From Candidatus Hermodarchaeota archaeon (GTDB taxonomy: Archaea > Asgardarchaeota > Hermodarchaeia > Hermodarchaeales > Hermodarchaeaceae), in assembly GCA_016840065.1 (NCBI GenBank), contig JAEOTB010000037.1:27670-91669 (forward strand): DNA of 64,000 nucleotides. Reading direction: 5' to 3'. This document shows, one piece after another, positions 1-64,000 of this stretch; position 1 is the stretch's first letter; every line of letters starts with the position of its first letter. Made by a program: the position numbers and the translations under genes. The notes beneath the pieces were generated by a model, which was not told where the DNA came from, searched no databases, and saw only the letters and a list, made by a program, of their open reading frames with translations.

Positions 1-1050
1 AGCAACTGTTGAGAAAGAATCCCCTATTAAGAAAGCGATAACACTAGCGGATGCGATGAGGGGGAAGGGAAAAAGGAAAGAAAACAAAACAAGAGGAACT
101 GCAACACCTGCAGCGAAAAAGAGTGGGGATAGAACAAAGCCCCCGATTTCATCCTCTCGTCCTGCTGCGTGGACAACTTTGGAAATTAATGGAATACGAA
201 TCCCATAGCTTCTGAGCAATTCAGAGGCAAAAAACAATAAAGAACCACTTGCTATTACCGAGAGTATTGGCAGATGCCAAGAGATATCGCTAAGCCAGAG
301 AAAGGGGATAACCACAGCACTTGCGTGGAATAGTTGTCGGACGATTTCTTGTCCTAGCCGTCGAGGGATATAGACGCCAACTGAGGGGCTAGTAATAATA
401 GGAATTAATGCTCGGAGATCAGGCGTAGTTACTACATGCTGCACATGACGTCGTGCCACCCTATCTGGGCGAAAACCAACAGGCAGATGAGAGTACTTGA
501 AAAGCGGAATGTTATTTCGATCGTTTGCTATCGCAACAAGCTCGTAATCAGTGAATTGTTGCGCTTTGATTAGATGCTTGATGTATTCGACTTTGGTTTG
601 CCCTCTGGAACCAAGAGCTGAGATGTGACCAGTAAGGAGGTTATCCTGAATCTCTAGACGTAACCCAAAGGCGAATTGGGCACCAACGATTCTTGATAGA
701 CGACTGACCACAAAATCAGGAATTCCAGAGCTTATTAACACAATAACATGACCTTGCTGCCTCAGAAGTTTTATTGTTTCAAGGGCTCCCCGAACTAGAT
801 CAGACTGGCCAGTCATACGTAGCAACCATTCCTTGGGAACACCGCGCAACAACCGATAGGAATATCTCATTAAGGAGGTGACCTCCATAATTCGTGCCTC
901 ATATAGGATGATAAGAATACCGAGGGCGAAGGATTTGATAATACCAAGACGGGCCATTATTTGGGAAAGCCAAAACCCTCTGATGATGACCCCGTCAACA
1001 TCAAATACAATAACTCGCGTCTGCTCTGCCTGTGCCATACTATCTATCAT
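1..1050 (-). CDS. HAD-superfamily phosphatase domain fused to a C-terminal multi-TM dolichol/phytol kinase-like (CTP-dependent) domain; 3' end outside window
   Basis: Manual reverse-strand reading gives MIDSMAQAEQTRVIVFDVDGVIIRGFW...VIVLISSGIPDF...IANDRNNIPLF, then PRRLGQEIVRQLFHASAVVIPFLWL... and ...LIGDSFSTV at the window edge. It is absent from the ORF track because no stop lies in the window. Confidence 0.7.
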   Translation of the reverse strand, partial: MIDSMAQAEQTRVIVFDVDGVIIRGFWLSQIMARLGIIKSFALGILIILYEARIMEVTSLMRYSYRLLRGVPKEWLLRMTGQSDLVRGALETIKLLRQQGHVIVLISSGIPDFVVSRLSRIVGAQFAFGLRLEIQDNLLTGHISALGSRGQTKVEYIKHLIKAQQFTDYELVAIANDRNNIPLFKYSHLPVGFRPDRVARRHVQHVVTTPDLRALIPIITSPSVGVYIPRRLGQEIVRQLFHASAVVIPFLWLSDISWHLPILSVIASGSLLFFASELLRSYGIRIPLISKVVHAAGREDEIGGFVLSPLFFAAGVAVPLVLFSFLFPFPLIASASVIAFLIGDSFSTVA

Positions 1051-1229
1051 CCTGCCTTCGCCTTTTATCAGTATCTTTCTTATAATAATGGATATTGACT
1101 CTTTTTCACTAATTTTGAATTATGCAAGAATAGTTTCAGAACTCGTGTGGAAGAAGGAAGGTTTAAATTTAAACTAGTAAGAGTGAACAGGAGACGAGTC
1201 AGAAAATATGGAATTAAGGAGAGAACCGC

Positions 1230-1910
1230 TTGAAGATTTTAGTAACAGGACCTCATCTGTCAGGAAAAAGCACTCTAATTCAGCAGCTAGTCAAAGGCAA
1301 TGTAATCAGCGTCGAAGTCGATGGCGCGACCGTAGGGCTTGATCATGGAATTGCAGAAGTTCTTGGGATACCAATAAGGCTTTTTGGAACTCCCGGATTA
1401 GCCCGATTTAAAACGCTCCGTCGTATTCTCTCGGAGGGTGCTGATGGTTTACTCTTTGTAGTAGATGCAAGCAATCCAGACGACGATGCAGAGGCACGTT
1501 ATATCTGGACAGAAATTAGCGATATGATGCCTACAGTCCCCTGTATCATCACAGCGAATAAACTTGATTTGAGAAAGGCAAGAGCTCCAGACAGGCTTCG
1601 TGATGATTTGAGTTTCATGGTAGGGATTCCTGTCATCCCGACTAGTGCTTTAGAAGGTGTCAATGTCGAGAGGGTTTTGGCATCGATAGTGATGCTCGTG
1701 GTTTATGAGTGGAGCCCCCTACTACGTGCCTTTGAGGAGGCGGGCGGAAAGGGGTTCGCGGCATTAACAAAGCGCTTAGGGATAAAGGAGAAAAAACTAC
1801 GAAGTTATTTACGCTGGTTTGAACTTAGAAAAATGGTTGCTATAGACTGGGAGAAAGGGATTGTGAAGCTACCGTCGGGTATAACCAAGCTTCTTGGGCA
1901 ATCGGTCTAG
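1230..1910 (+). CDS. Small Ras/Arf-like GTP-binding protein with C-terminal extension
   Basis: P-loop GPHLSGKST, NKLD motif (TANKLDL), TSALEG; TTG start preceded by AAGGAGAG. Confidence 0.75.
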   Translation: MKILVTGPHLSGKSTLIQQLVKGNVISVEVDGATVGLDHGIAEVLGIPIRLFGTPGLARFKTLRRILSEGADGLLFVVDASNPDDDAEARYIWTEISDMMPTVPCIITANKLDLRKARAPDRLRDDLSFMVGIPVIPTSALEGVNVERVLASIVMLVVYEWSPLLRAFEEAGGKGFAALTKRLGIKEKKLRSYLRWFELRKMVAIDWEKGIVKLPSGITKLLGQSV

Positions 1911-1956
1911 TAAACTTATAAATCATCAGAGTATCAAACACAAAATTAGATTTTAC

Positions 1957-2730
1957 ATGACCACCACAAGCACAACATGGGATACTCTGCTCAGAGTCAT
2001 AAACGAGCAGGGGATTGTTCATCTAACGCTCATAGATCCTGATCCTCACAAACAAACACCCGAAGATGCTGCCAATATTGCTAAACTAGCCGAGCAAGCA
2101 GGATCGAATGGAATTATGGTTGGAGGCTCCACTGCCTTTGGCATAATTGATGAGACACTTCAATCGATTAAACAACAGGTACAGATTCCTGTCATCCTAT
2201 TTCCTGGAAATGTCTCAGGGCTCTCACGCTTCGCTGATGCAGTTTTCTTTATGAGCCTGCTAAATTCCCGAAACACATACTGGATTACCGATGTACAGAC
2301 TTTAGGGGCCCGATACATCAAGGAATTCGACCTTGAACCGATATCTATGGCCTACTTGATTGTAGACCCTGGCGGAACTGCAGGATTTGTTGGAGACGCT
2401 CGACTATTACCTCGACATAAACCCGAAATTGCCCTTGGCTACGCGCTTGCCGCTCAATACATGGGCTTCAGTTTTATATACCTTGAAGCGGGTTCTGGTG
2501 CTGATAATGCCGTTCCTCTTCCTATAGTGAAGACTGTTTCTAAGTATATTGATATCCCACTTGCTGTAGGGGGTGGAATTACTACAGCTGAAGAGGCTGC
2601 GGCAGTGGCTACAGCGGGAGCGGATATCATTGTTCAGGGAACTATTGTTGAGAAAACCCTTCGAAAAGATGGTGGTAAGTCCTTATCCAATACAATCAAA
2701 GCTATTCGTAAAGCAAAAGAAAAACAATAG
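1957..2730 (+). CDS. Geranylgeranylglyceryl phosphate synthase
   Basis: LTLIDPDPHKQTPEDAANIAKLAEQAGSNGIMVGGSTAFG and C-terminal AVGGGI; typical archaeal GGGPS. Confidence 0.9.
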   Translation: MTTTSTTWDTLLRVINEQGIVHLTLIDPDPHKQTPEDAANIAKLAEQAGSNGIMVGGSTAFGIIDETLQSIKQQVQIPVILFPGNVSGLSRFADAVFFMSLLNSRNTYWITDVQTLGARYIKEFDLEPISMAYLIVDPGGTAGFVGDARLLPRHKPEIALGYALAAQYMGFSFIYLEAGSGADNAVPLPIVKTVSKYIDIPLAVGGGITTAEEAAAVATAGADIIVQGTIVEKTLRKDGGKSLSNTIKAIRKAKEKQ

Positions 2731-2768
2731 CATCGCAATAGATTAAGAAAGAGCGTTGGCTTATTTGA

Positions 2769-3059
2769 TTACCCACCACCTAGTGGGGGAAATATTGCTA
2801 CAACATCACCGTTTTCAAGTGTAGTGTGTACACCATCTATTAACCTGATATGGCGTCCATTCACGAGAACATGAAAATAGTGTTTGAGTGACCCATCTTC
2901 TTCAAGGAGCATTTTCCGGAATTCGTCATCGAAACGTTCCACAAGAAATTCGATTAATTCTTCTATATTCAGAGCTTCTACTTGTATTTCCCTTTCCCCT
3001 GCAAGCATACGGAGAACTGTGAATAGACGCACCGTTACAATCGGTTTTGTTCTAACCAA
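2769..3059 (-). CDS. MoaD/ThiS-family sulfur-carrier (ubiquitin-like) protein
   Basis: Beta-grasp-type small protein ending ...NGDVVAIFPPLGGG (C-terminal GG). Confidence 0.85.
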   Translation of the reverse strand: MVRTKPIVTVRLFTVLRMLAGEREIQVEALNIEELIEFLVERFDDEFRKMLLEEDGSLKHYFHVLVNGRHIRLIDGVHTTLENGDVVAIFPPLGGG

Positions 3060-3146
3060 TATAATTCACATCGAAGCATACCGTAATAATAGGAAAAACC
3101 TTTTCAATCGTTCGCAGACTCGCTAATAGTTGAAGGTGCATTCAAC

Positions 3147-3929
3147 ATGGAACTCTTCGATACTCACTCACATATTGAAATGCCAAGGCTTTATCCTACA
3201 GCTGCAGCAATTGTGAAGCGCGCAAGAGAAGCGGGAGTTATCAGTGTCGTAGTAAGTCCAATCGAGCCAAAATTCTTCTCGAAGGCACTTGATTTAACAG
3301 AACGGTTTCCAGGGTTCATATGGACCACACTCGGTCTTCATCCACCAAGGACAACCCCTAGAACAGTCAAACAATGTATACGCCTAATCCGCGAACATTC
3401 CGAGCGTATTCTAGCCATTGGAGAAGTTGGGCTGGATTATTATTGGGTTAAGGAAGAAAACAAACGCGAGTTCCAGCGACGCCACTTCGTTGAATTTATA
3501 CGGTTATCCAAGGAACTGGAGCTCCCCTTAGTAGTCCATTCTCGCGAAGCTGAAGCCGATGCAATCCACATACTAAAACAAGAGCATGCGACAAGAGTGC
3601 AACTTCATTGTTTCAACAACCTAAGTCTTGTTGCTGAAGCGGCTTCCCAAAATTGGTTCATGAGCGTGCCTACTAGTGTGGTTTCTAGACGGAGAATGCA
3701 GCAAATAGCTGAAGCGATGCCACTAGCAAATATGCTACTAGAGACTGACGCGCCATGGCTCGCACCAGAATTTCGTCAACAAAACGAACCCGCCAATCTT
3801 CAATTTGCAGTAACAAAAATCGCAGAACTCCAAGGAACAACAGAAGAGTCTGTTGCCAAAATTACCACGGAAAACGCACTAGAGTTTTTCCGCCTGGAGG
3901 TTCACGAAGGCAAGGTTCAGCGTCGCTAA
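3147..3929 (+). CDS. TatD-family metal-dependent hydrolase
   Basis: FDTHSHIEMP, AIGEVGLDYYW, PLVVHSREAEADA, LLETDAPWLAP. Confidence 0.9.
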   Translation: MELFDTHSHIEMPRLYPTAAAIVKRAREAGVISVVVSPIEPKFFSKALDLTERFPGFIWTTLGLHPPRTTPRTVKQCIRLIREHSERILAIGEVGLDYYWVKEENKREFQRRHFVEFIRLSKELELPLVVHSREAEADAIHILKQEHATRVQLHCFNNLSLVAEAASQNWFMSVPTSVVSRRRMQQIAEAMPLANMLLETDAPWLAPEFRQQNEPANLQFAVTKIAELQGTTEESVAKITTENALEFFRLEVHEGKVQRR

Positions 3930-5752
3930 CGTACAGTTAATGTTTTGCTTATATTTCGAGGGTAATCAGGATCAATTTTTTTGAAGACCGCCAAGTGATA
4001 AGCTAATAGTTGTAGAGGAACAGCTTGAAGAATAGGACTTAGATATTGGCTAGAAGAGGGGACGGTAAGGTAATCAGTATCAGCGACATAACGACGAAGC
4101 AACGAATTTTCCTCTGCCGTAAGGATTATCCTTGCCCCACGGCACTCAACCTCGGAAAGATGATTGACGAGATGCTCTGCATCATTGGGTGCAACTGTAA
4201 AAATGATAGGATATCCTTGACTAACAATGCTAAGTGGGCCGTGCTTGAATTCACTGGAATACATACCATCAGCTACGATATAGCAGACTTCCTTGATTTT
4301 TAGGGCACCCTCTAGTGCCACACCATGAGTGAGACCATACCCTAATACATAGAAGTGCGGAAATCGGTCTAGATAAGGTGCGAGACTGCGAGCATTCACA
4401 GTTGTTGTGGCGATAGTCTGTTCCAGAAGAGTAGGTAGCTTGGTTTGGAGTTCATCAAGAAGCACATTACCCTTATCTTTTGCGAGTGTACCCTGCCGCA
4501 TTCCAATCCTTGTAGCGAGGAATGCGAAGAGGGTAACTTGGCTTGTGTATGTCTTGGTGGCAGGGACACTAATCTCAAAGCCGCAGCCTAAGGGGAGATA
4601 GATATCACTAAGATGTGTTAGTGTTGATCCCAAGACATTGATTATGCTAAGGATTCGTGCTTTGCGCGCTTTACAATGATGTACCACGTCGACTATGTCT
4701 TTGGTTTCTCCACTCTGACTTACACATACAACAACATCTCCCTCACCAACAGTATTTCCAAATTGGGAGATGAACTGACCTCCAACAACTGGAATCGCAG
4801 GTATGCCAGCTAAATCGTTGAAATAGTAACTTCCTACTGATGTGGCATGAAAGCTAGAACCACACCCTACAAAGAATACACGCTTGGCATCAATAAGTGC
4901 ATTCTCGAAATTCGTGATATAAGGTTCACGAACCGCGTTAAAAAGACTTCGAACACTACTCACCTGCTCATGAATTTCTTTAAGCATAAAATGAGGATAG
5001 CCGCCCTTCTGGGCTACTCGAATATCTGCATCTGAAACATAGGGTTTCCGTTCCACAACAGAGTTGTCGCTAATCTTTCGGATTTCGATGCTTTCAGGGC
5101 TTAGGATCAATAATTCACCGTCGTGGACGTTAAGGATGTTGCGAGTGACTGGTAAAATACTAGGGAGATCACTACTTACACACGTTTCCCCCTCACCAAT
5201 GCCCGCAAAAAGGCTTGAACCCATTTTTACCGCATAGACTTTGTCATCATCCTTGTGCATAATAGCGAAGGCGTAATCCCCTCGCAAGTCACTACAACCC
5301 TTTCGAATCGCCTCGACCATATCACCGATTTTATCATAATACCGTTCAACAGCATGCACACATATTTCGCCATCATTCATGCTCCGGATGTTATGTCCCT
5401 CATCAGTATACTGCTCACGCAGTGGTAGGTAATTTACAATGTTACCGTTATGTGCACCTGCTAAATCTTTATCACAATCGAAGTGAGGTTGAGCATTGAT
5501 TTTACTTGGTGCACCAAAGGTGGCCCAACGCAGTTGGGCGATTCCTTTGTGACCAGGCATCTCTGCAAGACGTAACTTCTCTGCAACCTCCTCGATTCTT
5601 CCCTTATCTTTTCTTAGTAGAATTCTACTTTTGTGGACTGTTGCAATACCAACTGTGTCATACCCCCGATATGTGAGCTTTTCAGCCCCTTCAACTAGAA
5701 TCTGACCAATATCTTTACGTCGATTAGAGGTAATAGCAAAGATTCCGCACAA
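3926..5752 (-). CDS. glmS: Glutamine-fructose-6-phosphate aminotransferase (isomerizing)
   Basis: MCGIFAITSNR N-terminal Ntn-amidotransferase plus two SIS domains (GCGSSFHATSVGSYY, SQSGETKDI). Confidence 0.95.
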   Translation of the reverse strand: MCGIFAITSNRRKDIGQILVEGAEKLTYRGYDTVGIATVHKSRILLRKDKGRIEEVAEKLRLAEMPGHKGIAQLRWATFGAPSKINAQPHFDCDKDLAGAHNGNIVNYLPLREQYTDEGHNIRSMNDGEICVHAVERYYDKIGDMVEAIRKGCSDLRGDYAFAIMHKDDDKVYAVKMGSSLFAGIGEGETCVSSDLPSILPVTRNILNVHDGELLILSPESIEIRKISDNSVVERKPYVSDADIRVAQKGGYPHFMLKEIHEQVSSVRSLFNAVREPYITNFENALIDAKRVFFVGCGSSFHATSVGSYYFNDLAGIPAIPVVGGQFISQFGNTVGEGDVVVCVSQSGETKDIVDVVHHCKARKARILSIINVLGSTLTHLSDIYLPLGCGFEISVPATKTYTSQVTLFAFLATRIGMRQGTLAKDKGNVLLDELQTKLPTLLEQTIATTTVNARSLAPYLDRFPHFYVLGYGLTHGVALEGALKIKEVCYIVADGMYSSEFKHGPLSIVSQGYPIIFTVAPNDAEHLVNHLSEVECRGARIILTAEENSLLRRYVADTDYLTVPSSSQYLSPILQAVPLQLLAYHLAVFKKIDPDYPRNISKTLTVR

Positions 5753-5847
5753 GCCGTTTGACTCCTTATGTTGCTTTGACAGGCAAGGGAGGTTTAACAG
5801 TTTTTTCTATGTTTCACCAGAAAAGGATAGAGAAGAGTGCGCCTTCC

Positions 5848-6480
5848 TCATGTTTGTGCTATTCGCCGCAATGCAATTAGACCATCTCGAATCAACGCAT
5901 ATCGTTTAGCATGACCAGTTAGATAATCATGCAGCGTGGAGAAGTCAGAACTTGTGCGGAGTGTTGATATGGCGTCTAGGGCGTTTATTGGTGTTAGTGT
6001 TTGAAGACGTGCTGCTCGGCGAAGAAAGAGAGTCGCTCTATATGCGTCTTCTCGACCAAGCCTCTTCCTGATTCTTTCAGGCACAGAAGACCTTGCAACA
6101 CGGAATTGTTCTGAAAGATTGTCCGGGTTCTCGATTAGGGACAAGCAAGCAGAGAATAATATTGTATTTGCCATTATGTCAAATTCCCACCAATGCGTAG
6201 GTTGTCCTTGCACAGCTAGGTGGAGGGAGTTTGTTATGCATAGCTGGCTAGTAGCTCTTTTGTCTAGGAGGTAAAATAGGTCGCTAGCTTCTAGTAGTAA
6301 CCCAGCAGCTCGTGTGTATCGTTCTTCACGCCAATAGAACTCGGCGCTTACAAGAGTGGCGACCAACGCATCTGATAGCTTACTCACGTTTCGGAGACGC
6401 CGGCTGTCCTGTAGATATTTCCCTAGTTTCGAATAAGCCACTTCTGAAGTCGGTGAAGACAACAAACCTCTAAGTCGCAA
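5848..6480 (-). CDS. Hypothetical helical protein
   Basis: Single long ORF, no recognised motif; start codon uncertain (TTG). Confidence 0.5.
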   Translation of the reverse strand: MRLRGLLSSPTSEVAYSKLGKYLQDSRRLRNVSKLSDALVATLVSAEFYWREERYTRAAGLLLEASDLFYLLDKRATSQLCITNSLHLAVQGQPTHWWEFDIMANTILFSACLSLIENPDNLSEQFRVARSSVPERIRKRLGREDAYRATLFLRRAARLQTLTPINALDAISTLRTSSDFSTLHDYLTGHAKRYALIRDGLIALRRIAQT

Positions 6481-6698
6481 CTCAGCTTCGGAGACATAGG
6501 ACTGCTGCTGATTATTGATTTTTTGCCATAACTCACTCCAGAATGCTTGCAGAGGAAAAACCCCGTTATCTTCTAACCGTATTATATATTGATTTTTTGC
6601 TCTTAAAAAGGGGAAATCCTCAAAGAATTATCACAAAGGCAGGAGTTAACCAAACCTTTTTGTTGGCTCATTAACTAAAACCAGGTGGCGTTTGTATA

Positions 6699-9600
6699 AT
6701 GGTTTCAAAGAAAACCATCTTCTCGATTCTTTCCTTGACGGTTATTGCTATTTTGGTTCTCTCATTTATAATTCCGCCGCTATTACTGCCCCCAATTCCC
6801 AGGGATGAACCCTACGAGGATGTCCCACCATTCGGAGCGGGTGTAGTAGTAAACACCACAGGCGATGACGCCCTACTCATTAACATCACTATTGATGATG
6901 TTCCCTTTGATTTACCGTGGGATATTAACCCCTTTGAAACCTTTGCATTGGTCTCCCCAAATGACCCACCCCGATACTGGAAAAGGACCGCCTACGACAC
7001 ATACTCCTACATCTCGGGCTCAGGCTCAAGCTGGGGAAAGGATAACTCCACAAGGGTTCCATTAGCAGAACGTGCAAGTGCAGGTGATACAGTCTACACT
7101 GTCTCGATGAACATAACACATGGTCTCGGTGGAGACTTGGAACTATATTCTCTTTGGCCTAACCCTTGGATTATTCCTGATTCTGTGACTTCCCCCTACT
7201 TACAACTCCCCTACACTCTTGAAACAGATCAGTATGGTAGCACGATACTTAATGGACGGTTCGATTCCAATGGTACTTCTGAGCTAACCTATCAAGTTAC
7301 CTACGATTCCACGCTTAACTGGACTGAAATTAGACCACAGGCAGTGTCAGCCAGCAACACACCCTCTAGCTTTAGCCTTTACCAAACCCAAGGATTAGAT
7401 CAGCTAAGTACGCCTACTTCAAATGATATTCAGAACAGGCTTGACGCTATTCTAGCTGGGGTTCCAGACAATGCCTTTGAAGAGGCATTCGCCATCCTAG
7501 AATACTTCAAGGAAACCTTCACCTTTGATCTTTCTGCGGAGAGACCTGGATCTTCTGAATGTGTCGAATGGTTTCTATCAGGAGGGACAGGAATCGGTCA
7601 GGATTTCGCAACAGCCTACACCATGTTTCTTCGGAAACAGGGCATAGCTGCACGCCCTGTTTTTGGAGCCGCTCTGGGAGTCCTAGATGGTAGTCAGCGG
7701 AGTTTACAGTTCATGCATTTACATTTCTGGGTGGAAGTTTACATCCCGATTAGTAGCTCAGAGGGTTATTGGCTACAGTTTGACCCTACTCCTCTGCCAG
7801 GTTTTATCACAGGAACCCCCCCGGCAAGAGACCCTTATGTTGTTAGCACATATTACGATCTTGCCATTGATGTTCCTACTCCCATCGTGGACCGAGGCGT
7901 CCAGTTCCAAGTACAGGCCACACTCACAAAGGATGGCTTGCCAGCTCCAGGTGAGACTGTAGAGTTCTGGGATGATACAGAAAATTGGCTTCTAGGCACC
8001 AACACCACATCTGCAACAGGAGATGCTTCAGTTACATTCACTTACAATAACTCGGCGATTGTGGGGGTACACATTCTTCGCGCATATTCACACGGAAAGA
8101 ACGACTATGGTGGAATCGGGCTTCATGGTGCCGCTAATCTCACTTTCTTTGCTTCACCCCTAGAGCTTAACCGCACTTCGCAAATCCTGTTTAATGGCAC
8201 CCTTACGGATGCAGTGAATGGAAGGGGAGTCTCTCAATATGAGACAATGTTGACTGAAGTCGATATCTACATCAACGCTCAAATAGCTGCTAGCGAATTC
8301 ACTGATCAAGATGGAATATACACCACTTTCTATTCTATCCCCCAGGACCACCATCCGCTTGGAGTGGCAACTGCCTTTGCTTCATTTAGTGTGCCCGGCG
8401 TGATTGATCCAGTTGTGAGTCTTCCTCAGGTGCTGAACATCACAGCTCGGTCCAAACTCTCCATTCAAGCAGTACCCAATGCTGCGCGCGCAAATAGTAA
8501 TGTGAGCATTTCTGGGCAATTACTTTTCGAAAATGATACAGCGATACCTGGAGTCACTGTTCAGATATTTTGGAACGGAACACCTCTAGGAGGAGTCATC
8601 ACAGATGGTAGTGGGAACTTTCTCTATGAACATAATGCGACATCTCTTGGTCAGGTGACCGTTGAGGCACAATACCTTGGTGGGGCGAATGTTTTTGGCT
8701 CAAGAGGAACCGTTCCAGTTGTTATCCATGACGATGGCACAATCGTAGTCTTCGTTGACGACGATGACGGGGACGACTTAACACAGCGCGGAAACTGGGT
8801 TCAGTTTACTGGTTGGGTTGAGAACTCGACTGGACAGCCTCAAGGAGGTGTCACTGTCAACCTCTTCTTCAACGGGAGCTTCATCGTCACGACCACAACG
8901 AATGCGAGTGGCGGTATTGATTACTGGTATCAAGTACCAACAAGTCAGCCAGTTGGATTATTAGAAGTAACTGGTGATGTGGTCAGTTCTACCTTGCAGG
9001 TTGTGAGCACACTAGACTATTTGAGTATCAACTCGACAACCCAGCTGATTAGCCTCCAATTCAATGCGAGCCAAGCCCGTGTTGAGGAGGGTATCGTTTT
9101 CACAGGTCACCTTGTAGACGATCAACTCGGGCAAATTTCTGGTGCAAATATATCTGCTGAACTATCTTATGACACTACAGTCATCTCATTAGGCTGGACT
9201 CTCACTCAGGCTAATGGTGTTTTTCAATTCATTTCTACACTGCCAGCAAGCATCCCTGCAACTGTTTCGTCTGTAAACTTCAGTGCAAGTTTTAATGGTG
9301 ATGTCTTTTACGGAACCAGTAATGCGTCCCAAACGCTGGATGTTTTCGTGAATGTTACATTGATAATTGACGTAGATAATGGACCTCACCCAGGAAGAAC
9401 CAGTATCAGTGTTAACGGAACCTTGAGGGACAGTTTTGGACGATCCCTGTCAAACCGTGAAATTCTCTTAATATTCAGCGGAGAAGTAGTATTTTCAGGG
9501 AGTACAAACAATCAAGGAAGAGTAAGCTTTACACTTCAACTACCATCAGGGTTACCTCAAGTTAGTAGCTATCCCGTTCAGCTTCAGCACAATACAGTCA

Positions 9601-10133
9601 TACTAATTGAATCAAATCAAGAATTAATCTTAGTCGAGGCAGAAATAATAATGCAATTTCCAATCCCTATCGGATATATCATACTCTTAGCAATTTTAAT
9701 CATCGGAGCTATTATAGCAGTTATTATCTATCGTCGGCTTAGAGGTCGAGGTCCCCGAGGGTCTAGAGGAGGCCCCTCAGTTGACGCGGCATCAATGTTA
9801 ACTGAACTCCGCCAACTCCTCAGCGACCAGAAGTACCGGGAGAGCATCCTCTACGCCTTCCGGATGTTTGAAACAATCGTTCAGGGTAAACTTGGAATTT
9901 TCCGAGATCCAAACATGACGCTGCGCGAATTTGCCAACCTGACGACTGCCCAAGGAGGGTTAGATACGACAAGCATGCAGGTCTTTATCAGAGGAGTGGA
10001 AGAAGCCAAGTTCAGCGATCACCAAATATCCTACCAAACATGTTTAACGACGCTCAATGCGTTTGCGAACAACTATAATGTACTTACTGGCGGTTCTCTC
10101 CGCTTTGTTACAAGTCAAGAGACGCCGCAATAA
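6699..10133 (+). CDS. Transglutaminase-like membrane protein with Ig/carboxypeptidase-like repeats and C-terminal TM plus DUF4129-like tail
   Basis: N-terminal TM; GSSECVEWFLSGGTGIGQDFATAYTMFLRKQGIAARPVFG...HLHFWVEVYIP (transglutaminase core Cys/His); beta-rich repeats; TM at ~aa 990; C-terminal LRQLLSDQKYRESILYAFRMFE. Confidence 0.8.
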   Translation: MVSKKTIFSILSLTVIAILVLSFIIPPLLLPPIPRDEPYEDVPPFGAGVVVNTTGDDALLINITIDDVPFDLPWDINPFETFALVSPNDPPRYWKRTAYDTYSYISGSGSSWGKDNSTRVPLAERASAGDTVYTVSMNITHGLGGDLELYSLWPNPWIIPDSVTSPYLQLPYTLETDQYGSTILNGRFDSNGTSELTYQVTYDSTLNWTEIRPQAVSASNTPSSFSLYQTQGLDQLSTPTSNDIQNRLDAILAGVPDNAFEEAFAILEYFKETFTFDLSAERPGSSECVEWFLSGGTGIGQDFATAYTMFLRKQGIAARPVFGAALGVLDGSQRSLQFMHLHFWVEVYIPISSSEGYWLQFDPTPLPGFITGTPPARDPYVVSTYYDLAIDVPTPIVDRGVQFQVQATLTKDGLPAPGETVEFWDDTENWLLGTNTTSATGDASVTFTYNNSAIVGVHILRAYSHGKNDYGGIGLHGAANLTFFASPLELNRTSQILFNGTLTDAVNGRGVSQYETMLTEVDIYINAQIAASEFTDQDGIYTTFYSIPQDHHPLGVATAFASFSVPGVIDPVVSLPQVLNITARSKLSIQAVPNAARANSNVSISGQLLFENDTAIPGVTVQIFWNGTPLGGVITDGSGNFLYEHNATSLGQVTVEAQYLGGANVFGSRGTVPVVIHDDGTIVVFVDDDDGDDLTQRGNWVQFTGWVENSTGQPQGGVTVNLFFNGSFIVTTTTNASGGIDYWYQVPTSQPVGLLEVTGDVVSSTLQVVSTLDYLSINSTTQLISLQFNASQARVEEGIVFTGHLVDDQLGQISGANISAELSYDTTVISLGWTLTQANGVFQFISTLPASIPATVSSVNFSASFNGDVFYGTSNASQTLDVFVNVTLIIDVDNGPHPGRTSISVNGTLRDSFGRSLSNREILLIFSGEVVFSGSTNNQGRVSFTLQLPSGLPQVSSYPVQLQHNTVILIESNQELILVEAEIIMQFPIPIGYIILLAILIIGAIIAVIIYRRLRGRGPRGSRGGPSVDAASMLTELRQLLSDQKYRESILYAFRMFETIVQGKLGIFRDPNMTLREFANLTTAQGGLDTTSMQVFIRGVEEAKFSDHQISYQTCLTTLNAFANNYNVLTGGSLRFVTSQETPQ

Positions 10134-10169
10134 GATGTAGAAAACAAGCTAGTTGGAGGCAACTTGTAG

Positions 10170-11573
10170 TTGTCAGAGAGTAGCGATGACAGTTCTGGTC
10201 CACCAGTAGCAGAAGTGAAAAAGAAAGGAAAAACCACGACAATCATCGTGTTTTGTTTCGTGTTCATCATTGCTTGGATGCCACTGGTGATCAGTATAAC
10301 TGGTGTCGGTGATGTCGATACTATGAGCTACTCCATGTACAGCGATGGCTACAATGGCTGCTCCCAACTTAGAAATACCCTCCAAGGAACAGGAGGATTT
10401 GAGGTTCATCCCTTAATCAGCTCACTTAGTGTTGTTAATGGGATTAACCGAAATAGTGTCCTCTGCGTTTTAGGCCCAACACTCGACTTCTCGATTATTG
10501 AGGCGTCCGCGCTCATCGACTTCTTTGTGAGTGGCTCATGTCTAATCATCGCTGATGACTTCGGTAGTGGAAACCGAATTCTTGATAACCTAGCACTTCT
10601 TATCCCTCCACAATATTTTCCCTCAGAACCGTTTGGGTTCACTTTAAGGTCTGCTGTTCGTTTTGAGCAGCGTCTTCTTCTTGACGCAGGATCAAATGAT
10701 GATGGGAAACCTCTGCTACCTGCGATCACAAGCTTCAACGACGGTGGAGCCATTTTCCAAACAACACAAAGAGTGGTAATGAATTACGCCACAGGAATCC
10801 AAGGAATCGGAGGGAACTTCACAGTAATCGCCACTTCCTCTCCTAACTCTTGGGTCACCTCTGATTGGAACAATCCAGCATATGACCCTGAAAGAGGTGA
10901 CACTGCAGGGCCCTTTACTCTGATAGGGGTTCTGAGTGTTGCTAATGGATTAATTGTACTTGTTAGTGATCCTAGTATCTTCATCAATGATATGATAGAT
11001 CGTGCTGATAACAGAAGTTTCGCGTTGGAATTATTCACCTACCTTGCCGAACAGACAAACACGAACACGATTATAATCGATCATAATCATTTGTCTTGGA
11101 GTCCTCTATCACCTGTACTTTATGTTGGTCTAGTGATGGGTCAGATAACCTATTTGTCAACGAATTGGCTGCTAGCACCTTTGGCACCGATAATGGCGAT
11201 TTGGATGGTGAGAAAGTGGGTTACATTTGGGCGACCGAAGGAGGAGGAACCTAGCGAGGTGTACAGGCTCAGGGGACAGACAGCGTTCAGAGCTGAGTTA
11301 AATCGCTATCTTCAAAGCGAGCAATATGATGATGCAATTCAGGTGATGTATACTCAACTAAAACGAGAACTTGTACGGCGGCACAGTCTTCGAGGATTCG
11401 ATATATCAAGACTTCTAGCGGCGAGGTCAGGTTCTCTCCCTGAACGAGAATTATCACTCCTGAAAGACGATTTGGAAGCTTTGGAAAAAGCAACAGGAGC
11501 AAGGCGGCGCATTGACCGCAGCAAGTTCCTCGACCTATTTTGGAGAATAAAACGAATTAGAGAAAAATACTGA
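10170..11573 (+). CDS. DUF4350-type membrane protein
   Basis: N-terminal TM, IDFFVSGSCLIIADDFGSGNRILDNL, C-terminal TM; TTG start after TTGGAGG; position between transglutaminase and MoxR genes. Confidence 0.7.
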   Translation: MSESSDDSSGPPVAEVKKKGKTTTIIVFCFVFIIAWMPLVISITGVGDVDTMSYSMYSDGYNGCSQLRNTLQGTGGFEVHPLISSLSVVNGINRNSVLCVLGPTLDFSIIEASALIDFFVSGSCLIIADDFGSGNRILDNLALLIPPQYFPSEPFGFTLRSAVRFEQRLLLDAGSNDDGKPLLPAITSFNDGGAIFQTTQRVVMNYATGIQGIGGNFTVIATSSPNSWVTSDWNNPAYDPERGDTAGPFTLIGVLSVANGLIVLVSDPSIFINDMIDRADNRSFALELFTYLAEQTNTNTIIIDHNHLSWSPLSPVLYVGLVMGQITYLSTNWLLAPLAPIMAIWMVRKWVTFGRPKEEEPSEVYRLRGQTAFRAELNRYLQSEQYDDAIQVMYTQLKRELVRRHSLRGFDISRLLAARSGSLPERELSLLKDDLEALEKATGARRRIDRSKFLDLFWRIKRIREKY

Positions 11574-11671
11574 GAACAACTGAAATATCACAATGAAAAC
11601 TGATTATCATTGAAAAAAATAACGAGAAGTTTTTGTGTATTGAATAGAGAAGTAATGAAGGATGTAAGAAT

Positions 11672-12714
11672 ATGAGTGAACCTCCATCAACCCCAACTCC
11701 CCCTCCTCCAGCAGAACCTGCACCCCCTCCAGTAGAATCATCTGGAATGACAATAGCCGAAGTCCGTAGCCACGCTACACGAATACTCGACGAAGTAAAC
11801 AAACTAGTAGTCGGGAAGCGCCACTTACTTCAGAATATACTGATTGGTCTGCTCAGCGGCGGGCACATCCTGCTAGAGGGCGTTTAAGGAACGCTCGGCA
11901 AAAAGGTGTTCCCGGTATTGCCAAGACGTATGCAGCTAATACATTCGCGCAAGCTGTTGGTTGTTTGTTCAAACGAGTCCAATTCACTCCAGACCTCTTA
12001 CCTGTTGACGTGACTGGGCATTCAATCTTTAATCCTAGCTCCGGTGAGTTTTCTCTCCGAAAAGGTCCAGTCTTTACAAACGTTCTCTTAGCTGACGAGA
12101 TTAACCGCTCCCCGCCAAAAACCCAATCGTCTCTACTTGAAGCTATGCAGGAAAAGCAAGTTACTATCGAGGGAACGACACTCCCCCTGCCCCACCCATT
12201 TATGGTTCTAGCGACACAAAATCCAATCGAACTTGAGGGGACCTATCCTCTTCCCGAAGCGCAAGTTGACCGTTTTCTCTTCAAACTTCACGTCGATTAT
12301 CCTTCTGAAACAGAGGAGGTAGAAATTCTTCGTCGGAGACATATCGGAGTAGGAAGTCGGGTAGACGCTGTAGTAAACCCGAACATCATTTTACGGATGC
12401 AGAGTACAATAAGAGAAGTGTTTGTCGAACCGCACATTTTGAACTACATAAGAGACATAGTCGTGCGGACTCGGAATGACCCTCAAATCCTCATCGGCGG
12501 CTCCCCACGTGCCTCAATTGTTCTCTTAGAAACCTCGAAAGCCCACGCCGCGTTACAAGGCAGAGACTTTGTAACACCAGACGACATAAAGATGCTAGTA
12601 CGCCATACCTTGAACCATCGCTTAATTCTGAAACCTGAAGCAGAACTTGAGGGCGCTTCGGTCCACTCTGTAATCGATCGCATACTCCGTCAGATTGGAG
12701 TACCGGGAGCATAG
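11672..12714 (+). CDS. MoxR-family AAA+ ATPase, interrupted by a predicted 26-nt BHB intron (exons 11672..11876 and 11903..12714)
   Basis: ORFs 11672..11887 (...GGHILLEGV) and 11965..12714 ([17 protein letters not shown]...) are two parts of one MoxR protein. Removing 11877..11902 gives ...[34 protein letters not shown]... in frame (338 aa). Confidence 0.88.
11877..11902 (+). other. Predicted 26-nt bulge-helix-bulge intron in the MoxR ATPase gene
   Basis: AGGGCGTTTAAGGAACGCTCGGCAAA: inner stem GGGCGTT/AACGCTC (loop TAAGG), central helix TGCT/GGCA, bulges AG^A and AA^A. Splicing gives ctg cta gaa ggt gtt ccc ggt = LLEGVPG. Confidence 0.82.
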
Positions 12715-12720
12715 ACCCAA

Positions 12721-14043
12721 ATGTTCAGCGAGAGAGGCCGTACTGTTCTTCTCATCGGAATATTCGTACTAGTCGGGGGTTTCGCCTTCACAAACTACTT
12801 CCTGACACTCCTAGGTATCTTCCTAATTGTAGGATCAGTTGTAACCTCACCATATTTCCAACTTACAATGCCCTTAGAAAGTTTACAGGTCACACGGGAA
12901 ATAGACAAGGCTAACTTCTTTCAGGGAGACTTCATCCACATCAAACTCGCAATAAGAAACACTGGACGAAGTCGGATTGACTCCATACGTATCTTCGATG
13001 TATATCCTGATATTTTCAGACTAGTTCTGGGGAAAAACGAGCTAGTCACACGAATCGACGCAGGACAAACAATAAAGTTTTCCTATATTATGCAGGGAAC
13101 ACTCCGGGGAAAATATACAATTGGACCCACGAAGTTCCAGATACATGACAGGCTTGAGTTCAGGTTCGAAGAGCTATCGGCAGAAAACCTAGATGAGATA
13201 TTGATTTACCCAAGTTACCAAGACGCGCGGATTATGGAATCCCTTGCTGCACGGCGAAGGGTAGGTTACGCATTTGGTATTCATAAAACTCGGCAGAAAA
13301 TGGGTTCAGAGGATTTTGTAGGTATTCGTCGTTTTGTGAGTGGTGATGAATCTAGAAGGATAGATTGGAAAGCAGTAGCGCGTACTCACAAATTAATGGT
13401 GCGCGAGTACGAAACAGAGCGAAACATGAGAGTCTTCATAATTTTGGATTGTGGAGATACGATGAGTGCGGGAAAGGCTGAGAACAGTAAACTTGAGTAT
13501 GCGATTCGTGCAGCACTTCTCCTTGCGAAAGCTGCGATGGAGCGTAAGGACAAGGTGGGGCTACTGGCCTGGTCTACCAGCCAAGATACCTATCTTAAAC
13601 CTAGTCTTGGGGAGGGCCATTATTATCGACTCCTCGACATCTTGGCTGCTATAGAAGCAGGAGGAGAGTTTGATTTAGCTGCTGCAGTACAATTCGTCGC
13701 AGCGCATGTAACACAGCAGAGCTTCTTCATCATCCTTTCAGATTGTGAAGCAAATAGAGCCCAGCTTGAGAAGGGTGTCAGATTGATTCGCGGTCACAAG
13801 CACCACGCTATAATTATCGCGCCTTTCGGTCCATGGTTCGAAATAGAGGATGTATACCTTTCACCAGTTGAACGTGCATTGGGTGAGGCAATAGTATACA
13901 AATTACTTGAAGAGCGCCGTGCCCTCTCACAGAGCTTCCGACGCGTAGGAGTTCCAATTATTGATGTGGGTCCTGGTGACATTTTACCGACACTACTAAG
14001 TGAATACCTGAAGGCAAAGAAGAAGGGAGTTGCACAAATCTAG
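12721..14043 (+). CDS. DUF58 domain-containing protein
   Basis: Two N-terminal TMs, GSEDFVGIRRFVSGDESRRIDWKAVARTHKLMVREYE signature, vWA-like C-terminus. Confidence 0.9.
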   Translation: MFSERGRTVLLIGIFVLVGGFAFTNYFLTLLGIFLIVGSVVTSPYFQLTMPLESLQVTREIDKANFFQGDFIHIKLAIRNTGRSRIDSIRIFDVYPDIFRLVLGKNELVTRIDAGQTIKFSYIMQGTLRGKYTIGPTKFQIHDRLEFRFEELSAENLDEILIYPSYQDARIMESLAARRRVGYAFGIHKTRQKMGSEDFVGIRRFVSGDESRRIDWKAVARTHKLMVREYETERNMRVFIILDCGDTMSAGKAENSKLEYAIRAALLLAKAAMERKDKVGLLAWSTSQDTYLKPSLGEGHYYRLLDILAAIEAGGEFDLAAAVQFVAAHVTQQSFFIILSDCEANRAQLEKGVRLIRGHKHHAIIIAPFGPWFEIEDVYLSPVERALGEAIVYKLLEERRALSQSFRRVGVPIIDVGPGDILPTLLSEYLKAKKKGVAQI

Positions 14044-14091
14044 ATAGGTGGTTAGCATGGAGGTGAAAACAGCATTTCGCGAATAACTCTT

Positions 14092-15294
14092 TTGGCGCTT
14101 CGGGGTGTAGCTGTCGTATCGTTCATAGTCTTTACTATGATTATTTTCTTGAACATCGATACTCAAGTCTGGAGTTCGCAGGTTCTAGTTACGTTTGCCA
14201 TAGAGGCCCGGAACTTCATAAGCACTCTAATCTCAATTCTTTCCTGGTTATTTGGACAATTACTTGGATGGTTATTTGGTCTTGGACATGAAGAGCTGAC
14301 ACAGATTTATGAGGCGACCAATGCATACTTCGCAGCACTGGGGTTTGGTAGTGTTCGAACCCTTGACCAAGCCATCCCAGCATTTCTCAGCAGCCTCTAC
14401 TACCTCGGTTTTCAGCTACTCTTTCTGGCAGCGATCCTTGCAGGCATATTATCCCTATTCCGAATCAGCGGGCGGCTCACATCAATGTGCTTTGTCTCAA
14501 TGATAGGGCTAGCCATGCTCGGAGCTGCTGCCCCCTCACTAACATTTCTAGAAACCTCCACCAGCTTCTTTGGAGCCAACTGGAGTGCAGATTCGAGCAT
14601 CTTCTTAGATCCCGGAGCATTCTTTACTTCCACAATTTTCCTTGTATCGATAATTTGTTACATCTATCTTGAAGCATCATATCAGGTTGTTTATTTTCAC
14701 TCGCTTCTTGAGCCTCCCTCCATTAGAGAGGTACAACTCCGACGTCAATTATCAAGGCTCCGAGCTGATGCAGAACGAGAGGTTCCAGTCAGGAGTGACG
14801 AAGAGATTCCTGTCCCCAAGGTACTTCAGCGGATGTTGGGTTCCGAAGCCTTTAGGGTGATGCGGGAGGTTATTGGAAGGAAATTACTGCGCCGCGAATG
14901 GCTAATTGAATTAGAAGAGGCTCATGAAATTCGGCGATTAAATTCCTTTGTAGATAATTTGTTTCGAGTTGACGTTGAAGCAGAGTTGACCTTAACTGCT
15001 CGTGCAGCTACTCCCTCGCTCTCAAAAATGGCGGTTCTCTCACTTGTTTCCACCGTGCTTCGTTTTGCAGGTATCATCGTTGTTGCCTACTTGTCCTTTT
15101 ATCCACTTTTCTTCATTGGGAGCATTGCTCCCTCGGTCATAATAGAATCTATCGATTTCCAATTCCTTACTGAAAAAATCATTATCCTCCTTCTACCCTT
15201 GTGCTTACTCTTTCCTCTTGCTTCAACTATTATCAGTCGTCTCCGTCAACGTAATTCCCAATCAGAGGACACTACAAGTCAATCACAACAATAG
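14092..15294 (+). CDS. Multi-TM membrane protein of the MoxR/DUF58 cluster
   Basis: Long hydrophobic ORF contiguous with the cluster; start codon uncertain (see findings). Confidence 0.65.
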   Translation: MALRGVAVVSFIVFTMIIFLNIDTQVWSSQVLVTFAIEARNFISTLISILSWLFGQLLGWLFGLGHEELTQIYEATNAYFAALGFGSVRTLDQAIPAFLSSLYYLGFQLLFLAAILAGILSLFRISGRLTSMCFVSMIGLAMLGAAAPSLTFLETSTSFFGANWSADSSIFLDPGAFFTSTIFLVSIICYIYLEASYQVVYFHSLLEPPSIREVQLRRQLSRLRADAEREVPVRSDEEIPVPKVLQRMLGSEAFRVMREVIGRKLLRREWLIELEEAHEIRRLNSFVDNLFRVDVEAELTLTARAATPSLSKMAVLSLVSTVLRFAGIIVVAYLSFYPLFFIGSIAPSVIIESIDFQFLTEKIIILLLPLCLLFPLASTIISRLRQRNSQSEDTTSQSQQ

Positions 15295-15751
15295 CTCGTT
15301 GTGATGCACTTTCAGCAACAGATACAGCTAGTTGGTGTACATTTGGGAACTCTTGTTTTAAAACCGACCCTAACTTTGTAGCAAGAATCTTTGCTAACTC
15401 TTCCGCAGTTGTTTCAATAACGTCTAGTACTAAGACATCCTTTGTCGGAAAGGAGTATTCCCTTTCAGGAGTTTTAACCTCGGTATGTTCTCCTCTAGTT
15501 GAGATTTTAATTTGAGAGGAGTGGGCTGGTAGAAGGAGCCGGTGGTCCCATTCTTTACACAATAATCGTAGATGCTCCTTTACGACACGGAAATCAACAA
15601 CCATTCCTTGAGAGTCGATTTCACCACTTATCCGGACTGAGACTTGGTAATTGTGCCCATGCAGTCGTTCACATTTACCTCCTTCACTAACAAAATGGCC
15701 TGCCGAGAAGTCGATGCCCGATACTTCTATCAAAGTCTCTTTAATCATCAC
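15272..15751 (-). CDS. 6-pyruvoyl-tetrahydropterin synthase/QueD family protein
   Basis: FSAGHFVSEGGKCERLHGHNYQVSVRI (Cys-x3-His-Gly-His) and C-terminal VSVAESASQRAIV. Confidence 0.9.
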   Translation of the reverse strand: MMIKETLIEVSGIDFSAGHFVSEGGKCERLHGHNYQVSVRISGEIDSQGMVVDFRVVKEHLRLLCKEWDHRLLLPAHSSQIKISTRGEHTEVKTPEREYSFPTKDVLVLDVIETTAEELAKILATKLGSVLKQEFPNVHQLAVSVAESASQRAIVVIDL

Positions 15752-15833
15752 TATTCACAACTGATTCTTTATACATCTATTTTGGTCTAAAGGGTAGAAA
15801 AAGAGGAGGGGAGCGCCCACCAGGGGCGCGGTT

Positions 15834-17504
15834 TTACATCATTCCTGGAGGCATACCACCCATTCCTGGAGGCATACCACCCATTCCAGGGGGCATACCA
15901 CCGGGACCACCAGGAGGAGCTGCACTTCGTTTAGAAGCTATGACATCGTCGATTCGGAGAATAAGAGCAGCTGCCTCTGTAGCTGAACGGAGCGCGTGTG
16001 TTTTCACTCGTAAAGGTTCAATGACACCTGCCTGTAGCATATCCTTGGTTTTTCCTTCGAAGACATCCACACCGATATTCGTCTTGTTTGAACCGTGATC
16101 AGAGCGGAGTTCAACGATTATATCTATTGGATCATGCCCAGCGTTCTCTGCTAATGTCTTGGGAATGATTTCCACTGCGTCAGCAAATTTCCTCACTGTT
16201 ATCTGATCGCGTCCCTTGAGAGAACGGGCATACTCACGCAGGCGTGTTGCTACTTCGATTTCAGGCGCGCCACCACCTGGTACCACTTTGCCATCCTCAA
16301 TGGCATCTCGAACAACGCAGATAGCGTCACGGAAGGCTCGCTCAGCTTCGTCAACAACTCTCTCAGTACCGCCACGAAGGAGGATACACACAGATTTTGG
16401 ATCAGTGCATTCAACGACGAAGACCATCTTGTCATCACCGACTTTGCGCTCCTCTACGAGACCGCACTCACCTAAATCTTGAGCAGTCAGGTGAAGAACT
16501 GAAGAAACGGTACGCCCACCAGTAGCCCGGGCAAGCGCCTCCATATCGCTTTTCTTGATGCGACGGACAGCTAGAATACCTTCTTTAGCGAGGTAGTGTT
16601 GGACTTTATCATCAATACCTTTCTGGCAGAAAACCACGTTTGCACCTGTTTCCTTAATCTTATCTGCGATGTTTTTCAACATCCTTGCTTCCTCTTCGAG
16701 GAATGCCTTCATTTGTTCAGGATCAGTGATTCGGATTTCTGCATCCATCTCTGTCTTCTCGACTTCCAACGAAGCGTTGAGAAGTGCAATCTTGGCACCC
16801 TTAATCATCGTTGGCATTTCTGAATGGACAACTTCTTTATCAATAATCAAACCCCGAATAAGTTGGGTCTCATCGAGTGAGCCACCCTCCTTCTTCTCCA
16901 CCTTGATGTGATCGATGTCTGCAACAATTCCTTTCGGAGTTTTTTCAGCTATTTGCAGCACTGCATCAACGGCAATGGGACTAAGAGAGTCCACCTCAGA
17001 AAAGACTAGCTTGCTAGCCATCGAAGTGTTCACAATTTGTAAGAGCTTTTCCCGGTCTTCCATTGAACAGGGAATACTCATACTTTCAAGAACTTCATCA
17101 GCTTTCTCAACCGCTTTCCTGTAACCAGAGATGATTACAGAAGAATGGATGTTCAATGTCAACATTGTTTGCGCTTGCTTGAGAAGTTCACCACAGAGAA
17201 TAACAGCGGTAGTGGTACCATCACCCACTTCAGCATCTTGAGCTTTTGCGACCTGCACTAGCATTTTGGCTGCTGGGTGCTGCACCTCAATCTCGTCGAG
17301 GATTGTAGCGCCGTCATTAGTAATTGTGACATCTCCTAGGCTATCCACTAGCATCTTGTCTTGACCACGAGGTCCAAGTGATGAGCGGATAGCATCAGCC
17401 AAGGCGCGAATGGCCATGATGTTGTTATAGCGGGCATCCCGGCCGCGAGATCTTTCAGTACCTTCTTTCAGTATGATTACAGGTACTCCGGATAACTGAG
17501 ACAT
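15834..17504 (-). CDS. Thermosome subunit (group II chaperonin)
   Basis: [43 protein letters not shown], Gly/Met-rich tail [22 protein letters not shown]. Confidence 0.97.
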
Positions 17505-17684
17505 TTTTATGGTTCCTCAATTAGCTTGAATCGGTTCGGCAATCCTTGCACTTCAATAAAAGTCTTACGTAACTGCGACGAGGAAATGCTAATTCAGACT
17601 TCAATCTTGTACGTAGTAGTTAGCAATGACCCTCGATACATTATGTTGTCTTGGATTAGATAGTCCACGACGCCAGTTTCTTGT

Positions 17685-18287
17685 TTACAATTCGCTAAGA
17701 GATTCAAATTCCCAATCGGGGAATATATTGCGAAGCAGTTGCACGACTCCTCGAGACAGAAATACTATTTCCATCATAAATGCCATTGCAAGAATCTCAA
17801 TCCATGCTTTTAGAGAAATCCCGAGAGCTATAACAAACCCAGTGGCAGCATCTGGAGGCCAGCCGAATAATGGCATTACATTCACGAAGAGCCAGATGGT
17901 GAAGAAGCATTCAGGGATGTAGCTGACTGTTACTGCTACTAGTGGGCGCTTTACATAGCGCTGGATGATACCGCAGAATCCTCCGGTTAACGCCTTCCCA
18001 AAAGGAAGAGCGATTAGACCAAAAACGCCTAGTTGTCCATGAGTAAAACCGAATGCGAATCCAGGATAAATCCCGACAATGGCTCCTGTAATTAAACCGA
18101 CAAGTGGTCCACCAGGAATCGCAGCGAGGAACGTTCCAACATGAGAGAAGTCTAGATCGATTCCTGGCGCTATAGAAGGTAGGAACTCGATAGTTATGAT
18201 GGCTAGAGCTGTACCTAATGCAGCCATAATCGCGATATAAGCTATTGCCTTTGATGTGAGACGTCTTTCTGTCTTCAGCTTTGGCAT
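17685..18287 (-). CDS. ECF-transporter S-component-like membrane protein
   Basis: About five TM helices, GTFLAAIPGGPLVGLITGAIVGIYPG, N-terminal charged region; resembles ECF substrate-binding subunits. Confidence 0.65.
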   Translation of the reverse strand: MPKLKTERRLTSKAIAYIAIMAALGTALAIITIEFLPSIAPGIDLDFSHVGTFLAAIPGGPLVGLITGAIVGIYPGFAFGFTHGQLGVFGLIALPFGKALTGGFCGIIQRYVKRPLVAVTVSYIPECFFTIWLFVNVMPLFGWPPDAATGFVIALGISLKAWIEILAMAFMMEIVFLSRGVVQLLRNIFPDWEFESLSEL

Positions 18288-18429
18288 GGCGTTTCCTCCC
18301 GTTGAGAGTTATCTTTGGTTTGCTCTCCCTATTTAAGAGATGCTACTCATCAAAGTGTATGAGTTGTTTGTAGAGTTAGGGAAAGTTATATCTGATTGTT
18401 TACCCGCGACTGAAGAGAGGTTGACTTCC

Positions 18430-19833
18430 ATGCCTACTTTTCGCCATCCATTCCTCCCCAATGCAGATGAGCAGCAGAAAGAAATGCTCGCCAAGCTGGG
18501 TATAACTACCGTCGAAGAGCTGTTCAAAGATATTCCTTCGAAATTCAAGTTTAAGGGAAAAATGAAAATCCCTGTAGGACTATCTGAAACAGAGGTCCGC
18601 CGCCATATTGAGAAACTTTTAGAGAAAAATTCAAACCCAGCTTCTTTTCTTAGTTTCCTAGGGGGTGGAGTCTGGCCTCATATGATTCCTGAGGTGGTTC
18701 ATTCAGTCACAGGTCGTACTGAATTCTATACAGCCTACACACCATATCAGGCCGAGATAAGTCAAGGTATGCTACAAGCACTCTTTGAGTACCAGAGTCT
18801 TATAGCGGAGCTTGTGGATCTTCCAGTAGTAAATGCTTCAATGTACGACTGGGCAAGCTCGCTAGGAGAAGCGGCGCTTATGACGCGACGCCTTACAAAG
18901 CGCTCCGCCTTCCTCATCCCCGAGTTCATCGCACCTAATCGGCGAGCAGTCCTAACTACTTACACAGCGCCAACTGATATTAAAATAAAGAGTGTACCCA
19001 GCGACCCAGTTCAAGGTAAAACTGATTTAGAGCAACTAAAGGAGAAGATGAACAGCAATGTTGCGGGCATTTATATTGAGAACCCCGCATATTTAGGATA
19101 CTTGGAGCCAGATGTCGATGCAATTGCCGAAATAGCACATGACTCTGGTGCATTGTTTGTTGTAGGTGTAGATCCTATTTCATTGGGGATTATTCGTCCC
19201 CCAGGCAATTATGACGCTGATATTGTAATCGGGGAGGGGCAGCCACTAGGCAATAACGTATACTTTGGTGGATCCCTGTTGGGTCTATTTGCCTGTAAGG
19301 ATGACCGGAAAATATTGCGCCAGATGCCTGGAAGACTAATTGGATTGACCACCACAAAAGAGGGAGACAAAAGGGGATTTGTGATGACATTGCAAGCTCG
19401 AGAACAACATATACGGCGTGAGCGTGCAACATCGAACATCTGTTCAAATCAAGCCCTTTGTGCTGTAGCAGCAGCTGCTTACCTTTGCACCCTAGGACCC
19501 ACAGGGCTTCGGAAATTAGGAGAACGGATAATGCAGTTGCGGCATTACACTGAACAAAAACTATCCCGTGTTGAAGGGATTCTAGCACCACGGTTTCAGG
19601 CTTCACACTTCAAGGAGTTCGTATTTTCACTTGACGAAGCCACAGCCAAGCGATTCTCTATTCAAAAAATGATGGCCAAAATTAGCCAAGAGAGAATTCA
19701 AGGTGGAATTCCATTGAACAAGGAGTTCCCCAAGTTGAAGGAATCCGCGCTAGTTTGCGTCACTGAACTCCAAACTAAGGAGTCCATCGATAAATTTACC
19801 GCGTCAATTCAGCAAATCCTGGAGGTGAACTAA
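18430..19833 (+). CDS. gcvPA: Glycine dehydrogenase (decarboxylating) subunit 1
   Basis: MPTFRHPFLPNADEQQKEMLAKLGI..., FLGGGVWPHMIPEVVHSVTGRTEFYTAYTPYQAEISQGMLQALFEYQSLI. Confidence 0.95.
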   Translation: MPTFRHPFLPNADEQQKEMLAKLGITTVEELFKDIPSKFKFKGKMKIPVGLSETEVRRHIEKLLEKNSNPASFLSFLGGGVWPHMIPEVVHSVTGRTEFYTAYTPYQAEISQGMLQALFEYQSLIAELVDLPVVNASMYDWASSLGEAALMTRRLTKRSAFLIPEFIAPNRRAVLTTYTAPTDIKIKSVPSDPVQGKTDLEQLKEKMNSNVAGIYIENPAYLGYLEPDVDAIAEIAHDSGALFVVGVDPISLGIIRPPGNYDADIVIGEGQPLGNNVYFGGSLLGLFACKDDRKILRQMPGRLIGLTTTKEGDKRGFVMTLQAREQHIRRERATSNICSNQALCAVAAAAYLCTLGPTGLRKLGERIMQLRHYTEQKLSRVEGILAPRFQASHFKEFVFSLDEATAKRFSIQKMMAKISQERIQGGIPLNKEFPKLKESALVCVTELQTKESIDKFTASIQQILEVN

Positions 19834-19836
19834 CTA

Positions 19837-21375
19837 ATGACCGAGTTCCGTCAAGCGCGTTGGAAAGAACCACTAATTTTCGAGCGATCGACCCCAGGAA
19901 CCATAGCTTATTCTTTGCCCACGGTCGAAAGAGAAGTGCAGGCAGCTTTACCTAAGCCGATGGAGTCTATTCCCAAGAGCTTGAGGCGTCGGACACCGCT
20001 AGAACTCCCAGAACTTTCGGAACCAGAGGTCTTGCAGCACTTTGTTCGTCTTTCACAGATGAATTACTGTGTGGATTTAGGGCTGTATCCATTAGGCAGC
20101 TGCACGATGAAATATAACCCTCCAATTAACGAGCGAATCGTACAAAATCCTAATTTCTCCCTTCTACACCCACATCAAGATGACTCGGATATTCAGGGGA
20201 TTTTACAGATTCTCTACGAGTTACAGCAATGGCTTGGAGAGATTACAGGAATGAATCAAATCTCTCTTCAACCCGCAGCAGGCGCCCATGGCGAATTTGC
20301 GGGAGCTCTTATTATCAGGGCATACCATGCGGAACATGATGAACTAGCAACAAGACGAGAAATTATTATTCCAGACTCGGCTCATGGAACTAATCCTGCC
20401 AGTGCAGCAATGGCTGGTTTTGACGTTGTTGTTGTTCCCTCAAACAAAGAGGGGCAGGTGGATTTGCAAGCACTCAAGTCTGCCGTGTCCGAAAGAACCG
20501 CTGGATTGATGTTAACTAATCCTAACACCCTTGGTCTCTTCGAACAAAATATCGAGTCTATCGCGAAAATCATACATGACGCGGGAGGGCTCCTCTATTA
20601 TGATGGCGCGAATCTAAATGCTACTCTAGGACGTGTGCGCCCAGGGGACATGGGATTTGATATTGTACACTTAAATCTCCACAAGACCTTTGCTACGCCT
20701 CATGGCGGCGGCGGACCTGGTGCGGGACCAATAGGCGTTAAGGAATCATTATCACCATTCTTACCCATTCCAATCGTTTCCTATGATGGAACTAGGTATT
20801 ATCTTGATGAAGAACGTCCAAAGACAATCGGGCGCGTTCATGGGTTTCTGGGTAATATCCCTGTACTGGTGAAAGCATATGCCTATATTCTGCAAATGGG
20901 AAGAAGAGGGTTGAAAGCTGTAGCAGAGCACGCTGTCCTTAATGCAAACTATATCATGAATAGCCTAAAGAATGTAAAAGGCTACTCTATCCCTTTTGCA
21001 CCAGATACTTGGCGAATGCACGAAGTAGTGATTAGCGCAAAGCCCTTACTACGCGAGACAGGTGTTAGTGCTCGTGATGTAGCGAAAGCACTCCTAGATC
21101 GCGGACTTCATGCACCAACATTCTATTTCCCAGCGATTGTTGATCAAGCGCTTATGATTGAACCAACAGAAACCTTCAGTAAGGATGAATTGGATCGCTT
21201 CATAGAAGCACTCAAGGAAATCTCGAATCTCGCTTATGATAATCCTGCCATGATTCTCAAAAGCCCCCAGCATACAGCAACGAGTCGCTTACATGAGGCC
21301 AAGGCAGCTCACCCACGTACAATGGCACTATCTTGGAGAATGTACCAAAAGCGGCTAAGGTCAAAACCCAGTTAG
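19837..21375 (+). CDS. gcvPB: Glycine dehydrogenase (decarboxylating) subunit 2
   Basis: LGLYPLGSCTMKYNPPINE, PAAGAHGEFAG, HLNLHKTFATPHGGGGPGAGPIGV. Confidence 0.97.
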   Translation: MTEFRQARWKEPLIFERSTPGTIAYSLPTVEREVQAALPKPMESIPKSLRRRTPLELPELSEPEVLQHFVRLSQMNYCVDLGLYPLGSCTMKYNPPINERIVQNPNFSLLHPHQDDSDIQGILQILYELQQWLGEITGMNQISLQPAAGAHGEFAGALIIRAYHAEHDELATRREIIIPDSAHGTNPASAAMAGFDVVVVPSNKEGQVDLQALKSAVSERTAGLMLTNPNTLGLFEQNIESIAKIIHDAGGLLYYDGANLNATLGRVRPGDMGFDIVHLNLHKTFATPHGGGGPGAGPIGVKESLSPFLPIPIVSYDGTRYYLDEERPKTIGRVHGFLGNIPVLVKAYAYILQMGRRGLKAVAEHAVLNANYIMNSLKNVKGYSIPFAPDTWRMHEVVISAKPLLRETGVSARDVAKALLDRGLHAPTFYFPAIVDQALMIEPTETFSKDELDRFIEALKEISNLAYDNPAMILKSPQHTATSRLHEAKAAHPRTMALSWRMYQKRLRSKPS

Positions 21376-21436
21376 GCTGAATTCCTAGTAATACCTCAAA
21401 CAGCAGATACAACCTATTAGAAGGGGTTCAGTAGGG

Positions 21437-22168
21437 CTAACCGCGTTTCTTACGTCCAGTTCTCTTAGGAGCTATCAACCCAACTTTACGACCTGGCGGA
21501 GTAGTACGCGCTACCGAACTCGGACCACCTGGGCGCTGCTTGGCCCCGCCGCCGTGTGGATGCGAACACGCGTTCATTGCTACTCCTCGAACTTTCGGAT
21601 AAGTGTGACCCTTGGCTCGTTTCATTTTGTGTTTGCTGCCTGCCTTAACGAAGGGTTTCTCGAGGCGTCCACCACCAGAGACTACCCCTATACTCGCTCG
21701 GCAAGTGGAACTAAATGCTCTAGTTTTTCCGGAGGGAAGACGTACAAAGGTTTTACCATGACCTCGGGTCATAATTGTGGCGTATGTTCCCCCAGCCCGA
21801 ACGAATTTCCCGCCATCGCCTGGCTGTCCTTCGATATTGAAGATTGGAGTACCTTCAGGAATCTTGCCCAAGGGGAGTATGTGACCTGCCCGTACACCAG
21901 CTTTTGGACCTATGCGAATTTGTTGACCAACTGCTGTGCCTTCAGGCACCAGAGCTAGATATGTATCTCCGCTCTCTAACCGAAGGAGGGCAATAGGACA
22001 ACCTCGCCCAGGCTCATGTTGCAGATCCTCTACGATTGCGTTGAGATAGCCCTTTCGATCCATTAAAACGAGAGGAGGGTACTTCACTGCGCCGCGTCTG
22101 CGGTGAGTAAGCGCCCTAAAGGTAGGACTTCCACGACCCCGGCGTTGCACGTATATTCTTTTACCCAT
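21437..22168 (-). CDS. rpl2: 50S ribosomal protein L2 (uL2)
   Basis: MGKRIYVQRRGRGSPTFRA..., VRGVAMNACSHPHGGGAKQRPGGPSSVARTTPPGRKVGLIAPKRTGRKK. Confidence 0.97.
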   Translation of the reverse strand: MGKRIYVQRRGRGSPTFRALTHRRRGAVKYPPLVLMDRKGYLNAIVEDLQHEPGRGCPIALLRLESGDTYLALVPEGTAVGQQIRIGPKAGVRAGHILPLGKIPEGTPIFNIEGQPGDGGKFVRAGGTYATIMTRGHGKTFVRLPSGKTRAFSSTCRASIGVVSGGGRLEKPFVKAGSKHKMKRAKGHTYPKVRGVAMNACSHPHGGGAKQRPGGPSSVARTTPPGRKVGLIAPKRTGRKKRG

Positions 22169-22186
22169 TTTTTATTCCTCCAACTA

Positions 22187-22453
22187 CTAGAAGAGTCCTA
22201 GCTTGACTGCCAAGTCAGCTGCATTGTGTTCAGGAGCGAGTTTAACCAAGGCTTTCTTCCGCCCCTGCGGCGTAATCATGGTGTTAACCTTGATTACTTT
22301 TACCTCGTATAACTCTTCAATTGCTTGTCGAATTTGACCCTTTGTAGCGGTTCTGCGAACTAGGAATGTCAAGCGGTTCTCGCGCTCTACAATCTCAGAC
22401 GCTCTTTCGGTAATCATCATCCGAATTATTACACGATACGGATCCACTTTCAT
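22187..22453 (-). CDS. rpl23: 50S ribosomal protein L23 (uL23)
   Basis: RMMITERASEIVERENRLTFLVRRTATKGQIRQAIEELYEVKVIKVNTMITPQGRKKALVKL. Confidence 0.93.
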   Translation of the reverse strand: MKVDPYRVIIRMMITERASEIVERENRLTFLVRRTATKGQIRQAIEELYEVKVIKVNTMITPQGRKKALVKLAPEHNAADLAVKLGLF

Positions 22454-23238
22454 TCACTTCCAAAGAGACCTTTTCCTAGTTGTGTAATGGCGGATTTCGT
22501 CCAAAGTGTTAATCTGCCTGGATGCGTGCCTGGAGCAAGCAGTTCAGCATTCAACTTTGTTACATATTCTATGTTAACACCTGAAAGGTTTCCTGCTGCC
22601 CTCCGAATCCCTTTGTCTTCAGATATCACTATAAGTGGTCCTACGGGACGCCGATACTTCCGACCTCTCCTTCGTGCTGCGCCGCCTCGAATTTTGACTC
22701 CAGTTTTGGATCTAAGGACATCGCCCCAAATGCCGAGTGCTTCAAAGACAGCTTTCACCTCAACAGTTGTTTGGAGTCCCTGTAATTTATCCTCGACTAC
22801 GAGAGGAAGTTCCTCAGAAGTGAAGATATGTCCCCGAGCCTTCACTAGATCACTTCTCGCTGTAGCAGCGATAGCGGAGCGAATGGCTAAACGCCGTTCC
22901 TTTTTATTGATCCGTTCTAAGGGGTTCTTCGCTGACTCAGGTGGGTGGGTGCGCCTCCCACCAACGGTCGATGGCGCAAATGCTGCATGTTGAGCTGATT
23001 GATATCCGCCACCTTTTCTGCGAGGAATTCGTGACCGTCCATGACCAACCCCCCAACTCTCAGCACTGGTTCTCTTGCCAGCCCTTGGATCAACACCCTT
23101 TCGTTGATAGCCTGCAGATTGTTGTGCTAACACTGCACGTCGGATTATATCGCGTCTTAATGGCGTTTCAAATATTGACGCGAGTTTCACTGTTCCCTTA
23201 CTTTCGCCATCCAATGAGAGAACTTTCACGCTAGCCAT
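22450..23238 (-). CDS. rpl4: 50S ribosomal protein L4 (uL4)
   Basis: MASVKVLSLDGESKGTVKLASIFETPLRRDIIRRAVLAQQSAGYQRKGVDPRAGKRTSAESWGVGHGRSRIPR. Confidence 0.95.
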   Translation of the reverse strand: MASVKVLSLDGESKGTVKLASIFETPLRRDIIRRAVLAQQSAGYQRKGVDPRAGKRTSAESWGVGHGRSRIPRRKGGGYQSAQHAAFAPSTVGGRRTHPPESAKNPLERINKKERRLAIRSAIAATARSDLVKARGHIFTSEELPLVVEDKLQGLQTTVEVKAVFEALGIWGDVLRSKTGVKIRGGAARRRGRKYRRPVGPLIVISEDKGIRRAAGNLSGVNIEYVTKLNAELLAPGTHPGRLTLWTKSAITQLGKGLFGSE

Positions 23239-23258
23239 TTCTCTTGCCTCCACTTCAT

Positions 23259-24260
23259 CTATTTCTTGGGCTTGGTGCTGATGTACAGAAGGTCTGGGGC
23301 CTTATCGGGAATTGCTGATGGCCGTATTGGAGCACGAAGACGAACAAGACGTTTTGCTGGTCCTGGAATGGACCCGTCAATTATCAAGGAATCTGAACGA
23401 AGTGTTCCGTAATGTGGGAATCCTCCAGATGGTGTGATGTCATCGCTTTTCTCACCGATTCTAAAGATGAACTTGTTATATTCGGTTCGCTGATGGTAAC
23501 CCATCTGGCCACCTCTAGGACAGGTATACATGATGCGTCCAGGAGTCCATGGACCTAGAGTACCAACCGCGCGTACTCGCTTCCGAGACTTGTGAGGAAG
23601 TTTCGCAACTCCGAACCGTTTTACGACACCTTGCCAACCCTTTCCTTTGGTTATTGCGGTCACATCAACATACGTCCCAGGTGTGAATAAGTCGCGAACC
23701 CGGATTTCTTGACCCAAGAGCTTCTTTGCATACTCAATCCGCTCAGGGATTTCGCCGCCAGCTACCGCGCATTCAATAATTTCAGGTTTCTTTCTACTGA
23801 CCCCTGCTTGTCGCGGCTGAGTAGTTAGGAGAACCCTAATTTCATCAAACTTGTCCTGCATCTTTGTGAATTTTTCAAGCGCAGCCTTAGCGTCATACTT
23901 GTCTGGCCATTGAAGTAGTCGTTGGAAATCCTTTGGCATCTTTTCCGCCCAGCATTCGCTAGCCACTCTTAGTTTCTGTTCGATTAGCCGATATCCACGG
24001 ATAGCTGCTACTAGCATAGGCGGTGTATCAACAATAGTCACCGCACGAGAGATTTCCCGCCCATACCAAGGGCTCGTTGGCCTATTATCAGTAACAATAA
24101 CGTGAGTCATCCCCACCTTATACCCTGCAAAGCCTATGATTTTAGGGTCTCCCGACTGGCTTGGCCAAGTACGTATCCGCCCTGTGATTCGGGTTGCACG
24201 CTTGCGAGGGCGGTGGGTAAGGCTTCCATGGCGCGGAGCGTGTTGCTTACGATGACCCAT
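23259..24260 (-). CDS. rpl3: 50S ribosomal protein L3 (uL3)
   Basis: MGHRKQHAPRHGSLTHRPRKRATR..., GKGWQGVVKRFGV, HKSRKRVRAVGTLGPWTPGRIMYTCPRGGQMGYHQRTEYN. Confidence 0.97.
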   Translation of the reverse strand: MGHRKQHAPRHGSLTHRPRKRATRITGRIRTWPSQSGDPKIIGFAGYKVGMTHVIVTDNRPTSPWYGREISRAVTIVDTPPMLVAAIRGYRLIEQKLRVASECWAEKMPKDFQRLLQWPDKYDAKAALEKFTKMQDKFDEIRVLLTTQPRQAGVSRKKPEIIECAVAGGEIPERIEYAKKLLGQEIRVRDLFTPGTYVDVTAITKGKGWQGVVKRFGVAKLPHKSRKRVRAVGTLGPWTPGRIMYTCPRGGQMGYHQRTEYNKFIFRIGEKSDDITPSGGFPHYGTLRSDSLIIDGSIPGPAKRLVRLRAPIRPSAIPDKAPDLLYISTKPKK

Positions 24261-24501
24261 TGACACCAACACCTAGAGTGCTTGATTTTTGCATTCAGAA
24301 CTCGGTTTAATTGTATAGTCCCCGAGTGACTGCCTCGAAGCTGACCACATCATTTAAGCTTTTCGACAAGAGAACGAGTGATACACTGCTTCAAGAGATT
24401 GTACGAGTAGCAATTACTCAAATATACTCCTTCCATTCCAAGACCAATATTGCTTTAAACATCGATTATTAATCAAAATGAGCACAGTCCAAAAAGCATG
24501 A

Positions 24502-24621
24502 GCCGGGATAGCCCAGTGGTACGGCGCGGGCCTTGAGTGGCGAAGGTAACAAGTTCCTCCTTTTCCCCTGCTAGCCCGTGACTTTATAGTCTCGGGGGTT
24601 CAAATCCCTCTCCCGGCGCCA
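24502..24621 (+). tRNA. tRNA-Ser(UGA), type II with long variable arm, intron after position 37 (~24538..24572), CCA encoded
   Basis: Acceptor GCCGGGA/TCCCGGC, D-arm GCCCAGTGGTACGGC, anticodon stem CGGGC/GCCCG with loop CT-TGA-G...A, variable arm with GAC/GTC stem, T-arm GGGGGTTCAAATCCCTC, G73, CCA. Confidence 0.88.
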
Positions 24622-24725
24622 CTCTCAACGACTCGTTGTGCTTGTTTACAAATCTGCTAAACATTGAATATATAATTACAAATTAATCGCGAAATATCAG
24701 TCATTAAGCTGGGATTGGGTGTAGA

Positions 24726-25151
24726 TTGTTGCAGTTTGAATATTTCGATGATATCACTTCGGATCAAATGTTTCGAGCCTATGGACAGGATTTACCAGAG
24801 GTATTCAAGCACGCTGCAATGGCAATGTTTGGAATAATGTTCGATTTAGAAGAAGTACAAACCGAAGCGGAAATAGAGGTAGAGGCAACAGGAGCCTCCG
24901 AGGAGATGCTCCTTTATGATTGGCTGTCTAACCTGCTATTCGAATTCGAGGTCAAGTACGTGTTCTTTGCAGACTTCAACGTCACAACTATCGAGCGTGA
25001 TGAAGAAGGAAACTTGTACCTTGTTGGATTAGCAAGTGGAAGTCTTACGCCTCAGGAGCGGCGAACCCACGTCAAAGCGGTCACCTTCCACAGATTCTGC
25101 TTGGAAAAAATTGATAACAGGTATGTGGCTACTGTAGTTGTGGATGTCTGA
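24726..25151 (+). CDS. Archease (RtcB cofactor)
   Basis: QFEYFDDITSDQMFRAYGQDLPEVFKHAAMAMFGIMFD..., LLYDWLSNLLFEFEVKYVFF, AVTFHRFCLE; next to rtcB. Confidence 0.92.
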   Translation: MLQFEYFDDITSDQMFRAYGQDLPEVFKHAAMAMFGIMFDLEEVQTEAEIEVEATGASEEMLLYDWLSNLLFEFEVKYVFFADFNVTTIERDEEGNLYLVGLASGSLTPQERRTHVKAVTFHRFCLEKIDNRYVATVVVDV

Positions 25152-25177
25152 ACGAACAAACACGATGGTGATAGAAG

Positions 25178-26626
25178 ATGAAGGAGAAACTGAAACAACT
25201 AGACGAGTTTCGCTACTGGCTCGACAAGACAGCCCGCCCCAAGATGAGAGTAGGCGCGATGTTATTTGCTTCACGCAAAGTTATACAACAAATAGAAGAT
25301 AGCGCGGTTGAACAATTAACCAACGTCGCCTGTCTACCAGGTGTTATTGAGCCAGTTTTAGCCATGCCAGACGCACATTGGGGATATGGCTTACCAATGG
25401 GCGCAGTCGGGGCCTTTGACGCTGAGGAGGGCGTGATATCAGCTGGGATGACCGGTTTTGATATCAACTGCGGTGTCCGGTTAATTCGTACTAATCTAAC
25501 TCAGGCTGAAGTTAAGCCCAAACTTCGTCAGCTCATGGAGGAATTGTTCAGGCGCGTGCCTGCTGGCGTCGGCTCTAGAGGTAAGATTCGCTTGAGCAAT
25601 TCCGAGTTGGATGGTGTTTTACAGCTTGGTGCTCGATGGGCAGTCGAGAGTGGTCGCGGAGTTGACGCGGATTTAGAGCACTGTGAGGAAAGGGGCAATA
25701 TGGAGGGTGCCGCAACCGGCTTGCCAGAGCTTTCAGAGCGGGTACGAACGCGTGGAAAACCTCAGCTGGGCACACTCGGTGCCGGTAATCACTACCTTGA
25801 AGCCCAAGTAGTTGATGAGGTGTTTAATGAAGAGGCAGCCTCCCGTTTTGGTTTAGAAAAGGGGAAAGTGGTTGTGATGTTACATTGTGGATCTCGCGGT
25901 TTCGGTCACCAAGTGGCAACTGATTACCTGAAGAGTATGGAGGTGGCTGCGCGGAAGTATAAAATTTGGTTGCCAGACAGACAACTCGTCTGCGCTCCAA
26001 CCACATCGCCAGAGGGGCAAGCCTACTATTCCGCGATGAAGTCAGCCGTGAACTACGCCTTCTGCAACCGGCAAGTAATGACTCACTGGATTCGGGAAGG
26101 CTTTGAAACTGTCTTTGGGCGAGACTGGGAAAAACTAGGTCTTCACCTAGTTTATGATGTTTGCCATAATATATGCAAGCTAGAAACCCACGAGTTACAC
26201 GGTGCAAAAAGGCAACTCTACATTCATCGAAAAGGTGCTACTCGTGCTTTTGGACCCGGCAACCCGCTTATCCCCCCTCACTACCAACCCGTTGGACAGC
26301 CAGTACTGATTGGTGGCTCTATGGGCACAGCCTCTTATGTACTAGTTGGTACAGAGCAGGCAATGAAAGAATCGTACGGTTCTACATGCCATGGTGCTGG
26401 ACGCGCTATGGGTCGAAAAGCAGCCACAAGGAGATTTCATGGTAGGGAGATTCAACGTTCGCTTGAGCAATCAGGTAAAGTGATAAAATCTCATAGCGCC
26501 AAGCTACTCGCTGAAGAAGCGCCCAAGGCTTACAAGGATGTCCACATGGTGATTGACGCAGTCCACGGAGCAGGAATTTCTCTGAAAGTCACGCGCCAGA
26601 TTCCAATGGGCACTGTCAAAGGCTGA
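25178..26626 (+). CDS. rtcB: RNA-splicing ligase RtcB (tRNA ligase)
   Basis: MPDAHWGYGLPMGAVGAFD, GMTGFDINCGVRLIRTNL, LGTLGAGNHYLEAQ, HCGSRGFGHQVATDY, RKGATRAFGPGNP, STCHGAGRAMGRKAA; no intein. Confidence 0.97.
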   Translation: MKEKLKQLDEFRYWLDKTARPKMRVGAMLFASRKVIQQIEDSAVEQLTNVACLPGVIEPVLAMPDAHWGYGLPMGAVGAFDAEEGVISAGMTGFDINCGVRLIRTNLTQAEVKPKLRQLMEELFRRVPAGVGSRGKIRLSNSELDGVLQLGARWAVESGRGVDADLEHCEERGNMEGAATGLPELSERVRTRGKPQLGTLGAGNHYLEAQVVDEVFNEEAASRFGLEKGKVVVMLHCGSRGFGHQVATDYLKSMEVAARKYKIWLPDRQLVCAPTTSPEGQAYYSAMKSAVNYAFCNRQVMTHWIREGFETVFGRDWEKLGLHLVYDVCHNICKLETHELHGAKRQLYIHRKGATRAFGPGNPLIPPHYQPVGQPVLIGGSMGTASYVLVGTEQAMKESYGSTCHGAGRAMGRKAATRRFHGREIQRSLEQSGKVIKSHSAKLLAEEAPKAYKDVHMVIDAVHGAGISLKVTRQIPMGTVKG

Positions 26627-26636
26627 CCTTAGAGAA

Positions 26637-27524
26637 ATGTCATCTAGAACATCAATTCGAACACTACCAAAGAACCTCTCCATAGCTATTCCAGCCTCCT
26701 TCATTGATGTTTATTCGAACCTATCTCAAAAAACTGATCAGATTGGTCGAATTGCCCGGGCAGCCGCTATCAATCGAGTTAGTGAAATTCTTGTTTTCCC
26801 AGATGTATCCAGCAAGAATCAAGCGCCCCAACGACGGCTTATAACACGAATTCTTGAGTATCTAGATACCCCCCAATATCTTCGGAAACACCTATTCGGT
26901 AAACACCCCGATCTAAGGCGGGTTGGACTACTTCCTCCTCTTCGTACTCCGCACCATCCAACGGAGAAACGGGCAAGGAAATTATCAGAAGGCGAAATTC
27001 GTGAAGGATATGTTTTCCGAAAAGATGGCAAACTAGTAGTTGATGTCGGTGTTGAGAAACCCCTTCCCTTTCTAAGGCCAGTATCTTCACGCATACCCTG
27101 CAGAGCTACTGTCTCAATCACGAGAAATCCCTATGGCATGCTTACAGCTCAGCCTGCTACACCACCAACTCCCGAAGTATATTGGGGTTACAAAGTACTA
27201 GATATAAAACAACCGTTAAGTGACTTTCTCAAAACAAATCGTGTTTATGACCTTATAGTAGCTACATCTCGCAGGGCAGCACAAATTAATGAAATATGGA
27301 AAGAATTACATTCACGTTGGCAGAAAGCAAAGCATGTTCTCGTTCTCTTTGGGAGTCACAACAAAGGATTAGGAGAAATCCTACAGCAAGAAGGGCACCA
27401 ATTGGACACTCTCACAGATTTCCAAGTAAATACAGTACCCAATCAAGGTGTCGAAACCATTCGAACAGCCGAAGCAGTCTTTCTAAGCCTTTCTGTATTC
27501 AGATTATTAGAGCAGCGCTATTAG
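26637..27524 (+). CDS. SPOUT-family RNA methyltransferase (DUF171/C9orf114-like)
   Basis: AIPASFIDVYSNLSQKTDQIGRIARAAAINRVSEILVF, LGKHPDLRRVGLLPPLRTPHHPTE-like core, C-terminal LFGSHNKGLGEIL...NTVPNQGVETIRTAEAV. Confidence 0.9.
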   Translation: MSSRTSIRTLPKNLSIAIPASFIDVYSNLSQKTDQIGRIARAAAINRVSEILVFPDVSSKNQAPQRRLITRILEYLDTPQYLRKHLFGKHPDLRRVGLLPPLRTPHHPTEKRARKLSEGEIREGYVFRKDGKLVVDVGVEKPLPFLRPVSSRIPCRATVSITRNPYGMLTAQPATPPTPEVYWGYKVLDIKQPLSDFLKTNRVYDLIVATSRRAAQINEIWKELHSRWQKAKHVLVLFGSHNKGLGEILQQEGHQLDTLTDFQVNTVPNQGVETIRTAEAVFLSLSVFRLLEQRY

Positions 27525-28012
27525 TCCATAACTTCGCCCTGAGCGATTAGTAATTCATAATCGCTAGTTCCATCGAAATACCCTAATTTTCGAGCCCGTA
27601 CTGCTACTTTGTGATACCCAGGTCTTAAATGTGGAATATCTAGAGTTAACTCGTAAGGGCTAACTTCTATCTTCTCCACAGTAACTGTTTGAGAACCAAA
27701 AAAAACTTCGAGAAGAACACCTTTCAAAGGCGCGTTTTTTGGCAGACCAGTAACCACCGTAAGGGTTAGTTTCTCACCAGGTTCTGCGACAGCCGGTTCT
27801 GGACCAATTAAGCGCACATCAATATGGTTCTGCCAATAAATATAGCTTGTAGGGAGGAGGAACACAAGTAAAAGAAGAACAAGTACAACTAGACTGAAGA
27901 AAGCCTGTAACATAGTGAAGAAAGATAAGAAGACGAAAACTAGTATAGCATAGATTGTAAGACTACAGCACAATACAAGCCCAAGTCTAGCCTGCGGGTT
28001 ACTAGAACTCAC
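27521..28012 (-). CDS. Membrane-anchored beta-sandwich protein, unknown function
   Basis: Two N-terminal TMs followed by an Ig-like region (AEPGEKLTLTVV...LRPGYHKVAVRARKLGYFDGTSDYELLI). Confidence 0.55.
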   Translation of the reverse strand: MSSSNPQARLGLVLCCSLTIYAILVFVFLSFFTMLQAFFSLVVLVLLLLVFLLPTSYIYWQNHIDVRLIGPEPAVAEPGEKLTLTVVTGLPKNAPLKGVLLEVFFGSQTVTVEKIEVSPYELTLDIPHLRPGYHKVAVRARKLGYFDGTSDYELLIAQGEVMD

Positions 28013-28084
28013 AATTCTAGAAACGCTACAAGGAGTAAATAATTTTTCTATTTACTGCGATAACTTGGTTCGTTAGCTTCAAAG

Positions 28085-29443
28085 CTATAGTTTCGATTGA
28101 ATGTGCTCAGCGACCCATAACCCTGTCACAGCAGCAGGGATAATTCCACGACTGAGACCCGCACCGTCTCCAGCGACATATATCCCTTCAATCGGGGTCT
28201 CGAAGTGGCGGTTAGTTTCAACCGTCATTGCACTATACTTCACTTCTGGAGCATACAGAAGAGTAGTTCCAGAGTAGATACCTGGAATCATCTTATTCAA
28301 CGTCTGAAGACCCTCAAGGATGTTGTCAATGAGCCTTTTGGGAAGTGCCATGGAGATATCTCCAGGAGTGACGTCTTTTAGAGTGGGTTGGATATTAGCA
28401 CTAGCAATTCGCTCGTGAGTTGAGCGCCGATGATTCTCAAGATCGGCCAGGCGCTGAATGATTGGTTTGCCACCACCCAAGAGAGTAACCTGTTGAGCTA
28501 TGGATTCCGCGTAACGAGTTGTATCTTCGACAGGCTCAGTAAGTTGAACACGTACCAAGAAGGCGAAATTAGTATTACCTGACTGGATGTTTGAGAAGGA
28601 ATGCCCATTCACACACGCATGAGTTTCGTACTGCTCGCGAACAACAAAGCCATTATGATTTACACAAAATGTACGAACTAAATCGTCATAATCTTGAGTA
28701 TGAATAAGTATCTTCGGATCCCTCTGGATAGAACAGAGACTCTCCATCAGCGTTGCAGGTACTTCAACACGAACACCTAAATCGACTGGAGCATGGCGCG
28801 TTTGGATATTTAATTTCCCCATAACATTTGCCAGCCACTTCATCCCTGAGCGCCCCGGAGCAAGGAGGCATTTATCGAACTCGAAGCGTCCTTTGTGTGT
28901 TGTGAGATAACCTGGCTTGATGGTTTCCACCTTTATCCCGGATTGCATTTTCACCTTTTGTTTCCTTAAGTATTCCATGAGTGCAAGAATTATCGGGGTT
29001 GCGTTGTCTGTTCCGATTAAGCGCTGTTTTGCGGTAACAAATTTGAGTCCAGCTTCCGCAGCTCTTCGCTCCCAGACTCTGAACCGCTCGTCGGGAGTAA
29101 AGGATTCTTTTGGCGCACCGAATTTCAAGAATATTTGATCAGCCTCTTCTATTAGTTGACGTGTTCGATCATGTTCTATGGCATCGAGCGTGACCTTAGG
29201 AAAACCGATTTCAGTAGAGAGATTTAGAAGCCCAGAAGATAGGAGTCCAGCGCCGCCAAAGCCACTAGTTAGATTACAGGGGTTGCACTTTGTGCAGAAT
29301 GCTGTTTGCTGAGACGGACATGTGCGCTTGTCGGGCATTCTGCCAACATCTAGGATTGTAACTTCAGCGCTGCTGGCTAGCTTGTAAGCAGCGAAAAGTC
29401 CAGCTGGTCCGCCTCCAACTATTACCACACGCTTCTTCGGCAA
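28085..29443 (-). CDS. NAD(P)/FAD-dependent oxidoreductase
   Basis: MPKKRVVIVGGGPAGLFAAYKLA; C-terminal GIYVAGDGAGLSRGIIPAAVTGLWVAE. Confidence 0.88.
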   Translation of the reverse strand: MPKKRVVIVGGGPAGLFAAYKLASSAEVTILDVGRMPDKRTCPSQQTAFCTKCNPCNLTSGFGGAGLLSSGLLNLSTEIGFPKVTLDAIEHDRTRQLIEEADQIFLKFGAPKESFTPDERFRVWERRAAEAGLKFVTAKQRLIGTDNATPIILALMEYLRKQKVKMQSGIKVETIKPGYLTTHKGRFEFDKCLLAPGRSGMKWLANVMGKLNIQTRHAPVDLGVRVEVPATLMESLCSIQRDPKILIHTQDYDDLVRTFCVNHNGFVVREQYETHACVNGHSFSNIQSGNTNFAFLVRVQLTEPVEDTTRYAESIAQQVTLLGGGKPIIQRLADLENHRRSTHERIASANIQPTLKDVTPGDISMALPKRLIDNILEGLQTLNKMIPGIYSGTTLLYAPEVKYSAMTVETNRHFETPIEGIYVAGDGAGLSRGIIPAAVTGLWVAEHIQSKL

Positions 29444-30681
29444 ATAGTATCAACTCGTTTAGGACCCGTTGAGATATAATCGATTTGGAGCCCCGTTTCT
29501 TCTTCAATTTTGGCAATATATGCTTTCGCCTCTGAACAAAGCTTTCCACCATCAAGAAGTGTTTCCCAACCCTCAAACTCGACGTAGATTGGTTCACAGG
29601 AGCCCATGTCATAGATCGGCAGACTTGTGATATTCTCACCTCGCCAACGATAACCCACACAAATCCTCAAGCGCTCTAAACCATTCAGAACATCTAATTT
29701 GGTAAGTGCTAGAGATGTTAAACCATTTATCATGCTTGCGTAACGAATCATGTTGAGGTCTAGCCATCCACACCTACGCGGCCGCCCTGTTACTGTTCCA
29801 AATTCTTTTCCTATCTCTTGTAAATGAATGCCTATATCATCGTCAAGTTCAGTTGGAAAAGGACCCTTCCCGACTCGGGTTGTGTAGGCCTTACATATGC
29901 CTAATACTTGATCTATTTTTGTGGGACCAACTCCTACACCAACACAAGCCCCTCCAGCAATAGGGTTAGAAGATGTAACAAAGGGGTATGTTCCATGATC
30001 AATATCTAAGAATGTAGCTTGAGCTCCTTCGAATAAGACATTCCGTTTTGCTTCTATAGCGTCATTGATAGTCTGGCTAACATTGCCCACATATCTCTGA
30101 AGCCCGGTACTCCAACGAGAACATTGCTGGAGTATCTCTTTTACGTCCAGCCTATGATCTACCTCTAGGACATATTGAAGGATTTTATTGGCTAGCCTGA
30201 CATTCCAGCGCACTCTCTCTTCGTAAGTATTGTTAACAAGATCGTGTACACGAATCCCACGTCGCGATATTTTGTCGGTGTAGGTTGGACCGATGCCGCG
30301 TTTCGTTGTGCCAATCTTTCCTCTCCCTCGGGCTTTATCCCAACTACCATCAAGGATTGGGTGATATGGTAGAGTAACATGAGCTTTCCCACTCACAATA
30401 AGGTCCACATCAACCCCGCTTGTTGTGAGAGTGTTGATTTCCTTTATCAGAATCTCGGGATCTACTACGACTCCAGAACCAATGAGTACCTTATTTCCAT
30501 AGAAAACACCGGACGGCACAAGCCTGAGTTTGAACACCTTTTCGCCCAATACAATTGTATGTCCAGCGTTCGTGCCTCCCTGATAACGAACTACAAAATC
30601 TGCTTGTTTTGAGCAGTAGTCTACAATCTTACCCTTTCCCTCATCACCCCATTGAGTACCTACGATTATCACAGCCGGCAT
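29422..30681 (-). CDS. purA: Adenylosuccinate synthetase
   Basis: MPAVIIVGTQWGDEGKGKIVDY, GGTNAGHTIV, GTTKRGIGPTYTDK, VTGRPRRCGWLD. Confidence 0.97.
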   Translation of the reverse strand: MPAVIIVGTQWGDEGKGKIVDYCSKQADFVVRYQGGTNAGHTIVLGEKVFKLRLVPSGVFYGNKVLIGSGVVVDPEILIKEINTLTTSGVDVDLIVSGKAHVTLPYHPILDGSWDKARGRGKIGTTKRGIGPTYTDKISRRGIRVHDLVNNTYEERVRWNVRLANKILQYVLEVDHRLDVKEILQQCSRWSTGLQRYVGNVSQTINDAIEAKRNVLFEGAQATFLDIDHGTYPFVTSSNPIAGGACVGVGVGPTKIDQVLGICKAYTTRVGKGPFPTELDDDIGIHLQEIGKEFGTVTGRPRRCGWLDLNMIRYASMINGLTSLALTKLDVLNGLERLRICVGYRWRGENITSLPIYDMGSCEPIYVEFEGWETLLDGGKLCSEAKAYIAKIEEETGLQIDYISTGPKRVDTICRRSVW

Positions 30682-30746
30682 AAACAATCAATCCTCCTAT
30701 TATAAGATACCAGAGGAAACATACAGTAAGCCTTGATCACTATTTC

Positions 30747-32111
30747 TCAAGTAGACCTGAATACTTTTAGTTTCTGCTTCCAATATCGGCATACCGCTTC
30801 AGTTGCTAATACAGCTCGACCAATATATTTTGAAGAGTCCTCAAAGAGTTGTTGTTGTTCACTTGGAAGGCTTCTGAAACACCTTCTAAATGTTTCGTTT
30901 GAAAGCAGCGCTTCCCTAAACAATATTCCACGCTGATGGGCCTGCTGAGCTATTCGCTTTATTACTTCATGAGCATTAGCAACGCCGCTTCTTGCCAAGA
31001 GGATGTACGCTGGTTCAGCGAGTTCGAAGGTTGCGTTCGATTGTAAGTTTTTGCGCATACGCTGTGAATCTACCTCTAATCTCTTTAACAGAGAAGAACA
31101 ACGTCGAGTAGAATAGAGAAAGGAGTTTAGAATCTCTGCTAGGAGGTAACGATTGGCTGCAGAATCTGTTAGGTCTCTCTGATGTTCTGAGATTAGGTTA
31201 AGGTAGGCTGTGATGAGTCGAGGAAGTGTAGCCTTGTAGTGGGAAACGATGTTTTCCCAACCAATAGGATTACGTTTCTGAGGCATTGTTGAACTGCCGA
31301 CTTGACGTTCAGTTGTTCCCTCAGAAATCTCGGCAATCTCAGTACGTTGTAATTGACGAAAGTCATTGGCGAGATCGGCTAAAGTACCAAAGCTGAGAAG
31401 GAGCTGACTGTAGTAATTCGCTAGCTCTTCTTGATTAGTTATCTGAGTTGGCGCATTGATTTGTGTCAGATTCAACAACTTGAGTGTTTCTGTCTCAATT
31501 TTTGCCGCATTGGCTAATAATCCAAGGCTAGCTCGAGTTCCGACTGCTCCTCCTATTTTGCCTCCAAAAGTTTCTGCAGCCAGCTTAATACGCCAAATTC
31601 CCATTCCCAATCGCTCTATATAATTAGCCATAGAATACCCGAATGTGGTTGGCTCTGCGTGCTGTCCATGGGTTCGCCCTATTTGCACCGTTGACTTGTG
31701 TTGCAACGCTATTTGGATAAGCTGATTCATCGTTTCAACCAGCGCAGGCAATATCAGTTTTGCAGTGACATCCTTCAGAACCATTGCATGAGCATTAACC
31801 ACTGTATCATAAGACGTTAGCCCGAGGTGACAGAAAGGCTTGGCTTCTGGAGAAACCTGTTCTTTTAGTGCTTCGACTATTGCCTTGATATCGTGTTTTA
31901 ATTTAGCTTCCAATTGTTGTACTCTCTGAAACGTTACTTTCGATGCTGCTTTCTCATATTCTTTAGCGATTTTAGAAGAGCAAACACCCTGCTTTGCTAG
32001 TGCGTTGATGTAGGCGCACTCTACGTGGAGCATATACCTCAGTAATGCAGCAGGAGAGAGATATTCCTCTAATTCGTCTACGTTGTATCTATAGTCTGTT
32101 GGGTGGATCAC
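30747..32111 (-). CDS. purB: Adenylosuccinate lyase
   Basis: GRTHGQHAEPTTFG, GSSTMPQKRNPIGWENI. Confidence 0.96.
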   Translation of the reverse strand: MIHPTDYRYNVDELEEYLSPAALLRYMLHVECAYINALAKQGVCSSKIAKEYEKAASKVTFQRVQQLEAKLKHDIKAIVEALKEQVSPEAKPFCHLGLTSYDTVVNAHAMVLKDVTAKLILPALVETMNQLIQIALQHKSTVQIGRTHGQHAEPTTFGYSMANYIERLGMGIWRIKLAAETFGGKIGGAVGTRASLGLLANAAKIETETLKLLNLTQINAPTQITNQEELANYYSQLLLSFGTLADLANDFRQLQRTEIAEISEGTTERQVGSSTMPQKRNPIGWENIVSHYKATLPRLITAYLNLISEHQRDLTDSAANRYLLAEILNSFLYSTRRCSSLLKRLEVDSQRMRKNLQSNATFELAEPAYILLARSGVANAHEVIKRIAQQAHQRGILFREALLSNETFRRCFRSLPSEQQQLFEDSSKYIGRAVLATEAVCRYWKQKLKVFRST

Positions 32112-32144
32112 CTTTTTGACCTCCTATGATTTGCGATTCTTTTC

Positions 32145-32852
32145 TTAGCGTAATTCGAAGAGTGATTTTACTGGACATTTTAGAGCTTTCTCCACATTTA
32201 CACGACCCTGCTTGTGTGAAAGAATCGAGAATACTCCAACGACTCTTGCATTACCACGAGAAACAATCTCTGCCAAACACAATTGAGTCCTTCCAGAACG
32301 AATGATATCATCTACCAGCAGCACTTTGTCACTAGGCTTGATGCTGTACCTAGGCAAGTATAGACTTTCGATATGTGCTGAATCGCGGATTAATTTTTCC
32401 TCAATAAACGCTGTCACACCGATGGATTTTGTCTTTTTTGCAAACAACGCAGCAGCTCCAAACTCGTTTGCGATTTGTGTGGCAATTGGGACTCCATTTA
32501 CTTCTATCGTTAGGACTTTGGTGGCATCAATATCAACGAAATCGTCCCGCACTACTGCAGCAATCAACTTGAGCAGTTGTGTGTCATAGAGAATGTCTAC
32601 CATTTTAGCAAAACCATCATGGATTGATATTCGGCGATTAACTTCTTCGATTAGAAATCGTTCTTTGAAGAGCTGGATAATAGACTCGGCACGTTCCAGT
32701 GAAGGAAGTACACGGCGTGTGATATATCGGCATAGAACAGATGTAGGAAGACCGAAGATTGTTTCTAGTTCAGCATACTTTCTACTCCGCTTCAGGGTGG
32801 AGAGAATTTCTATTGCACTCAATCGCTTTGCTATTTCATCCACGTGTCTCAA
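32145..32852 (-). CDS. GfcR-like transcriptional regulator: HTH plus phosphoribosyltransferase-type domain
   Basis: N-terminal HTH-like (AELETIFGLPTSVLCRYITRRVLPSLERAE); PRPP motif KVLLVDDIIRSGRT. Confidence 0.75.
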   Translation of the reverse strand: MRHVDEIAKRLSAIEILSTLKRSRKYAELETIFGLPTSVLCRYITRRVLPSLERAESIIQLFKERFLIEEVNRRISIHDGFAKMVDILYDTQLLKLIAAVVRDDFVDIDATKVLTIEVNGVPIATQIANEFGAAALFAKKTKSIGVTAFIEEKLIRDSAHIESLYLPRYSIKPSDKVLLVDDIIRSGRTQLCLAEIVSRGNARVVGVFSILSHKQGRVNVEKALKCPVKSLFELR

Positions 32853-34141
32853 GCTTGGAGTATCCTCCGCATGTGTTGAATCCGCCTAGAAACAAGTTCT
32901 TGAGTGCCTATGTCTCGTCGATAGAATAATTTGCCTTGAATTTTATCAAGCGACTCGACCACTTGCTCGTGCGCCTGTTGAAGGTTGTTTCCTATACCAA
33001 GAAGGGCGATGCTTCGAGAAGAGGTGGTTAGAATCCGTCCGTTCTCTTGGTGAACGCTTCCATAGTATAATTCCGTCTTGACATCTCCGATAATTATTGG
33101 CTCTCCGCGTTTTGGCGCTGATGGATAACCTTCAGGAACTAGATACGAACATACTGTTGCCTTCTCTTCGAAACTAGCGCGTTTTAGTGTGCCATTGATT
33201 ATACCCCAGCAGATTTCTACAAAATTATCCTGAAGCAGAGGGAGGACATTCATTGCCTCCGGATCTCCAAGTCGAACGTTGTATTCGATTATTTTTGGTC
33301 CTTGCTTAGTGAGCATGAATTGACCATAAAGGAAGCCTTTGTAGGGTTCTCCTGTTTCGCGTTTGATTGCTGCAACAGTCTGCTGCATTACTTGTATAGC
33401 AACCTCCACATCCCCTTCGCCAACGAAGGGGAGAGAGTGGTCTTCGCAGCTATAAGAGCCCATGCCTCCAGTATTGGGTCCAGTATCTCCGTCGTACGCA
33501 CGTTTGTGATCCTGTACGAGCGGCATTGGTATTACTTGTTTACCATCAACGAATGCCTGTAGCGTAAATTCTTCACCCTCGAGGCATTCTTCGATTATGA
33601 CCTGTTCATGTTCTTTGAGAATCTGTTGACAATATTGGAGCGCGTCATCCTCGGTTTGGAGATGTTCGCCAAACACTTTCACGCCTTTGCCCCCAGTTAG
33701 GCCGTCTGGTTTTACAACGAATCCCCCAATCTCTTTTAGATACGCTTCGATACCTTCTATGCTGCTAAATATCTTAAACCGAGGGTTCGCAGATATCCGA
33801 TGTTTTTCTAGAAGTTCACGAGCAAAGCTTTTACTTGATTCCAATTGCGCTCCTTGAGTTTTTGGTCCGACACAGGGTACACCCTGGTCCGCAAGAACGT
33901 TGCTTATCCCCTTGGCTAAAGGTGCTTCTGGTCCTACGACCGCAAAATCCACTTTAGATGATAGTTCTTTGAGATGCTCAAAGTCTGTTAATTTTGAAAG
34001 CAACGTTTTCTTTGAAAGCTTTACAATGCCTGGGTTTTTGTGTGCCATCAAACTATAGAGTTCAGCGCCACCTTTCACTAGAGCTTTGGCGATGGCATGT
34101 TCACGTGAACCATGTCCTATTAGTAAGACCTTGTCAGTCAT
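32849..34141 (-). CDS. purD: Phosphoribosylamine-glycine ligase
   Basis: KVLLIGHGSREHAIAKAL, FVVKPDGLTGGKGVKVF, GDTGPNTGGMGSYS, YNVRLGDPEAMNVLPLL. Confidence 0.97.
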   Translation of the reverse strand: MTDKVLLIGHGSREHAIAKALVKGGAELYSLMAHKNPGIVKLSKKTLLSKLTDFEHLKELSSKVDFAVVGPEAPLAKGISNVLADQGVPCVGPKTQGAQLESSKSFARELLEKHRISANPRFKIFSSIEGIEAYLKEIGGFVVKPDGLTGGKGVKVFGEHLQTEDDALQYCQQILKEHEQVIIEECLEGEEFTLQAFVDGKQVIPMPLVQDHKRAYDGDTGPNTGGMGSYSCEDHSLPFVGEGDVEVAIQVMQQTVAAIKRETGEPYKGFLYGQFMLTKQGPKIIEYNVRLGDPEAMNVLPLLQDNFVEICWGIINGTLKRASFEEKATVCSYLVPEGYPSAPKRGEPIIIGDVKTELYYGSVHQENGRILTTSSRSIALLGIGNNLQQAHEQVVESLDKIQGKLFYRRDIGTQELVSRRIQHMRRILQA

Positions 34142-34165
34142 ATTTCTACATCTCCAATTTTTTCT

Positions 34166-35554
34166 TTACCTGCCAAGTTTGTATTTCACACCGTATTTTT
34201 CAACAAGTATTTCGCGCCCTGTTGTGACTGCCCCTAACCGAATAGCGTCTGGTAGAACCTTCTGGACGGCATTTGTTTGGATCTTTGAAACAGCGATTAC
34301 AAAACCGATTCCCATATTGAATGTCTTGAACATTTCTTGATTAGTTATATTCCCTCTTTCTTGAAGGTAGGTAAAGATTGGAGGAATATCGGGCCAGTTA
34401 TCCAACTTGTAACCCACCTTCGAGTTGAGCTGCTTCAGCTTGCGGATGCCTCCTCCAGTGATATGAGCTAGACCCTTTACAGGTACTTCCTCCAATAGCT
34501 GCATTATCTCCTTCACATATATTCGTGTGGGTGTGAGAAGCGCTTCGGAAACAGGAGTATTGTCGGAAAGTGTATCATCGAGTTTGGCCACTTTTCGTGC
34601 AAGAGTAAGTCCATTGGAGTGAATACCGCTAGAAGGGAGTCCGAGCAGAACGTCGCCAGCTGCGAGATCTTGTCCTGTTATCACTTTGTCCTTGTGTACA
34701 ACACCAAGAGCTGTTCCAGCTAAATCGAACCCCTTTATTAGGTCAGGAAGCGTTGCGGTTTCTCCGCCGAGTATTGGAATGTTTGCTTGGCGAGCGCCTT
34801 CAAGTAAACCCTGAGCAATACCCTCTACGGCTTCAAGAGTTAATCTCTCATAGGCTAGGTAATCTACAAATCCAATTGGTTTCGCGCCAAGGCAGATAAT
34901 ATCGTTCACATTCATAGCAATACAATCAATACCGACGGTATCGTATTTTCCAATCCTTTGCGCTAGGAGAACCTTGGATCCAACACCATCAGTTGCGAGT
35001 GCTAGTGCATAGTCTCCGAACTCAACTAGATTTGCAAAATGTCCGAATTCAGCTAGAACTTTGCCGAAGGAAAAAGACTGCTTTGTGTATTTTCCTAGAA
35101 TTTCGATAATTTTTCCTTCATGAACAAGGTCAACACCAGCCTTTGCATATGTGTCCACTGATTGCATCGGGGACAATCCTAGAATCCTAAGAGCTAGGTG
35201 GGCAGCATTGGCGCCGTTATCGATTCCAACTGTAGCAACAGGTACGCCGCGCGGCATTTGTGAAATAGAAAGCAAGGCGTCTAGCCCACCAAGCTTTGCA
35301 GAAACTGGAACACCAATTACTGGCTTTATGGTCAAGGAGGCGACAAAACCAGGAAGAGCGGCGCTTAGCCCAGCAACACAAATGAACACTTTCGCATCAG
35401 ACTGGGCTACAATTTCCGTGACCTTCTGAGGCTCACGGTGAGCGGAGGCCACATGAAATACGTAATCAACTCCGTGCTCTTTGAGAACAGCTAGAACCTT
35501 GTCAACGATTTCTTGGTCGCTTTTACTTCCTGCCAGTATACATATTTCAGCCAT
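34166..35554 (-). CDS. PurE-PurM fusion: AIR mutase/carboxylase domain plus AIR synthetase domain
   Basis: N-terminal [13 protein letters not shown]...[12 protein letters not shown]...[20 protein letters not shown] (PurE), then [19 protein letters not shown]...[14 protein letters not shown]...GGETATLPD...[12 protein letters not shown] (PurM) in one ORF. Confidence 0.94.
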
Positions 35555-35558
35555 TAAT

Positions 35559-36161
35559 TCATCTCCTGCAATTGATAATCCGCTTCTCGGTAATAATCAT
35601 ATCAACGGGTACATCGTGTTTTTCAGGGAAAGTATCATCAACGATTTGTAGCTCATAGGCGAGGGCTATGAATAAAGCAGAACTACCATGATGATATCTT
35701 AAAGTGGTGAGGAATCTATCATAAAACCCTGCTCCATATCCTGTTCGGAAGCCCTTTTCATCAAAGACCACGCCAGGAACTATTACTAAATCGGCTTCTG
35801 ATGCGAGCTGTTCAAGAGGGAAAATCCGCCGACTATCACGACGTGGTCGTAATATGCCATAAGCTCCAAGCTCCAATTCATCAACCGAGTAAATCTCTGA
35901 GTAAACAAGCTTTCTTCTCCTTCTTACTGAAATGGGTACGAATACGCGTTTTAACCCTATCACACTTTCAATCATCGGAAGGGTGGAAACCTCACTTCCT
36001 TTAGCGACATAGAAGAGAATTACTTCACCTTGATTAAACTCTTGGAGCGAAAAGAGATTGTTACCAACCTGTTCGCTTCTTATCTCCACTTCCTCAAATC
36101 GAAGCTTATTCCTCTTTTGGAGAACTTCTTGTCGGATTCCGCTTTTACTTTTCAATATCAA
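35559..36161 (-). CDS. 5-formyltetrahydrofolate cyclo-ligase
   Basis: [18 protein letters not shown]..., [28 protein letters not shown]. Confidence 0.92.
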
Positions 36162-36997
36162 CCACGCTGAAGCTTCATTGCTGTTAGTACGTTCTGTAAA
36201 ACCGTCGCAACGGTTACTGGACCTACACCTCTTGGGACTGGAGTCAGATGAGAAGCTCGTCCTTCAACAGAACCTGAATCGACATCCCCCACTACCTTCC
36301 CATCTAGTCGGCTTAGACCAACATCGATGATTGTAGCTCCGTCTTTAATCATATCACCTGTTATAGTGAACTTGGGGCGGCGCCCGACCGCACTGACGAG
36401 GATATCAGCCTGCCGTGTTATTTCACTGAGGTTTTGGGTTTTTGAGTGGCAGATAGTTACTGTGGCATCTTTGTTTAGTAGGAGTTGCGTTAATGGCCTA
36501 CCTACTAACCGAGTCCGGTTAATGATGACCGCATGTTTCCCAGCAATTGGAATTTCGTAGAAATCAAGGATTCTGACAACCGCTAAAGGAGTACAAGGGA
36601 CGAGGAATCCTCCTGATAGTAATCGTCCTTGGTTTAGGGGATGTAATCCATCAATGTCCTTGAGCGGACTTACTGACTCGATAACAGTGAATGTACTAAT
36701 TGTAGAAGGTAATGGTAATTGAACAATTATCCCTGTGATTTCAGGATTCTGGTTCAATTCCCTTATCTTGGCTACAAGAGTGTCTTGGTGTGTATTCACT
36801 GGGAATCTGTATTCTTTTGCGTTGATTCCTACCTTACGACATGCCCGGTGCTTCATTTTCACATATATTTGGGATGCTTCATCTTCCCCTACCAGTATTA
36901 TTGCTAGAGTGGGTGGCTTTTCAAGCAGCATAACTTGCTGCTTTACCTCCTTACGAATTGCCCTTGCTACCTCTCGCCCTGATAAAATACTAGTCAA
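36158..36997 (-). CDS. folD: Methylenetetrahydrofolate dehydrogenase/cyclohydrolase
   Basis: GEDEASQIYVKMKHRACRKVGI, GIIVQLPLPSTI, DIDGLHPLNQGRL, VIINRTRLVGRPLTQLL, TPVPRGVGPVTVA. Confidence 0.96.
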   Translation of the reverse strand: MTSILSGREVARAIRKEVKQQVMLLEKPPTLAIILVGEDEASQIYVKMKHRACRKVGINAKEYRFPVNTHQDTLVAKIRELNQNPEITGIIVQLPLPSTISTFTVIESVSPLKDIDGLHPLNQGRLLSGGFLVPCTPLAVVRILDFYEIPIAGKHAVIINRTRLVGRPLTQLLLNKDATVTICHSKTQNLSEITRQADILVSAVGRRPKFTITGDMIKDGATIIDVGLSRLDGKVVGDVDSGSVEGRASHLTPVPRGVGPVTVATVLQNVLTAMKLQRG

Positions 36998-37724
36998 CTC
37001 TAAGAACCTCTGCTAGTGGTTTTCCTGCATCAGCCCAAATCTTTTCCTGGTGGCGTATGTAAGCGGCTTGACGTTGGTTCCAAGATTCCTCCCAATCACC
37101 TGAATATTCGACAAACACTACTTTTCCTACAACACTTAATCGTTTTTCTGAAAAAAGTTGGATGGCTTTGGGAAACGTTCTGTGTTCATGGACAAGGACT
37201 CTAGCTGCTAATGACGCTTCGGTATCGTTTTTTCTAACCGGAACTTTTGTTTGTAGAATTATAGGTCCTGCGTCAACCTCTTTATTCACGAAGTGTACAG
37301 TGCATCCAGAAAACTCGTCACCAGCTTCAATGACCTTCTGATGAACGTCCAAACCCGGATGTTTTGGGAGAAGCGAGGGATGTATGTTCATTATCCGATC
37401 AGGATATGTATCTATGAATTGCGGGCTCAATAAACGCATATAACCAGCGAGGACTACTAGTTCAATACTCCTTTCTTGAAGAGCCGCCAAAATTCGTTGG
37501 TCATGAAGCTGACGACATTCTTCCTTCGAGGACCCTTGTTTTCGAATATAGGGAATATACAGCGCTTCGATATCGTGTTTCCGAGTGATTTCAAGTGCTG
37601 GAGCCTTCCGCTTATTACTTATTAAAACGGTTAACTCGATTCCACGCAGTACATCTAGATCAACATGATCTATCATTGATTGGAAGTTTGACCCGCGTCC
37701 TGACGCCAAAACACCAACTTTCAT
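36990..37724 (-). CDS. purN: Phosphoribosylglycinamide formyltransferase (folate-dependent)
   Basis: MKVGVLASGRGSNFQSMID, LVVLAGYMRLLSPQFID, MNIHPSLLPKHPGLD, GCTVHFVNKEVDAGPII. Confidence 0.95.
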   Translation of the reverse strand: MKVGVLASGRGSNFQSMIDHVDLDVLRGIELTVLISNKRKAPALEITRKHDIEALYIPYIRKQGSSKEECRQLHDQRILAALQERSIELVVLAGYMRLLSPQFIDTYPDRIMNIHPSLLPKHPGLDVHQKVIEAGDEFSGCTVHFVNKEVDAGPIILQTKVPVRKNDTEASLAARVLVHEHRTFPKAIQLFSEKRLSVVGKVVFVEYSGDWEESWNQRQAAYIRHQEKIWADAGKPLAEVLRVD

Positions 37725-37733
37725 GGCGAACAA

Positions 37734-37894
37734 CCCTTCGATACACGTTTTTCCTCATTTCTTTCTTAAATTTTACTCAAATATAACATATTCATGTATA
37801 AATTTGTGAAAATATAAACATTTTTGACACATACATGCCATTTTTTGGTTTGTAGCTCAGATAGATTTTTTATTAACATCGTCGATGTTCATCC
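37734..37894. promoter_or_regulatory. Divergent purN / purS-purL intergenic promoter region with inverted repeat CATGTAT...ATACATG
   Basis: AT-rich spacer between divergent purine genes; CATGTAT at 37793..37799 and ATACATG at 37831..37837. Confidence 0.4.
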
Positions 37895-40825
37895 ATGCCT
37901 CCACCTGCGATGTGGATAGTCGGTATAGGACACAAAGGCGTGACAATTGACCCCCACGTCCAAGAAGTCTCCAAAGTAATTGATGACCTAGGAATTCAGG
38001 GCGTGGATCAGATTGAATGCATAAAAGTATATGCGATAATAGGAACACCTACCGAGAAAGAAATAAAGACAATCTGTAAAAAACTCCTTGTAGATCAGCT
38101 TATCCAATATCACAGGTACACATCACCTGAGGGGTCATTACTCGACCTCATCATAGATAAGGAGGAAAACGGAACTTGGTTAGCATTAATCCAATACCGC
38201 CCAGGCGTTACAGACCCCTCCGAAGAACGAATCAAAGATGGGATTCGTGTACTTGGAATCGAGAGTGTGTATTCGGTTACAACCGCATCACTCTACCTTT
38301 TCAAAGGTCGCCTGACAAATCAAATACTCGAAACAATCTGTGAGAAAGTTCTAGCCAATGATGTTATTCAGGTCCATTCGACTTGTGAGCTAGGCCGTTG
38401 TAACAAAAGCAATCTTGGGATATACGGAGCCCCCACTGACGATGCTTCTGACAAACCTGAGGCGTCATCGCACGTTTTAGCTGAAGAAATATCAATCTGC
38501 GAGGCTGGCGACGCTGATTTGATGAGCATAAGTAAAGGGTGGAGGCTTTCCCTAAACCTTGAGGAAATGAAGACAATTCAGAAGCATTATTCTGCAGAGG
38601 GGAGAAACCCAACAGACGTTGAACTAAACACCATCGCTCAAACCTGGTCAGAACACTGCTATCATAAAACCTTCAAAATCCCAGTCGAAACCGATGATGA
38701 AAAAATAAACGGGCTGCTCAAGACATACATAATGCGTGCGACCAAGGAACTCAACAAGCCATGGTGCATCTCTACATTTATTGACAACGCAGGAATCGTG
38801 GAATTCGATGAAGAGTACGGAATAGCGGTTAAGGTCGAGACCCACAACCACCCCACAGCACTCGATCCCTTTGGAGGAGCAGGAACAGGGACAGGCGGTG
38901 TGCTACGCGATATTATGGGCGTAGGGGCCAAACCCATTCTCTCTACCAATATTCTTTTCTTCGGGCTTCTTGATACTCCTCATAACAAGTTACCAAAAGG
39001 ACTTTTGCACCCAATCCGGATGATGAAAGGAGCCGTAGCTGGGATTGCCGACTATGGGAATAAAATGGGTATTCCAACCGCAAATGGCGCCATATTTTTT
39101 GACGAAGGTTATCTATACAACCCTTTAGTATTCGCAGGTTCTGTGGGTATCATGCCGAGAACCAAATATGTAAGAAACCCACAGCCAGGCGACATTATTC
39201 TAGTTGTTGGTGGCAAAACAGGAATGGACGGAATCCATGGTGTTACCTTTGCATCTGCAGAACTAAGTGAAGAAACACAAAGCCTTGGCAGCGCAGTCCA
39301 AATCGGAAACCCAGTCGAAGAGAAAAAAGTGCTAGAGGGATTACTTCGAGCAAGAGACAAATACGAAAAACCACTGTATAGTGCTGTAACGGATTGTGGA
39401 GGTGGAGGGCTCTCTTCAGCGATAGGTGAAACTGCACGCGGTTCAGGTGCCGTAGTAAATTTAGAGAAGATACCCTTAAAACACCGAGGAATGAAGCCTT
39501 GGCAAATCTGGATTTCAGAATCTCAAGAACGGATGATGCTAGCTGTTCCCAAGGAGAATGTAGAAGAAATAATCAAGATTTTTGAGGAGGAGAACTGTGA
39601 AGCAACGCCGATTGGGCAATTCACCGACACCAAGAGACTTGTTCTCCATTATCAAGATGAAGTCGTAGGAAATATTGACCTCGAGTTCCTTCATCGCGGA
39701 GTACCTTTACTTCCCCGGCAAGCCCATTGGGAGAGAGAGAAGTTTCCTGAACCAGAATCAAAGGAGAAAACCTTAGGCAAGTACATCAAACTCATTCTCA
39801 GTTCACCCAATGTTGCTAGTAAAGAGTGGGTCATAAGGCAATATGATCACGAAGTTCAGGCTAACACAATAATTAACCCACTTCAGGGAGTCCATTGTGA
39901 TGGACCTGGTGACGCTTGTGTTTTAAAACCCGTAGTTGATAGTTGGCGCGGGATTGTGGTTTCCAACGGCGCCAACCCAAGATATTCCATTGACCCTTAC
40001 AATATGGCATTATCTGTAATAGACGAAGCACTCAGAAACAATATTTGTTGTGGTGGTCGACGAATCGCAATTTTAGATAATTTTAGCTGGGGCAACCCTG
40101 AACGACCTGACCAGCTAGGAAAACTGTTCGATGCGGTAAGAGGATGTTATGATGCATCATTGGGATTCGGTACTCCATTCATCTCGGGTAAAGACAGTCT
40201 CTACAACGAATATATTCAGGAGGACGGAAAAGCAGTCGCCATTCCTCCCACTCTAGTGATTACTGCCGTAGGAATTATTCCAGATATCAGGAATGCCGTG
40301 ACCATGGATGTCAAGGAAGCAGGGAATCCACTTTACATTGTGGGTGAAACTTTTGATGAATTAGGTGGATCCCATTACTACGCAGTTCGTGGGTTTGTAG
40401 GTAATAACGTCCCTACTGTGAGGTTCAAGACTGCCAAGACGAACATGGACTCGTTGATTCTAGCGATAGATGCTGGGCTAGTTAAAGCATGTCATGATTG
40501 TTCTGAAGGTGGTATAGGTATAGTAGCAGCGGAGATGGCGTTTGCAGGCGATTTAGGGATTCACCTAGAGCTGGGATCTGTTCCTTCAAAAATGACCCAG
40601 AATGATAAGATTCTCTTTTCTGAATCCAACAGTAGATTCATTGTTGAGATTGCTGAAAGCCGCGCTACTGAATTTGAGGAACTGATGCATGGTGCAGTTT
40701 GCGTGAAAATCGGTAAAGTCATAGATGCACAAAAGCTGGTAATAGATGGAGTTGATGGTGAGGTTATTGTTGAGGAGCCGCTCAACGCATTGAAAGAGGA
40801 CTGGCAATCGACCTTTAGGTGGTGA
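37895..40825 (+). CDS. purL: Phosphoribosylformylglycinamidine synthase: tandem PurS-like domains fused to PurL
   Basis: Two PurS-like repeats (GHKGVTIDPHVQEVSKVIDDLGI...ICKKLLVDQLIQYHRY; YRPGVTDPSEERIKDGIRVLGI...ICEKVLANDVIQVHST) followed by PurL (TWSEHCYHKTF, VKVETHNHPTALDPFGGAGTGTGGVLRD). Confidence 0.95.
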   Translation: MPPPAMWIVGIGHKGVTIDPHVQEVSKVIDDLGIQGVDQIECIKVYAIIGTPTEKEIKTICKKLLVDQLIQYHRYTSPEGSLLDLIIDKEENGTWLALIQYRPGVTDPSEERIKDGIRVLGIESVYSVTTASLYLFKGRLTNQILETICEKVLANDVIQVHSTCELGRCNKSNLGIYGAPTDDASDKPEASSHVLAEEISICEAGDADLMSISKGWRLSLNLEEMKTIQKHYSAEGRNPTDVELNTIAQTWSEHCYHKTFKIPVETDDEKINGLLKTYIMRATKELNKPWCISTFIDNAGIVEFDEEYGIAVKVETHNHPTALDPFGGAGTGTGGVLRDIMGVGAKPILSTNILFFGLLDTPHNKLPKGLLHPIRMMKGAVAGIADYGNKMGIPTANGAIFFDEGYLYNPLVFAGSVGIMPRTKYVRNPQPGDIILVVGGKTGMDGIHGVTFASAELSEETQSLGSAVQIGNPVEEKKVLEGLLRARDKYEKPLYSAVTDCGGGGLSSAIGETARGSGAVVNLEKIPLKHRGMKPWQIWISESQERMMLAVPKENVEEIIKIFEEENCEATPIGQFTDTKRLVLHYQDEVVGNIDLEFLHRGVPLLPRQAHWEREKFPEPESKEKTLGKYIKLILSSPNVASKEWVIRQYDHEVQANTIINPLQGVHCDGPGDACVLKPVVDSWRGIVVSNGANPRYSIDPYNMALSVIDEALRNNICCGGRRIAILDNFSWGNPERPDQLGKLFDAVRGCYDASLGFGTPFISGKDSLYNEYIQEDGKAVAIPPTLVITAVGIIPDIRNAVTMDVKEAGNPLYIVGETFDELGGSHYYAVRGFVGNNVPTVRFKTAKTNMDSLILAIDAGLVKACHDCSEGGIGIVAAEMAFAGDLGIHLELGSVPSKMTQNDKILFSESNSRFIVEIAESRATEFEELMHGAVCVKIGKVIDAQKLVIDGVDGEVIVEEPLNALKEDWQSTFRW

Positions 40826-40826
40826 A

Positions 40827-41618
40827 TTGGTGTTGACAGTAAAAACCATTGTTCTTCGAGTTGATGGAACCAACTGCGATGTTGAACTAGTGGAAGCGTT
40901 TCGTCAGGCTGGTGCACAAACAGAGCGAATTCATATCAACGAGTTAATTCGGGAGAAGTACTCTCTTGAGGAATATCACATTCTAGCTATTCCTGGAGGA
41001 TTTTCTTATGGAGATTATGTGGCTGCAGGAAAGCTTCTTGCTAACGATTTGAAGTATCGTCTCCGCAAAGATGTGGAGCAGTTCATTGACCAATCTAAAC
41101 CAATATTAGGAATTTGTAACGGCTTTCAAGCACTAGTAAAGGCGGGGTTCTTACCTGCACTTGACGGACGACGTGAGCAGCAAGCAACCCTTGCGACCAA
41201 TGATAAGGCCCTTTTCATTGATCGTTGGATTTACCTCAAACACGAAAACCAGGGAACATGTATTTTCACTAAATCCTTGGATAACCAGTTATACGTGCCA
41301 GTTAATCATGGTGAAGGAAAATTCGTGATGAAGGAATCTGATATTCAGCGCTTAGAAGAAAGCGACCAGATAGTGTTTAGGTATGTGAATCCTAAAGGTG
41401 AACTTGCAGGATATCCATGGAACCCAAATGGATCAGTCTCAAATATCGCAGGTATTTGTGATGAACACGGTACTATCCTCGGTTTGATGCCACATCCAGA
41501 GAAGTATATCCACAGATATCAACATCCATTCTGGACCCGTCTGTCTGAATTAGAATTTAGTGGATGGCTTCCTCTCTTCAAGAACGCGGTTGATTATGCT
41601 AGGAGGCGTTTTCTTTGA
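40827..41618 (+). CDS. purQ: Phosphoribosylformylglycinamidine synthase glutaminase subunit
   Basis: AIPGGFSYGDYVAAGKLL, ILGICNGFQALVKAGFLP, GLMPHPEKY. Confidence 0.96.
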   Translation: MVLTVKTIVLRVDGTNCDVELVEAFRQAGAQTERIHINELIREKYSLEEYHILAIPGGFSYGDYVAAGKLLANDLKYRLRKDVEQFIDQSKPILGICNGFQALVKAGFLPALDGRREQQATLATNDKALFIDRWIYLKHENQGTCIFTKSLDNQLYVPVNHGEGKFVMKESDIQRLEESDQIVFRYVNPKGELAGYPWNPNGSVSNIAGICDEHGTILGLMPHPEKYIHRYQHPFWTRLSELEFSGWLPLFKNAVDYARRRFL

Positions 41619-42517
41619 AAATTTTAGGACAATCTGCGAGCCTTGTTAGCAAGGGGAAGAATAAGGACATCTACTCTTTGGATAATGGGCGGTTAGGCTT
41701 TGTCTTCACAAGTCGTGTTTCCGCTTTTGACGGGGTTGTCGGCACAACTACCCCAAAACGAGGGGAACTACTCTGTGAGTGCTCAGCAATGATATTCTCC
41801 CTATTTGAGAAGTTAGATATACCAACCCATCTGCTTCAATGGGGCTCCAATCAGATGATTGTGAAAAAACTTGTGCGCCTTCCTTTTGAGTTTATAGTGA
41901 GGAACGTTTTAATGGGTAGCGCATTCAAACGTTATTCTCGTGGGGAACTTGAATTACCTGAGGGAATGACTGGAATAGAATATGATGAGTTTCCCAAACC
42001 CTTCTTTGAGATAACGACCAAACTAGAAAAGCAAGACCGGCTCGTCAGTGGAGAGGAGATTCCAATTATTGCAAGGAAACACTTACCGGGTTATCAAAGA
42101 GAAGTAATAGAGACAGTGATGAATAAAACCAAGGAAACAACAGAGAGAATTGGGTTCTTGTTGAACCGCGTATTTGCTGCAGCAGGCTTTGTCTTCATAG
42201 ATGGGAAACTAGAGTACGGGCTTGACGAGGATGGAAAACTATATGTCATCGACTCGTTTGGCCCAGATGAATTTCGCGCCTGTACTCCTAGCTCACTGGC
42301 TAGAACCTTGTTGAATATTCAAGACTCACCAGATTTCTACGACAAAGAATTCCTTCGCCGACAGCTCAGAGAAGCTCCAAAAGATGGAAGAGAGGAAGTT
42401 GTAGAACAGATTGCAGTAGAGCTTGAACTACGTTATGAGAGAATTACCTTAGCTCTTAGAGAAGTTATTAAGATGATTATCCAAACTCCCAAAGCACTCG
42501 AAAAACTCCAGCGGTGA
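41615..42517 (+). CDS. purC: SAICAR synthetase
   Basis: GKNKDIYSLDNGRLGFVFTSRVSAFDGVVGTTTPKRGELLCECSAMIF; VIDSFGPDEFRAC. Confidence 0.93.
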   Translation: MKILGQSASLVSKGKNKDIYSLDNGRLGFVFTSRVSAFDGVVGTTTPKRGELLCECSAMIFSLFEKLDIPTHLLQWGSNQMIVKKLVRLPFEFIVRNVLMGSAFKRYSRGELELPEGMTGIEYDEFPKPFFEITTKLEKQDRLVSGEEIPIIARKHLPGYQREVIETVMNKTKETTERIGFLLNRVFAAAGFVFIDGKLEYGLDEDGKLYVIDSFGPDEFRACTPSSLARTLLNIQDSPDFYDKEFLRRQLREAPKDGREEVVEQIAVELELRYERITLALREVIKMIIQTPKALEKLQR

Positions 42518-42521
42518 TGTT

Positions 42522-43625
42522 ATGCCGATAAAGCGAGATGAAGTTCAAGAAATTGTGAGAAAATATCAGAAAGTTACAATTGGAGTATTGGGTTCGCATT
42601 CAGCAGAAGAAGTTGGGATGGCTGCTAAATCCGCTGGATTAGAGACGGTTGTAATTTGTCAAAAGGGGCGAGAAGCCCTTTACGCAGAATATAGTAAGCA
42701 CCTGTTTGATCACATTATCGTTTTAGACCAGTTCAAAGATATCCTTGATGTTCAAGAAAAACTCCGTGAGCTAAACACTATCTTTCTCCCCAACCGATCT
42801 TTCTCAGTGTATATAGGCTATGACAACATCGAAGACAAGTTCCTAGTCCCTATGTATGGAAATCGATTCATGCTACGTATCGAAGAACGAACCGTACAAA
42901 AGAACCAATACTGGCTACTGGAAAAGGCTGGTATTAGAACACCTCAAGAATTCACAAGCCCTGATGAAATCGACCGCCTTGTTGTTGTAAAACTCCAGCG
43001 TAAGGAGGAAAGTGTTGAAAGGGCTTTCTTCTACCCTAGTTCGCCCGAGGAATATCACACTCAAGCAAAGGAACTTGTTGACAGTGGCTTTATCCGTGAA
43101 GAGGATCTCACTACAGCGAGAATTGAGGAATTCATAGTTGGTCCTAGGTTTCACGCTAACTTCATTGCCTACACTGTGCTACCAGGTTTCGATTTTGTCG
43201 GCTTTGAAGATAGAGTTCAATCAAACATCAGTGGCATTCTGGCCCTTCCTGCTAAGGAGCAATTGAAAATTGATGTGCCAGTAATAATTGAACCCATTGG
43301 ACATTTCGGTCTGACAATGAGAGAATCAAAGAAGCCATTAATCTATGAAGCAGGTAGGCGGTTCATCGAAGCATCAAGAAAATACTTCTCTCCCGGGATA
43401 ATTGGACCCTTCTCTTTACAAGGCGCCGTACCTCAACCACCAGATTTTGTGGTTTTCGATGTGAGTCCACGAATACCAGGTTCTCCTTGCGTAGGACCCT
43501 CTTCGCCAGAGATGCACAGATTATCTCTTAAATATAATATGGAGATACACTCACCGCTTGAACTCTGCATGATGGAAATCAATCAAGCACTGAAACTATC
43601 AAGGCTTACCGAGGTGGTCACGTGA
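42522..43625 (+). CDS. purP: Formate-dependent IMP-pathway ligase (FAICAR synthetase), PurP family, copy 1
   Basis: GVLGSHSAEEVGMAAKSAGLETVVICQKGRE; IGPFSLQGAVPQPPDFVVFDVSPRIPGSPCVGPSSPE. Confidence 0.92.
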   Translation: MPIKRDEVQEIVRKYQKVTIGVLGSHSAEEVGMAAKSAGLETVVICQKGREALYAEYSKHLFDHIIVLDQFKDILDVQEKLRELNTIFLPNRSFSVYIGYDNIEDKFLVPMYGNRFMLRIEERTVQKNQYWLLEKAGIRTPQEFTSPDEIDRLVVVKLQRKEESVERAFFYPSSPEEYHTQAKELVDSGFIREEDLTTARIEEFIVGPRFHANFIAYTVLPGFDFVGFEDRVQSNISGILALPAKEQLKIDVPVIIEPIGHFGLTMRESKKPLIYEAGRRFIEASRKYFSPGIIGPFSLQGAVPQPPDFVVFDVSPRIPGSPCVGPSSPEMHRLSLKYNMEIHSPLELCMMEINQALKLSRLTEVVT

Positions 43626-44701
43626 GTGAAGACCTGATTCAGAGCTATTCTACCAAGGATTTATCGATAGCTACAATATGCAGTCATACGGCTCTCCAAA
43701 TTTTCCACGGAGCACGTCAAGAGGGGTTCAAGACCATTGGTATTTGTAGACCAGAACGAAAAGAACTCTATGAAGCATTCCCTTATGGCTCACCAGATGA
43801 ATTCTTGCTAGTAGATGATTTCTCCGAAATTTTGCAGTCAGAAATCCAGGACCGATTAATTGATGCTGGCGCGATAATGGTTCCTCACGGGTCTTTTGTC
43901 GAATATGTAGGACCTTCAAGAATCCTAGAGGACCTCCGTGTACCTACCTTTGGGAATAAAATGAGTTTGAATTGGGAGGGCAACCGTCATCAAGAGCTGA
44001 AGTGGCTTTCTGATGCCAAGCTACGCTTACCGAACAAATTTGAGCCCCACGAAATCGATAGACTTTGCATCGTTAAATTTCACGGCGCAAAAGGAGGGCG
44101 TGGATTCCTTCTAGTTTCTTCTGAGGAGGAATACCACCAACTTCTAGAGAAATCATTGAAGGAGGGGAAAATCAGCAGATTAGATGCAGACACAGCAGTG
44201 ATACAAGAGTATGCGATTGGGGTTCGGTGCTATGTGCATTATTTCTATTCATCAATATTAAATCGATTAGAGCTATTGAGTATGGACCAAAGGCTTGAGT
44301 CGAATATAGATGAATTACATCGGATGGGCTCAACAAGGCAGGAATTAGCGAAGTTGGGTGTTGACCCGTCCTATGTTGTTATGGGCAATATACCTATGGT
44401 GCTTCGTGAAAGCTTGTTGCCAGAAGTGTTGGCTCTAGGAGAAAGAACAATAGAAAGTTCTCAGAAGCTCTTCTCTCCCGGTTTGACTGGCCCCTTCTGT
44501 TTAGAGATGATTTGCACTCCAGAGTTGGAGTTCATAGTCTTTGAAATCTCAGCTCGAATAGTAGCTGGAACTAATCTATTTCCCTTAGGTTCTCCATACT
44601 CCTGCTACTTGTGGGGAGAAGCTATGTCTACAGGAAGACGAATTGCCTGGGAGATGAAAGAAGCTCAGCGTACAGAGAGATTAGGAGAAATCATTAGTTG
44701 A
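43622..44701 (+). CDS. PurP family, copy 2 (divergent paralogue)
   Basis: TICSHTALQIFHGARQEGFKTIGICRPERKE; CIVKFHGAKGGRGFLLVSSEEEY; LEFIVFEISARIVAGTNLFP. Confidence 0.92.
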   Translation: MSEDLIQSYSTKDLSIATICSHTALQIFHGARQEGFKTIGICRPERKELYEAFPYGSPDEFLLVDDFSEILQSEIQDRLIDAGAIMVPHGSFVEYVGPSRILEDLRVPTFGNKMSLNWEGNRHQELKWLSDAKLRLPNKFEPHEIDRLCIVKFHGAKGGRGFLLVSSEEEYHQLLEKSLKEGKISRLDADTAVIQEYAIGVRCYVHYFYSSILNRLELLSMDQRLESNIDELHRMGSTRQELAKLGVDPSYVVMGNIPMVLRESLLPEVLALGERTIESSQKLFSPGLTGPFCLEMICTPELEFIVFEISARIVAGTNLFPLGSPYSCYLWGEAMSTGRRIAWEMKEAQRTERLGEIIS

Positions 44702-44711
44702 GGTTCCTGTA

Positions 44712-46157
44712 ATGAAAGTAAAAGAAGCGTGTGGCGTTGTTGGCATCAGTGCAGTTCCTCCGACCCGAGTTGCACCTCAAATGTATGTCGGTTTATTAGC
44801 CCTGCAGCATAGGGGTCAAGAGAGCAGCGGATTATGTACTGTTTCTGAAGAAGGGCTTGAGAGTCGGAGAAGAAAGGGACTTGTAAGCAAGTTCTCAGGT
44901 ACAGAAATAGACCGTCGTAAGGGGTGGGCGGGGATTGGACATGTCAGGTATAGTACCACTGGTGCGGTTCGCCTTCGTGAAGCACAACCCTTCCTATTCT
45001 CTGCGGGAAACACACGGTTAGCTCTAGCATTCAATGGAACCATTGCAAATTATCGAGTGCTACGGAAAGAACTCAGACGGGAACGTTACAAATTCCTTAC
45101 CTGTACTGACACAGAAACAATTGCTCAGCTTTTCGCCGCAAAGCTAAGAAAGACAGGACATGACTACATCTCCTCCTTTGAGTCCTTAATGGAAGAGCTG
45201 ATTGGCGGGTATTCGCTCGCAATATTAAATGAGAAAGGCGACCTTTTTGCAGTTCGTGATCCTTTTGGGTTTAAGCCGCTCTGTCTAGGCAGACTAAGCC
45301 AAGAGAGTTTTAGTGTTTCCTCAGAGAGCGTCGCGTTCGACACAATGAGTGGTCAACTTGTACGTGACGTGAAACCTGGTGAAGTTGTCAAGGTCAACCA
45401 TGACAGCGTAGAAGGAGTTCAAATCCAGAAGGAGGAACGGCATGCTCACTGCATGTTCGAATATGTTTACTTCAGCCGCCCTGACTCAGTTATTGATGGA
45501 CGCTCTGTTTATCAAGTTCGCCAAAGACTTGGAAGAAAATTAGCAAAGATCCACCCAGCAAAGGCGGACTTGATTATACCAGTACCTGACTCAGGGAGGG
45601 GGGCAGCCACTGGATTCTCTATTGAGAGCGGACTCCCAATCAGGGAAGGTTTGATGAAGAACCGATATATCGGTCGCACCTTTATTATGCCAACACAGGG
45701 ATTCCGGGAATTTTCTGTAAAGCTAAAACTAAATCCTGTACGATCGGTTGTAGAAGGAAAGAACATAGTACTCGTTGATGACTCGATTGTTCGTGGCACA
45801 ACAATCAAACATATTGTTCGGCTGCTAAGGAGTGTTGGTGCTAAGAGCATCCACTTACGAATCAGCTGTCCACCGATAATCATGCCATGTTACATGGGCA
45901 TTGATTTCCCAACTAGGCGGGAACTCATTGCAGCAGACTATTCTGTTGAAGAAATATGTCAGTACATCGGTGCTGATTCACTCGGTTACATGAGCGTTGA
46001 TGGACTAGCAGAAGCGATTGAAATACCTAGAAATCAGCTTTGCCTTGCCTGCCTAACCGGTGATTATATCCTCCGAGAACGCCTAAAGGGACAATCTGTC
46101 GAGGCTCTAGAAACCGCCTTCTCAAGACGACTCCCATCACCTAGGCAAGAACCCTAG
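44712..46157 (+). CDS. purF: Amidophosphoribosyltransferase
   Basis: MKVKEACGVVGISAVPPTRVAPQMYVGLLALQHRGQESSGL; PRTase motif IVLVDDSIVRGTT. Confidence 0.97.
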   Translation: MKVKEACGVVGISAVPPTRVAPQMYVGLLALQHRGQESSGLCTVSEEGLESRRRKGLVSKFSGTEIDRRKGWAGIGHVRYSTTGAVRLREAQPFLFSAGNTRLALAFNGTIANYRVLRKELRRERYKFLTCTDTETIAQLFAAKLRKTGHDYISSFESLMEELIGGYSLAILNEKGDLFAVRDPFGFKPLCLGRLSQESFSVSSESVAFDTMSGQLVRDVKPGEVVKVNHDSVEGVQIQKEERHAHCMFEYVYFSRPDSVIDGRSVYQVRQRLGRKLAKIHPAKADLIIPVPDSGRGAATGFSIESGLPIREGLMKNRYIGRTFIMPTQGFREFSVKLKLNPVRSVVEGKNIVLVDDSIVRGTTIKHIVRLLRSVGAKSIHLRISCPPIIMPCYMGIDFPTRRELIAADYSVEEICQYIGADSLGYMSVDGLAEAIEIPRNQLCLACLTGDYILRERLKGQSVEALETAFSRRLPSPRQEP

Positions 46158-46222
46158 TCTCAACTGATACTACAATTTTTCCGTTGTGAGAAGTAGCGCC
46201 TTTCCAATAGGAATTCGGATGA

Positions 46223-46531
46223 CTATTTTATTGAAATTTCTATGAAGACTTCTTCAGGAACACGGATTCGCATTATCTGACGCATGGTTCTTTCATCCGC
46301 TTCCAAGTCGATAAGGCGTTTGTGAATGCGCAGCTGCCAGCGATCCCAGGTTGGAGTTCCCTCCCCACAAGGTGATTTTCGGGTCTGCACCTTCATGATT
46401 TTAGTTGGTAAGGGAATAGGACCAGACATGTGAACCCCAGTACGGCTGACAATGGCCTTCACTTGCTTACAAACGTCATTTAGCTTGCTAATATCCACAC
46501 TTGACAGCCGAATACGCGCCTTTTGTACCAT
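46223..46531 (-). CDS. rps10: 30S ribosomal protein S10 (uS10)
   Basis: [75 protein letters not shown]. Confidence 0.96.
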
Positions 46532-46698
46532 CTTTATCAACACTTAGCTAACATTTCGCGTGATGACTTGCCATCGATAAAAAGGCTTCCATATAACTCT
46601 TTTTACCAAACACAAAAACGAAGTATTAGCAACAGCTAACACTGACATAAATCCGAAAAAAAGAGGAAGAAGAGACAAGTGCCCTAGAGCACTGTCCA

Positions 46699-48054
46699 CT
46701 ACTTCTTTACTGTTATCTTCTGTACTACTCCAACAGCCACTGTGCGACCACTATCACGAATCGCAAACCGACCCAGCTGCTTCATATCGGCAAACCGCTC
46801 TAACACAATTGGCTGCACTGGACTGAACTTGACGATAGCTGATTCACCTTGTTTGATGAAGTCTGGCTTCTCCTCCACCGTCTCGCCAGTACGAGGATCA
46901 ATCTTGCTGATAAGCTCAGTGAAAGTCGTTGCCATCTGGAGTGTGTGAGCGTGCATAACTGGTGTGTACCCAGCGGCTATGGCTCGTGGGTGATGGATTA
47001 CGATTATTTGTCCAACGAAATCTGTGATAACCTTGGGTGGGTCGCTGACATGACCCATGACATCACCACGTTGAACCTCGCCTTTTCCAATGCCACGAAC
47101 ATTGAAACCGATGTTGTCGCCCGGCTCAGCCTTCTGCATTTTCTCATGGTGCATCTCGATTGACTTGACTTCGCCCGTATGCCCAGAGGGCATGAAGATT
47201 ACTTTATCGCCAACTTTCAAAACACCAGTTTCAACTCTACCAACGGGAACAGAGCCTACGCCAGTAATGGTGTAGCAGTCCTGGATTGGTACTCGCAATG
47301 GTGCTTTGAGTGGTTTCTCTGGCTGTACGAACTTGTCAAGAGCCTGGAGCAAGGTGGGACCTTTATACCAGGGCATGTTCTCACTAGCCTTATCCAGCCC
47401 ATCTCCTGTCCAACCGCTGGTTGGGATGAAATCGACTTTGCTTGGATCGAATTGAGCACCCTGGAGCACTGAAGTGACTTCTGCCTTGATTTCCTCGTAG
47501 CGTTCTTGGCTCCAAGGAGGCGTAGAGTCGTCCATCTTGTTCACAGCAACAGCGACCTGCTCGATACCAAGGGTTCGGGCAAGGAATGCGTGCTCACGGG
47601 TCTGCCCGCCCGCACTGATTCCAGCTTCAAACTCACCCTTACGTGATGAAACGACAAGAATCGCCGCATCAGCCTGGCTGGCACCCGTAATCATGTGCAA
47701 GAATTAAGGAGCGTACCCCTCAATTATTCTTGATGAAGTCCGCGTGCCCAGGAGCGTCAATCAGCGTGAAGTAGTGTTTTTGTGTCTCGAATTTTCGAAA
47801 AGCTAGATCGATTGTTAGCCCACGTTCTCGCTCTTCCTTCAAGCGATCCATTACTTACCCCTTCATATCGTGTGATATGAAGTGTAGGCGAACTTGAACG
47901 AGGCGTCTTTCGTTTCTGATGCTAGCTTTTCTAATTTGAGCATTTCTTGTTTCGTTAGCGCACCCGTGACATATACGAGGTGGCCCATTAGCGTTGATTT
48001 ACCATGATCAACGTGACCAATGATGATCAAGTTGATGTGTGGTTTAGTAGCCAT
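46699..48054 (-). CDS. tuf: Translation elongation factor 1-alpha, three exons: 48054..47884, 47854..47727, 47695..46699
   Basis: Spliced reading: 57 codons ...ASFKFAY + 42 codons [42 protein letters not shown] + AA^C + [22 protein letters not shown]... to stop = 431 aa, uninterrupted and collinear with archaeal EF-1A. The middle exon is too short to appear in the ORF track. Confidence 0.93.
47696..47726 (-). other. Predicted 31-nt bulge-helix-bulge intron (EF-1A intron 2)
   Basis: TAATTGAGGGGTACGCTCCTTAATTCTTGCA: inner stem AATTGAGGGG/CTCCTTAATT with UACG loop, central helix CAAG/CTTG, bulges AA^T and CA^C, outer helix TCAT/ATGA. Splicing gives ATC AAG AAC ATG ATT ACG = IKNMIT. Confidence 0.93.
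47855..47883 (-). other. Predicted 29-nt bulge-helix-bulge intron (EF-1A intron 1)
   Basis: ACTTCATATCACACGATATGAAGGGGTAA: inner stem CTTCATATC/GATATGAAG, loop ACAC, central helix GCCT/GGGT (two G.U), bulges AC^A and AA^G; weak outer helix. Splicing gives TTC GCC TAC GTA ATG GAT CGC = FAYVMDR. Confidence 0.88.
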
Positions 48055-48219
48055 TTCTTAATCTGCCTCTATTATTTTTTTCAACTATTTTTGGCTTGAA
48101 CTTTTATCATACTTTATTGTTGTATGATGTCTGCTTGACATCGGTTCAAGCTTTGGTCAAGTCGCTGTGGTTGCTATAAAACTCTTTTGGCAAAGTGTTT
48201 ACTTATGTTTGTAGAGAAG

Positions 48220-51200
48220 TCAAAGTGGTAGGAGGGCTTGGAAGGGGGATAACATAGGTGCTACTGTGGCTACTAGCACGCCAAGTATTTGTCCAAGAAG
48301 ATTACGGACGATTTGACCCACTACTTGATTGAGAAGAACCTTAACCACTCCAGCAAGAGTGAGATTACAAACCATCTTCCCCACAGGGAGTAGAACGCTA
48401 TACCAGAGCCAAACCACACTATCACGAACAATTGGTGATAACACACTAAGTATCCATGTAGCTATGAGATGAGCAAAATCTGCTAGCGTAAAGAAAGGAA
48501 AGCCCAACGCTTGCAGACTTGCCCCGAAGCCGGTGATAACTAAGCTTAGTAACCCCGTCGCCGATAAACTCGTAGCAGTAATACCCAAACTAAACACTGA
48601 CCCGCTGATGTATTGGAGAACTATAGCGAAAATACTGAATACAACGCCAATAAGCCAACCATATTGTGTAAGTGTAGCGAGGAAGGTGTTGATAGTGAAT
48701 GTTAAGAATATGAAAAGCGCTGTACCGATTGCGCTGAGAATCAATGGGAGCAAGCTGCTGAATAAACTAGTAAGACCACTCCCAGTTGAAGCCGAAGAAG
48801 TGGAGGCTAAACCCCCACCAAGAGCCCGACTAGTTAAACTAACAACGGCAAAATTCTGTATCAAAACGAGAAGCGGCGCTAATGAAGTGTATCGAGCATC
48901 CATTGTATTAATGCCAAGACTTGTGAGGATACTCTGAATGGCAGTAGTGATAGTGATTGCTACTAGAAGGGCCTTCCAGCGGCTGGGATTAAGTAACTGC
49001 CGAACACGCTGTTTGATTGTGAAAAACAGGTTCTTTGCATAATCCTTCAGCCTGTCTGTTAGCTGGTCGCGAGCGCGACCTGTAAGCATCTGTATGTAAC
49101 TAGTTTCAAGAATAATTTGGGAAGGAAACTTTTGGCGCACAAACCGATCGAAAACATAGAATCTGCTGTAATATCCCCCTTTGTAGGTGTTTCCCCCACG
49201 AGAGCCGTATTGCCAGCTATTCCCTAATGTTCTATCTAGATTCTCGAAGATTGCGGGCCATCCACCAGGGTTTCCCCATCGACCTGTTTGATCTTTACCA
49301 TTGTAGATGAAGGAAAGTTTTCCCCATTCCTTGTATGTAGACCATATTTTCTCATCAATGGATAGACTTCTCACGGTTTTTCCTCTATCAATTTCCTGAT
49401 CAGATTGTAGAGGAACAGGGCAGATACGACCCACCCCAAGTACTGCACAGAAATAGATGAGGGTGTTCAAATCATCCCGAGTTACATCATCTAATCCATA
49501 ACGCCATGTTCGATCACGAGCAGAATTCTTTCTTGCCGTCCAAAACGACCACGTTAATCTATAGAGTTTATTCTCTCCAAATCCACGAGTTGTACGACGG
49601 AGCCCGTAATACTGATTCAATAGTCCTACATGTCGGTATTTGACATGAGTGGGCTCCAGTTGCATCGTCACCCCAACTGGTCCAGCAGGCGTGTTAACCA
49701 ATTGAGTACCAGTTAAAGCCAGAGTTGTCAGGCCCATTAGCGGGTCAATATGCCCTTCACGACACTCGAATTCTACGAGCCGAAGCCCACCTAACTGTGG
49801 TTCGTCTGGTTTGGGTGGCATTTCATCATTCTGTTGAGGTTTCAGAATGAACAAGTTCCATTTAGTTTTCATTACCACATCAAGACGTTGTTTCATCGAA
49901 AGTAGTACGCCTTGAATGAATGGATTTAGTTCTTGAAGTGTCGGAGGGGCTGCGATGAATAATTGATTCTGATATTTCCTCTTTACCTCTTTGACGGCTT
50001 CGGTCTGGAAAAGAGGACCTTCGTCACAAAGAATACCTCTAGGAACCCCAGCAATGCAGCTGTAAAATTCAGCAAAGAGTAGGTATTGTCCTCTAATAGT
50101 TTTAGTCGAGAAGCCCTCAATATCTCCTGGATAATGTGTGTGTATCTGGGCATTGTTTGGATTTAGTAAATCCCAAAGACACCAGAAACTCTTTCTCTTT
50201 GCTGAAACTCCAGTAAATCCAGTTCGAGTGGGAATAAGAAATGTGGGTAGTTCAATCCACCTATTACTCCATGTAGGCGCTTGGCTTGGTTTGTATCGAG
50301 CAGTAATCGTGGGATTAAGTGGAAGAATGAGAATAGCACCTTGCTGATTCTTGATATGGTTGATAAGGCTAGTATCTTGCTGGGCTAGTTCTGCAGTATC
50401 AATGTTTGAACGGTCTGGTTTGAGTATGAGAGCATTCTTGATATGGGCGACAACTGCATCTGAGTGGACTGGAAGACCATGATTCCTTCGGGCTTCTTGG
50501 AAATCAGCGTTGTCACTTATTCGATATATCACTTGGAAAGTGGAGTAGGTTTTCCCTTTGTGATGTGTGTAGGTAATGAAGTTGTCCCGGACAATTCCAA
50601 GGTTTTCTTCTTCAAAATAAACACGTTTTGTACCTTGCCCTGGAGGCGCTAACGCCATACGCTCTTCGTAAACCGCTGATGCTTGCTGCCAGTAAAGCCC
50701 CTTCGCATACCTTCCATCTCCTATGCCCGCCCAATGCCGAAAGATAAGAACTTCTGTTGTTAACTTAAGTGAGCCAATCACAGGAATAGGTGTGCTATTC
50801 AGAATCTCCTTTTCCAACCCCCTAACCTGCGAGTCAATCATCACACCCTCCTCAACAAGTGTAGCCATTGCTGGTAAAATTTCTTGGATTTGGGGAATAA
50901 GGATACCAATCTCCTTAACCGTAGTCCAGTCTAATCCCTTCATCTTGTCCAGTGTTTTCCTGATAGTTCCTTGAATTTGTTCTTTCATTATGCCTATACG
51001 GCCACACTTCAACGCTTGATCCAAGATATTGACATACGGGAAAGTCTCTAGTGTTGTTGGGTAAATGGCTTCAGCACCATAGTCGGGAGTTGTGAAAGTA
51101 CCTGAAGCTCCAGGTGGGGGAGGTGAGGTCTCATCCTCACCAAAAAGGAAAGCTTGCAGAAAAAACCCAATTACTGGCAACTCTAACAGCTTGCTTATCA

Positions 51201-54200
51201 GAAATTCAAGAGGTACGAATATGATGTTAGTTAGTGCATTTCGAACCGCTGTAATGATGCCGAATATTGCCTGTAATAGCACCATTCCTAATGTCATAAG
51301 TATCGTCTTCCCAATTTCTATTAAAACGCTCAAACACTGTGTAATGAAATCCCACGCAGGTCCTAGAATTGCCTTGGGGTCGAAAAAGCTCAATTGCCCG
51401 TCTGTCACCTTCTTGATAGCATACTGGGTAGCTAACTCGCCTACAACCTCTGGTAGACTCAAGGGTTTCCCTGAATGCCTGTTCAGAGCCTCCGCTACCC
51501 CCTTAATCACATACATAGGCTCTTCAATATAACCAGCCTCAAAAAGCAGAATAGCCTGCACACTTCTGTCATATACGACTTGCCAGCCGAATCTGTCTTC
51601 TAACCCTGCATTCAGTTTCAACAGTCGCAGTAACCCGGTCAGCTTGTAAGATGCTTCTTCCAGATTTCGTATCTTAGCATAGTGAATTAGTTCATCAAAG
51701 AGACGCTGAGCCTCCAGCCCCACCTGATTCCACGTCTCTGAACCCGCATCCTTGTACATCGACTCCGCAGTAGATAAGAGGGAATCGCGAGCTTCTTGGA
51801 TGCGTTCCTGCAAAGCAACCTCGTCCCTCAGCCTCGCAAGCTTTGCCAAGGTTTCCGCTACTTTTACCTCCACTTGTTTCTGATGGATTACGGCCAGTAT
51901 CGTGTTCTCTAGGTACTTGTCTAGAGACTCATAGCCTAAATCCCATCCCCGCACCACCACCTCTCCATAAAAGAGGAAGGTGGGCACAAACCAGCCCATA
52001 CTCAAAGACCCCTCAAAGACCTGAGTGGGAGCAAGATAGGGCTTGACACGGGACCAGTCCGCCTCCCCTACCTGATACTCTGGTGTGGTTGCAAAGGGAC
52101 TCGCCTCGACTGATAGCAGCTGCGTTGACTGGAGGGCAGACTGCAAGAACTCGTCTTCCACCAGTGGATTTGAGTCAAAACACCATCGCTGGAGGTCACC
52201 CTCACCCAAATAGTACAGATCATCGCCTAACTGTTGTTGAAGGGCTTGAAGCCGTAACATCTCTGCCAGCGATAGACGAGCCGCATCTACGGTGTGTTTT
52301 GTCGGGTCAACAGCGGTACGATAGCCCACTAAGAGGAAGCTACCTAATACTGTAGTGAGGGGTTCTACTTGGAAGGTTGATAGGTTCAAGGCTTGGAAGA
52401 ATTGTAGGAGGTCTTGGGCATAGGCATCCAAGTTGGTTTGAGCGTGGTGGTGTAATTGCTCATGGAAGGTCAGAAAAGAAATATCTCCAGGGAGGCTAGC
52501 TCCAAGCCCTGCGAACATAAAAAGCAGAAGTTTGGGATCAACAAACGCAAGACCAGCTAGGCAGATAACAATCCAGGGTCCATTCATTAGGATGTAACTA
52601 CCAATCAGTTGCTTATCGTCAAGAGAAGCAAAGACATTGAGAATTGTGGTCTTGGCCTCGGCTTCTCCTGCCTGTAGGAGTGAAGTTCCCACAAACTCAG
52701 CCCGTAGGGTCACCACACCCACAAGACTTTGGGACACCAGCCAATCTAGTGTAGCCTCTCCTTCGGCGTTGGTGTAGGCTTCGCCAAGAAGTGATGTGCC
52801 GTTTATCCCCTCAAGGAAGAAGCGGATAAGCTGATGTGCCACTGGCTGTCCAGTGCTAGTGGTTACGATTGCAGTTATTTGGGTTGTCTGTTGAGTTGTA
52901 AGATCCGCTGGAACCGACAATGTAAGTTGGGTTGTCGCCACCACACAGAACTCTATTATCTCACTGCTTGCACCAGCCGGACTCTTTGCGATGACAGTCG
53001 CCGTGTAGCTGTGCATCCCCTGTAAGGGACCGATGATACCCGATGTCATCCACACACTACCATAACAGGAGAGAGCAAAGCTTTCTGGTACACTGTTGCC
53101 ATCGGTGTCAAGCTGGACGGTGAGTGTGAGGAGGTCGTCAGGGTATGTGGCGTTCAGAGTGACCTGTACACTCAAGGTGTCTGTATCACAAATTGTCGCA
53201 TTACCATAGAGGGTAGATAGCTTTGCAGTCAAGATGGTGGGCGGATGGTTGCAGAGGGTGACACTCTGCTCTGCTTGGCAAGTTCGTAATGCCAAGTCAT
53301 ATCCAATGAGGGTGAGGATGTGGTCACCATCTGGTAACGTGCTAGTATCGAGGGTAAGGGTGTGGCTACCTGATGAGTGGAGGCGGAATAGCACTACCTC
53401 GCCATCTAATAGTAAGATTGCTTCTCTCATGTTCGCATCGGCGAGAAAGAGGGTGATTTCTACAATGCCTGTGAGGATGGTTCCTGCGGTGGGGGTGTCA
53501 ATGCGAACCACTGGGTTCTCCAAGTCCACAGTGAAGGCTTCGGTGTATTCTGCGACATTACCCGCAATGTCAGTGGCTTTGATGAGAACTGTGTGTGGAG
53601 CCGCTGTAACTGCTATTGTAAAGGTGGTCTCGTTGGTGTTCTCTGCAACACCAGAGAATATGCCATCGATGAAGAGTTCGATTGTCTCGCAATGCCTGTC
53701 TGTTACAAAGACCACCACGTCAAGCGTGGTGTTTTCGGTGAACCCTGCCTCCGTTACTGGCAGAAAGACCTCCAAGATGGGTGCTGTGCTATCTATGAGA
53801 AAAGTGACACTCCGAGCAAGAGCATTTCCTGCGCGGTCCATTGCCTGAACCAGTATTGTGTGGGAACCATCAGTGAGATTGGTTAAGGTATATTGGCGGT
53901 AACTACCATCGAGTTCAACAGCTAGGGTTCCATCGAGGTAAACAGTAAAGGTTGCAATCCCTGCGGTGGTGTCGCTGGCACTCCACTGAATACGCGGATT
54001 TACACTAGAAGTGTGAGAGTCTTCCAAGGGGGCTGTGATGGCTAGAGTCGGGGAAGTTGCGTCTGTGGTAAAGATGTTTGAGGTGCTTTGGTGATTGCCA
54101 GCCAAATCAATGGCTTCAACGGTCAAAGTGTGTATGCTCTCGGTCAAGTTGGAAAGCAGGAACATCGTGTCTACGGTGTTCGCCAATAAAACGCCGTCAA

Positions 54201-56610
54201 GGTAGACCTGATAATAGGCAATTCCCGTATTGTCAGTTCCCTCCCAAATAGCTGACAAACCAGTAGCGCTATAGTACTCACCCTCCAATGGTGATGCTAT
54301 TACGACATCGGGTAATGTGTTATCTACAACCACAATAAGGCTGTGAGTGGCTATCCAACCTACACCATCGGAGGCTATAGCAGCCAGGGTGTGGTTACCA
54401 TCACACCACTCTTGAGTATCCCAAGGAAACAGAAAGGGAGGACAGGTCGTTGTGTTGTAGAGGAGAACACCATCAACGGACAGGACAACCCACAACACAC
54501 CAGAGGGATTGATACCAAAATCATCTGCTGATACCTCCACGACAACGGTTTGGCTGAGAATTGTTCCCTCAGAGAGAAAATCCACCGTTACAATGGGTGG
54601 TGTGGCGTCAACATGAAGCGTTCGTAACAAGCTAGCCCAGTTCCCCACCCTATCTACTGCTGTGGTATTCACGGTGTATGTTCCTTCTATTGTGGGTACT
54701 GTCCATTCTTGGGTTTGTGAGCCTGTATCAGTTGTTGAGATCCTGTGATGGTAGTTATTGGGACCTGTGATGGTCAGGTTGGAAGCCGCCAACCCTGCTG
54801 GGGGATTGCCCTCATCGGTCTGCTGCCACACAAGACTACACAGTTTTCCCGCAGCAACATGAGCAGCATTGGCTGGGGCAGAGAAGGAAAGGAGGGGTGT
54901 CGTGCAATCAATCAGATAGATACCGTGAATTGTTGTTGCACCCACTTCACCAGTTTGGGGGTTTACCGCAAATGCCATCACATCGTACCAGCCCTCCAAT
55001 ACACCAGCAACAACCTCTGTCAAGTAGCCATCACCACTCCCATTTACAGGAAGATAGAGATTACCACTTGGTTGTTCATAGACTTGGGTGCCATCACAGA
55101 TAATTCGATATTTTGCAAAGGTGGGACCTGCTGCATAGGAGACAGTCACATTGAACTGATCGCCCACAGCCGCATAGGTTTGAGTCGAATCTGCTGTGAC
55201 ACTCCACCCCCCATGTGTTGCCAACCTGTTAACCGAGTTTGCGGAAAAAGTCCAAACACCTTCTGCAGGATTATTCACGAATATACTATACGACGCTTCA
55301 CTGAGCGAAACAGAGCCTGATGGGTTGTTGGGGCTAGATTGGTAATTACTCCAGCCACAGGGGAGGCTGAGCGAGAAGCTCCCCGGTTGCCACTGGGCAC
55401 CCGTAACTTGACTACTAAAGGAAATGCCCCAATCAGCAAATGAAGCACCACTGATAACGGAAAAGGTGGTGTCGGCGGTACGCTCCCAGCTAGCCTCCAT
55501 TGATTCGTGGTGATTGAACACCGTCACAGGCCAATCCGAGGCACCGCTGTCTGAGCGAGTGAAATAATATGAAGTACCAGTACCACTGGCGCAAGTATCT
55601 AAAACACTCACATGACCCTTTCCCCAGTCCACTCCATTTGACACCGCATACTGCTTGGTGGGATCCGCTTCACTTCTAAGAGCTAGGTCCAGGTCACTGG
55701 ATCGAAGCTTGTGGAGAGCCCACAGGTTAGCATAGTCAAACCGCACCGCACTCCAATGACTACTGAACAGGGTTGAAGCAGTGGTCACCCAGACATTTAG
55801 ACGAAGCTCAATGGTTGCCGCATGATCCGGTAGGGCGCTGTCAAAATGCAGGTTAACCTCATCGGTTACCCAGGTGTCCAGCGGCGAAGCCAAATCCATA
55901 TCATAGGGGGTGGCTGCTAGTACGCTATCGACGTAGATTTGGGCGCATATTCGCACCCAGTTTTTGTAGCGAAAGCCAAGGGTTAGTTGGGTGCGGTGGA
56001 GGGGGAAGAGTCCGCGTGTGTCGCTGAACCAGCCCGGCGGCACCAAGAAGCTTTGGCTGAAGTAGCCCTGACAGGTACCCTGGTAGATAATCCAGCCGAT
56101 GAGGAGGGGTGATTCGATTTCTCCGTAGGATATTCCTTCTTCACTGGCAAAGGAGATTTGGGCGATTCCATCGGTGTGGTTGGTCCAAGGAGTGCCGTGG
56201 TCGAAGTGGTAGTCGCTGAGCCATTCGCTGCGCTGCCCCCATAAATCGCCCACATAGGAGGTGAAGAAATAGTCGAAGTAGGTTCCCTCCGTGGGCGGAT
56301 CCACTTGGGGACCTATCACTTCCAGCGACGAGGCTTCGGTCATGTAGCGGTTTGTGGTGGGTGTTGTACAACCTGCTGTAATAGTGCCAGAAAGGGGTGC
56401 AGAAGACCCTGAGAAAATATCCACTCCACTTGTTGGAGGTATCAGTTGTTGTGGGTTTGGATTGGCGATTGGTAGAGTTTGCTGATGGTGAGAAGCTGAC
56501 TCCCTTAGAGGAGGAGAGTCTGTAGTGAGGTGGGGGGATTGGGGGAAGGCGCTGATGCTGCCTAGAAAGAGAAGGAGGAGCACGCAGGCGATGGAACCAT
56601 TCACCTTCAT
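48220..56610 (-). CDS. Giant (2796 aa) secreted/membrane surface-type protein with repeated Ig-like domains and C-terminal multi-TM region
   Basis: Signal peptide-like N-terminus MKVNGSIACVLLLLFLGSISA; repeats such as TDATSPTLAITAP / IDSTAPILEVFLP / VDLENPVVRIDTP with DGSHTI..A.D.AGN; hydrophobic segments centrally and at the C-terminus. Confidence 0.8.
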   Translation of the reverse strand: MKVNGSIACVLLLLFLGSISAFPQSPHLTTDSPPLRESASHHQQTLPIANPNPQQLIPPTSGVDIFSGSSAPLSGTITAGCTTPTTNRYMTEASSLEVIGPQVDPPTEGTYFDYFFTSYVGDLWGQRSEWLSDYHFDHGTPWTNHTDGIAQISFASEEGISYGEIESPLLIGWIIYQGTCQGYFSQSFLVPPGWFSDTRGLFPLHRTQLTLGFRYKNWVRICAQIYVDSVLAATPYDMDLASPLDTWVTDEVNLHFDSALPDHAATIELRLNVWVTTASTLFSSHWSAVRFDYANLWALHKLRSSDLDLALRSEADPTKQYAVSNGVDWGKGHVSVLDTCASGTGTSYYFTRSDSGASDWPVTVFNHHESMEASWERTADTTFSVISGASFADWGISFSSQVTGAQWQPGSFSLSLPCGWSNYQSSPNNPSGSVSLSEASYSIFVNNPAEGVWTFSANSVNRLATHGGWSVTADSTQTYAAVGDQFNVTVSYAAGPTFAKYRIICDGTQVYEQPSGNLYLPVNGSGDGYLTEVVAGVLEGWYDVMAFAVNPQTGEVGATTIHGIYLIDCTTPLLSFSAPANAAHVAAGKLCSLVWQQTDEGNPPAGLAASNLTITGPNNYHHRISTTDTGSQTQEWTVPTIEGTYTVNTTAVDRVGNWASLLRTLHVDATPPIVTVDFLSEGTILSQTVVVEVSADDFGINPSGVLWVVLSVDGVLLYNTTTCPPFLFPWDTQEWCDGNHTLAAIASDGVGWIATHSLIVVVDNTLPDVVIASPLEGEYYSATGLSAIWEGTDNTGIAYYQVYLDGVLLANTVDTMFLLSNLTESIHTLTVEAIDLAGNHQSTSNIFTTDATSPTLAITAPLEDSHTSSVNPRIQWSASDTTAGIATFTVYLDGTLAVELDGSYRQYTLTNLTDGSHTILVQAMDRAGNALARSVTFLIDSTAPILEVFLPVTEAGFTENTTLDVVVFVTDRHCETIELFIDGIFSGVAENTNETTFTIAVTAAPHTVLIKATDIAGNVAEYTEAFTVDLENPVVRIDTPTAGTILTGIVEITLFLADANMREAILLLDGEVVLFRLHSSGSHTLTLDTSTLPDGDHILTLIGYDLALRTCQAEQSVTLCNHPPTILTAKLSTLYGNATICDTDTLSVQVTLNATYPDDLLTLTVQLDTDGNSVPESFALSCYGSVWMTSGIIGPLQGMHSYTATVIAKSPAGASSEIIEFCVVATTQLTLSVPADLTTQQTTQITAIVTTSTGQPVAHQLIRFFLEGINGTSLLGEAYTNAEGEATLDWLVSQSLVGVVTLRAEFVGTSLLQAGEAEAKTTILNVFASLDDKQLIGSYILMNGPWIVICLAGLAFVDPKLLLFMFAGLGASLPGDISFLTFHEQLHHHAQTNLDAYAQDLLQFFQALNLSTFQVEPLTTVLGSFLLVGYRTAVDPTKHTVDAARLSLAEMLRLQALQQQLGDDLYYLGEGDLQRWCFDSNPLVEDEFLQSALQSTQLLSVEASPFATTPEYQVGEADWSRVKPYLAPTQVFEGSLSMGWFVPTFLFYGEVVVRGWDLGYESLDKYLENTILAVIHQKQVEVKVAETLAKLARLRDEVALQERIQEARDSLLSTAESMYKDAGSETWNQVGLEAQRLFDELIHYAKIRNLEEASYKLTGLLRLLKLNAGLEDRFGWQVVYDRSVQAILLFEAGYIEEPMYVIKGVAEALNRHSGKPLSLPEVVGELATQYAIKKVTDGQLSFFDPKAILGPAWDFITQCLSVLIEIGKTILMTLGMVLLQAIFGIITAVRNALTNIIFVPLEFLISKLLELPVIGFFLQAFLFGEDETSPPPPGASGTFTTPDYGAEAIYPTTLETFPYVNILDQALKCGRIGIMKEQIQGTIRKTLDKMKGLDWTTVKEIGILIPQIQEILPAMATLVEEGVMIDSQVRGLEKEILNSTPIPVIGSLKLTTEVLIFRHWAGIGDGRYAKGLYWQQASAVYEERMALAPPGQGTKRVYFEEENLGIVRDNFITYTHHKGKTYSTFQVIYRISDNADFQEARRNHGLPVHSDAVVAHIKNALILKPDRSNIDTAELAQQDTSLINHIKNQQGAILILPLNPTITARYKPSQAPTWSNRWIELPTFLIPTRTGFTGVSAKRKSFWCLWDLLNPNNAQIHTHYPGDIEGFSTKTIRGQYLLFAEFYSCIAGVPRGILCDEGPLFQTEAVKEVKRKYQNQLFIAAPPTLQELNPFIQGVLLSMKQRLDVVMKTKWNLFILKPQQNDEMPPKPDEPQLGGLRLVEFECREGHIDPLMGLTTLALTGTQLVNTPAGPVGVTMQLEPTHVKYRHVGLLNQYYGLRRTTRGFGENKLYRLTWSFWTARKNSARDRTWRYGLDDVTRDDLNTLIYFCAVLGVGRICPVPLQSDQEIDRGKTVRSLSIDEKIWSTYKEWGKLSFIYNGKDQTGRWGNPGGWPAIFENLDRTLGNSWQYGSRGGNTYKGGYYSRFYVFDRFVRQKFPSQIILETSYIQMLTGRARDQLTDRLKDYAKNLFFTIKQRVRQLLNPSRWKALLVAITITTAIQSILTSLGINTMDARYTSLAPLLVLIQNFAVVSLTSRALGGGLASTSSASTGSGLTSLFSSLLPLILSAIGTALFIFLTFTINTFLATLTQYGWLIGVVFSIFAIVLQYISGSVFSLGITATSLSATGLLSLVITGFGASLQALGFPFFTLADFAHLIATWILSVLSPIVRDSVVWLWYSVLLPVGKMVCNLTLAGVVKVLLNQVVGQIVRNLLGQILGVLVATVAPMLSPFQALLPL

Positions 56611-56793
56611 TTTAGGTACCCAGTTTGCGAGCGGATTTTAGTTCCTTTTTATGCGTTACGACCAATTCGGTCTTTACAATTCTCCCTTTTTTCCCTTCAA
56701 AAACTAAACAAGTATCGTAAATACCCCCAATGATGTGAAGGGTGAGAAGCTAGCTGGAAGGTAGATTTTTAACAATCGTTTTGAATTGACCTG

Positions 56794-58830
56794 ATGGAAG
56801 TAGGTAACTCATACTCCGCCTTAATTTACCACTACCATCGTAGTGCAATGAGGGAAAGTATCATGAAAATCACGAAACTGAAAATTACAGATTTCAAGGC
56901 ACTCCGCCATTTCGAGATGGAGGACATCCCTGACATTGTGGTGCTTGGTGGACCCAATGGTGTTGGCAAGTCAGCTGTTCTCGAAGCTATCAGCTACCTG
57001 AAGACTAACCTTGGCCCTTATCACGGAGGTTTTAGTCGGGATAAATTGAAACAGGTAGTCACGACAAATGCTGAATATGCTGAAATTAATGCAACCTTCC
57101 GACTACATCGAGACGAAGTAGAGTATATTCAAAAAATTCAGCCAATTCCTCTTCCGCTAAGCGGTGATCACGAACTGAGTGGTGCCGTGAGAATCTTTCC
57201 AGACGGGAAACCCCAAGTTATTAAACGTGACGACCCACTACCCAATCTTCTCGGATTATACGACAGGCATCGCTATCCGCAAATTGGTATCGTCGAGCAT
57301 CTTGATCCCCACAGACAGTTGCCACCGAAGGCAATTTCATCTCTGTCCCTCAAAGGATTCGATGACCCAGAGGAGAAACAACGTAGAATTATAAAGACAG
57401 ACACCAAGTTTGCCTTAACGAAGAACTACCTAGTTCAACTTGCTACTGCTGATGCATTTTCAGTATTAAGTGCAGTCCAGCAAGGAGAACAAGTGAGTAG
57501 TAAAGGGATTCCTGATTCACTCTTGCCTATTAAAGAGATTTTTGATAACTTGTTAGCACCTAAGAGATTATTGCGTGTCGATTTGGTAGCAGGCCAACCT
57601 GCACAGGTTATTGTTGAAACGCCTAATGGTGAAGTGGACATCGATGCCCTTAGCTCGGGGGAAAAGGAGATTCTCGCAGTATTTACCGAGTTTCACAAGC
57701 TCAAACTACAGAACTCAATTGTCTTGTTCGATGAACCTGATCTCCACCTTAATCAGGAAATCGAACGACGATTAATCGAGCAATTTAGGAAGAGCGGAAA
57801 CGGAACGAACCAGTTTTGGATTGCTACTCACTCCTTAGCAATTATGGATTCGGTTGAACACGACGAACTATTTCGTTTAGAGAACTACCGTGGAGAAAAT
57901 CAAGTTGTTCATGTTTTTGAAACAGCAGAGAAGAGACGGCTCTTCAGACATGTTGCGGGAAGAACAGGGCTTGTGACCCTTGGACGCCGCATCATCTTCG
58001 TTGAAGGTGATACCGACCTTGGTCTGCTGAGAACACTTTATCCCAATCTACAAGGAAAAGTCACCTTTGTACCCAGTGGAGGGGTGAATCCTGTTATGGG
58101 TATCCAAAGGCAAATCGTCGACCTATTATCGATTGCAAGCCCCTTTACGCATTTCTTTGCCATCCGTGACCGGGATTTTGCCCGTGCGGAAGAGATTCAG
58201 AAATGGCAGAAAGATGCAAAAGAAAAACTGTTCATCTGGTCGAAATATCATCTTGAAAACTTTCTCTTGGATTCATCAGCTATCTTTGGAGTTCTCCAAA
58301 CACTACTTAGTGAGAGGAATCCCTTTTCATCACCAAAAGATGTGGAAGCTAAACTACGGGAAATTGCAGAAAGTGAACAGGAGCGGGTTGTGGTCAAATG
58401 GATGCAGTACGAGTTGCGAAGAAAAGTATGCAGTACAGTATGCAAATCCTCCTTCAATGAGAAGGTCCAAGGAACGCGAAGGACATCAGCCCGCCGTGGT
58501 GTAGTACGGAAGCTTAATCCATCAGATCTTGAAAAGAGTGCAGAGTCTAGACTTGCCAGTATTCTGTCCGAGGTTGAGGAGGTAAAAAGTAGTTTGGGGA
58601 AATTAATTGAGGATATCCGTTCTAGCGTTGAAGCAGCCTTGGCAGGAAATGAGTGGCGGGATGTGTTCCCTGGTCGAGAGATTCTGAAGCAGTTCGTTCA
58701 AAAATACGGTCAAGGTATAGCATACAAACACTTCAAGAATTTAGTGGCAAATGAAATTCAGCGAAAGGGTATCCCTGAAGAAATTCAAGAGTATCTGAAT
58801 CATATTATCCAATATGAAGAGGAAGCCTAG
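56794..58830 (+). CDS. OLD-like AAA ATPase with C-terminal TOPRIM/DUF4435-like domain
   Basis: MKITKLKITDFKALRHFEMEDIPDIVVLGGPNGVGKSAVLEAI; LSSGEKEILAVF; SIVLFDEPDLHLNQE; ATHSLAIMDS; then RRIIFVEGDTDLGLLRTLYP...HFFAIRDRDFA. ATG at 56863 is the likely start. Confidence 0.85.
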   Translation: MEVGNSYSALIYHYHRSAMRESIMKITKLKITDFKALRHFEMEDIPDIVVLGGPNGVGKSAVLEAISYLKTNLGPYHGGFSRDKLKQVVTTNAEYAEINATFRLHRDEVEYIQKIQPIPLPLSGDHELSGAVRIFPDGKPQVIKRDDPLPNLLGLYDRHRYPQIGIVEHLDPHRQLPPKAISSLSLKGFDDPEEKQRRIIKTDTKFALTKNYLVQLATADAFSVLSAVQQGEQVSSKGIPDSLLPIKEIFDNLLAPKRLLRVDLVAGQPAQVIVETPNGEVDIDALSSGEKEILAVFTEFHKLKLQNSIVLFDEPDLHLNQEIERRLIEQFRKSGNGTNQFWIATHSLAIMDSVEHDELFRLENYRGENQVVHVFETAEKRRLFRHVAGRTGLVTLGRRIIFVEGDTDLGLLRTLYPNLQGKVTFVPSGGVNPVMGIQRQIVDLLSIASPFTHFFAIRDRDFARAEEIQKWQKDAKEKLFIWSKYHLENFLLDSSAIFGVLQTLLSERNPFSSPKDVEAKLREIAESEQERVVVKWMQYELRRKVCSTVCKSSFNEKVQGTRRTSARRGVVRKLNPSDLEKSAESRLASILSEVEEVKSSLGKLIEDIRSSVEAALAGNEWRDVFPGREILKQFVQKYGQGIAYKHFKNLVANEIQRKGIPEEIQEYLNHIIQYEEEA

Positions 58831-58896
58831 TCGGTATGCAAGTTATTTGGAGAAAAATGGACATATTGTTCAACAATACTAGGAGGGTACAGGTTC

Positions 58897-61767
58897 GTGT
58901 CATATGTTGAATCATTGCAGGATGTGTTGAAGCGAAAGAATAAGACATTGTGGAAGCGTTTGGAGGGTATCCGAGAGAAGGCGGAAGCGGTCCTCCAGTA
59001 TGTTCATGGACAATTCCCATATTATACACCACACGGCATCCACCACAGTTTGGCTGTTGAAGAGATCCTTAATTGGTTGGTACTCGACGAAGTCAAGGAC
59101 AAGATGGCAGCGGAAGAGCTTTTTTTTCTTATTGTAGCAGCTTGGCTACATGATTGGGGTATGGTTAAGGCCCAGGATGAGCCGCTCACACCTGAAGAGG
59201 TACGAAATCAGCATCATCTACGAACTGAGATGTTTCTCGAACAACTACACACAAAAGTTGGATTAGAACTACGTGAAGCTGAGATTGTGGGGCGTATCTG
59301 CCGTGGTCATCGACTTCGGGAGAAATTAGATACTCCGCTCTATGGGGATTTGGATTTTGGGAGTAACATCTTAATTCGTCGCCGTTTTTTAGCTTCATTA
59401 CTGCGATTAGCTGATGCCTGTGATGTAACACACAGCCGTCTACCAGAGATAATCTATTTCAATATCAGCCCTCAGGGACTTACAGAAGACCATTTCAAGA
59501 GGCATCTAACTATCTATGGTGTGGGTCGAGTTCCAGATGCGCCGCACAAACTTCGTATTAGTGGAGTTGCTCGTGAACCTCGAGGGGCAGCAACTATAGA
59601 AGAGATACGCGTTCATATTCAAACAGAACTTGATAGTGTCAAAGGGTTCCTCGGTCAGCACGGTATTGTGCTCGATGTGGTGGCTGCACAGGTAGATGCC
59701 CGAGGGTTCATCAATGAACCAATACGTTTCGCCCTAGCTTCGGAACGTATTCTTGATTTACTCATTGGTCGAACATTATATGAGAGGGAAGATGTAGCAA
59801 TACGGGAACTCTTACAGAATGCTATTGACGCCTGCTACGCTCGTGTAGCTAGTGACCCTAAATTTAGTGTTGAAAATGCACGTATCGAAATCGCAGTAAA
59901 TCAGTCTCGCGTTGTAATAGAAGATAATGGAATTGGGATGACTTTCGATTGGGCAACTAAATATCTCGCACAGATAGGGATAAGTTTCTATGCTTCTGAA
60001 GCATTTGAACAACTTGTTCAAGACAAATACGATCCTATCAGCAAATTCGGTCTAGGAATTCTTTCATGTTTTCTCCTTGGTAATGAATTAACGATAGAAA
60101 CTAAAAGAGAAGGGTCAGAGCCTTGCAGGTTTATCATCCGTAACCTCCAAGAAGGTTGGCTGTATCAACGTGGAACACGAACAACCCCTGGTACACAAAT
60201 CACACTAGAGCTTAAACCCTCAATCAATGTTGATCTTGATATATCAATTCTCCATTATGCTCGCTGTGTAGATATCCCTATTTTTCTTAATGGAGAAGCT
60301 TTGACACATAACTGGGGGATGCAGTCCCTCGAATTTATTGAATATTTATCCAAAGAGGAATCCCAAGAAGAGTCTAGAACATATACATTTCAAACGCCAT
60401 CATTCGACTGCACTTTAGTCGAGATTGATGCAACAATAGATGGAAAACCTGCAATCCTTATAGCGAATCGAGGTATTTTTGTCGAGCTTTGGAACGGAAC
60501 TGCCAACAACATGCAAGTGCTCTTGGGTGGGGTCATTGGTTGGATTAACATAAAGAAGAGCGATATTGTTGAACTATCTGTTTCTCGCGACCGTATCATT
60601 TCTATGATACCCATCATTGTTGAACTCGTAAAACTAGCAGCAAAAGACTGGGTTTCTCGGTGGAAAAGAAAATTACCTCCTCGTGGTTTAGAAGAAATTA
60701 GTTACTTTCTAGAAAACGAGTTGGAAGAATCAGCCTTATCGCTCTTTTTCTGGGAAGAACTTCAGCTTGTGGTACGCCCTGAACAGCTTATGTGTCCCGA
60801 ATTCAGTAAGTGGATGGACTATGTAGAACCTCGCATCGATTGCACTACCAGTCCACTTGCTCTATTAGGAGAAAAGGCGTTTAGGAAAGCTGTTGGGAAT
60901 GAACCATACACGGTTGTGCTAGTCCCTGAATTTGCTCCTTTGTCAAGGTCGAGAGCCGATTTGAAATCATTTCGTAGAACTGTTTGGGATGAATCTTATC
61001 TGATTAGAAGGATAACAGGGCCTGATATTCAGATTACAGATTTGTCAAAAAAGGAGTTGTTAACTGGTGTAATTCAAATCCTTGGAATGCTCCCAGAACA
61101 GAAGCGCAAACAAATGGGACATATTTCCCTACAATTATCTGGAGATATCCCGAAGCCTCCGAGTGAAATTAGTATTGCGGAAATTGTTTCGAGCGTTCTC
61201 GATGAATGTGTAGCAGGCAAAGCCCTACCAGACTGTATGGCTCCTTCATGGGTTTTATTCGGCGATTACCCCGAAATATTTCATGTAATAGCACCAAGTG
61301 AGATAATAATTCAGACACGCCCATTGGTGATTCAGATTGGTGACCATACAATCTGTGAAGTTGGTAATGCTAGGATAAAATGTGACCGTGCATACTTGGA
61401 CTACGATGGAAGGAAGATTTCAGAAATTACCGCCCCCTACAGGGCAAAACAGATTGCTGGAGATTGGTTGGCTTGCGAATTACTTCCCTCAACAAGCTTC
61501 TTAAGAAAGGAACGACTTGACCGGTGGAAGGCTTTCAAACGCTATGTCACAGAGAAATCCTCCAGTGAACCTAAAGTTGTACCCCCGATATTTCTCCTAG
61601 ACCAGGGGAGGAAAATCTTCTCACAACTTTGGGAAAAAAGAGATGAATTAGCTGCTCACGCTCATAATGGAGCGCTTGCGAGACTTTGGTTAGCAGGCTT
61701 CATCCTCCACGAGTTCGGTTCTCAAGTACCCATCGAAAGAGAAATTCTGAGTTTCTTCTTAGATTGA
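58897..61767 (+). CDS. HD-domain plus HSP90-type (GHKL) ATPase fusion protein
   Basis: HGIHHSLAVEEIL...FFLIVAAWLHDWGM (HD); then REDVAIRELLQNAIDACYAR...VVIEDNGIGMTFDWATKYLAQIG...SKFGLGILSCFLLGN (GHKL N, G1 and G2 boxes). Confidence 0.85.
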   Translation: MSYVESLQDVLKRKNKTLWKRLEGIREKAEAVLQYVHGQFPYYTPHGIHHSLAVEEILNWLVLDEVKDKMAAEELFFLIVAAWLHDWGMVKAQDEPLTPEEVRNQHHLRTEMFLEQLHTKVGLELREAEIVGRICRGHRLREKLDTPLYGDLDFGSNILIRRRFLASLLRLADACDVTHSRLPEIIYFNISPQGLTEDHFKRHLTIYGVGRVPDAPHKLRISGVAREPRGAATIEEIRVHIQTELDSVKGFLGQHGIVLDVVAAQVDARGFINEPIRFALASERILDLLIGRTLYEREDVAIRELLQNAIDACYARVASDPKFSVENARIEIAVNQSRVVIEDNGIGMTFDWATKYLAQIGISFYASEAFEQLVQDKYDPISKFGLGILSCFLLGNELTIETKREGSEPCRFIIRNLQEGWLYQRGTRTTPGTQITLELKPSINVDLDISILHYARCVDIPIFLNGEALTHNWGMQSLEFIEYLSKEESQEESRTYTFQTPSFDCTLVEIDATIDGKPAILIANRGIFVELWNGTANNMQVLLGGVIGWINIKKSDIVELSVSRDRIISMIPIIVELVKLAAKDWVSRWKRKLPPRGLEEISYFLENELEESALSLFFWEELQLVVRPEQLMCPEFSKWMDYVEPRIDCTTSPLALLGEKAFRKAVGNEPYTVVLVPEFAPLSRSRADLKSFRRTVWDESYLIRRITGPDIQITDLSKKELLTGVIQILGMLPEQKRKQMGHISLQLSGDIPKPPSEISIAEIVSSVLDECVAGKALPDCMAPSWVLFGDYPEIFHVIAPSEIIIQTRPLVIQIGDHTICEVGNARIKCDRAYLDYDGRKISEITAPYRAKQIAGDWLACELLPSTSFLRKERLDRWKAFKRYVTEKSSSEPKVVPPIFLLDQGRKIFSQLWEKRDELAAHAHNGALARLWLAGFILHEFGSQVPIEREILSFFLD

Positions 61768-61941
61768 GTTCTTTTGAAGCTATACTGCCTGTTTGTCACT
61801 AGATATTCTACAGATACCAATCATTGGATTTTTTGATGATCAAAAGAATTCTGTTTCCTTATTTTTGGCTTGGAGATGATTAGTTATCAAGCGACGAGAA
61901 CTCTTTTGGCAATAAGCCTAGCTTTGAGAAGGGGAGGTGTT

Positions 61942-62589
61942 TTAGCGCGCTGAGAGAGCCATGCGTTCCTTTTCTTCGCGGCGTCGCATTGCGCTGCTTC
62001 TGGAGTCGCCTGTTGAGGCAGCAATTAACTCGTCGGCAACAATTTCCTCTACTGGGGTTAAGGTTCCGAAGCATTTGCTCCAGACCGCTTCGGCTAGGAA
62101 ACGAAGCGCCAAGTCTATTCGGCGGAGCGGTGCTACATCACAGGCAGTATGATAGCTGATTCCGCCATAACTGATGCGTGTTGTCTCCTCTCTTGGTGCT
62201 GCATTTTCTATTGCTTGAACAAGGATTTGGATTGGATTTTTACCTGTACGTAGATGGATGATTTCGAAGGCGCTTTGGACGATGAGTATAGCGTGGCTTT
62301 TCTTACCCGCGATTAGTCCTGCGTTGCGGCTTCCTGCGCTGCGGCGACGTGCCCAACCAGGAGTCATGAGCCGGTTTATGAAGCGTTCAACGATTGGGAC
62401 ATGTTGTTTGCCAAATCGACGACGTTCATGTCGACCATGAGTGTGAGGAACAATGACTGGGCGCAAGCAGATGTATTTAGCAAGGGCAGGATCACTTTTT
62501 TCTATGCTACTTGTACCCCATCTATCAAATAGCTTTATTTCTGCGGAGGTGGACTCTTCGGATGGTTCGGACGTGGGATCTGTGGACAT
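61942..62589 (-). CDS. rps7: 30S ribosomal protein S7 (uS7)
   Basis: KLFDRWGTSSIEKSDPALAKYICLRPVIVPHTHGRHERRRFGKQHVPIVERFINRLMTPG; C-terminal AMRRREEKERMALSAR. Confidence 0.97.
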   Translation of the reverse strand: MSTDPTSEPSEESTSAEIKLFDRWGTSSIEKSDPALAKYICLRPVIVPHTHGRHERRRFGKQHVPIVERFINRLMTPGWARRRSAGSRNAGLIAGKKSHAILIVQSAFEIIHLRTGKNPIQILVQAIENAAPREETTRISYGGISYHTACDVAPLRRIDLALRFLAEAVWSKCFGTLTPVEEIVADELIAASTGDSRSSAMRRREEKERMALSAR

Positions 62590-62606
62590 GTGATTTCAGC
62601 ACCTCG

Positions 62607-63050
62607 TTAACGTTGGGGTTTTTCGACCTTGCCAATAATCATTGCTTCTAAGGAAGCACCATTGCACTTTATTACTTTCCAACGAACTCCAGGAAGGTCA
62701 CCAGAAGCCCGGCCTCGGGCGCCGCCGATGCCTTCGATGATTACTTCGTCGTGTTCGTCAACATAATTGAGTGCGCCGTCGCCTGGTAGGAAGGCTGTGA
62801 TTTGGCGACCGTTACGGACGAGTTGGACACGAACACATTTACGGATGGCTGAGTTGGGTTGTTTGGATTCAATTCCAACCTTTTCGAGAACAATGGCGCG
62901 GGCTTGTGGGCATCCCTCGAGAGGGTCAGCGCTGACATCTAGGCGTAGCATTCGTCGCTTGTAGTAGCGTTCTTTCCAGCGAAACTTCTTCCGTTTCTTT
63001 CGAAGTTTACGACCAGCAAATTCACCTTTGGGGGCTTTTGAGCCTGGCAT
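62607..63050 (-). CDS. rps12: 30S ribosomal protein S12 (uS12)
   Basis: [69 protein letters not shown]. Confidence 0.98.
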
Positions 63051-63138
63051 ATTCTCTTTACCTCAATTGTTTTGGGCGCTGGCGATTTCGTAGAAGGCTA
63101 TAAAACTCTTGCTATATTATCTTGAATTCAGACGCCCT

Positions 63139-63585
63139 CTATGCGATGGCGATTGTGTCAACACCGTGATGTCGTTTTGCTAAGATGCGAGCGCGCCCTA
63201 TATTTCGTCCATTGCGACCGATTACGCGACCACGCTGTTCAGCACTCACAGTTATGACTGCGACCCTTCTGCCACTGGGCTGTTCCTGAACCTTCACCGC
63301 TTTAACTTGCGCAGGTGCAAGTGCGTTTCGTATGAGTTCCTCTGGAGTTCCAGCTGCCTCCACAACATCAACATCCCGCTTCATTATTGTACGGACTCGT
63401 TTTATTGTGGCACCACGACGACCTATTGCGAGACCAAGGTGACCAGGAGATACCACAAATATAATGCGATCACCCTCTTGGTCGATAACACAGTCTCTAA
63501 CTTCGGCTCCGGTTATGTCGCCAAAGAGGGCTATCAGCTTCATTTCTTCCATATTAAATTTGATTGATGTTGAGGAAGATGTCAC
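63139..63585 (-). CDS. nusA: NusA-like KH-domain transcription factor
   Basis: MEEMKLIALFGDITGAEVRDCVIDQEGDRIIFVVSPGHLGLAIGRRGATIKRVRTIMKRDVDVVE...RGRVIGRNGRNIGRARILAKRHHGVDTIAIA; the methionine at 63552 is an alternative start. Confidence 0.93.
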   Translation of the reverse strand: MTSSSTSIKFNMEEMKLIALFGDITGAEVRDCVIDQEGDRIIFVVSPGHLGLAIGRRGATIKRVRTIMKRDVDVVEAAGTPEELIRNALAPAQVKAVKVQEQPSGRRVAVITVSAEQRGRVIGRNGRNIGRARILAKRHHGVDTIAIA

Positions 63586-63587
63586 TA

Positions 63588-63890
63588 CTAGTCCGCTCCA
63601 GTTAGGATGCTGATATCTGCATCACCAGGCTCAAGTACTGTAAGAGTGGTTACCATGTGGGGGCGTCCGCAGAGCTGCCCAAGATCCCAACTATTGCTTC
63701 TATAGTGATGGATAGGTACTTGGTTAATACTCGCTAGACTACTTATTCTCTCCACAACTTCAGATTGTGTATTACCCGCGAGGATTATCACCCGTGGAGA
63801 ACCCACACGAAGTAGGTGCAAAGCTCTGCGTGTACCAAGAACTGTTCTTCCTGATTTTACTGATAATCGAATAGCTGTTTCTGCGTCCAT
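63588..63890 (-). CDS. rpl30e: 50S ribosomal protein L30e
   Basis: MDAETAIRLSVKSGRTVLGTRRALHLLRVGSPRVIILAGNTQSEV...CGRPHMVTTLTVLEPGDADI; canonical position between rpoA2 and nusA. Confidence 0.94.
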   Translation of the reverse strand: MDAETAIRLSVKSGRTVLGTRRALHLLRVGSPRVIILAGNTQSEVVERISSLASINQVPIHHYRSNSWDLGQLCGRPHMVTTLTVLEPGDADISILTGAD

Positions 63891-63917
63891 AAGATTTCAC
63901 ATCTCACCATACTGTTT

Positions 63918-64000
63918 TTACTTTTCCTTTTGAGGTTTGGGAGGCATCATGAGTAGGTCTATTGATCCCGTGCCCAAAGGCATTTGCTGTCCAACGATGA
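63918..64000 (-). CDS. rpoA2: DNA-directed RNA polymerase subunit A'' (C-terminal end; rest outside window)
   Basis: Reverse-strand reading ...IVGQQMPLGTGSIDLLMMPPKPQKEK-stop; position upstream of L30e. Confidence 0.85.
   Translation of the reverse strand, partial: IVGQQMPLGTGSIDLLMMPPKPQKEK

Follow-up and report, generated by a model that had tools for sequence, protein, structure and literature searches.

A fused AriAB gene and an HD-CE-HSP90 gene share a mobile-looking insert in the str operon of an Asgard archaeon

Introduction

Why do two large ATPase genes lie side by side within a ribosomal-protein operon of an Asgard archaeon? An earlier note on this DNA took them for a single two-gene module, without a name, with a candidate role in defence or stress, and placed them in an accessory insert. 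We analysed the locus within a window of 64,000 nucleotides, part of a contig (C10) of 131,885 bases, from a host genome of 2.59 Mb that is 84% complete; about 228 genomes of its phylum were covered. The two open reading frames are where the note had placed them, on the same strand and 66 nt apart (gene 1, 56794-58830; gene 2, 58897-61767), and every motif it quoted or named is present (GPNGVGKS, SSGEKE, LFDEPDLHLN, IFVEGD, RDRD, HDWGM, ELLQNAIDA, DNGIGM and FGLG). Domain profiles match both gene 1 (AriAB, E 3.5e-82) and gene 2 (HD-CE, E 8.4e-35), so the motifs are not chance occurrences. What remains to be answered is what each gene encodes, and whether the two belong together.

A 13.7-kb insert in the str operon

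The genes lie between rpsG (S7) and EF1A. Beyond one end are S7 (61942-62589, minus strand), S12 and NusA-like and L30e-like genes, and beyond the other EF1A (46702-48054, minus strand) and then S10. In the sister species G002 the site is uninterrupted, with S7, EF1A and S10 contiguous (L089), and S7 adjoins EF1A in five same-family genomes as well. BLASTN aligns the G002 locus with the window as far as 61939 and then again from 48193 on. A direct repeat of 14 bp, AACTCTTTTGGCAA, marks the left end of the insert, on the EF1A side (48180-48193), and the right end, on the S7 side (61899-61912); the insert is therefore real and spans 48194-61912, about 13.7 kb. The uninterrupted G002 site holds a single copy of the repeat, with one mismatch. 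The 14-bp length would also fit a target-site duplication.

The insert carries three large genes: gene 1, gene 2 and, as co-cargo, a predicted surface protein of 2796 aa (48220-56610, minus strand) with a signal peptide, Ig-like repeats (Big_13, Big_3_3) and C-terminal hydrophobic segments. No recombinase is recognisable within it. We read the insert as a small, mobile-looking island. Neither gene of the pair was found in the seven other genomes of the family (two of the same genus, 80-81% complete, and five of the same family, 74-86% complete), and the operon is uninterrupted in those relatives whose site is assembled, which excludes vertical conservation of the pair in a housekeeping context. 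An assembly or binning chimera was considered and rejected, as the contig reads through S7, insert and EF1A and both flanks match at 80-84%.

The neighbouring EF1A gene has a peculiarity of its own. Insertions of 29 nt (47855-47883) and 31 nt (47696-47726) break its frame, and removal of both restores the full 431 codons exactly. They are absent from G002 and the five same-family genomes, and no other full copy of EF1A was found in the genome. Each can be drawn by hand as a central helix of 4 bp plus two bulges of 3 nt, the cut falling after the second base of the bulge; the outer helix is good for the second insertion and weak for the first. Compared with shuffled sequence, both have stabler folds (z -2.3 and -4.7). 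We regard them as candidate archaeal bulge-helix-bulge (BHB) mRNA introns in an essential gene.

Gene 1 as a fused AriAB

Gene 1 opens at 56794 on the plus strand (678 aa). Its true start is probably the ATG at 56863 (Met24), because a GAGGGAG-type ribosome site is present, Met24 is nearly invariant among relatives and the model shows no structure for residues 1-22, so that we annotate 56863-58830. In the PADLOC library it scores 275 bits with AriAB, against 85 bits for the next-best family. Among Pfam models it matches AAA_21 (66 bits, cut-off 27; E 6.7e-18), AAA_15 (60 bits, cut-off 32.1; E 3e-16) and, marginally, DUF4435 (26.7 bits against a cut-off of 27; E 5.7e-6), and thus unites in one protein the AAA_15/AAA_21 ATPase and DUF4435 by which a fused AriAB is recognised.

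The predicted catalytic residues of both the ATPase and the TOPRIM/DUF4435 nuclease are intact in this one chain. Walker A (GPNGVGKS, aa 53-60, 56950-56973), the ABC signature (LSSGEKE, aa 286-292, 57649-57669) and Walker B (VLFDEP, aa 310-315, 57721-57738), all on the plus strand, are conserved across 14 AriAB relatives, in which G53, N55, G58 and K59 are invariant; so are the TOPRIM catalytic glutamate of the VEGD motif (E404, 58003-58005, plus strand) and the DxD aspartates (D459 and D461, 58168-58176, plus strand), and a further glutamate, E488, is likewise conserved. An AlphaFold model (mean pLDDT 71) gives Foldseek matches to the structures of PtuA, retron Eco7/Eco8, GajA and TsOLD. A profile of the C-terminal parts, however, recovers the AriB structure 8ux9_A only weakly (E 0.24, PDB profile search). 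By its sequence gene 1 is a fused AriAB, which is PARIS as a single gene. The domains and motifs of an OLD-like ATPase with a TOPRIM/DUF4435-like part, as the earlier note described them, hold; but since gene 1 is a named system by itself, it is not half of an unnamed module.

How close is the likeness to PARIS? Gene 1 shares with it the ABC/OLD-type ATPase and the DUF4435/TOPRIM nuclease with their catalytic residues, here in a single chain, and differs in its Asgard host, its HD-HSP90 neighbour and an identity of about 17-28% to the relatives compared. AriAB fusions are already on record from a genome survey that covered both bacteria and archaea (Rousset 2022, PMC9122126). The OLD-type ATPase fold is common to Gabija GajA and the retron Eco8/PtuA effectors, and TOPRIM is found in GajA and Eco8 too; the insert, however, lacks the adjacent UvrD-like helicase GajB that would mark Gabija, the neighbours of gene 1 being the surface protein and HD-HSP90 genes, and as regards a retron it has no reverse transcriptase reading frame, nor is there an Rfam match in 46000-62600.

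On a rival reading, gene 1 would not attack tRNA as PARIS does but would act alone on DNA, as a Class 1 OLD nuclease. It is a single gene, its fold matches take in TsOLD and GajA, and a review leaves unclear whether fused AriAB differs from Class 1 OLD in its action (PMC10568477). We nevertheless think this rather unlikely, as the OLD-like TOPRIM model (PF20469) reaches just 14.1 bits on gene 1, below its cut-off of 23.2, and AriAB and DUF4435 are preferred.

Two other Asgard genomes carry fused AriAB genes, with PADLOC scores of 253 bits (G142) and 240 bits (G147). Weaker AriAB matches (E 1e-4 to 1e-16) occur in nearly all Asgard genomes and also in all 14 control genomes; we rejected these as cross-hits to related ABC-type ATPases, and convincing hits are confined to G000, G142 and G147. 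Relatives of AriAB were not found among phage GenBank records, and a scan of IMG/VR with the single protein of gene 1 or gene 2 returned nothing; alignment queries did give matches. A Lichenicola plasmid of 28.8 kb holds two PARIS-type loci, a fused AriAB followed 2.6 kb on by a separate ATPase and DUF4435 pair (L092:1947-8567).

Gene 2 as an HD-CE-HSP90 protein

Gene 2 (58897-61767, plus strand; 956 aa) starts with GTG, 10 nt behind the ribosome-binding site AGGAGG (58881-58886, plus strand). Comparison with Pfam and NCBIfam models, profiles and structures shows an N-terminal HD phosphohydrolase domain that has all its metal ligands, an HSP90-type ATPase whose motifs are intact, and a C-terminal half that diverges fast. 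The HD-CE domain (aa 40-209, 59014-59523, plus strand) scores 121 bits with Pfam PF24391 against a cut-off of 27, and H46, H50, H85-D86, H106, H138 and D173 are invariant in 24 HD-CE proteins. Such an H...HD...H...H...D ligand set is typical of two-metal HD phosphohydrolases. The GHKL ATPase domain that follows (aa 281-470, 59737-60306, plus strand; HATPase_c_3, 9e-10) has intact N and G boxes (E304, N308, D343, G345, G347, G385 and G387), nearly invariant among 24 relatives. Only the family profile, which extends into the middle domain of TRAP1/GRP94, points to an HSP90 middle domain in gene 2. Except for G526, the invariant or nearly invariant columns of the 24 relatives end at residue 433, and the structure model can be trusted only over residues 1-470, where it matches HSP90, TRAP1 and HtpG; the C-terminal half (aa 471-956, 60307-61764, plus strand), poorly conserved and of low pLDDT, is a candidate sensor region.

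Gene 2 has the N-terminal ATPase fold and the N, G1 and G2 boxes in common with HSP90/HtpG chaperones, but it bears an N-terminal HD domain, has no recognisable C-terminal dimerisation domain and is not a housekeeping gene here; with full-length HtpG/HSP90 equivalog models it scores 76-93 bits, below the curated cut-offs of 371-455. When gene 2 and three relatives were searched against PADLOC 2.0.0, no defence family covered the HD-CE-HSP90 architecture, and weak REase_II matches of gene 2 were discounted as reflecting the shared GHKL fold. A parallel in organisation is the Shedu protein VcSduA with its N-terminal GHKL ATPase (PMC12137116), in which a GHKL ATPase and a hydrolase effector are likewise joined in a single defence protein; there a PD-(D/E)xK nuclease serves as effector and the GHKL domain comes first, whereas in gene 2 the HD domain does.

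Does the pair recur?

Co-orientation, the 66-nt gap and a good ribosome site make co-transcription of the two genes likely. Could they then form one module, with AriAB as the sensor and the HD-CE-HSP90 protein assisting as its effector or regulator, or keeping it primed in the manner of an HSP90 chaperone? Their common strand and short gap, with gene 2 having its own ribosome site, speak for it, as do other genomes in which HD-CE-HSP90 genes adjoin ABC-ATPase systems (ABC-3C or Lamassu-like, two genomes, L229 and L232) or follow PDC-M28ABC genes (two genomes, L244 and L245), so that teaming with ATPase systems is possible.

A module should recur, and this one does not. We ran profiles of AriAB relatives and of HD-CE-HSP90 relatives over the loci, after removal of duplicates. 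An AriAB neighbour occurs at 0 of about 38 other HD-CE-HSP90 loci (about 36 from Asgard archaea, Bacteroidota and proviruses, plus two from Planctomycetota; about 20 of the HD-CE loci compared come from one bacterial phylum), and conversely 0/15 other strong AriAB loci have an HD-CE-HSP90 neighbour (two of them from Bacteroidota, the other thirteen from Asgard genomes, plasmids and proviruses); contig ends cut some of the flanks. Finding none among 38 makes it unlikely that the true pairing rate in these samples exceeds about 8%. The Asgard AriAB genes of G142 and G147 have no HD-HSP90 neighbour, the G147 contig being only 3.4 kb long, and the closest Asgard relative of gene 2 (L080; 46% identity over the N-terminal 192 aa) has no AriAB upstream and is preceded by a tyrosine-recombinase-like gene. 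The pairing is probably incidental, and we judge a single module unlikely. Of the module first proposed for this locus, defence as a general function is well supported; its two-gene nature, for which homologues would have to co-occur, is not.

HD-CE relatives and their neighbourhoods

HD-CE conflict proteins (PF24391) combine an N-terminal HD-CE domain with an NTPase or repeat region and a variable C-terminus, and gene 2 follows this plan with an HSP90-type ATPase where others have NACHT or TPR, or, for iHD-CE, a caspase. Most HD-CE domains we compared are fused to HSP90; others are joined to NACHT with pentapeptide and WD40 repeats (L296) or to TPR (L082, L293), and in a caspase fusion (L295) the iHD-CE model scores higher than HD-CE. 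This last, from a Planctomycetota-group genome, is a single protein of 1403 aa that unites caspase, iHD-CE and an HSP90-associated wHTH (L295:5547-9758, minus strand). Relative L229 matches the PADLOC defence reverse transcriptase profile RT_UG24 (E 1.9e-11). Judged by these fusions and the RT_UG24 match, HD-CE acts as an exchangeable module of effector type at the N-terminus of NTP-dependent conflict proteins.

In IMG/VR, HD-CE-HSP90 genes are provirus cargo (L145-L152), carried singly near lysis, repressor or integrase genes (L145-L147 and others). Among Bacteroidota, about 11/20 loci have a defence-type neighbour, a qualitative count made by inspection: ABC-3C (L229), LmuA/ABC of Lamassu-like type (L232), a TIR-like protein (L236), AbiE (L237), a STAND-like NTPase (L238), an OLD nuclease (L240), an AAA protein with a weak AbiLii match (L247), an HNH nuclease or visible homologue (L242, L243 and L245) and PDC-M28ABC (L244, with visible homologues in L245). 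In two of these genomes the HD-CE-HSP90 gene comes directly after the candidate defence genes PDC-M28A/B/C (L244:4543-10985; L245:4558-11003), and related HD-HSP90 genes adjoin an HNH nuclease; PDC-M28A/B/C and HD-CE-HSP90 possibly form a recurrent multi-gene system. Matches of gene 2 to phage GenBank records were confined to the HSP90 domain, among the matches listed. Our literature search found no experimental paper on the HD-CE-HSP90 architecture, the parts of which are covered by Pfam domain models and so have been noticed by others already.

Gene 2 might instead encode a chaperone for stress or signalling that carries an HD nucleotide hydrolase and has no part in defence. This seems quite improbable to us: the homology of its N-domain to the HSP90 family is strong (NCBIfam, 1.2e-26), but HD-CE exceeds its cut-off in only 10/228 genomes of the phylum, a sporadic distribution, the genes travel as provirus cargo, their neighbourhoods are rich in defence genes, and HD-CE is also fused to caspase and NACHT.

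Discussion

The explanation we favour, as a probable though by no means secure one, is that gene 1 and gene 2 are two separate single-gene defence systems sharing one small mobile island, for which an obligate functional link between them is not needed. For gene 1 this is suggested by the AriAB margin (275 over 85 bits), the two further Asgard fusions and catalytic residues invariant in 14 AriAB relatives; for gene 2, by those invariant in 24 HD-CE proteins, by the effector position of HD-CE beside NACHT and WD40, TPR or caspase, by the RT_UG24 match of L229, and by HD-CE-HSP90 genes being provirus cargo and adjoining defence genes. The reading as a whole is favoured by an insert that direct repeats bound and relatives lack, and by a pairing that does not recur.

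How might the two systems work? In PARIS, detection of a viral protein falls to the AriA part; the TOPRIM nuclease is AriB, which in E. coli cleaves the anticodon stems of tRNA (PMC12409363). By analogy PARIS is the best guide for gene 1, whose trigger, oligomer and substrate can be proposed on that model: the ATPase part would oligomerise and keep the nuclease inactive, sensing of a viral protein by the ATPase would free or activate the TOPRIM nuclease, and cleavage of tRNA or another nucleic acid would then stop virus replication. For gene 2 we propose an NLR-like switch in one protein, mainly because of the domain swap by which HSP90 or NACHT stands behind the same HD-CE. Its C-terminal region may sense infection; the HSP90-type ATPase, where other HD-CE proteins have NACHT, may clamp or dimerise; and the HD-CE effector may hydrolyse a nucleotide or phosphodiester substrate, so that infection is aborted. 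More tentatively, we speculate that HD-CE-HSP90 proteins may be widespread phage- and island-borne immune switches of this one-protein type, with the HSP90-type ATPase replacing NACHT/STAND, one of which might here have been recruited beside a single-gene PARIS as layered defence.

The novelty here is modest and twofold: a PARIS fusion from an Asgard archaeon, and evidence that HD-CE-HSP90 proteins form a widespread defence family. Fused PARIS is now placed in the Asgard archaea, the closest relatives of eukaryotes, and HD-CE-HSP90, missing from the PADLOC library used, genomically resembles defence genes in being sporadic, borne by proviruses and found in islands. If the proposed switch is true, an NLR-like immune protein would have a chaperone-type ATPase for its switch, and this design would be new.
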